A DNA stretch of 31,068 nucleotides. Source: Porphyromonadaceae bacterium UBA3327. GTDB taxonomy: Bacteria > Bacteroidota > Bacteroidia > Bacteroidales > Muribaculaceae. The position numbers were made by a program, and so were the translations under genes. Below are positions 1 through 31,068 of this stretch, in pieces. Below the pieces are notes generated by a model. The model saw only the letters and a program-made list of their open reading frames with translations, was not told where the DNA came from and searched no databases. Location of the stretch: NCBI GenBank assembly GCA_002361155.1, contig DERZ01000058.1, positions 55,636 through 86,703 of the forward strand, given 5' to 3'. Numbering within the stretch: position 1 is the first letter of the stretch; every line of letters starts with the position of its first letter.

Positions 1-1
1 C

Positions 2-301
2 AACGAGATTTTCCAGATGGCCGTGCTCGAGCCGCGACTCTCTATTCTCGACGAGACCGATTCCGGCCTCGACATCGATGCACTCCGGATTGTGGCTGAA
101 GGTGTCAACAAACTGAAGACCGAAAACAACGCTACCATAGTGATCACACACTATCAGCGTCTGCTCGACTATATCAAGCCTGATTTCGTTCATATCCTCT
201 ATAAGGGGAGGATTGTGATGACGGGCGGCCCCGAGCTCGCTCTTGATCTCGAAAGCCGGGGTTATGACTGGATCAAGGAACAGGTGGACCGAAACGACTG
301 A
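2..301 (+). CDS. sufC: SufC, Fe-S cluster assembly ATPase (5' partial)
   Basis: This is the C-terminal 99 residues of SufC, the cytoplasmic ABC-type ATPase of the SufBCD iron-sulfur scaffold; the start lies outside the window. The frame is open from base 2. The visible part holds the end of Walker B and the D-loop ([14 protein letters not shown], where the second acidic residue is the catalytic Glu) and the H-loop histidine in ITHYQRLL. The ending with a DWIKEQ-like tail is typical of SufC. The stop codon overlaps the sufD start by one base (TGATG), which implies translational coupling. SufB is expected just upstream, outside the window. Identity is firm from the ABC motifs together with the following sufD and sufS. 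Confidence 0.95.
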
Positions 302-1674
302 TGCCTATGTCTGCTGTAACTCAATATACAGAATTGTTCCGCGGGCACCGTGCGATGATCGACGCCAATGGTGCCGGGCCGCTCAATCTGTTGCGTGATG
401 AGGCGTGTCGTGTGCTTGAGAAGCACCCGCTGCCTGCCAAGGGAGCGGAAGATTATCAGGACACGGATCTTGACGCGATGCTCGCTCCCGATTTCGGTCT
501 GAACCTCGATAAGATAGAGATAGATGTAAACCCGGCTGCCACTTTCCGGTGCGATGTTCCGCTTGTGAAGTCGTCACTCTTTCTGATGGAGAACGACACA
601 CTTGTTTCCGCGGAGGGCGCCGAAGATGCTCTCCCGGAAGGAGTTCTGGCGGGAAGTCTGCGGAAATTTGCCCGCGAGTACCCTGATCTTGTGGGGAAAT
701 ATTACGGGAAGGCCGCGGGGTTGGAGAATCCGATTGTGGCACTCGACACAATGTTTGCCCAGGACGGTCTTTTCCTCTACGTGCCGCGCGGGGTCAGGCT
801 CGAGCGGCCGGTACAGCTTGTCAACATACTCTCCAACCTACATCCTCTGATGGCAGTGCGCCGTGTGCTTGTAGCGCTCGAGGAGGGAGCGGAGGCGAAA
901 ATTCTTGTATGCGACCATACACAGCGAGATGGCGTTCAGTTCATGGACCTTCAGACCGTCGAACTGTTTGTGGCCGACGGGGCACGCCTCGATTATTACG
1001 AACTTGAGGAATCGTCGCGAGAGACATCGCGCCTTTCCGCCCTCTACCTCAGACAGGGAGCGGACAGCTGCGTGACTGTCGACGGAATAACGCTTTTCAA
1101 CGGCGAGTCGCGCAACGAATATTTCTGCGATTTCGAGGGAGAGGGTGCCTCGCTGCGACTTTATGGAATGAGTATCGGAGATGAGTCCAGGAAAGTCTCT
1201 ACCTATTCAAGAATAAACCACGCGGTACCGCGCTGCCAGTCCGACGAACTGTTCAAATATGCAGTCGACGATAACGCCAGAGCCGATTTCACCGGTCGGA
1301 TCCATGTGGCTCCCGGCGCGGTAAAAACCGAGGCTTATCAGTCCAACCGAAGTCTGGTGGGTTCCGACAGCTCAAAGGTTTTCAGCAAGCCGCAGCTTGA
1401 GATCTATAACGATGATGTGAAGTGCAGCCATGGTTGCGCCATAGGTCAGCTTGATCCGATGCAGATGTTCTATATGCGCACCAGAGGACTTCCCGAAGCC
1501 GACGCGCGACTGTTGTTGCGTCAGGCTTTCATGGCGGATGTGATCGATGCTGTCGGAATCGATTCCCTCCGTGACCGGCTCCGGCTCCTTGTGGAGCGTC
1601 GCTTCGCGGGAGCCGACACGGCATGTTCGTCATGTCGCGGCGGCGAGAATCTCTGTGCGGAACAATGCGGATAA
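301..1674 (+). CDS. sufD: SufD, Fe-S cluster assembly scaffold protein
   Basis: This 457-residue protein is the SufD subunit of the SufBC2D complex, which builds Fe-S clusters on a scaffold and passes them to apoproteins. The parallel beta-helix core is visible from about residue 130 to 420, with the family hallmarks TEAYQSNRSLVGSDSSKVFSKP and the conserved SHGCAIGQLD segment, which contains the Cys and His used at the SufB-SufD interface. The start at 301 overlaps the sufC stop; a Met two codons later is an alternative. Unusually, the last 16 residues hold four cysteines in the spacing CX2CX6CX3C, which I do not know from model SufD proteins. The gene sits between sufC and sufS, with 12 bases before sufS. 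Confidence 0.96.
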   Translation: MPMSAVTQYTELFRGHRAMIDANGAGPLNLLRDEACRVLEKHPLPAKGAEDYQDTDLDAMLAPDFGLNLDKIEIDVNPAATFRCDVPLVKSSLFLMENDTLVSAEGAEDALPEGVLAGSLRKFAREYPDLVGKYYGKAAGLENPIVALDTMFAQDGLFLYVPRGVRLERPVQLVNILSNLHPLMAVRRVLVALEEGAEAKILVCDHTQRDGVQFMDLQTVELFVADGARLDYYELEESSRETSRLSALYLRQGADSCVTVDGITLFNGESRNEYFCDFEGEGASLRLYGMSIGDESRKVSTYSRINHAVPRCQSDELFKYAVDDNARADFTGRIHVAPGAVKTEAYQSNRSLVGSDSSKVFSKPQLEIYNDDVKCSHGCAIGQLDPMQMFYMRTRGLPEADARLLLRQAFMADVIDAVGIDSLRDRLRLLVERRFAGADTACSSCRGGENLCAEQCG

Positions 1675-1686
1675 TTTTATACAGCT

Positions 1687-2916
1687 ATGAAATCAGATAA
1701 TCTGGATATAGATATCGATTCAATCCGGGAAGAATTCCCGATCTTGCGTCGTGAGGCGGAGAATCAACCCCTCGTATATCTCGACAACACCGCCACTTCC
1801 CAGACTCCGTCGGTGGTGGTCGATGCCATAGTCGACATGTACGAGTGCCATAAGGCCAATGTACACAGGGGAGTGCATCTTCTGTCCCGGGAAGCCACCG
1901 ACATGCAGGAAGCCACGCGCCGACGCGTGGCGGCATATATCAACGCAAGCCCCGAGGAGGTGATTTTCACGCGTGGCACCACTGAAGCCATCAATCTTGT
2001 TGCTGCATCATACGGCAGCCGCTTTTCTGAAGGCGACGAGGTGATACTGACGGTGATGGAGCATCATGCCGATATCGTTCCCTGGCAGTTGCTGCAGTCG
2101 CGCACGGGAATCAAGCTGCGCGTGGTGGACATTGACGAGAGAGGAGTGCTCGACCTGGAGCAGTACCGCTCTCTGTTCGGTCCGCGCACCGTCATGGCTG
2201 CTTTCTGCCATGTCAGCAATGTGCTCGGAACGGTGAATCCTGTGAAAAAGATGATTGCGCTGGCCCATGAACATAAAGTTCCGGTGCTGGTCGACGGCGC
2301 GCAGGCCTCTCCCCATCTGAGCCTCGACATGAAGGACCTTGACTGCGATTTCTATGCCTTTTCATCGCATAAGATGTACGGCCCTGCCGGAGTAGGAGTG
2401 TTGTATGGCCGCAGGGAACTCCTTGAGAGCATGCCTCCCTATCAGGGGGGCGGAGAGATGATCGGTCACGTGTCGTTCGACGGCACCACTTTTGCCGATC
2501 TCCCGTTCAAGTTCGAGGCCGGCACTCCCGACTTTGTCGACATCGCAGCATTTGCCCGCTGTATCGATTTTATAGAGAGGGTGGGAATGGAGAATATCGC
2601 TCTGCACGAACATGCGCTGCTTGAATACGCCACCGAGAGAATGGCTGGCATTCCCGGTCTCCGCATATACGGCACCGCACCCGACAAGTCAGCCGTGATA
2701 TCATTCAATGTAGGCGATATCCACAACTACGATCTCGGTCTGCTGCTCGACCGCCTCGGCGTGGCGGTCCGCACCGGCCATCATTGCGCGCAGCCGCTTA
2801 TGGAGCGGCTCGGAATCCCCGGCACCGTCCGCGCCTCTTTCGCTGTGTACAACACCCGCGAAGAGGTGGATGTCTTTGTGGCCGCCCTACAGAAGGTGAC
2901 ATCGATGTTTTCGTAG
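1687..2916 (+). CDS. sufS: SufS cysteine desulfurase
   Basis: This 409-residue class V aminotransferase-fold enzyme uses pyridoxal phosphate to take sulfur from L-cysteine and supply it to SufBCD. The cofactor lysine is K229 in FSSHKMYGPAG, and the persulfide-forming cysteine is C367 in RTGHHCAQP, a group II (SufS) arrangement. The length matches the family. It is the last gene of the suf run and is followed 43 bases later by a long hairpin. No sufE or sufU sulfur acceptor gene is visible nearby, so the activating partner must be encoded elsewhere. Confidence 0.97.
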   Translation: MKSDNLDIDIDSIREEFPILRREAENQPLVYLDNTATSQTPSVVVDAIVDMYECHKANVHRGVHLLSREATDMQEATRRRVAAYINASPEEVIFTRGTTEAINLVAASYGSRFSEGDEVILTVMEHHADIVPWQLLQSRTGIKLRVVDIDERGVLDLEQYRSLFGPRTVMAAFCHVSNVLGTVNPVKKMIALAHEHKVPVLVDGAQASPHLSLDMKDLDCDFYAFSSHKMYGPAGVGVLYGRRELLESMPPYQGGGEMIGHVSFDGTTFADLPFKFEAGTPDFVDIAAFARCIDFIERVGMENIALHEHALLEYATERMAGIPGLRIYGTAPDKSAVISFNVGDIHNYDLGLLLDRLGVAVRTGHHCAQPLMERLGIPGTVRASFAVYNTREEVDVFVAALQKVTSMFS

Positions 2917-2959
2917 AGAGAAACTGTCGTAAGTGCGGGAGTATCCGCATGGCATAACT

Positions 2960-3008
2960 GATAGGAAACGGTCCCTTCCGCAACATGCGGAAGGGACCGT
3001 TTCCTATC
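2960..3008. terminator. Perfect 23-bp inverted repeat, bidirectional terminator between sufS and lgt
   Basis: Arms 2960-2982 and 2986-3008 are exact reverse complements around a 3-base loop (ACA). Past a T/G position, two more pairs extend the stem. It lies 43 bases after the sufS stop and 13 bases beyond the lgt stop, between convergent genes, so a shared terminator is the natural reading. Neither side has a clear T-run, which is atypical for a simple intrinsic terminator. Confidence 0.75.
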
Positions 3009-3021
3009 GGTGTCAGAGGAC

Positions 3022-3888
3022 TTATTTTCTCTTCTTTTCAGCCGATGTTCCGTCGGCATCCGGGAACCTGTCGGGGAAAGAAAATTTCACGCGAGGCCGC
3101 TTCAGCGCTACAATCACGAGAATCACACCCAGCAGAATGAAAGGAAGGCTCAGCATCTGGCCCATATTCAGGCCGTAACGCTCTATCAGGCCGTACTCCG
3201 AACTAACCTGTACATTCTTGACGAATTCAATAAGAAAGCGTGGAAGGAATATGCCTATGAAGAAGACTCCGGTGATGAGCCAGGGACGTTCTTCGGCATT
3301 CTTTTTCCAGTACATCCACATGAGCAGCCCGAAGAGGGCGAAGTAACACAGAGCTTCATAAATCTGTGTGGGATGTGCGGGCACGGTCTCGCCGTTCCGA
3401 AGGAATACGAATCCCCAGGGCAGGTCGGTGTAGGCTCCGTAAATCTCGCTGTTCATCAGATTGCCAAGCCGGATGAGACCTCCGACAAAGGCTATGGGGA
3501 TAACCACTTTGTCGAATACCCAGCTTGCGGGTTTCTTGCTCACGCACCATGAGAAGATGAAGAGAGCGATGATGAGCGCGATGGTGCCTCCGTGGCTTGC
3601 CAGACCTCCTTCCCATATTTTGAGAATGTCGCCTGGATGCTGGGAGTAATAGCCCCATTCATAGAAGAACACGTGTCCGAGACGGGCACCGACCACGGTT
3701 CCCGCCATAAGATACATGAGCAGGATTCCGAGCCATTTCTCAGGAGCTCCCTCATGCTTGAACATGCGTGCCACTATCGAGTATCCCGCGATGAATCCGA
3801 TTGCGAAGGCGAGTCCGTACCACCTTACGGCAACCGGTCCCAGCGAGAATATCACGGGGTCCGCGTTCCAGTATATTATATCGAGCAT
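3022..3888 (-). CDS. lgt: Lgt, prolipoprotein diacylglyceryl transferase
   Basis: Lgt is a polytopic inner-membrane enzyme that transfers diacylglycerol from phosphatidylglycerol to the lipobox cysteine of prelipoproteins, the first step of lipoprotein maturation. The Lgt signature appears as IRLGNLMNSEIYG, together with the HGG motif (SHGGTIALI) and about seven hydrophobic segments. I chose the Met at 3888 (MLDIIYWNADPV, 288 residues) because it matches the usual family N terminus; an in-frame Met nine codons upstream is less likely. The C-terminal tail is basic. The gene follows ackA on the same strand, but a terminator lies between them. Confidence 0.95.
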   Translation of the reverse strand: MLDIIYWNADPVIFSLGPVAVRWYGLAFAIGFIAGYSIVARMFKHEGAPEKWLGILLMYLMAGTVVGARLGHVFFYEWGYYSQHPGDILKIWEGGLASHGGTIALIIALFIFSWCVSKKPASWVFDKVVIPIAFVGGLIRLGNLMNSEIYGAYTDLPWGFVFLRNGETVPAHPTQIYEALCYFALFGLLMWMYWKKNAEERPWLITGVFFIGIFLPRFLIEFVKNVQVSSEYGLIERYGLNMGQMLSLPFILLGVILVIVALKRPRVKFSFPDRFPDADGTSAEKKRK

Positions 3889-3915
3889 AGATAGAAAAAT
3901 TAGTCCCCTTCCCAC

Positions 3916-3957
3916 AAAAAATACAGACCCCCGCCCCGTCGTATCAGGCAGGGGTCT
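3916..3957 (-). terminator. Intrinsic terminator after ackA
   Basis: On the minus strand an 11-bp stem (AGACCCCTGCC pairing with GGCGGGGGTCT, one G-T wobble) is followed by ATTTTTT. It begins 7 bases after the ackA stop. The T-run ends about 27 bases before the lgt start, so lgt needs read-through or a promoter overlapping this element. Confidence 0.8.
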
Positions 3958-3963
3958 TTAAGA

Positions 3964-5163
3964 TCAGAGTTTTCCTACGATTTCGGCTGTGTCTGTAGCG
4001 ATCATAAGCTCCTCGTCGGTGGGGATCACCACGACACGGATCTTCGAGTCCGGTCCGGAAATCTCGATTTCCGATCCGCGCACCTTGTTGGCTTCGGCGT
4101 TGAATGTCACTCCGAGGTATGCGAGGCTCTTGCAGATGGTTTCGCGTGTAGAGGTCTGGTTCTCGCCCACACCGCCGGTGAATACGATCACGTCGGCTCC
4201 TCCGAGCACGGCAGTGTATGCGCCGATGTATTTAAGGATACGGTACTCGTACATGTCCATGGCCAGGATGGCGCGTTCGTTGCCGGCTTCGATTCCCTCC
4301 TCGATGTCGCGCATGTCGTTGGATATGCCCGACACTCCGAGCACACCGCTCTCCTTATTGATTATTTTCTGGAGTTCCTTGTAGCCGATGTCTCTGCGTT
4401 CCATGAGGTAGGTAAGCGCGCCGGGGTCTACGTCACCCACGCGGGTGCCCATCATCAGGCCTTCAGTGGGGGTGAGACCCATGGAGGTATCGACGCTCTT
4501 GCCGTCGCGGATTGCCGTGATCGAGCCGCCGTTGCCTATGTGGCAGGTGATGATGCGCTGCTTGTCATAGTCGAGTCCGAGGAACTCGCATGCGCGGCGC
4601 GACACGTAGCGGTGGCTTGTGCCGTGGAAGCCGTAGCGGCGTATGCCGTATTTCTCATAGTCCTCGTAGGGAAGGGCATACATGTAGGCTTTCGCGGGCA
4701 TGGTCTGATGGAAGGCTGTGTCGAAGACTCCCACCTGGGGTACCTCGGGAAGAAGGTCGAGTATGGCCTCGATTCCTGTGATGTTGGCGGGATTGTGCAG
4801 CGGAGCCACGGGATAGCATTCCTTCACGCGGGCGATCACTTCGGGAGTGATGAGCACCGACTTGTTGAAGTATTCCATGCCGTGCACCACACGGTGGCCT
4901 ACGGCATCGATTTCGTCAAGGTTGCGGATCACTCCCTTTTCCGGATCCGTGAGCACCTTGAACACCTGGCGGATCGCCTCCTTGTGGTCGGGCATTGAAA
5001 CTTCTACGGTCTCTTTTTTACCCTCGAGTGTCTTGAATTTGATGAACGAGTCGGGAAGTCCGATCTTTTCAACGCCGCCTTCGGCAAGCACACGCTTTGT
5101 GTCGCTGTCGATCAGTTTGTATTTTACGCTCGAGCTTCCGTTGTTCAATACGAGTATGTTCAT
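3964..5163 (-). CDS. ackA: AckA, acetate kinase
   Basis: This 399-residue cytoplasmic enzyme interconverts acetyl phosphate plus ADP with acetate plus ATP, the ATP-yielding last step of fermentative acetate production. Family marks are the N-terminal NNGSSS phosphate-binding segment, VFDTAFHQTMP, YGFHGTSHRYV and the HIGNGGSITAI adenosine/phosphate loop, in the expected order. Full length matches the family. It lies 27 bases downstream of pta on the same strand, forming the classic pta-ackA pair, and is closed by a strong terminator. Confidence 0.98.
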   Translation of the reverse strand: MNILVLNNGSSSVKYKLIDSDTKRVLAEGGVEKIGLPDSFIKFKTLEGKKETVEVSMPDHKEAIRQVFKVLTDPEKGVIRNLDEIDAVGHRVVHGMEYFNKSVLITPEVIARVKECYPVAPLHNPANITGIEAILDLLPEVPQVGVFDTAFHQTMPAKAYMYALPYEDYEKYGIRRYGFHGTSHRYVSRRACEFLGLDYDKQRIITCHIGNGGSITAIRDGKSVDTSMGLTPTEGLMMGTRVGDVDPGALTYLMERRDIGYKELQKIINKESGVLGVSGISNDMRDIEEGIEAGNERAILAMDMYEYRILKYIGAYTAVLGGADVIVFTGGVGENQTSTRETICKSLAYLGVTFNAEANKVRGSEIEISGPDSKIRVVVIPTDEELMIATDTAEIVGKL

Positions 5164-5190
5164 TTGAAATATCTTCTTTATAATGTGGAA

Positions 5191-6204
5191 TCAAAGTTTC
5201 TTGTCTCCGATGGCCTGGTTGCAGGTCACGATGATGGTGTTCACGATGTCTTCGACGGTGGCGCCACGCGACAGGTCGTTGACCGGGGCGGCGAGACCCT
5301 GGAGAATGGGGCCTACGGCTCCGGCTCCGGAGATGCGCTGCACGAGTTTGTAGGCGATGTTGCCGACCTCGAGCGAGGGGAAGATGAGGGTGTTGGCCTT
5401 TCCGGCGACTTCGCTGCCGGGGGCCTTCATGCCGCCGACGGCGGGTACGATGGCGGCATCGCTCTGGAGTTCGCCGTCGATCTTGAGCGAGGGATCCATC
5501 TCATGGGCCAGTTTAGTGGCCTCGATAACCTTGTCCACGCGTTCATGTGTGGCACTTCCTTTTGTCGAGAAGCTGACCATGGCGACTGCCGGGTCGAGTC
5601 CGGCGATATCTTTTGTTGTCTTTGCCGTGGCGATCGCGATCTGTGCAAGCTCCTCTGCAGTGGGATCCGGAACAACCGCGCAGTCGGCGAAGATGAGCAT
5701 CTGGTCTTCTCCGAAGGGGCAGCCCTGGGGGAGAAGCATGATGAAGGCTCCGCTCACTACGGAGATGCCGGGTTTTGTCTTGAGCACCTGGAAGGCTGCA
5801 CGAAGCACGTGGGATGTGGGGCTGAGAGCTCCGGCAACCATGGCGTCACCGTCGCCGCGCTTGATCATAAGGCAACCGAGATACAGAGGATTGAGCACCG
5901 TCTCGCGGGCTTCCTCGATGGACATGCCTTTTTTCTTGCGCAATTCCTGAAGCAGGACTGCGTATGGCTCTGTGAATGAGGTGTCGGATGCGCTGACTAT
6001 GCGGGCTTTCTCAATATAGGGAAGACCCAGTTCGAAGGCTTTGGCCAGTACTGCTTCTTTTTCTCCGATGAATGTGATGTCGGCTATGCCGGCTTCGATC
6101 ACCTTGTTTGCTGCCTGAAGCGTACGCGGTTCAAGCGACTCGGGCAGGATCAGCCGCTGTGGATGTTCCTGTGCTTTCTTTGTCAACCTTTCAAAAAGTG
6201 TCAT
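5191..6204 (-). CDS. pta: Pta, phosphate acetyltransferase (short form)
   Basis: This 337-residue enzyme converts acetyl-CoA and phosphate to acetyl phosphate, feeding AckA. It is the short single-domain form (PTA_PTB family), lacking the N-terminal regulatory domains of the enterobacterial enzyme. Recognisable segments are RLILPESLEPR near the N terminus, GDADAMVAGA-like (RGDGDAMVAGALSPT) and VNDLSRGATVEDIVN near the C terminus. It is the first gene of the pta-ackA operon and has a minus-strand -7 box 51 bases upstream. Confidence 0.97.
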   Translation of the reverse strand: MTLFERLTKKAQEHPQRLILPESLEPRTLQAANKVIEAGIADITFIGEKEAVLAKAFELGLPYIEKARIVSASDTSFTEPYAVLLQELRKKKGMSIEEARETVLNPLYLGCLMIKRGDGDAMVAGALSPTSHVLRAAFQVLKTKPGISVVSGAFIMLLPQGCPFGEDQMLIFADCAVVPDPTAEELAQIAIATAKTTKDIAGLDPAVAMVSFSTKGSATHERVDKVIEATKLAHEMDPSLKIDGELQSDAAIVPAVGGMKAPGSEVAGKANTLIFPSLEVGNIAYKLVQRISGAGAVGPILQGLAAPVNDLSRGATVEDIVNTIIVTCNQAIGDKKL

Positions 6205-6254
6205 GGTAATATAGTTTTTAGATATTTTTGACGATGTCAGAACAACTTCATCTG

Positions 6255-6262
6255 CAAAATTA
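6255..6262 (-). promoter_or_regulatory. Candidate -7 box for pta-ackA
   Basis: Minus-strand TAATTTTG exactly matches the Bacteroides -7 consensus TAnnTTTG, 51 bases upstream of the pta start. I do not see a clear TTTG at the -33 distance, so this is a partial match. Confidence 0.5.
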
Positions 6263-6305
6263 CAAAAAAGTTCAGGAAAATAAGTAGTATATCATCAATA
6301 TTTTC

Positions 6306-6313
6306 TAACTTTA
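6306..6313 (+). promoter_or_regulatory. Weak candidate -7 box for the LptF/G gene
   Basis: TAACTTTA matches TAnnTTTG except at the last base, 42 bases upstream of the start at 6356. No clear -33 element is seen. It faces away from the pta -7 box in the shared divergent region. Confidence 0.3.
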
Positions 6314-6355
6314 CACCGCGAAACGCACCCCCTCGGCAGGGAGTGCTTTCTTTTC

Positions 6356-8344
6356 ATGAGCATGAAAGTTGCAAAACGCCTGTACCTGTACGTCCTGAAG
6401 CGGTTTCTCCCACTGTTCGCGATGACATTTTTCATCGTGCTCTTCATCGTACTCATGCAGTTTCTATGGCTTTACATCAATGATCTTGTGGGGAAAGGCC
6501 TGTCGGTGGCGGTGCTTGCGGAGTTGTTCTTCTATGCCGCGGTGACCATGGTGCCTATGGCTCTTCCGCTTTCCATTCTGCTGGCGAGTCTGATGACTTT
6601 CGGCAATCTGGGCGAGAAATCTGAGCTTACGGCGATCAAGGCCTCCGGAGTGTCGCTTCTGAAGGTGATGAGTCCGCTTATCATTTTTATATCGATAGTG
6701 GCCGTCGGTGCTTTTTTCTTTCAGAACGATGTGCTTCCGCGGGCGCAGGTCAAGATGTGGACGCTCCTCTTCTCCGCGCGGCAGAAATCGCCCGAGCTGG
6801 AGATTCCGGAAGGATCGTTCTACGACCAGATTCCCGGTTACAGCATCTATGTCAAGCACAAGGACCGCGATACCGGAATGCTCTATGACGCAATGATCTA
6901 TGATGTGAAGGGAGGCGGTTCGAACGCCACCATCCTGCTGGCTGACTCCGCCCGGCTCGCCTTCACTCCCGACATGAAGTATCTTTATCTCCATCTGTTC
7001 CAGGGCGAGCAGTTCGAGAATCTGCGGCAGCAGACGGGGTCCGACCGCAACGTACCCTTCCGTCGGGAATCCTTCCTTGACAAGGAAATCATGATTCCTT
7101 TCGATGCCAACTTCAACCGCATTGACGAGGGAGGCATGAGTAGCCAGTATATCGGCAAGAATATAAGACAGTTGCATGTGGCAATAGACTCCATCAGACA
7201 CCGCATAGACTCGATAGGACTTGAGAATGAGCCGGATTTTCGCTCCAGTTCTTTTCCAAGGCTGATGCCGCCGCGTCGGGATGCTTTCGGAGGATATGCC
7301 CCTCCTGCGGATGGAAGAATGACTGCCGCCGTTCCGGTAAAGAGAGCCGCTTCGGAATCGAATAATGTTTCGGCGCAGGAAAACATGCTGCCTCTCAGTC
7401 TCGATTCACTGCTTGGCGCACTCAGTCCGGGAGCCCGGGACAATGTTTTTGCTTCAGCTGCCAATGCGCTCAAGACAAGAACTGTCGAGCTGGAATTCCG
7501 CTCCATACAGCTTCATGATGAGAAAAAGAGGATGCGCCGGCACGAAATCGAGCTTCTGAAGAAATACACCCTTTCAGTGGCATGCATAATATTCCTTTTC
7601 ATAGGTGCACCGCTCGGCGCCATTATCAGGAAGGGAGGACTCGGCGCGCCGCTTGTGATATCGGTTATTCTGTTCCTTGTCTATTATGTTATAGACAATA
7701 CAGGATTCAAAATGGCCCGCGAGGGATATTGGCATGTCTGGATCGGGATATGGCTCTCTACCTTTGTCCTGCTCCCTCTCGGTATTTTCGTCACCTATAA
7801 GGCGATGAATGACTCTGCCGTGTTCAATGCCGACCTTTACAAGGAATGGCTGCGTCGCCGTCTCGGATTGCCTGAAAAGCGACTCGTGGTGATGAAGGAG
7901 GTGATTATAAATGAAGTCGATCCCGTCCTCGGAGCAGAAATGGCAGGAGAACTTCATGGCGAAGCCCGCGGATGGACGCGTCTTTACCCGGTGCGTGAGA
8001 GCTATCGTCAATACTGGCGCAGGGGATATCCTCCTGAATCAATAGACCGCATAGGGATCATGGCAGACAGTGTGGCCGCCTATCTCGGCGATTCTCGCGA
8101 TGTCCGGGTAATCGACAGGGTGAACCGTTTCCCGGTTGTGAAGTCGCTATGGATTCTCCATCCGGTTTCCGGGCAGAAGTTGCGCAATGCGCTGAAATGG
8201 TTTGTGCCTGCGGGAGGGTTACTGTATATCCTTTCATTGCCTTACGCCCGCAGGGTACATAACGATATGGCGAAAGTGGCTGAGCTTTCGGCGGACCTGG
8301 AATCCCTGTTGCGTTCCGATCAGGCTGACGGTGGAATTGGCTGA
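6356..8344 (+). CDS. LptF/LptG-family permease (long form)
   Basis: This is a 662-residue inner-membrane permease of the LptF/LptG (YjgP/YjgQ) family, which with LptB extracts lipopolysaccharide from the inner membrane and passes it to the periplasmic bridge. Three membrane segments lie at roughly 16-41, 54-83 and 103-126 and three more at about 404-482, with a periplasmic beta-jellyroll region between. NLGEKSELTAIKASGVSLLKVM is the family's cytoplasmic coupling-helix region. It is far longer than the roughly 360-residue enterobacterial proteins: the periplasmic part is expanded, and about 180 residues follow the sixth segment, ending with another hydrophobic stretch near 614-632. F versus G cannot be decided here. 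A Met two codons in is an alternative start. Confidence 0.92.
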   Translation: MSMKVAKRLYLYVLKRFLPLFAMTFFIVLFIVLMQFLWLYINDLVGKGLSVAVLAELFFYAAVTMVPMALPLSILLASLMTFGNLGEKSELTAIKASGVSLLKVMSPLIIFISIVAVGAFFFQNDVLPRAQVKMWTLLFSARQKSPELEIPEGSFYDQIPGYSIYVKHKDRDTGMLYDAMIYDVKGGGSNATILLADSARLAFTPDMKYLYLHLFQGEQFENLRQQTGSDRNVPFRRESFLDKEIMIPFDANFNRIDEGGMSSQYIGKNIRQLHVAIDSIRHRIDSIGLENEPDFRSSSFPRLMPPRRDAFGGYAPPADGRMTAAVPVKRAASESNNVSAQENMLPLSLDSLLGALSPGARDNVFASAANALKTRTVELEFRSIQLHDEKKRMRRHEIELLKKYTLSVACIIFLFIGAPLGAIIRKGGLGAPLVISVILFLVYYVIDNTGFKMAREGYWHVWIGIWLSTFVLLPLGIFVTYKAMNDSAVFNADLYKEWLRRRLGLPEKRLVVMKEVIINEVDPVLGAEMAGELHGEARGWTRLYPVRESYRQYWRRGYPPESIDRIGIMADSVAAYLGDSRDVRVIDRVNRFPVVKSLWILHPVSGQKLRNALKWFVPAGGLLYILSLPYARRVHNDMAKVAELSADLESLLRSDQADGGIG

Positions 8345-8373
8345 CCGGCCGGCCTGACAAACTGGTGGTAAAA

Positions 8374-8405
8374 TTTGCTTTTTTGTTGAAAAAACGCTAT
8401 CTTTG
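8374..8405 (+). promoter_or_regulatory. Consensus sigma-70-type (Bacteroides) promoter, near-leaderless
   Basis: TTTG at 8374-8377, a 20-base spacer, and TATCTTTG at 8398-8405 match the Bacteroides consensus fully. The ATG of the next gene is only 6 bases beyond the -7 box, so transcription should begin at or within a few bases of the start codon. Confidence 0.75.
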
Positions 8406-8411
8406 TGCATT

Positions 8412-8837
8412 ATGCAGTATTATATTACAATCAACGGCCGTACTGTCGGCCCCATGTCGGCCCAGCAGCTGATGTATTATGACATAGACAGCAATACCCC
8501 TGTGTCGCGCGACGGCTCGGACTGGGCTCCCATGTTTACTTATCCGGAACTTATGGAGTTGTACAACAGACACCGCGGCAGGGTGTCGGGCGGCACCGAC
8601 GGAGTTTCGCAGCGGCTCCTATGCGGACTGCTCGCCATTTTTCTCGGGTATCTCGGCATACAGTACTTTGTGGTAGGCAAGACCACCGCCGGCATACTTA
8701 CGATCCTGCTCTCGCTGGTGACCTGCGGAGGATGGAGTATCATCACCCTCATCCAGGGAATACTGATGTTATGCATGAGTGATGCCGAGTTTAACCGCAA
8801 ATATGTGCAAACTACCTCCACTTTCCCTATTTTCTGA
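8412..8837 (+). CDS. GYF_2 (DUF4339) and TM2 domain membrane protein
   Basis: This 141-residue protein has two recognisable parts. Residues 1-50 resemble the GYF_2 domain (YYITINGRTVGPMSAQQL and a WAPMFTYPEL end), a putative peptide-binding module. From about 72 to 137 is a TM2 domain: two hydrophobic helices joined by a short turn, with the GxxGxxxFxxG-like pattern (FLGYLGIQYFVVGKTTAG). The function is unknown; the domain pair is common in Bacteroidota. I chose the ATG at 8412 rather than the TTG at 8403, because the TTG overlaps the promoter -7 box. The transcript should be leaderless or nearly so. Confidence 0.9.
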   Translation: MQYYITINGRTVGPMSAQQLMYYDIDSNTPVSRDGSDWAPMFTYPELMELYNRHRGRVSGGTDGVSQRLLCGLLAIFLGYLGIQYFVVGKTTAGILTILLSLVTCGGWSIITLIQGILMLCMSDAEFNRKYVQTTSTFPIF

Positions 8838-8855
8838 TAACCCACGAAGTCTGCT

Positions 8856-8893
8856 GGCTCCATGCGCTGACATTCTCTTGCAGGAATGGAGCC
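8856..8893 (+). other. Hairpin between the TM2 gene and the topoisomerase gene
   Basis: GGCTCCAT at 8856-8863 and ATGGAGCC at 8886-8893 form an 8-bp perfect stem with a 22-base loop. It ends 26 bases before the topoisomerase start. No T-run follows, so it may be a leader structure rather than a terminator. Confidence 0.4.
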
Positions 8894-8919
8894 TGAGAAC
8901 CGAAGGATAGCCTCAAAGA

Positions 8920-11547
8920 ATGTCTGAATTAAATCCCTCCGACCGCCGCACCGTCCTTCAGGGGATGTTCCGCGACTGGTATCTTGAATATGCCTCATAC
9001 GTGATTCTCGAGCGTGCGGTGCCGCACATCGAGGATGGACTCAAGCCGGTGCAGAGACGTATTCTGCATTCGATGCGCACCATTGATGACAGCCATTTCA
9101 ACAAAGTGGCCAACATCGTGGGCAACACCATGCAGTATCACCCTCACGGAGACGCTTCTATCGGAGATGCTCTCGTGCAGCTCGGACAGAAGGAACTTCT
9201 TATAGATACTCAGGGAAACTGGGGAAATATCCTGACCGGCGACTCGGCGGCCGCACCGCGTTACATCGAGGCGAGACTGTCGGAGTTTGCTGTCGAGACC
9301 GCGTTCTCTCCGAAAATCACCCAGTGGATGCCCAGTTACGACGGGCGCAAGCAGGAACCGGTGACTCTGCCGATGAAATTCCCGCTGCTCCTTACCCAGG
9401 GAGTGGAGGGTATAGCCGTAGGCCTCAGTTCCAAGATTCTGCCTCATAACTTCAACGAGGTTCTCGACGCAGCCATCGACTGTCTGCACGGGCGCTCCTT
9501 CACGCTACTGCCCGATTTCCAGACCGGTGGGCTGATGGACGCATCGAAGTATAACGATGGCGCGCGTGGCGGCGCGGTGAAAGTGCGTGCCAAAATAGAG
9601 AAACTCGATAACAAGACTCTTGTGATCACCGAACTTCCTTTCGGCAAGACCACATCCACGCTTATATCCTCTATTCTCGCAGCCATGGAGAAGGGGAAGA
9701 TAAAAATCCGCAAAGTCGATGACAACACCTCGGTAGAGGCGCGGATAATTGTGCACCTGCAGCCGGGAGTGTCGTCCGACAAGACCATCGACGCGCTGTA
9801 TGCCTTTACCGATTGTGAGGTGTCGATCTCACCGAACTGCTGTGTGATCCGTGACAACAAACCGGAGTTTTTGTCTGTCAGCGAATTGCTGCGTGACTCT
9901 GTGCACCGCACGCGTGACATACTCTATCGCGAGCTTGAAATCGCCCTCGCCGAGGCGCGTGAAAGCCAGTTGTTCGCCTCGCTTGAGAAAATATTCATCG
10001 AGGAGCGGATCTACAAGGACAAGGCCATAGAGCAGGCAAGCGACATGGAGATGGCCATCAGACGTGTCGACACTTTGATGGAACCATTCAAACCGTCCTT
10101 TTTCAGGGAGATAATCGATGAAGATCTTGTCAGGCTCTGGGAAATCAAGATGGCGCGTATCCTTAAGTTCAATTCTGCCAAGGCTGATGAGAAAATAGCA
10201 AGGCTTGATGCCGAAATCGGCCGTATCTCCCACGATATGGAGCATATCGACGAGACCACGGAGAAATGGTATCTCCATCTCAAGGAGAAATATGGCGACC
10301 GATTCCCGAGACGCACCACCCTCCGGGCGTTCGATTCCATAGAGGCCGCCAAGGTGGCTGAGGCCAACAGACGGCTATATTTCGACGCCGAAGGCGGTTT
10401 TATCGGTACGACATTGAAAGACAACGATTTTCTCTTCCCCTGCTCGGATATTGACGATATACTTGTGATTCATCGCGACGGCACGTATAAGATAGTGCGC
10501 GTTCAGGACAAGCTGTACATAGGCAAGAAAGTGATTCATATAGGAATATATAAGAAACGGGATTCGCGCACCATATTCAACGTGATCTACCGCAACGGCA
10601 AGGCCGGCAATTCCTATATGAAGCGGTTCCATATCTCAGGCCTTACCCGTGAGAAGGAATATAATCTTACCAAAGGAGAACCCGGCAGCCGCGTAGAGTG
10701 GCTTACCGCCAATCCCAACGGCGAGGCGGAGACAGTAAGGGTGACTCTGGTGGATGAGCCCAACGGGACAGGGCGCAGGCCCCGCAATACGGAACTGTCG
10801 ATAAATTTCGCGAATCAGCTTATAAAGGGGCGCGACTCTCTCGGGAATCTGGTGACGAAGTACCGCATCAAGAGCATATCTCTCGAAAGCAAGGGGACGA
10901 GCACGCTCGGAGGACGGGAAGTATGGTTCGACCGCGACGTGATCCGCCTCAATTATGATGGCCGTGGTCAAAGTCTCGGCATTTTTCAGGGCGATGACAA
11001 GGTGCTCGTCATCACTAAAACCGGAGAATATTTCACCTCTTCCTACTCGGATTCCAACCATTATGCCGACAATATACTGAGGATCGAGAAGTTCGATGAA
11101 CACAAGGTCTGGACGCTGGCGCTTTTCGACAAAGCTCTCGGTTATCCGTATCTGAAACGGTTTACATTCGAGACTTCGGCACGGCCGCAGCGTTTTGTAG
11201 GCGCCGATGAAGGGGGCGACATCCTGTTGCTGTCGGACAAGCCCGATGCCAGATTGAAGCTTCGTTTTGGCGGAGCTGACGAGGTGCGTCCGGATGTGGA
11301 GATAGATGCCGCGGAATTCATAGCGGTAAAGAGTTTCAAGGCCAAAGGGAAGCGGCTCACGCAGTTCACGCTTGCTGAAATAGAAGACATCACCCCGGAG
11401 CCGGAATCGGCCGAAGAACCGGAACCGACCGCAGTGCCGGAGTCTGTAGATGATGCGGGACAGGATGATGCGGGGAGGCTGACTGATATCTCTGTATATA
11501 ATGAAACTGAGCCCGACCAGCCCTCTTTGTTTGACTTTGCCGATTAG
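8920..11547 (+). CDS. parC: DNA topoisomerase IV subunit A (GyrA/ParC family)
   Basis: This 875-residue type IIA topoisomerase A subunit breaks and rejoins double-stranded DNA to decatenate or relax chromosomes. The catalytic tyrosine is Y115 in APRYIEARL; the quinolone-determining stretch is HPHGDASIGDALV, with Ser at 80. The winged-helix, tower and coiled-coil regions fill residues 1 to about 490, followed by a degenerate beta-pinwheel C-terminal domain. I see no gyrase-box QRRGGKG, which favours topoisomerase IV over gyrase. The last 60 residues are acidic and low-complexity, ending in QPSLFDFAD, which resembles a sliding-clamp-binding peptide. The B subunit gene is not in the window. Confidence 0.9.
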   Translation: MSELNPSDRRTVLQGMFRDWYLEYASYVILERAVPHIEDGLKPVQRRILHSMRTIDDSHFNKVANIVGNTMQYHPHGDASIGDALVQLGQKELLIDTQGNWGNILTGDSAAAPRYIEARLSEFAVETAFSPKITQWMPSYDGRKQEPVTLPMKFPLLLTQGVEGIAVGLSSKILPHNFNEVLDAAIDCLHGRSFTLLPDFQTGGLMDASKYNDGARGGAVKVRAKIEKLDNKTLVITELPFGKTTSTLISSILAAMEKGKIKIRKVDDNTSVEARIIVHLQPGVSSDKTIDALYAFTDCEVSISPNCCVIRDNKPEFLSVSELLRDSVHRTRDILYRELEIALAEARESQLFASLEKIFIEERIYKDKAIEQASDMEMAIRRVDTLMEPFKPSFFREIIDEDLVRLWEIKMARILKFNSAKADEKIARLDAEIGRISHDMEHIDETTEKWYLHLKEKYGDRFPRRTTLRAFDSIEAAKVAEANRRLYFDAEGGFIGTTLKDNDFLFPCSDIDDILVIHRDGTYKIVRVQDKLYIGKKVIHIGIYKKRDSRTIFNVIYRNGKAGNSYMKRFHISGLTREKEYNLTKGEPGSRVEWLTANPNGEAETVRVTLVDEPNGTGRRPRNTELSINFANQLIKGRDSLGNLVTKYRIKSISLESKGTSTLGGREVWFDRDVIRLNYDGRGQSLGIFQGDDKVLVITKTGEYFTSSYSDSNHYADNILRIEKFDEHKVWTLALFDKALGYPYLKRFTFETSARPQRFVGADEGGDILLLSDKPDARLKLRFGGADEVRPDVEIDAAEFIAVKSFKAKGKRLTQFTLAEIEDITPEPESAEEPEPTAVPESVDDAGQDDAGRLTDISVYNETEPDQPSLFDFAD

Positions 11548-11583
11548 GCTCTCTCTATTATTAGGAGTCAGTGATATAAAGAT

Positions 11584-12435
11584 ATGAGCAGGATAACAGA
11601 TATAGTGGGGGCGGTTGTCGCTTTGGCGACACTTTTTCCTGCGGATATGTCGGCGGGAGGCCGTCGTTATCGCGGTGGTTGCGATAATGTCGGTGAGGCA
11701 GGTTGCTGCACACATAATGAGACTGCGGTACGCAATCAGATCACTCAGGTCTATTCGTTGGATACTGGCGGTGTGACCGCATATTCCTCCTATCTGTCCC
11801 CGATGCGTTATAGCGGATGGGGAGTTGCTCTGTCTGGAGAATGGAGCAAGAATCTCAAGCAGAATCCGGATAAGATGCAGATGACATTTGCCGCCAAGCT
11901 GGATTGCAGTTCATTGCTGAATCCGGCGAAATCAGCCGGAATGCTTGGAGCGTCGGCATACTTCGGCTGGGGTCTTGCCGCGCAGTGGCGCCCGGCTTGC
12001 CGGTGGCATTTCACACTCGGCGGGATGTTCGACCTGTTTGGCGGTGCATTATATCTTATGCGGAACAGCAATAATCCCGTCACTCCTCTTGCCTATGCCG
12101 GGATTGATCTCACGGCATCGGCAAGCTTCCGCTTTCGGTTTGGCCGGCTGCCTGTTGTAGTGCGCGATGTAGTCCGGATTCCCTCCGCCGGCGCGTTTTT
12201 CTCGCCGCAATACGGAGAGACAATGTATGAGATTTATCTGGGCAACAGGAAGGACCTGGTACATTTCGGATGGTGGGGCAACTCCTTCGGCATCGACAAT
12301 CTGCTTGCTTTCGACCTTATGTTCGGAAGAAAGTTCCTGCGGCTTGGCTACCGACTCGACCTGCGCACATTCAATGCGGAAAATCTTGACACGCAGATTC
12401 TCCGCAATTCTTTCACGATAGCTTACGGTTTCTGA
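11584..12435 (+). CDS. DUF3316-like outer-membrane-type protein
   Basis: This 283-residue protein has an N-terminal hydrophobic segment (residues 7-25, ending ADMSAGG) consistent with a secretion signal. Alternating aromatic and polar strands follow, suggestive of a small beta-barrel. YLSPMRYSGWGVAL, MRNSNNP, FSPQYGETMYEIYLG and the aromatic C-terminal end (SFTIAYGF) resemble the Bacteroidota-specific DUF3316 family. The function is unknown. It lies 36 bases downstream of the topoisomerase gene and could be cotranscribed, with no evident functional link. The terminal Phe is typical of barrel proteins. The family call is from memory of motif pattern, so it is moderate. Confidence 0.8.
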   Translation: MSRITDIVGAVVALATLFPADMSAGGRRYRGGCDNVGEAGCCTHNETAVRNQITQVYSLDTGGVTAYSSYLSPMRYSGWGVALSGEWSKNLKQNPDKMQMTFAAKLDCSSLLNPAKSAGMLGASAYFGWGLAAQWRPACRWHFTLGGMFDLFGGALYLMRNSNNPVTPLAYAGIDLTASASFRFRFGRLPVVVRDVVRIPSAGAFFSPQYGETMYEIYLGNRKDLVHFGWWGNSFGIDNLLAFDLMFGRKFLRLGYRLDLRTFNAENLDTQILRNSFTIAYGF

Positions 12436-12447
12436 AAGATCTCAGCT

Positions 12448-12459
12448 CCACTTCGGTGG
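12448..12459. terminator. Weak UUCG-loop hairpin between convergent genes
   Basis: CCAC and GTGG pair around a stabilising TTCG loop closed by C-G, followed on the plus strand by CCTTTATTAG. The stem is only 4 bp. It sits between the convergent DUF3316 and manA stops, where a shared terminator would be expected. Confidence 0.35.
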
Positions 12460-12476
12460 CCTTTATTAGTCCTGAA

Positions 12477-13442
12477 TCATGGGATGTAGGCCTCAAGTGC
12501 CTGGAAGTCTCCTTTCGGGTCGATTACTATTCCAGTGGCTGAGGCGGGGACAAGTATTGTCTCTCCTCGGCGGAGATTCATGGTCTCTCCGCCGCAAGTG
12601 ATGTCTGCCTCTCCTCCGGTGGCGATGATGATCATGAATGTGTCTGCCTCCTTGTAGTCGCGCATTACTTCGGTGTCGATATTCAGCAGATTCGTTGTGA
12701 AATACTGGCATTTGGCCACATTCACCGGTATGTCCGGGCGTTCGGTATATTGAATCTTCGTTGCGTCGGTATCGTTGAAATTGATTGCGTCAAGAGCTTC
12801 TTCCACGTGCAGTTTGCGCGGTTTGCCGTCGGCATCAAGCCGTCTGTAGTCATATATGCGGTAAGTCGCGTCGGAGGTTTGCTGGATTTCTGCCACCAGG
12901 GAACCGGCGCCGATGGAGTGGACGCGTCCGGCAGGAATGAAATAGACTTCGCCAGGAGTCACATGTGTATAATTCAACACGTTCTCTATCTCTCCCGTGC
13001 GGGCAAGCTCGGGATATTCCTCGCGTGTCACCGGGCGTTTGAGGCCGAACGCCAGACGGGCGTCGTGGTCGCTTCCGTCGAGCACATACCACATCTCAGT
13101 CTTTCCGTTAGCCATGCCGCGTTTCTGAGCAAGGGTGTCATCCGGGTGCACCTGTACCGACAAGTCCGTGCGTGCGTCGATGAATTTGATCAGTAGCGGA
13201 AATCTTTCGCCGTAGCGTGTGAGATTGCGTTCACCCATCATTTTCGCACCGTGGCGGCGGATCAGCTCTATAAGAGTCAGCCCTTTGTCAGGCCCGGAGA
13301 CGACTGTCGACTCACTGCCCTCGACACCGCTGATTTCCCAGCTTTCTCCTACGTTTGCAGGAGCGTCCGGTATGTGTTTGAGCGCGGCAATCTTGTCGCC
13401 ACCCCATATTGTAGTTTTGAGTATCGGGTTAAATTTCCACAT
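12477..13442 (-). CDS. manA: ManA, mannose-6-phosphate isomerase (class I, short cupin type)
   Basis: This 321-residue zinc-dependent isomerase interconverts mannose 6-phosphate and fructose 6-phosphate, linking glycolysis to GDP-mannose and glycan synthesis. The metal site is visible as QVHPDDTLA, the Glu in KTEMWYVLDG, and the His in GRVHSIGAGSLVAEIQQ. TYRIYDYRRLD is also typical. The length and N terminus (MWKFNPILKTTIWGG) match the short Bacillus-type ManA. It has its own promoter about 100 bases upstream and is transcribed alone. Confidence 0.95.
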   Translation of the reverse strand: MWKFNPILKTTIWGGDKIAALKHIPDAPANVGESWEISGVEGSESTVVSGPDKGLTLIELIRRHGAKMMGERNLTRYGERFPLLIKFIDARTDLSVQVHPDDTLAQKRGMANGKTEMWYVLDGSDHDARLAFGLKRPVTREEYPELARTGEIENVLNYTHVTPGEVYFIPAGRVHSIGAGSLVAEIQQTSDATYRIYDYRRLDADGKPRKLHVEEALDAINFNDTDATKIQYTERPDIPVNVAKCQYFTTNLLNIDTEVMRDYKEADTFMIIIATGGEADITCGGETMNLRRGETILVPASATGIVIDPKGDFQALEAYIP

Positions 13443-13543
13443 GATTCAGGTTTTGAATTCTATCTATGTGCTGATATGTACGTGATACATCATGCATCCC
13501 TGCGCGAAAAATCCGAAACCTTACGCGCATACGGATATGATTG

Positions 13544-13573
13544 CAAATTTACGAAAAATCCGCAATCCTACAA
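13544..13573 (-). promoter_or_regulatory. Promoter for manA
   Basis: Minus-strand TTG at 13571-13573, a 19-base spacer, and TAAATTTG at 13544-13551. The -7 box is a full match; the -33 box has three of four bases. The leader would be about 95 bases. Confidence 0.65.
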
Positions 13574-13600
13574 TATCCGTAACGGTATTTCTGAAAATTA

Positions 13601-13642
13601 TCTGCGATCTCTGTCTATGGAATTAAAATACGGGATCGCAGA
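13601..13642 (-). terminator. Terminator of the que operon region
   Basis: TCTGCGATC and GATCGCAGA form a 9-bp perfect stem around a 24-base loop, followed on the minus strand by TAATTTTC. It begins 10 bases after the stop of the small hypothetical gene and separates this operon from the manA promoter. Confidence 0.6.
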
Positions 13643-13651
13643 CTGATCAGG

Positions 13652-13888
13652 TCACATGTCTGCATACTCGCGCACAGTGGGACTTCCCACATCGACACCA
13701 TATTCGTTTGCAAAACGGAGAATTGCCCGTGCCAGCGTGGGCTTCAGTTCTTCCGGACAATAACGGAAATATGCTTCTGCGGCGCGTACGTGTGCGGCAT
13801 CCGGCATGGGATATTCCCTTATTTCAGGGAGTCCGAACACGCTGTCGGGGAGTTCCTTCCTTTCTTTGGTATCCAGTTTGTCGTTCAT
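13652..13888 (-). CDS. Small conserved-type hypothetical protein (DUF6582-like motif)
   Basis: This is a 78-residue soluble protein with no signal peptide or membrane helix. The stretch LPDSVFGLPEIREYPMP followed by DAAHVRAAEAYF resembles a short motif (LPDSxFxxPxxRxYPxxDxxHxRNA) that I know from DUF6582 and from the ends of phage capsid or protease proteins. Here it stands alone with a helical remainder (EELKPTLARAILRFANEYGV). The function is unknown. The gene lies 65 bases downstream of the S41 protease gene and ends just before a terminator, so it is probably the last gene of that operon. Codon use resembles its neighbours, with no sign of recent transfer. Confidence 0.75.
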   Translation of the reverse strand: MNDKLDTKERKELPDSVFGLPEIREYPMPDAAHVRAAEAYFRYCPEELKPTLARAILRFANEYGVDVGSPTVREYADM

Positions 13889-13953
13889 AGTTTAAATTAT
13901 ATGGTTACAAGGTGTGATTTCGGATATTGTTATTATACAGTATTATAACATTT

Positions 13954-15003
13954 TTACGGTTCATCCGGTTTGTTTTTACCGAGTATTTTTATCGCGGTCT
14001 CAAGTATGGCGTCTTTTCCCTCGGCAAGTTCTTTTTCCGGGCTGTGTACCTCGTATCCTTCGGTGGGATCTATGCCGGATTCCGTGGATCTGTCTTCAGG
14101 GTCGGTAATCGGGCAGGAGGAGAAGCGGATTGCCCATCCGTTGGGTATTTCCGATGAGAATGGGAGGCCACCTCCTCCTCCGGTACGCGCACCGACAATC
14201 CTTACCTGCGGCAGTGATTTCATCACTGCCACAAAGTTGTTGGCCGCACTGAAGCAGGACCGGTTGGTCAGCACCGCTATCGGTTTGGAATAATGCACCC
14301 GCTCTTCGCCGGCGGGAGAATATACGATGCGGAACGGCTCGGAAAAGTCATCAGGTCCCGGTCCGGTCTTGTGCCGGATATAGCCTCCTGTCACATCCTG
14401 GTCGATAAATCTGCTTACGAACTTTCCTACATTCGAGAGATAGCCTCCTCCATTGTCGCGGATGTCGATTATAAGCCCCTCTGTACCGGCGAGTACAGAA
14501 AGCACATAGTCGAGAGCCGTATCGGATACGGCAGTGGAAAATGACGGAAAATAGATGTAGCCAACGTTTGCCGGCATGAAAATCAGGTATTGCATGCCGT
14601 TGGTCTGCAGTCCGCCGAACTTCAGATAATATTGCTGAAGGGTGCGTTTGTTGAAATCCTGCGGATAGTCGCTCCACCATTTCTTGTAATAGCTTGTGGA
14701 GAAAGGCGCTGTCAGATTTACATGTCCGTCCTCAAGACCGTCGAGAAGATCGGAGAGGATAAAGAAGAGATCCGCTTCGGTGGTCTTGCTGTCGATCATC
14801 GCGCGGTATTTTCTGCATGAGTCGGGCCAGTTGATCTGTTTTTCCGAAAGATAGCAGTACCGGCTGGATATTATATCCGAAAGTGCGTCAAAATTCGCAT
14901 AGAGGTCGCGGCTTCCGGCATCGGCATATTCGGGGAGTTCACGGCATCCTCCGGTCGCGAGCATCAGCAGGCCTGTCAGTATGGATGCTCCGAGGCGTTT
15001 CAT
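13954..15003 (-). CDS. S41-family peptidase, predicted lipoprotein
   Basis: This 349-residue protein starts at 15003 (MKRLGASILTGLL) with a lipoprotein signal ending in the lipobox ATGGC, lipid cysteine C20. The S41 (C-terminal processing/tricorn-core) protease fold is indicated by LIIDIRDNGGGY, AVLTNRSCFSAANNF with candidate nucleophile S252, and VGARTGGGGGLPFSSEIPNGW. The Lys of the Ser-Lys dyad in Ctp enzymes is not at its usual place (GARTGG), as in the Bacteroidota branch of this family. It is probably periplasmic or outer-membrane anchored. The start overlaps the queC stop by four bases (ATGA), implying coupled translation despite no evident functional tie. The longer in-frame start upstream would put an unlikely Arg/His-rich extension before the signal. 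Confidence 0.88.
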   Translation of the reverse strand: MKRLGASILTGLLMLATGGCRELPEYADAGSRDLYANFDALSDIISSRYCYLSEKQINWPDSCRKYRAMIDSKTTEADLFFILSDLLDGLEDGHVNLTAPFSTSYYKKWWSDYPQDFNKRTLQQYYLKFGGLQTNGMQYLIFMPANVGYIYFPSFSTAVSDTALDYVLSVLAGTEGLIIDIRDNGGGYLSNVGKFVSRFIDQDVTGGYIRHKTGPGPDDFSEPFRIVYSPAGEERVHYSKPIAVLTNRSCFSAANNFVAVMKSLPQVRIVGARTGGGGGLPFSSEIPNGWAIRFSSCPITDPEDRSTESGIDPTEGYEVHSPEKELAEGKDAILETAIKILGKNKPDEP

Positions 15004-15659
15004 TCGTAACTTGTGGGGTCTGGTACTCCCGATACGGCGAATGCCTCTTTCCGCTCGGTGCAGGTGCCGCAAGTGCCGCAATGCCGCTCGCCGCCTTTGT
15101 AGCAGGAATATGTGTCGGCATAGTTCACACCCAGTTTTGATCCGCGTGCCACTATGTCCGCCTTGGTGATGTCTGTGTAAGGGGCAAGTATGCTGACGTT
15201 TATGTAAGTACCTTCCCGCATCGCCAGGTCCATGGCCTCGACGAAGGGGCGCCGGCAGTCGGGATATATTGCGTGGTCGCCGCCGTGGTTGGCGATGAGC
15301 ACATGTTTCAGCCCGCGGCTTTCGGCAAGTCCGCAGGCCACCGAGAGCATTATGCCGTTGCGGAAAGGCACCACCGTGCTTTTCATGTTATCGGTGTCAT
15401 AGCCGCCGTCGGGAATGGCGTCGGCTCCGGACAGCAGTGAGCTTTTGAAGTATTCTCCCATGAAACTGAGGGGAATCACTATGTGCTCGATGCCGAGCGC
15501 CGCACATTGGCGCCTGGCGCAGGCTATCTCCCGCCCGTTATGGTTTGAGCCATAATCGAAGGTCACGGCAAGAGCTGTTCTTTCTTTGTACTCATGCAGG
15601 AGAGTAGTGGAGTCGAGCCCTCCCGAAAGAACTATCAGAGAATCTTTGTCGCAGATCAT
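15000..15659 (-). CDS. queC: QueC, 7-cyano-7-deazaguanine synthase
   Basis: QueC uses ATP and ammonia to convert 7-carboxy-7-deazaguanine to preQ0. The N-terminal PP-loop is VLSGGLDSTTLL, and the C-terminal zinc site lies in SCYKGGERHCGTCGTC, with four cysteines. I chose the Met at 15659 (MICDKDSLIVLSGG, 219 residues), since the longer frame to 15761 adds 34 unconserved residues and runs into queF. It lies 40 bases after queF and overlaps the next gene by 4 bases. It is one of four queuosine genes in a row. Confidence 0.96.
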   Translation of the reverse strand: MICDKDSLIVLSGGLDSTTLLHEYKERTALAVTFDYGSNHNGREIACARRQCAALGIEHIVIPLSFMGEYFKSSLLSGADAIPDGGYDTDNMKSTVVPFRNGIMLSVACGLAESRGLKHVLIANHGGDHAIYPDCRRPFVEAMDLAMREGTYINVSILAPYTDITKADIVARGSKLGVNYADTYSCYKGGERHCGTCGTCTERKEAFAVSGVPDPTSYE

Positions 15660-15699
15660 AATTCCGGCATTATTGGGGTAATTCAGTCTGAGAAATGAT

Positions 15700-16164
15700 T
15701 CAGCGCGAGAACTGTTGTTCACGGCGCCGGGCGGCGAGGTCCGAGTGTTCCGCGTCGCCATAGTTGGCGAAGGGATGGATCGATATGCCGCCGCGCGGCA
15801 TGAACTCCCCGCGTACCTCGATGTAACGCGGATCCATCAGTGCCGAAAGGTCCTTCATGATGATATTCACGCAGTCTTCGTGGAAATCGCCATGGTTGCG
15901 GAATGAAAAGAGATACAGTTTAAGACTTTTGCTCTCCACCATCCGTTGCCTCGGAATGTAAGATATATAGATGTGGCCGAAGTCGGGCTGGCCGGTTTTC
16001 GGGCAGAGTGTGGTGAATTCGGGACAGTCGAACGTTACAACGTACTCGTTTTCGGGATGTTTGTTCTCGAAAGTCTCTAGCACGGAGGGATTGTAATTGT
16101 CGTGGTAGACGGTTCCCTGGTTTCCGAGGAGGGTCACGCCCTCAAGTTCTTTGTCGCTTCTCAT
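15700..16164 (-). CDS. queF: QueF, NADPH-dependent preQ0 reductase (short form)
   Basis: This 154-residue YkvM-type (unimodular) QueF reduces the nitrile of preQ0 to the amine preQ1, the base that is inserted into tRNA. The catalytic Cys54 and Asp61 are in [13 protein letters not shown], and the QueF motif [16 protein letters not shown], which includes NADPH-binding residues, follows. The length matches the Bacillus form. It lies 45 bases after queE. Its presence shows that the pathway continues to preQ1 for tRNA rather than stopping at preQ0. Confidence 0.97.
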
Positions 16165-16209
16165 TTTCTATGGTGGTGATGGTTGATTTATTCGCCGTCG
16201 TGTGCGGCG

Positions 16210-16863
16210 TTACGGTATGCCGAGGTAGCGGTGGAGCTGGACAGAAAGGGTCCAGCGCGGGTCGGCGAGCACACGGCTTACGGTGCGCAGCCGGTTGCGG
16301 CGGAATTCTTCCTGGTCGGGCACATAGCAGGGCTGAAGATACATCAGGGTATTTTCTTTTTTGCACTTCAGGCTGAAATATTGGTCAAGATCCTGACCTA
16401 CGTCTATTACTTTTATTTCGTCCGCCCGGTTTACGATAATCCTTGCGTTTCCAGCGGATTGTTTTCCGGACGATCCTTCATCTTCATCGCTGTAAAGGGT
16501 GCCGGATTTGGATTTTACTCCGATCTTAGGAGACACTGTCACCCAGTCTATTCCGGCAGGAAGTTCTCGCGAGCCGTTGGTCTCGATGGCAATCTTTTTG
16601 CCGGTGGCGCGCTTTAGGAGATGGATAAAGTCGGAGTCGATCCAAAGGGAAGGCTCTCCGCCGGTGAGTACGATCCAGTCGGCTTTATAGAGGTTCACGG
16701 CATGTATGATGGCGTCATTGTCCATATAGATGCCTTCGCTGTGGGATGTGTCGCAGAAGCTGCAGTCGAGGTTGCATCCCGAAAAACGAATAAACACCGA
16801 CGGATAGCCGGTGTGATGACCTTCCCCTTGGAGGGAATAGAAAATCTCGTTAATCTTTTTCAT
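16210..16863 (-). CDS. queE: QueE, 7-carboxy-7-deazaguanine synthase (radical SAM)
   Basis: QueE is a radical-SAM enzyme that contracts 6-carboxytetrahydropterin to 7-carboxy-7-deazaguanine. The protein has 217 residues. The N terminus [16 protein letters not shown] is the family substrate-binding segment, and the 4Fe-4S cluster motif is C30-X3-C34-X2-C37 in [20 protein letters not shown] is the SAM-binding GGE motif. It overlaps queD by 14 bases, so the two are probably translated together; they catalyse consecutive steps. Confidence 0.96.
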
Positions 16864-17182
16864 AGATAGCGCAGTTGCCCTCGCTTTCCATTACCTCGCA
16901 ACGGAAGCATCCGGGGACGGTGTCGACGATCCACCGGGCGATGTTTTCCGCCGTAGGGTTGAAGGGGAGCACGTCGTTGAGCACCTTGTGGTCGAGGGCG
17001 TCGGTGATGCGTCGCTTGATGTGGGTGAAGTCAGCCACCATACCGTCGGCGTTGAGTTCGCGGGCGCGGCATTCCACAGTCACAATCCAGTTGTGGCCGT
17101 GGAGTGCCGAGCATTTGCTTTCGTAGCTGAGTTCCAGCCGGTGGGCGGCGCTCACTTCAAATCTCTTCTTTACTATATACAT
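16850..17182 (-). CDS. queD: QueD, 6-carboxy-5,6,7,8-tetrahydropterin synthase
   Basis: This 110-residue T-fold enzyme makes 6-carboxytetrahydropterin from dihydroneopterin triphosphate, the first committed step of queuosine synthesis. Zinc ligands are H14 (SAAHR), H28 and H30 (LHGHNW), with catalytic C24 in [12 protein letters not shown]. The C-terminal [14 protein letters not shown] carries the pterin-binding Glu. It follows the zinc-ribbon gene by 18 bases and overlaps queE. GTP cyclohydrolase (folE), which supplies the substrate, is not in the window, and there is no room for a preQ1 riboswitch directly upstream. Confidence 0.96.
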
Positions 17183-17200
17183 TTACTGTCCGCTGCTGAA

Positions 17201-18004
17201 TTATTTCTTGCGGGAGACGCGTTTTTTCTTTTCGGGAACGGCAGGGGTTTCGTTTATGCCGGCGAGAGCCCCGTCGATCATGATGCGGCCGCAATATTCG
17301 CAGACAATCACTTTCTTGTGCATCTTGATCTCCAGCTGGCGCTGCGGGGGGATGCGGTTGAAGCAGCCTCCGCAGGCGTCACGCTGAACGGTGACTATAC
17401 CGAGACCGTTACGTGCATTCTTGCGGATCCGCTTGAACGCCTCCAGAGTATAGCGGTCCACCATCGGCTCGAGTTCTTTTGCTTTCTGGCGGAGTTCGTC
17501 TTCCTGCTGTCGTGTCTCTGAGATGATCTCATCGAGTTCCTGGCGTTTCTGCTCCAGAATGTGGCGGTTGTCTTCGAGCAGAGCCTGGTCGGTCTCTATG
17601 TCGGCATGCTTCTGGGCAATGCGTTCATTGGCCTCGCGGATGTTCTTTTCGGCAAGTTCCACCTCAAGGCTCTCGTATTCCTTCTCCTTCTCGAGGAATG
17701 CGTACTCGCGGTTGTTGCGTACGTTGTTGATCTGCTCCTCGTACTTGGCGATCTTCACTTTCCGGTCCTCGATCTCTCCGGTTTTGGTCTTGATGAGTTT
17801 GTCGAGTTCCTTGAGTTCTTCCTCGTGTTTGGCGATACGGGTTTCGTAACGGGCGATTTCATCCTCGCGGTCTTTTACCTCGTTTGGGAGTTCGCCGCGG
17901 AGAATCCTGATGCGGTCAATCTCGGAAAGGTATGACTGGAGCTTGTAGAGGGCTTTGAGCCGTTCTTCCACGCTGCGGTCCTTATCTGCTTTTTTTTCTG
18001 CCAT
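17201..18004 (-). CDS. Coiled-coil protein with C4 zinc ribbon (zf-RING_7/DUF164 type)
   Basis: This 267-residue cytoplasmic protein is a long charged alpha-helical hairpin from about residue 10 to 190 (heptad-like, rich in Glu, Lys and Arg) followed by a C-terminal zinc ribbon with paired CXXC motifs, CGGCFNR and CEYCGRI. A basic tail ends KKKRVSRKK. The architecture matches the C4-type zinc-ribbon family (CT398/CdsZ-like); a nucleic-acid-related role is often suggested but not established. It sits between the nif3-like gene (72 bases) and queD (18 bases), and the nif3-zinc-ribbon pairing is common in bacteria. Confidence 0.9.
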   Translation of the reverse strand: MAEKKADKDRSVEERLKALYKLQSYLSEIDRIRILRGELPNEVKDREDEIARYETRIAKHEEELKELDKLIKTKTGEIEDRKVKIAKYEEQINNVRNNREYAFLEKEKEYESLEVELAEKNIREANERIAQKHADIETDQALLEDNRHILEQKRQELDEIISETRQQEDELRQKAKELEPMVDRYTLEAFKRIRKNARNGLGIVTVQRDACGGCFNRIPPQRQLEIKMHKKVIVCEYCGRIMIDGALAGINETPAVPEKKKRVSRKK

Positions 18005-18076
18005 ATCTTGTTAATTCACTATTCTTTAATCTATTATAATACGAAACTTCTTCCTGTTGTCTCCTCTCCCCGGATG

Positions 18077-18862
18077 TCATATCACTCCGACTGGACTCCG
18101 GTTTGATTCGGAGAAATAGGTGACGAGTCCGGGATGTTTTTCGCGGATTATCCGCGAGAGAATCCGTGTGGAGCAGAGTTCGCTCTCGAAGTGTCCTATG
18201 TCGGCGACTACGATGTCGAGGCCCCATGTGGTGAAGTCGTGGTATTTCACGTCGCCGGTCACGATTATGTCGGCTCCTGCCTTTATCGCCTGTGGGATCA
18301 GACTCGCTCCGGAACCTCCGCAGAGAGCTACACGTTTGACCACAATCTGCGGACTCTGGGCCGAGTATCTCAGTGCCTTCACGTGGAATTTATCCTTGAG
18401 GCGGCGCAGGAATTCGAGCTTGGGGGCGGGGGTGATGTTGCCGACTACCCCGAGGCCTTCGCGGCGGTAGGCATCGCGGGGTTCGAGCACGCAGATGTCG
18501 GTAAGGCCGAGCATGTGGGCCATTTCGTGGCTTACGCCGTCCCATGCCGAGTCGAGGTTGGTGTGCGCCGAGTAGATAGCCACGTTGTCGCGCAGGGCGC
18601 GGATGGCTATGCGCTCGGTGTCGGTGCGTCCGGTCAGCTGCTTGAGTCCGCGGAAAATCAGCGGATGGTGGCTCACCACCATGTTGCAGCTGCGTCGCAG
18701 AGCCTCGTCGAGAGTCTCCTCCGTGACATCAAGACATAGAAGCACTCCTGATACCTCCATCCCGGGGTCTCCGATCTGAAGGCCCGCGTTGTCGTAATCC
18801 TCCTGCAGATGGAGAGGGGCGAAATCTTCGATCGCGGCGGCTATGTCACTTACCTTTGTCAT
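18077..18862 (-). CDS. Nif3-like dinuclear metal centre protein
   Basis: This protein of the Nif3/YbgI (DUF34) family forms toroidal hexamers with two metals per subunit; its biochemical role is unsettled. Metal ligands are seen in [11 protein letters not shown], in YSAHTNLD, and near the C terminus in DIGHFESE. The start at 18862 ([16 protein letters not shown], 261 residues) overlaps the aspS stop region by 17 bases; a Met six codons upstream is possible. It is the short form, without the PII/CutA-like insertion that makes many homologues about 365 residues. Annotations as GTP cyclohydrolase type 2 would be an over-call. Confidence 0.93.
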
Positions 18863-20615
18863 CGGCGGGACGCAGTTCAAGACGCAGTTCTTCGAGCTGG
18901 GCGGATTCGATGGGAGAGGGAGACTCGTTCATCACGTCGCGGCCCGAATTGTTTTTGGGGAATGCAATGGTGTCGCGGATGGTGTCGAGGCCGGCAAGCA
19001 TCGACACGAAACGGTCGAATCCGAGAGCCAGACCTCCGTGGGGGGGCGCACCGTATCTGAAGGCGTTCATCAGGAAACCGAATTGTTCCTGTGCGCGCTC
19101 GGGAGTGAACCCGAGGAGCTCGAACATCTGGTCCTGAAGCTCTGAGTCGTGTATTCTGATCGAGCCTCCGCCGAGTTCCGTACCGTTCACCACGATGTCG
19201 TAAGCTGTGGCGCGTACTCGGCCAGTGTCGCTCTTGAGCAGCGGGATGTCCTCCGGATTGGGGGCTGTGAAGGGATGGTGCATGGCGTAATACCTCTGCG
19301 TTTCGTCATCCCATTCGAAGAGGGGGAAGTCCACCACCCAGAGGGGGGCGAACACCTCGCGGTCGCGGAATCCGAGACGCTCTCCCATTTCGAGACGAAG
19401 CTCGCACAGTTGTTTGCGGGTCTTCATGGCATTGTCGCCGGCCATCACCAGCAGGAGGTCTCCCGCCTTGGCGTCTGCTCGGCGTCCCCAGTCTGCAAGC
19501 TGTTCGGGAGTGTAGAATTTGCCGATGGAGCTCTTGACTTCTCCGTCAGGTCCGAATTTCACCCACATAAGGCCTTTGGCCCCGATCTGAGGACGCTTTA
19601 CGAACTCGGTGAGCTCGTCGATCTGCTTGCGGGTGTATTCCGCGCAACCTGGTGCACATATACCCACGACAATTTCGGCATCGTCGGCCACGGCGAAGCC
19701 GTTACCTTTGGCCAGATCGGTGAAATCGACAAACTCCATGCCGAAACGGATGTCGGGCTTGTCGCTTCCGTATCGTGTCATGGCTTCCTGCCATGTGATG
19801 CGCGGGAAGGCGTCGGGGAAATCCATACCCTTTACATATTTGAAGATGTGCTTCACAAGACCCTCGAACATGCGGATCACGTCCTCCTGCTCCACGAAGC
19901 TCATCTCGCAGTCTATCTGCGTGAACTCGGGCTGGCGGTCGGCGCGAAGGTCTTCGTCGCGGAAGCACTTTGCAATCTGGAAGTAACGGTCGAATCCGCT
20001 CACCATCAGGAGTTGCTTGAAAAGCTGAGGACTCTGCGGCAGAGCATAGAATTCACCGGGATTCATGCGGGAGGGGACCACGAAGTCGCGGGCTCCTTCA
20101 GGCGTGGATTTCACCAGAATCGGCGTTTCCACCTCAAGGAATCCGTTGGCGTCGAGATACCGGCGGATTTCGAAGGCCATTCTGTGACGCAGTTCGAGAT
20201 TTTTGCGTACTGCCGGACGGCGGAGGTCCAGATAGCGGTATTTCATGCGCAGGTCATCGCCGCCGTCGGTGTTGTCCTCGATGGTGAATGGCGGCACATC
20301 GCTGCGGTTGAGCACTTCCAGGCCACCGGCTATCACCTCGATGTCTCCGGTGGGAAGGCTGGGGTTTTTTGAGCTTCTCTCGCGTACGGTACCTGTTACC
20401 TGCACCACAAATTCGCGGCCGAGTCTGTTGGCCTTGTCGGCCAGTACGGCATCTATGTCCTGACCGAATACCACCTGGGTTATTCCATAACGGTCGCGGA
20501 CATCGACAAACGTCATGCCGCCCATCTTGCGGATTCTCTGAACCCATCCGGCGAGCCTGACCTCTTTGCCGGCATCGGCAAGTCTCAACTCGCCGCAAGT
20601 ATTGTCTCTATACAT
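18846..20615 (-). CDS. aspS: AspS, aspartyl-tRNA synthetase
   Basis: This 589-residue bacterial-type class IIb synthetase charges tRNA-Asp. It has an N-terminal OB-fold anticodon-binding domain (1-105), class II motif 2 ([18 protein letters not shown]), an inserted GAD domain (about 300-410) and motif 3 ([13 protein letters not shown]) near residue 535. At the position where discriminating enzymes have Leu and non-discriminating ones His (E. coli L30), this protein has Met (RKMGGM), while the nearby Lys of the SSKN stretch is kept, so tRNA specificity cannot be read safely. It is the first gene of the operon that goes on to nif3, the zinc ribbon and queDEFC. Confidence 0.97.
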
Positions 20616-20720
20616 TGCAAACTATAGAAAATAAATTTCTTCTGGCCGGTCGTCCCTCATTTCCGATGCATGAAGCGCATACGCCGGGGCGCGACGAATG
20701 ACCAAGGTACTTTAAACGTG

Positions 20721-20728
20721 CAAATTTA
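20721..20728 (-). promoter_or_regulatory. -7 box for the aspS-que operon
   Basis: Minus-strand TAAATTTG is a full -7 match, 105 bases upstream of aspS. At a 20-base spacing lies TTTC, three of four bases of the -33 element. The spacer holds the T-run of the preceding operon's terminator. Confidence 0.6.
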
Positions 20729-20730
20729 GC

Positions 20731-20768
20731 AAAAAAAACCGATATGACGAAATCTTTTCGCATTTTCG
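20731..20768 (-). terminator. Terminator of the M16-dusB-flippase operon
   Basis: An imperfect minus-strand hairpin (CGAAA-AGA-TTTCG core, with outer CGA/TCG and ATG/CAT-type pairs) is followed by a run of eight T. It begins 23 bases after the flippase stop. The T-run lies inside the spacer of the aspS promoter. Confidence 0.55.
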
Positions 20769-20790
20769 CCTTTGAATTCTCCCGGCCTTT

Positions 20791-22233
20791 TCATGCTGAG
20801 CGTGAAATTCTTTTTTTCAGTTCTGTCAGTTCGGGGAAATGAAAGATGAAGGATATGCCGGCGTAGAGTCCTCCTCCTGCAGTTGTCACGCAGAGCAGCA
20901 GCAGAGCCGGATGCAGGGGGAGAAACAGAGTGGCGAATGCGGCGCTGCCGGCCAGCGACGCTGCTGCTGCGTATGGCGCGAGATCGCGGAGCATAAGGGC
21001 CGTCCTGTAGCCTGTGGCCCGGCTCACAATCGCCATCGCCGCCAGCCAGGTCAATGCCGAGGCCCCGAGCTGTCCCCACACCAGCAACGGCACGCTGTGG
21101 TACCAGACCGTGCACAGAACCGCCGCGACAACAAGCCCGTCTTTCACCAGTTCGATGATGAAAAGCCGTCTGGCGTAGCCGAGCGCAAGTATGTAGTTGT
21201 TGTATAGCGATGTCAGGACAAGAAAGATACCCCTTATTGTAAGGATTTGAAACAAAGGTATGGCCGAGTCCCATTTGTGGCCGAACAGCGTGTGGAAAAG
21301 CGGTGCTCCCGCTACAGCCACTCCGATCATCACGGGGAAAACTACAAAAGCCGCGAAGCGATGGATCTTACCCATATAATCATGGAATTCGTCACCGTTG
21401 TCCTGTACTTTTGCCAGAACAGGCACGAAGGAGGCTGTGAACACCTGAGAGATCGATGCGCTCCCCATCTTGCTCCATTTGTCGGCCTGGGTATAGACTC
21501 CAAGCGAGGTTAGATTGTAGAATGCACCGATCACGAAGGAGTAGATGTACAGAAAAAAAGTATTTAGAGCCGATGAAGAGAACACAGAAAATCCCACACG
21601 CCATATCCGTCTGACAGTGTCGGTGCTGAAGCACAGTCCAGGACGCCATTTCCCCGTGAGCCATAGCCATCCGGACTTTATGGCGGACAGTGCCACCGAC
21701 TGCCATACCAGCGCCCAGGCTCCATATCCGGAAAAAGCCAGCCATACGCCGAGTATGCCTGAGAAGGTCAGTCCTACCATGTTTGCAACTGCAATCTGCT
21801 TTACATCCATGCGTTTCATCAGCCGTGTGGTCTGGACGAGTCCGAGTCCGTTAAGGATAAAGGTCAGAAACATTACCCTTGAAAGAGGAATCAGCCGCCG
21901 GTCGTTCTGAAAAATCTCGGCTATGAGCGGAGCACTGAAGAATAGTGCGGCATAGACGGAGACTGACACCGCGAGGTTAAACCAGAATACAGTCGAGTAG
22001 TCGCGTTCAGACACCTCCTTGCTGCGTAGTAAGGATGACCCGAAGCCACTGTCGACAAAGAGAATTCCGAACGCCTGGAACACGAGCAATGCGCCGACAA
22101 GTCCGAAGTCCTCCTTGGAGAGCAGATTGGCGAGCACCACTCCGACCACGGCGTAGAGCAACTGCGATGAGAAGCGGTCTATCGTGTTCCATTTCAGCGT
22201 CTTGGCTGTCCTGTTCTTTAATTCGCGGTTCAT
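20791..22233 (-). CDS. Polysaccharide/oligosaccharide flippase (MOP superfamily)
   Basis: This 480-residue integral membrane protein has about 12-14 hydrophobic helices and matches the polysaccharide-synthesis (Wzx-like) branch of the MOP exporter superfamily. The N-terminal pattern TLKWNTIDRFSSQLLYAVVGVVLANLLSKEDFGLVGA is split here as KTLKWNTIDRFSSQ and LLSKEDFGLVG. GSGFGSSLLRSK-like (DSGFGSSLLRSK) and SLGVYTQADKWSKM are further family marks, close to WzxC. It should flip lipid-linked glycan across the inner membrane, but no glycosyltransferases are adjacent, so the substrate is unknown. It lies 44 bases downstream of dusB, apparently as a passenger in that operon. Confidence 0.9.
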   Translation of the reverse strand: MNRELKNRTAKTLKWNTIDRFSSQLLYAVVGVVLANLLSKEDFGLVGALLVFQAFGILFVDSGFGSSLLRSKEVSERDYSTVFWFNLAVSVSVYAALFFSAPLIAEIFQNDRRLIPLSRVMFLTFILNGLGLVQTTRLMKRMDVKQIAVANMVGLTFSGILGVWLAFSGYGAWALVWQSVALSAIKSGWLWLTGKWRPGLCFSTDTVRRIWRVGFSVFSSSALNTFFLYIYSFVIGAFYNLTSLGVYTQADKWSKMGSASISQVFTASFVPVLAKVQDNGDEFHDYMGKIHRFAAFVVFPVMIGVAVAGAPLFHTLFGHKWDSAIPLFQILTIRGIFLVLTSLYNNYILALGYARRLFIIELVKDGLVVAAVLCTVWYHSVPLLVWGQLGASALTWLAAMAIVSRATGYRTALMLRDLAPYAAAASLAGSAAFATLFLPLHPALLLLCVTTAGGGLYAGISFIFHFPELTELKKRISRSA

Positions 22234-22277
22234 TGCCGGACAATTTGTTATGCAGCTGATCGGGGAAAGGATGGCGA

Positions 22278-23276
22278 TTACTCAGCGAGAGCCTGATTTT
22301 TAAGCCATTGTCCGGCTATTTCATCGAGTAGGGATAATAATTCATCGTACTTCTCGATGCGCAGAAGCCGGATTCTGGTCTGGCGGAAATCGTGAAGACC
22401 TTTGAAGAGGGGAGATGCGGCGAGGTGCCGGCGGATATGGAGTATGCCGCGGTATTCATCGATACGCTCCACACTCTCGGAGATCTGACGCTTCAGCAGT
22501 GCGAGTTTCTCTTCGACCGGGATCGGAGTTGCCGTGCCGGTGTCGAGGAGTTCCCTCACTTCTCGGAAAATCCATGGAGCACCGAACGATGCGCGGCCGA
22601 TCATCACGCCGTCCACTCCGTAGCGGTCGAATGCGTCTCGGGCTTTTTCGGCGCTGGTGATGTCACCGTTGCCGATTACCGGTATTTCCATGCGCGGGTC
22701 CTCTTTCAGCGCGCCTATAAGACTCCAGTCGGCCTCTCCGGTGTACATCTGGGAGCGGGTACGGCCGTGGACTGTCAGCGCCTTGATGCCGCAGTCCTGA
22801 AGGCGGGGTCCGAGGTCACATATTATCTTGTTCTCGCAGTCCCATCCGAGTCTTGTCTTGACAGTTACGGGAAGTGATACGGCCTTCACCACCTCTGCGG
22901 TGATCCGGAGCATCTTGGGAATGTCTCGGAGCATTCCGGCGCCGGCTCCTTTGGATGCCACTTTTTTCACCGGACAGCCGAAATTGATATCGATAAGGTC
23001 CGGCCCTGCCTGCTCTACAATTTTCGCGGCTTCGACCATCGCGTCCGGTTCGCGGCCATATATCTGTATCGCCACCGGTCGCTCGCGCTGGTCTATGTGC
23101 AGTTTGCGCACGGTGGATTTCACATCGCGGACCAGTGCCTCGGCCGATACGAATTCCGTGTAGACCATGGCGGCTCCCATTTCTCGGCAGATCAGTCGGA
23201 AACTGGCGTCGGTCACATCCTCCATCGGTGCGAGCATCACGGGGCGTTCTCCTAATTCGATGTTGTCAATCTTCAT
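22278..23276 (-). CDS. dusB: tRNA-dihydrouridine synthase (Dus, DusB-like)
   Basis: This 332-residue FMN-dependent enzyme reduces uridines in tRNA to dihydrouridine. The TIM barrel carries LAPMEDVTDASFR at the N terminus and the catalytic C101 in INFGCPVKKVASKGAGAG. VKTRLGWD, TVHGRTRSQMY and PVIGNGDI bind FMN and substrate, and a helical C-terminal domain follows. The sequence is closer to DusB than to DusA or DusC, but the subgroup is inferred. It lies 22 bases after the M16 gene and 44 before the flippase. Confidence 0.95.
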   Translation of the reverse strand: MKIDNIELGERPVMLAPMEDVTDASFRLICREMGAAMVYTEFVSAEALVRDVKSTVRKLHIDQRERPVAIQIYGREPDAMVEAAKIVEQAGPDLIDINFGCPVKKVASKGAGAGMLRDIPKMLRITAEVVKAVSLPVTVKTRLGWDCENKIICDLGPRLQDCGIKALTVHGRTRSQMYTGEADWSLIGALKEDPRMEIPVIGNGDITSAEKARDAFDRYGVDGVMIGRASFGAPWIFREVRELLDTGTATPIPVEEKLALLKRQISESVERIDEYRGILHIRRHLAASPLFKGLHDFRQTRIRLLRIEKYDELLSLLDEIAGQWLKNQALAE

Positions 23277-23298
23277 TATGTGGTGATGATTGGGACTG

Positions 23299-24510
23299 TC
23301 AGGTAAGGGTCAGTCGTGAGAGTTCTTTTGAAGCTATGAGGGCTGCCATGTCGCGGAGGTCGTCGGGGGTCACGGCGCGTATCTGCTCCGCGGTGTGCGC
23401 TATGTCGTGGACTTCTCCGAAATACAGCAGACTTTTGGCCAGGGCCATGGCGCAGTTCTCGCGATGGTCGCCGCTTACTGTGAGCTGGCCGCAATATTGG
23501 TCGCGTGCGGCGTCAAAGGCTCTCGGAGAGAGACGGTCGGATGCGAGTCGCGAGATTTCATCGGAGATGATGCGTAAGCATTTTTCCACCTTGTCGGGCT
23601 GCGAACCGAAGTATATCAGCATTGAGCCGCAGTCGCTCATCAGCGTCAGGGCGCTGTCGACTGTATATACAAGTCCCCGTTTCTCGCGGAGTTCGCGGTT
23701 GAGCCGGGAGTTCATGCATGGGCCTCCGAGAATGTTGTTGAGGAGAAAGAGAGCATACCGGCGGGGATCGTTACGTGCGAAAAGCCGCGTGCCGATGATC
23801 GTGTTCGCCTGCTGGTGTCCGCGGTCGCGGGTTTCGCGGAAGGCCGGCAGCTCGGCAGGAGTCACCCGGCAGCTTTCATTTTCGGAGAAGGATAGATCGC
23901 CGAAGTGACGTTCGAGAAGGCGGAGGTTGCGCTGCTCGTTGCCAGGGTCCACGCAGTACAGCACTATGTTGGCGGGTGTATAGCGGGAGTCGATGAATGC
24001 TCGTCCGTTGCCGCCGGTGAGGGCCTTTACGCTTTTTTCGCTTCCCAATATGTTGTGTGAGAGTGCACTTCCGGCATAAAGCAGTTCATCGAATTCGTCG
24101 TAGACAGCGTCTGCAGGGGAGTCGGCGTAGGAGTGGATTTCCTCGATGATCACATCTCGTTCGCGTTCTATTTCTGCGGTGGGGAAGGTGGCGTTTTTTA
24201 TAAGGTCGGCTATGAGTTCGATGGCTCTGGGGGCATATCCCGCGGGAGCGTTGGTGTAGATGAGCGTCTCTTCTTTGGTTGTGTACGCGTTGAGTTCGCC
24301 GCCGATGCTTTCCATTCTGTTAGAGATGTGCCAGGAGGAGCGGTGGCGTGTCCCCTTGAATAAGGTGTGTTCCACAAAATGTGCCAGTCCGTCGCGTCCT
24401 TCGCCGTCATCACGGCTGCCGGCGGCGATGGCTGCGCCGATGTACGACACCGGGCTGTCCGAATGCCGGACCACGGCGCGGATACCGTTGGAAAACGTGG
24501 TGATTATCAT
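23299..24510 (-). CDS. M16-family zinc metallopeptidase
   Basis: This 403-residue peptidase of the pitrilysin/insulinase family has the inverted zinc motif H44-F-V-E47-H48 (LAHFVEHTLFKGT) and the downstream metal Glu in ERDVIIEEIHSY (near E124), so it is the catalytic type. The second half holds the GGPCMNSRLNRELREKRGLVYTV region of the inactive partner domain, given in family alignments as the R/Y pair that binds substrate. There is no signal peptide, so it is probably cytoplasmic. A terminator-like hairpin ends only 11 bases upstream of the start. It is followed by dusB after 22 bases. Confidence 0.94.
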   Translation of the reverse strand: MIITTFSNGIRAVVRHSDSPVSYIGAAIAAGSRDDGEGRDGLAHFVEHTLFKGTRHRSSWHISNRMESIGGELNAYTTKEETLIYTNAPAGYAPRAIELIADLIKNATFPTAEIERERDVIIEEIHSYADSPADAVYDEFDELLYAGSALSHNILGSEKSVKALTGGNGRAFIDSRYTPANIVLYCVDPGNEQRNLRLLERHFGDLSFSENESCRVTPAELPAFRETRDRGHQQANTIIGTRLFARNDPRRYALFLLNNILGGPCMNSRLNRELREKRGLVYTVDSALTLMSDCGSMLIYFGSQPDKVEKCLRIISDEISRLASDRLSPRAFDAARDQYCGQLTVSGDHRENCAMALAKSLLYFGEVHDIAHTAEQIRAVTPDDLRDMAALIASKELSRLTLT

Positions 24511-24521
24511 AACTGCAATAA

Positions 24522-24558
24522 GAAAAGGGCCGAGGCTCTAAAGCCGCGGCCCCTTTTC
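24522..24558 (-). terminator. Terminator-like hairpin between the TPR and M16 genes
   Basis: On the minus strand GAAAAGGG pairs with CCCTTTTC, continued inward past a one-base bulge by CCG/CGG and GGCT/AGCC around a TTAG loop. TTATTG follows. It lies after the TPR stop and only 11 bases before the M16 ATG, so it is either the TPR terminator or a regulatory leader of the M16 operon. Confidence 0.75.
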
Positions 24559-24621
24559 ATAAAATAAATTAAATGTTTTATTATTTTATGGATGGTTTCT
24601 TATCAACGGGAGGTCCTTGTC

Positions 24622-25299
24622 TTATTTGCCAAGACGTCCCTGCTCACGGCCGATGTAGGCATCGATGCTGCCGTTGCCGAGCGCGAAGTCGGGATAATCC
24701 TTCTTTATGGTCTGGTAGCATTCGAGCGCAAGGTCGTACTTCTTCTGCGCGTCGTAGACGTTGGCTTCCTTGAGGAGGACACGTGGAACGATCTGTCCGT
24801 TGCCTTTGGCTTTCTTCACGGCCTTCTTATAGGAATCGATTGCCTGATCGTACTGCTTGAGGTTGACCTGACAGTCTCCTTTCAGGACAAGCGCGTTGGC
24901 TGCGAGGATCGGTTCCGAAGTGCTGAATTTGTCAAGATAATTCAGAGCCTCCTTGTATTTTCCGAGAGTGTAATAGTGTTCGGCGGCATTGAGGGCCGCG
25001 ATATGTCCGGCGTCGTTGCCGCCGAATTTGTCTGCGACTTTTGCATATTCCGCGGCGGCTGTGGAATCGTTGCCCTGGGCGAGGATCTCTACCTGGTTGT
25101 AGGCCTCGAACGAACGGTTCAGGCGCGGGTTGCGGTAGATGTACAGGTAGCTGACGATGAATGCGGCAATTACAAGAATGCCGCCGATTGTCCAGTATAT
25201 CACCTTCTTGTTGTTGGCGATTTTTTCGGTCGCGCTGCTGAGGTTGTCGTTGATTTTTTCAATAGCGTTAGCCTCTTCGGCTTCATGATTATTTGCCAT
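24622..25299 (-). CDS. Membrane-anchored tetratricopeptide repeat protein (YfgM-like)
   Basis: This 225-residue protein has a short cytoplasmic N terminus (to about residue 32), one membrane helix (VIYWTIGGILVIAAFIVSYLYI, given here in halves: VIYWTIGGILV and IAAFIVSYLYI) and a TPR-rich domain to the end. The repeats are seen in AAEYAKVADKF, ALNYLDKFSTSEPI, AIDSYKKAVKKA and ALECYQTIKKDYPD. The layout resembles YfgM, an inner-membrane TPR protein linked to the Sec translocon and periplasmic chaperones in E. coli; that role here is inference. It has a candidate promoter about 85 bases upstream and is followed by a terminator-like hairpin. Confidence 0.9.
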   Translation of the reverse strand: MANNHEAEEANAIEKINDNLSSATEKIANNKKVIYWTIGGILVIAAFIVSYLYIYRNPRLNRSFEAYNQVEILAQGNDSTAAAEYAKVADKFGGNDAGHIAALNAAEHYYTLGKYKEALNYLDKFSTSEPILAANALVLKGDCQVNLKQYDQAIDSYKKAVKKAKGNGQIVPRVLLKEANVYDAQKKYDLALECYQTIKKDYPDFALGNGSIDAYIGREQGRLGK

Positions 25300-25384
25300 T
25301 TCTCTGTTTTCGGTTTTGTTCGGTTATTAAGCTCCTTTTCGCCAGAATCTCGCCAAGAGCGGAAGGCGCTGCGGATTCAACACG

Positions 25385-25418
25385 CAAAGTTAATAAAAAT
25401 AATCGGATTCGTTGCAAA
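25385..25418 (-). promoter_or_regulatory. Candidate promoter for the TPR gene
   Basis: Minus-strand TAACTTTG at 25385-25392 is a full -7 match. TTTG at 25415-25418 lies upstream with a 22-base spacer, one longer than usual. That TTTG is also the end of a second -7-like box, TAAATTTG (25415-25422). Confidence 0.5.
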
Positions 25419-25458
25419 TTTAAAGAATATTTTCATCAATGCTTTCAATCTTTTCCTT

Positions 25459-26445
25459 TCACTCTTTTTTATGCGGCATGATTCTCTTGAGGAGGAACCT
25501 GATGAAGAAGCGGATGTCCGTGTTGAGGCTCCGTATGGGCGTGAGGATAGGTCTGAAGCGTTTTTTTCCCTTCGGGTCGCAGAATATGCTTATGCTCGAG
25601 GGATGGCATTCGACCTCGACTGTCTCGGGCATTTCCGCCACATCGCCGTCGATGTGGACTGTGCCGGGGAGTTTGCGGATGGTGGCTCTCGGTGTGCGGA
25701 TTGTCTGGATTATGATGTTGCTGTTGATTCGTCCCGTGAAAAGTTCCACTCCCACCATGACGCGGGTAAAAGGATCGCCGGAGTGTATCACCGTGATGTC
25801 GAGCACTCCGTCGTGGATCGAGGCCGTGGGGGCGATGAATGCGTTGTTGCCGTACTGCGACGCATTGCATACCGCCACAAGAAAGGCTTTCACCCGGAAT
25901 GTGGCTTCCGGAGTGGAGATCTCGTATTCCTCCGACCTGTACTTAAGGTAAACCTTGAATACGCTCTGCAGGTAGGTGATAAGTCCGCGTCGGCTTGCCG
26001 ATGAGAACTGGCGGCTCACTTCGGCGTCGAACCCCATGCCGAACGTGCAGAAAAAAGGGCGTCCGTTGGCTGTGCCGTAGTCGCATCTCTTGGGATAATC
26101 TGCCGCGATCACATCGATTGCCTTATCAATGTCGATTGAAAGAATCACGTGGCGGGCAAGCCCGTTGCCCGACCCGAGGGGGATGATGCCGAGCACAGTG
26201 CGGCTTCCGGCTATGCCGGTGGCAACCTCGTTGACCGTGCCGTCGCCCCCGGCGGCCACAACCGCGTAGTATCCCTTTTCGGCGGCTTCTCGCGCCAGCT
26301 CAAGCGCATGCCCCGCCCGTTCGGTGGCTTTGGTCTTAACTTCATATCCGGCGGCTTCCAGCCGGCGGTGCGCCGTCGCGATTATCTCCCGCTTCGGAAG
26401 TATCCCCGAAATGGGATTCACTATCAAAAGTAACTTTTTGCTCAT
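25459..26445 (-). CDS. Diacylglycerol/lipid kinase family protein (DagK/YegS-like)
   Basis: This 328-residue cytoplasmic lipid kinase has the diacylglycerol kinase catalytic domain at the N terminus. IVNPISG is the first nucleotide-binding segment, GGDGT at residues 66-70 is the active-site loop, and IPLGSGNGLARH follows. The C-terminal two-layer beta domain ends with IDGDVAEMPETVEVE, the conserved DGE-like element. The substrate (diacylglycerol, sphingoid base or other lipid) cannot be told from sequence; Bacteroidota make sphingolipids, so both are open. The tail is strongly basic. The upstream region carries two identical near-palindromes. Confidence 0.93.
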   Translation of the reverse strand: MSKKLLLIVNPISGILPKREIIATAHRRLEAAGYEVKTKATERAGHALELAREAAEKGYYAVVAAGGDGTVNEVATGIAGSRTVLGIIPLGSGNGLARHVILSIDIDKAIDVIAADYPKRCDYGTANGRPFFCTFGMGFDAEVSRQFSSASRRGLITYLQSVFKVYLKYRSEEYEISTPEATFRVKAFLVAVCNASQYGNNAFIAPTASIHDGVLDITVIHSGDPFTRVMVGVELFTGRINSNIIIQTIRTPRATIRKLPGTVHIDGDVAEMPETVEVECHPSSISIFCDPKGKKRFRPILTPIRSLNTDIRFFIRFLLKRIMPHKKE

Positions 26446-26485
26446 GTTTAGTGTATAAAAACGCGATTTTAAGGCTTCTATGGGA

Positions 26486-26499
26486 ATGTTTTATAACAT
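26486..26499. repeat. Near-palindrome copy 1, candidate operator
   Basis: ATGTTTTATAACAT, with inverted ATGTT/AACAT arms, is identical to the copy at 26555. It lies in the predicted leader of the lipid kinase gene, downstream of its candidate -7 box. Confidence 0.5.
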
Positions 26500-26527
26500 A
26501 ATAGACTGTATAAATGCCAATTTTCTA

Positions 26528-26535
26528 CAAAAATA
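26528..26535 (-). promoter_or_regulatory. Candidate -7 box for the lipid kinase gene
   Basis: Minus-strand TATTTTTG matches the -7 consensus, 83 bases upstream of the start at 26445. There is no TTTG at the -33 distance; instead palindrome copy 2 begins exactly 19 bases upstream, where an activator could act. Confidence 0.45.
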
Positions 26536-26554
26536 ACTAAAAATATCGAAAATT

Positions 26555-26568
26555 ATGTTTTATAACAT
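26555..26568. repeat. Near-palindrome copy 2, candidate operator
   Basis: This is a second exact copy of ATGTTTTATAACAT, 69 bases from the first. It covers the -33 position of the lipid kinase promoter and ends 9 bases before the -33 box of the divergent small-RNA promoter, so one regulator could control both directions. Confidence 0.5.
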
Positions 26569-26577
26569 CACATTTTT

Positions 26578-26609
26578 TTTGGAATCGCTTTTCAGATGAA
26601 GTAATTTTG
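26578..26609 (+). promoter_or_regulatory. Consensus promoter of the predicted small RNA
   Basis: TTTG at 26578-26581, a 20-base spacer and TAATTTTG at 26602-26609 give a full match to the Bacteroides promoter consensus on the plus strand. No plus-strand gene follows until 30034. Confidence 0.75.
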
Positions 26610-26614
26610 CGGTG

Positions 26615-26840
26615 TAAAAAATGAGAAATGAGAAAAGCCTTATAGGTACAACATAGAACCTTAATACCGATTTATCTTAGGTCTAATGCCTGAAAAACGG
26701 AAGTGATAAAATATTAACTGAAACAACAGGGTAATTGATTATTATTTTGACCTTAATCTGAAATTGGAAAAAGATACCGGCGGGAGTCGTCAATCTTTCT
26801 CACGAGCTTTCAACGTTCTGTTGGGGGCTCGTTAGTTTTT
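26615..26840 (+). ncRNA. Predicted stand-alone structured small RNA, about 225 nt
   Basis: The transcript is bounded by a consensus promoter (-7 box ending at 26609) and an intrinsic terminator at 26802-26840, with no plausible protein gene inside. The body can fold as a long imperfect rod. TGAGAAA (26629-26635) pairs with TTTCTCA (26796-26802), GCC with GGC (26779-26781), and GGTA (26645-26648) with TACC (26775-26778). CCGATTT (26667-26673) pairs with AAATTGG (26761-26767), then TTA/TAA and GGTC/GACC, and an apical AAAATA/TATTTT arm closes it. A rod with internal bubbles is reminiscent of 6S RNA, but I cannot assign a family. An 11-codon ORF (MRNEKSLIGTT) opens at 26621 and is probably incidental. 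It shows no marks of tmRNA, SRP RNA or RNase P RNA. Confidence 0.6.
26802..26840 (+). terminator. Intrinsic terminator of the predicted small RNA
   Basis: Arms 26802-26814 and 26820-26832 form a 13-bp stem with a 5-base loop, followed by TAGTTTTT. Three consecutive pairs are U-G wobbles (TTT against GGG), which pair only in plus-strand RNA; on the minus strand they would be A-C mismatches. This sets the direction as plus. Confidence 0.8.
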
Positions 26841-26871
26841 CAGAATAATCTTCCGGATAATACAAGAACAA

Positions 26872-26904
26872 CAATGGCGGAAGCAATGTTTGCTTCCGCC
26901 ATTG
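26872..26904 (-). terminator. Terminator of the M3 peptidase gene, perfect 15-bp hairpin
   Basis: Arms 26872-26886 and 26890-26904 are perfect reverse complements around a 3-base loop. It starts 34 bases after the M3 peptidase stop. On the minus strand TTGTTCTTG follows. It could also stop leftover plus-strand read-through from the small RNA. Confidence 0.75.
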
Positions 26905-26937
26905 AATTGTCGTTATGTCCGGTCAGGCCGGAATTAA

Positions 26938-29061
26938 TTATTTCTTCTTGGCGGGTGCGAATCCGCGGAGTCGGAGAAGTGCGCCGGTATCGGGGGTGTG
27001 GCCGCGGAAACGCTTGAAGAGTACCATGGCGTCCTCGGTGTCGCCCGCCTGGAGAATGTTCTTCTTGAAGGAAGCCGCTGTCTTGGGGTCGAAGATTCCT
27101 TTCTCCTCGAATAGTTCCCATGCGTCGGCTTCGAGGACCTGTGCCCAGGTATAGGTGTAGTATCCGGAAGCATAGCCGTCATCGCCGAAGATGTGCTTGA
27201 AGTAGGGAGAGCGGTAGCGGAATGTGATTTCCTTAGGCATACCGATCTTTTCGGCTACCTCGGCCTCGAAGGCCGCGGGGTCGGCCACTTCCGTCTGCTG
27301 TCCGTACATCATGTCGAGAATGGCGGCTCCTACAGCCTCGGTGGTGACGAAGCCTTCGTTGAATGTTCCGCTTGCGGTGAGTTTCTCGATTACGTCATCC
27401 GGAATAGCTTCTCCGGTCTTGTAGTGGCGCGCATATTTCTTAAGCACTTCGGGAGCGAATCCCCAGTGTTCGTATAGCTGTGAGCAGAGTTCCACGTAGT
27501 CGCGGTCGACGTTGGTGCCGGCCAGCGACTTGTAGGGCGCTGTGGTGAGCATTCCCTGGAGAGCGTGGCCGAACTCGTGGAAGAGAGTCTCCACCTCGTC
27601 GAGCGTGAGAAGCGAGGGAGTCTCGGCTGTGGGTGCCGTGAAGTTGCCGACATTGTATACGATGGGACGTTTGTAGGAGCCGTCGCCGTAGAGACCGGCG
27701 CCCTGCATCTGTTCCATCCATGCTCCCTGGCGTTTGGTGGCGCGGGGGAAATAGTCGCACATCCAGACGGCTACATGTTCGCCGGTCTTGGCGTCGACCA
27801 CATCGTAGACCATCACATCCTCATGATATTTGGGAGCGTCGGGCATCGGGACCATCTTTACCCCGAAGAGTTTCTCCGTGGTGTCGAAGAGTCCTTTCTT
27901 CACGGCTTCGAGTTCGAAGTAGGGACGGAGGGCTGCCTCGTCGAGGTCGAATTTCTCCTTCTTTACCTTGTCAGCGTAATAGTAGTAGTCGTAGGGGGCG
28001 ATTTTGAAACCGCCTCCATGGGCGTCTACGTATTTCTGCATGTCCGCCACTTCCTCTGCGGAGCGGGCTACAGCCGGTTCGAACACCTGCATCAACAGTT
28101 CGGAAGCGGCCTCCGGGGTCTTGGCCATCACGCGGGAGGTCATCATCCTGGCAAAGTTGTCAAAGCCCATAAGTCTGGCCTTTTCATTGCGCAGCCTGAC
28201 TATCTCGGAGATGACCGGGAGGTTGGAATTGTCGCCGTACGATGCGAGGCTGGTGTATCCCTCGTAGACTGCCTTGCGGAGGCCGCGGTTGTCGGCATAC
28301 TGCAGCACGGGCAGACGGCTCGGTGCATGGAGCGTGAAGACCCAGAGACCGTCAAGGTTGCGGGCCTTGGCCTCCTGGGCGGCCATCGCCACTGATGACT
28401 CCGGCAGTCCGGCGAGATCCTGCTCGTCGTATACTACAACTGCAAACTGGTTTGTGGCGCTGAGAAGATTTTTGTTGAACTTGATGAAAAGTTTCGATAT
28501 CTGGTCATTGATCTTGACGAGTTGCTCTTTTTTGTCGGCGGGAAGAGCCGCGCCCTGCTCGGCGAACTCGCGGTAATATTTCTCCACGAGGCGCTTCTGC
28601 ACCGGTGTGAGTTTCAGCTTGTCGCGGGAGTCATAGACCTGACGGATGCGGTCAAAGAGAGCCTGATTGAGGTTTACTTTGTTGTTGGCCTCGTTCAGCA
28701 GGGGGATTGCCTGTTCCGACATCTCGGCGAACTCGGGAGTGCCGAGAGCCTCCATATAATGGTAGAAAACAGCCGCCACGCGTTCCAGAATCGGAGAGAG
28801 ATTCTCGAGCGGAAGGATGGTGTTGTCGAAATCGGGAGTGGCGCGGTTCATGACAATCGCGTTGATTGCGCGGTCCTGCTCCTCGATGCCGGCCTTGATG
28901 GCGGGGATGAAATCGGATGTGGTGATTTTGTCGAAAGGGGCGATTTCATACTTTGTGTCGTACGGCTGAAGGAATGGATTCTGTCGTTCGGCAGCCATGG
29001 CGGTCGTGGTGTTGACGGCGAGGAGCAGAGCTCCTCCGGCCAGAATGGATGATAATCTCAT
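26938..29061 (-). CDS. M3-family zinc metallopeptidase, secreted (dipeptidyl carboxypeptidase Dcp-like)
   Basis: This 707-residue thimet-oligopeptidase-family enzyme removes short peptides from oligopeptides. The zinc motif is H495-E-F-G-H499 (ETLFHEFGHALQGM), with the third ligand Glu downstream in the DRDYVELCSQLYEHW segment. The C-terminal GYYTYTWAQVLEADAWELF is the substrate-tyrosine region of the Dcp branch. From the start at 29061 the N terminus (MRLSSILAGGALLLAVN, then TTTAMAAE) is a cleavable signal peptide, so it is periplasmic; the longer frame to 29109 crosses toward the promoter. A consensus promoter lies 38 bases upstream. Confidence 0.95.
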   Translation of the reverse strand: MRLSSILAGGALLLAVNTTTAMAAERQNPFLQPYDTKYEIAPFDKITTSDFIPAIKAGIEEQDRAINAIVMNRATPDFDNTILPLENLSPILERVAAVFYHYMEALGTPEFAEMSEQAIPLLNEANNKVNLNQALFDRIRQVYDSRDKLKLTPVQKRLVEKYYREFAEQGAALPADKKEQLVKINDQISKLFIKFNKNLLSATNQFAVVVYDEQDLAGLPESSVAMAAQEAKARNLDGLWVFTLHAPSRLPVLQYADNRGLRKAVYEGYTSLASYGDNSNLPVISEIVRLRNEKARLMGFDNFARMMTSRVMAKTPEAASELLMQVFEPAVARSAEEVADMQKYVDAHGGGFKIAPYDYYYYADKVKKEKFDLDEAALRPYFELEAVKKGLFDTTEKLFGVKMVPMPDAPKYHEDVMVYDVVDAKTGEHVAVWMCDYFPRATKRQGAWMEQMQGAGLYGDGSYKRPIVYNVGNFTAPTAETPSLLTLDEVETLFHEFGHALQGMLTTAPYKSLAGTNVDRDYVELCSQLYEHWGFAPEVLKKYARHYKTGEAIPDDVIEKLTASGTFNEGFVTTEAVGAAILDMMYGQQTEVADPAAFEAEVAEKIGMPKEITFRYRSPYFKHIFGDDGYASGYYTYTWAQVLEADAWELFEEKGIFDPKTAASFKKNILQAGDTEDAMVLFKRFRGHTPDTGALLRLRGFAPAKKK

Positions 29062-29098
29062 TATTTGAAAGATTAGAAATAGTTTTAAGATTTGGAGA

Positions 29099-29129
29099 CA
29101 AAAATACAAAAAAATATCCCGGCGCCAAA
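29099..29129 (-). promoter_or_regulatory. Consensus promoter of the M3 peptidase gene
   Basis: Minus-strand TTTG (29126-29129), a 19-base spacer and TATTTTTG (29099-29106) match the Bacteroides consensus fully, with the -7 box 38 bases before the start codon. This supports the start at 29061. Confidence 0.8.
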
Positions 29130-29197
29130 ATTATGATATATATTTTCTTTAAATATATTCATTCTCGTTTTGTCAGAACCATTGAGGATAAAGGCAA

Positions 29198-29252
29198 CGG
29201 CTCCCGGAGCCGGAGGGCTCGGGAGCCGGTTTAGGAACGCGCCTGACGCGTT
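29198..29252 (-). terminator. Tandem hairpins terminating the HU gene
   Basis: Nearest the gene, AACGCG/CGCGTT (29236-29252) forms a 6-bp stem. Then CGGCTCCCG/CGGGAGCCG (29198-29228) forms a 9-bp stem extended by AGCC/GGCT past a bulge. Only a short T-rich tract (TTGCCTTTATCC) follows on the minus strand. Confidence 0.65.
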
Positions 29253-29269
29253 GTGGAGTCGGGTCGGGA

Positions 29270-29533
29270 TTATTTGCCGAGGTCGGCGGCCGGTTTGAAC
29301 TTCACTACCTTGCGGGCCGGGATCTCGATTTTCTCTTTTGTGCGCGGGTTGATGCCGGTACGGGCCTCTTTCTCCATTACGGAAAATGTGCCGAATCCGA
29401 TGAGCTGTACCTTATCGTCGTTGGAGAGCGCCTGGGCTATTGATTCGAGAACTGCGTCAAGAGCTGCCTTGGCGTCAACTTTGTTGAGTTTTGCCTTGGC
29501 GGCGATTTCGTTAACTAAATCTGTCTTGTTCAT
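29270..29533 (-). CDS. HU/IHF-family DNA-binding protein
   Basis: This 87-residue nucleoid protein bends and compacts DNA as a dimer. The N-terminal helices (MNKTDLVNEIAAKAKL) are followed by the beta-saddle with the conserved IGFGTFSVMEKEARTG and the DNA-intercalating arm GINPRTKEKIEIPARKVVKFKPA, visible here as GINPRTKEKIEIPA. The Pro of the NP tip is present. Full length matches HU. It is transcribed alone from a promoter about 195 bases upstream, through an unusually long structured leader. HU versus IHF cannot be told. Confidence 0.96.
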   Translation of the reverse strand: MNKTDLVNEIAAKAKLNKVDAKAALDAVLESIAQALSNDDKVQLIGFGTFSVMEKEARTGINPRTKEKIEIPARKVVKFKPAADLGK

Positions 29534-29720
29534 ATAGGTGAATTTTAGTGAAGTCGGCTCCGCTTGGGTGACATTGTCAATGCCGGGTCATGGGTCGTCT
29601 TCGGGTTAGAGTATGGTTTTTCATTTAAGTGCCTTTCCACAAAAAATGTCAACGCTGTGGCTTGGGATAGATGTCCGTCGGGCTTCTGAAAGCACTTGAA
29701 TTATTGTCCCGGACATTTAC
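29534..29720 (-). promoter_or_regulatory. Structured 5' leader of the HU gene
   Basis: About 187 bases lie between the predicted start of transcription and HU. Potential stems are ATGTCCG/CGGACAT (29671-29677 with 29710-29716) and CCACA/TGTGG (29637-29641 with 29656-29660). AAGTGC, in the loop of the first stem (29692-29697), can also pair with GCACTT (29627-29632), which would make a pseudoknot or a switch. Confidence 0.45.
29577..29624 (-). CDS. Possible 15-codon upstream ORF in the HU leader
   Basis: An ATG at 29624 opens a short frame, MKNHTLTRRRPMTRH, ending at 29577, 43 bases before the HU start. It lies just downstream of the pairing element at 29627-29636. It may be a regulatory leader peptide or chance; there is no independent coding evidence. 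Confidence 0.25.
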   Translation of the reverse strand: MKNHTLTRRRPMTRH

Positions 29721-29725
29721 GCCCA

Positions 29726-29756
29726 CAAATATAGCACATTATGGACTATCCACAAA
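29726..29756 (-). promoter_or_regulatory. Consensus promoter of the HU gene
   Basis: Minus-strand TTTG (29753-29756), a 19-base spacer and TATATTTG (29726-29733) match the Bacteroides consensus fully. The resulting leader is about 187 bases. Confidence 0.8.
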
Positions 29757-30033
29757 CAAATTCGGTAAAAAAAGCTTTTATTTTGCGGAATTTTTCCGAA
29801 ATTTCTGTAATTTTATGGACTTTCCGACGCAAAATCACGGGAAATCAGCATAAAACCGGTATCTGTGGTTAAATCTATGCCTACAACATGAACATTTGTA
29901 TGGCACCGGTAGTTCTGACTCCGTGTAATTTTCAAAGATGACAATATTAATTTTTGAAAAAACTCCGTTTTGTAATTATATACCCCATTTAGTTTTCCCG
30001 TGACGAAGTCGCGGGATAGAAAAAGATTAGATA
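29757..30033 (+). other. AT-rich gap upstream of the rhomboid genes, with a leader hairpin
   Basis: I see no gene in this 277-base stretch. Just before the rhomboid start, CCCGTGAC/GTCGCGGG (29997-30015, one U-G pair, GAA loop) forms a stable 8-bp hairpin that ends 18 bases before the ATG. TAGTTTTC at 29990-29997 is a seven-of-eight -7 box, with TTTG 17 bases upstream, but it overlaps the hairpin by one base. The promoter assignment is weak. Confidence 0.4.
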
Positions 30034-30795
30034 ATGGCATCATTCAGCTCAAGAATAGACATACCGCCCGTAACCAAGAATCTGCTTGTCATCAATATCA
30101 TGTTATGGCTGGTGGAGTTCATATTTCCAGGTTTTGCCGAGCGGACCCTTCTTCCCCGCCTCGGGCTGCATTATATCGGCAGCGATCTGTTCAATCCAGC
30201 TCAGCTGTTCACATACATGTTCCTGCACGATCCTTCAGGGATCACGCATATATTCTTCAATATGTTTTCGCTCTGGATGTTCGGGCGGATTCTGGAGCGA
30301 GTATGGGGCGGCAAGAGGTATTTGCTTTTCTACCTGGTGTGCGGCGTGGGTGCCGCATTTGCACAGGAGGCTGTGTGGGCAATGACGTGGCGCCATGAGT
30401 ATATCCAGGGCATAGCCGCGCTCAACGGGTTGACCTACGACCACATGCAGCAGATTGTAGACCAGGCCACGGCAGCCGGTGATTCCGGATTTCTGGCGGG
30501 TATGGCCGACATGAAGAGCCGCATGATGACCGTCGGCGCTTCCGGCGCTATATTCGGTCTGCTGCTCGGCTTTGCTTTCGTGTTCCCCAACATGCCTCTA
30601 TATCTTTTCTTTATACCGGTTCCCATCAAGGCCAAATATATGGTGATCGGATACGCTGTTCTCGAATTTTTATTCGGGGTGCAGGGTGGCGGCACAATCG
30701 CGCATTTCGCCCACCTCGGAGGAATGCTGTTCGGGCTGGCCATGATGCTCTACTGGAAGAGGAAAGGCACCTTGCACGGCAATGGCTACTATTGA
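30034..30795 (+). CDS. Rhomboid-family intramembrane serine protease
   Basis: This 253-residue polytopic protease cleaves membrane helices inside the bilayer. The catalytic serine is S170 in GASGAIFG, and the partner histidine is H227 in HFAHLGGMLFG. The oxyanion-region HXXXN motif is in THIFFNMFSLWMFG, and WGGKR in the first loop region is also present. There are about six hydrophobic segments, plus a polar insert of some 40 residues (about 125-165) before the serine helix. It overlaps a second rhomboid gene by 14 bases. Confidence 0.94.
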   Translation: MASFSSRIDIPPVTKNLLVINIMLWLVEFIFPGFAERTLLPRLGLHYIGSDLFNPAQLFTYMFLHDPSGITHIFFNMFSLWMFGRILERVWGGKRYLLFYLVCGVGAAFAQEAVWAMTWRHEYIQGIAALNGLTYDHMQQIVDQATAAGDSGFLAGMADMKSRMMTVGASGAIFGLLLGFAFVFPNMPLYLFFIPVPIKAKYMVIGYAVLEFLFGVQGGGTIAHFAHLGGMLFGLAMMLYWKRKGTLHGNGYY

Positions 30796-31068
30796 TACTA
30801 TCGACAGACGCGTAATGGCATGGTGCGGGGGCTCAAGAGTCCTCGCCACACTGCTTTCTGCCAATGTTCTGCTCAGCCTTATGCTGATGGCTGCCTGTGC
30901 GCTGTCAGGCATCACGGGAGTGCCGCCCGGTAGAATCGTGGAGCTTTTCACACTTTCTTCCGACATCAGCATTTTCATTACCCATCCCTGGACTTTGGCC
31001 ACATACATGGTAGTGCAGCTATCGTTTCTTCATTTGCTGTTCAACATGCTGTGGCTCTATTGGTTCGG
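30782..31068 (+). CDS. Second rhomboid-family protein (3' partial)
   Basis: A new frame opens at ATG 30782 (MATIDTIDRRVMAWCGGSR) and is uninterrupted to the window edge, giving 95 codons. The first membrane helix (VLATLLSANVLLSLMLMAAC) is followed by a loop and then HPWTLATYMVVQLSFLHLLF, continuing NMLWLYWFG. This repeats the rhomboid HXXXN motif as HLLFN and parallels the same region of the preceding gene. The catalytic Ser and His would lie beyond the window, so activity cannot be judged. The 14-base overlap with the first rhomboid implies translational coupling. Confidence 0.85.
   Translation, partial: MATIDTIDRRVMAWCGGSRVLATLLSANVLLSLMLMAACALSGITGVPPGRIVELFTLSSDISIFITHPWTLATYMVVQLSFLHLLFNMLWLYWF

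Follow-up and report, generated by a model that had tools for sequence, protein, structure and literature searches.

The question raised by this locus is whether the gap at 26446-26937 of the window (the whole stretch of 31,068 nucleotides that was analysed), between a diacylglycerol-kinase-like (DAGK-like) gene and an M3 peptidase gene, carries the gene of a small RNA (sRNA), and what such an RNA would do. The present analysis indicates that a real sRNA gene very probably lies at 26616-26840, and that the RNA is probably switched on by a sugar-shortage regulator. RNAs of this kind are already known; this member is new within the databases searched, as far as our searches show.

Layout of the predicted RNA gene

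The features of the locus are as follows.

25459-26445, minus strand: DAGK-like gene
26554-26569, no strand assigned: predicted Crp/Cur-type operator TATGTTTTATAACATC, with 1 mismatch over 14 positions to TATGTTnTAnAACATA (motif as given in PMC3878776)
26578-26609, plus strand: Bacteroidota-type promoter TTTG-N20-TAATTTTG, present in 19/19 homologs with N19 or N20
26616-26840, plus strand: predicted sRNA of ~225 nt, from homolog comparison and covariance model, the start being assumed 7 nt past the -7 box
26657-26690, plus strand: 5′ boxes AACCTTAATACCGA and GTCTAATGCC, in part of the homologs, the second able to pair with the core
26724-26758, plus strand: near-invariant core CAACAGGGTAATTGATTAT-TATTTTG-ACCTTAATC, from the homolog alignment
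26728-26732 / 26750-26754, plus strand: possible core hairpin AGGGT/ACCTT, predicted
26770-26798, plus strand: hairpin H2 with the GNRA-type tetraloop GGGA at 26782-26785, from per-sequence folds
26802-26840, plus strand: intrinsic terminator with a 13-pair stem including three U-G pairs, a 5-nt loop, and a T tail
26938-29109, minus strand: M3 peptidase gene

The full plus-strand promoter that had been proposed in a sequence-only reading of this DNA is confirmed, with TTTG at 26578-26581 followed, after N20, by TAATTTTG at 26602-26609, and all 19 homologs have the arrangement TTTG-N19/20-TAnnTTTG. The same holds for the intrinsic terminator, whose stem arms are 26802-26814 and 26820-26832. The three U-G pairs formed in plus-strand RNA correspond to A-C mismatches on the other strand, so that the terminator is predicted to work only in plus-strand RNA. 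A terminator-like hairpin recurs in 19/19 homologs, and a run of at least 5 T directly after the stem is found in only 6 of them. The long plus-strand stretch free of genes is real as well. Going downstream, the first gene of this strand to have a Pfam match is the rhomboid gene at 30034; shorter plus-strand ORFs in between, part of which were tested for such matches, are contained in minus-strand genes or adjacent to them. A further hairpin at 26872-26904 (15 pairs, 3-nt loop) ends the M3 mRNA and has a terminator score on both strands.

The genes around the unit differ from one homolog locus to another. The M3 gene is present in 13 of the 19 loci, on the strand opposite to the core in 9 and on the same strand in 4; in 11 loci it is no more than 650 nt away from the core. 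DAGK lies at most 600 nt away in 6/19, while neither gene is seen in 4, some of which are cut by contig ends. As these neighbors vary, the sRNA unit retains its own promoter and terminator despite changing surroundings.

Distribution, conservation and folding

A DNA search of 61 genomes retrieved the unit in the own genome and in 9 of the 36 genomes of the same genus, with none in the 24 others. The exact core 19-mer occurs in 18 contigs among 84,980 species genomes, a collection that possibly omits records very near the window's genome, and no match was found there outside this record group. The contigs are labelled Muribaculaceae (7), Porphyromonadaceae (4), Bacteroidales (4), "Bacteroides sp." (2), and Candidatus Amulumruptor caecigallinarius (1); the host genus belongs to the gut Bacteroidales, and to the Muribaculaceae by several homolog labels. 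Within the family, 9 of 297 genomes contain the exact 19-mer, all of them from the same genus. Another 12 places in these 297 genomes have 1-2 mismatches to it; they occur in other contexts, none being followed by ACCTTAATC, as judged by eye.

A covariance model built from the 19 homologs and run on 111 genus genomes matches 19 of them at E 4e-22 or better, with one match per genome; the 19 apparently correspond to the own genome together with the contigs listed above. Three weak matches (G390, G016, and G388, E 3e-4 to 7e-3) were rejected as chance: their 3.1-kb loci have no palindrome (at most 1 mismatch) anywhere, and the 400 nt on either side of the locus midpoint lack a TTTG/TAnnTTTG promoter. 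The relaxed searches (at most 2 mismatches in the 297 family genomes and the covariance model in the 111 genus genomes) gave no diverged versions of the core. The invariance of the core 19 nt among the contigs is, however, partly a result of selection, because the query was the exact 19-mer.

The 13 carriers included in a FastTree tree of the M3 peptidase fall in one putative group, which also contains a non-carrier, G321. In this genome, which lacks the sRNA, an IS110-type transposase gene (PF01548) lies beside M3 (L145). No palindrome (at most 1 mismatch) was found in the 1,000 nt beyond M3 in 28 chosen non-carriers of at least 91% completeness. A phage origin was considered and rejected, as the exact 19-mer has 0 matches among viral contigs.

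Comparison of the homologs shows the predicted sRNA gene unit and its conservation: promoter, near-invariant core (CAACAGGGTAATTGATTAT...ACCTTAATC), a subsequent GNRA-type hairpin with covarying pairs, and terminator-like hairpin are common to 19/19. An alignment of related genomes, suggested by the sequence-only reading as a check, bears out the promoter and the terminator-like hairpin, with covariation in the terminator and in H2. For the 3′ part of the 19 homologs, RNAalifold predicts 19 pairs. For 13 of these (11 in the terminator and 2 in H2), both bases are changed in at least one sequence while pairing is kept. The inner pairs of H2 vary between CG/TA, AT/GT/GC, and GC/CG/TA in the per-sequence folds, and a GNRA loop closes it in 16/19 homologs (GTGA in 8, GAGA in 4, GGGA in 3, and GCGA in 1), the other 3 having a GNRA-like pentaloop with one extra base.

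Both core arms, AGGGT and ACCTT, are invariant in the 19 homologs, and the linker between them is 3, 5, 6, 7, or 8 nt long. Length changes confined to the linker are compatible with a hairpin, but the arms are free of covariation. As an alternative, the core can pair with a CTAATACC-type box upstream of it in 9 homologs; the CTTAATACC/CTAATACC boxes are confined to part of the 19. The unpaired fraction is 0.43 for the core vs 0.51 for the remaining RNA, and the core is thus overall not more open, its more open parts being CAA and TTGATT.

The description of the RNA as one long imperfect rod is not supported by the folding analysis. The whole RNA folds with a z of -1.74, 11 of 200 shuffles being equally good, and the body without the terminator is no better than shuffled sequences (z -0.69, 60 shuffles). 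In the consensus fold of 9 full-length homologs there is no end-to-end pairing, and the sole long-range pairs are those of the CTAATACC box with the core. Nevertheless, the terminator-less body reaches a z of -2 or lower in 8/19 homologs, which suggests that the 5′ part is not unstructured in general but has structure in certain lineages.

A predicted Crp/Cur-type operator and its probable regulator

The best clue to the role of the RNA is the palindrome at 26554-26569, a candidate control element that the sequence-only reading overlooked although it noted the promoter. It matches the published motif TATGTTnTAnAACATA of Cur/BT4338, the Crp-family carbohydrate regulator of Bacteroides; the consensus reported for the Crp-like BT4338 is wwwTATGTTnTAnAACATAwww (as given in PMC3878776), and the regulator is now called Cur (see also PMC6989115 and PMC10294740). 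Comparison shows both the motif match and a fixed geometry. The palindrome is present in 19/19 homologs, with 0 mismatches over the 14 fixed TATGTTnTAnAACATA positions in 4, 1 in 9, 2 in 5, and 3 in 1, and its center lies 48 nt before the end of the -7 box in all 19. This holds even though the -33 box shifts by one base (spacer 19 or 20) and is at a distance of 16 or 17 from the center. The center is ~54 nt upstream of the assumed sRNA start.

The strict palindrome occurs at 3 places in the own genome, 2 of them within the sRNA gap. The second one in the gap, ATGTTTTATAACAT at 26486-26499, is nearer the DAGK start; inspection by eye showed no clear promoter with 48-nt spacing on the minus strand. 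Two palindromes are also present in L046. The third of the own genome (L050, near position 1501) lies beside an ORF that by eye resembles mutL.

We have also scanned the genus for the palindrome together with the promoter, which gave matches in 44 of 111 genomes and 58 strings. Length 55 is common to all 18 strings belonging to class A (sRNA of the window type); the pattern missed the nineteenth carrier, G372, which has GTGTT. Among the 39 distinct strings outside class A (3 of them from the sister RNA described below), 20 have length 55 and most others 56. With the same likelihood for every gap/spacer combination, 11% would be expected at length 55 (P 7e-10, ignoring the shared ancestry of some sites). 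The 48-nt operator spacing hence recurs across the genus, also ahead of carbohydrate and central-metabolism genes, namely those of cyclomaltodextrinase, glutamate dehydrogenase, ferredoxin, and acetyl-CoA hydrolase, the four ORFs scanned having been chosen by eye from ~20 loci. Other ORFs behind such sites, again by eye, are lipoproteins, a serpin-like protein, and unassignable ones. At two sites, L080 (G294) and L074 (G007), there is no ORF of at least 60 aa in the next 320 nt, and L080 has a hairpin with a T-rich tail ~210 nt after the operator-promoter site.

A Crp-family regulator is represented by one strong protein match (50-53 bits) in each of 8/8 genomes, with an additional weaker Crp-type match above the cut-off in G008 and G235, and the closest solved structure to the protein is 2gau, a Crp/Fnr-family regulator. 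A motif-like site (at most 3 mismatches) lies upstream of the crp gene in 6 of the 8 genomes checked; the crp gene of the own genome has none at this threshold. From family membership and uniqueness we infer that this protein is the counterpart of BT4338/Cur. With the operator at the promoter in 19/19 homologs and a Crp-family regulator in 8/8 genomes, it is likely that the sRNA is under Cur-type control.

Four of the 111 genus genomes, G308, G144, G027, and G017 (loci L083, L084, L085, and L175), have another sRNA-like unit, whose operator is of the same kind. The distance from the operator center to the -7 box is 48 in three of these genomes and 49 in the fourth, and the unit of G144 has a -33 box other than TTTG. 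The core of this second unit is TTTTCATAATCTACACACTC, followed by CCTTAAATC (CTTTAAATC in one genome) and a GC-rich inverted repeat. The class A sRNA is present in 0/4 of these genomes, and no genome has both units. The sister unit could reflect either replacement of the core or an independent origin. It is tempting to regard the two as an exchangeable starvation-sRNA module, in which one Crp/Cur-driven promoter of rigid 48-nt geometry would be joined to the core of the window type in one clade and to TTTTCATAATCTACACACTC...CTTTAAATC/CCTTAAATC in another, never both; we consider this idea speculative and rather doubtful. If true, members of one genus would have the same regulator connected to different post-transcriptional programmes.

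Mode of action and relation to known systems

Possible partners of the core were sought by a 20-nt antisense search of 19 genomes, which returned the 19 self matches and 5 other sites (1 for the reversed control) and gave no target conserved across the carriers. G009 and G350 have two of the five sites, which are orthologous to each other (72% alike) and located in an intergenic region with strong folding and a terminator-like hairpin at its end; Rfam gives no match to this region up to E 1. The region lies around position 1500 of the oriented loci L141 and L142, beside a gene that by eye resembles nadA. The pairing energies with the core are -31.5 and -29.8 kcal/mol, relative to shuffled means of -16.5 and -17.4, values that are biased because the sites were found by complementarity. 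A partner RNA of one sub-branch may be encoded there, or the match may be due to chance. Pairing of the sRNA with the crp leader, calculated for 6 genomes, is not consistently stronger than for shuffles, the best case being G023 (-21.2 vs -17.0, sd 2.8).

These results bear on an alternative in which a real, Cur-type-controlled RNA mainly titrates a protein or another RNA, the core and the GNRA hairpin being the binding sites. Such a role would fit the lack of a conserved mRNA target in the antisense search of the 19 genomes, the retention of the GNRA loop in the homologs, and the invariance of 19 core nt across 19 species genomes (in part a consequence of the query). In addition, the structured intergenic region around the core-complementary site of G009/G350 is possibly an RNA gene in its own right. 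However, no repeated binding motif is common to all homologs, the CTTAATACC/CTAATACC boxes being found in part only, and we judge titration to be unlikely as the main action, although it is the rival to be taken most seriously.

The remaining alternatives are far less probable. A 6S-type RNA that sequesters RNA polymerase, one of the hypotheses of the sequence-only reading, would agree with the length and the stand-alone intergenic position of the present RNA. A 6S RNA is expected nearly everywhere within a genus, whereas only 19/111 genus genomes carry this one, and neither the 9-homolog consensus nor the body z of -0.69 gives the end-to-end rod. The Rfam comparison that had been advised as a check left the window without a match above threshold, and all matches that it produced in the gap, with E values up to 10, are irrelevant; 11 homolog and sister loci have no match except an unrelated cobalamin riboswitch (RF00174, 87.7 bits) at L018 1517-1720, near that contig's sRNA. 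The Rfam 6S models may, however, be blind in this group: RF00013 and RF01685 have no match in the sets of 8 and 16 of its genomes that were searched, the RF01685 control is also silent throughout, and the silence of these models alone thus proves little. Although a Bacteroides 6S RNA exists (as reported in PMC7366714), the narrow distribution together with the lack of end-to-end pairing makes a 6S-like function very improbable here. What stands from the earlier interpretation is a real RNA, possibly of a new family, in line with the 19 homologs and their covarying GNRA hairpin. A small protein gene is hardly more plausible. The frame NRVIDYYFDLN runs through the core, and beyond the core box in 15/19 homologs, and a 5-codon ATG-CAA-rCA-ACA-GGG-TAA lies ahead in most of them, its ATG being present in 16/19. 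Linker indels disrupt the frame in 4/19, though, 18/19 have no in-frame ATG, and the mini-ORF ATG is missing in the window, L033, and L038. Similarly, the core DNA contains a short inverted repeat, TAAT-TG-ATTA, as read from the sequence, which would suit a DNA-binding site with an incidental transcript; the single exact core copy per carrier genome, set within a unit that retains promoter and RNA hairpins, speaks against it.

The reading that we favor, with moderate confidence as a whole, is that of a Cur-type-activated, trans-acting sRNA that works by base pairing. Here, a Cur/BT4338-type Crp-family regulator would bind the palindrome, centered ~54 nt ahead of the assumed start, and activate the TTTG/TAnnTTTG promoter, probably when preferred sugars are scarce. 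The resulting stand-alone intergenic RNA of ~225 nt would stop at its own terminator. The near-invariant core, with its open CAA flank and partly open TTGATT loop, is the likely pairing region for other RNAs, while the GNRA hairpin and the terminator may stabilize or dock the 3′ half. We infer the binding of the Cur orthologue, the activation, the inducing condition, and the pairing in trans from the comparisons above and from the analogy with MasB, a Cur-activated sRNA that represses an mRNA by pairing (as described in PMC10994844), which suggests a starvation-induced trans-acting regulator. Regarding the action itself, trans base pairing seems on balance the better candidate for the main role.

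Muribaculaceae are abundant in the mouse gut, and no sRNA study of this family was found in our literature searches. At this locus, an sRNA is combined with a predicted regulator, a defined candidate operator, and an invariant core, and one homolog is in a record labelled as an isolate (Isolate-036 Harlan, L036). If the proposed reading is right, other Bacteroidales also couple a carbon-shortage regulator to an sRNA, as shown for MasB of Bacteroides, using RNAs that differ in sequence.

Compared to the 6S RNAs, which are of similar length and likewise intergenic, the present RNA has no rod, no model match, and a narrow distribution. The Cur/BT4338 regulon of Bacteroides shares the operator consensus TATGTTnTAnAACATA (as given in PMC3878776), and some sites of the present genus likewise lie ahead of genes for carbohydrate use and central metabolism; here the genus is different and the sites are predicted ones only. 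Other B. thetaiotaomicron sRNAs are reported near BT4338 sites (PMC10294740), and HcpR is described as a transcription factor with an RNA partner of its own, SnoA (PMC13370916). GibS and the FopS sRNA family of Bacteroides resemble the present sRNA in being intergenic and in having conserved pairing segments and a terminator, with targets in carbon metabolism, according to the accounts in PMC7366714 and PMC11697453. As described there, the GibS/FopS seed is near the 5′ end, whereas the core of our RNA is 3′ of the middle, and GibS has a PM2 promoter in place of the standard TTTG/TAnnTTTG promoter found here. FopS comprises 14 copies of 65-70 nt as opposed to the single copy per genome found here. 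MasB (BTnc201) of Bacteroides thetaiotaomicron is, by its description in PMC10994844, ~100 nt long rather than ~225 nt; it is likewise intergenic and narrowly conserved, and it is Cur-activated and high in starvation.
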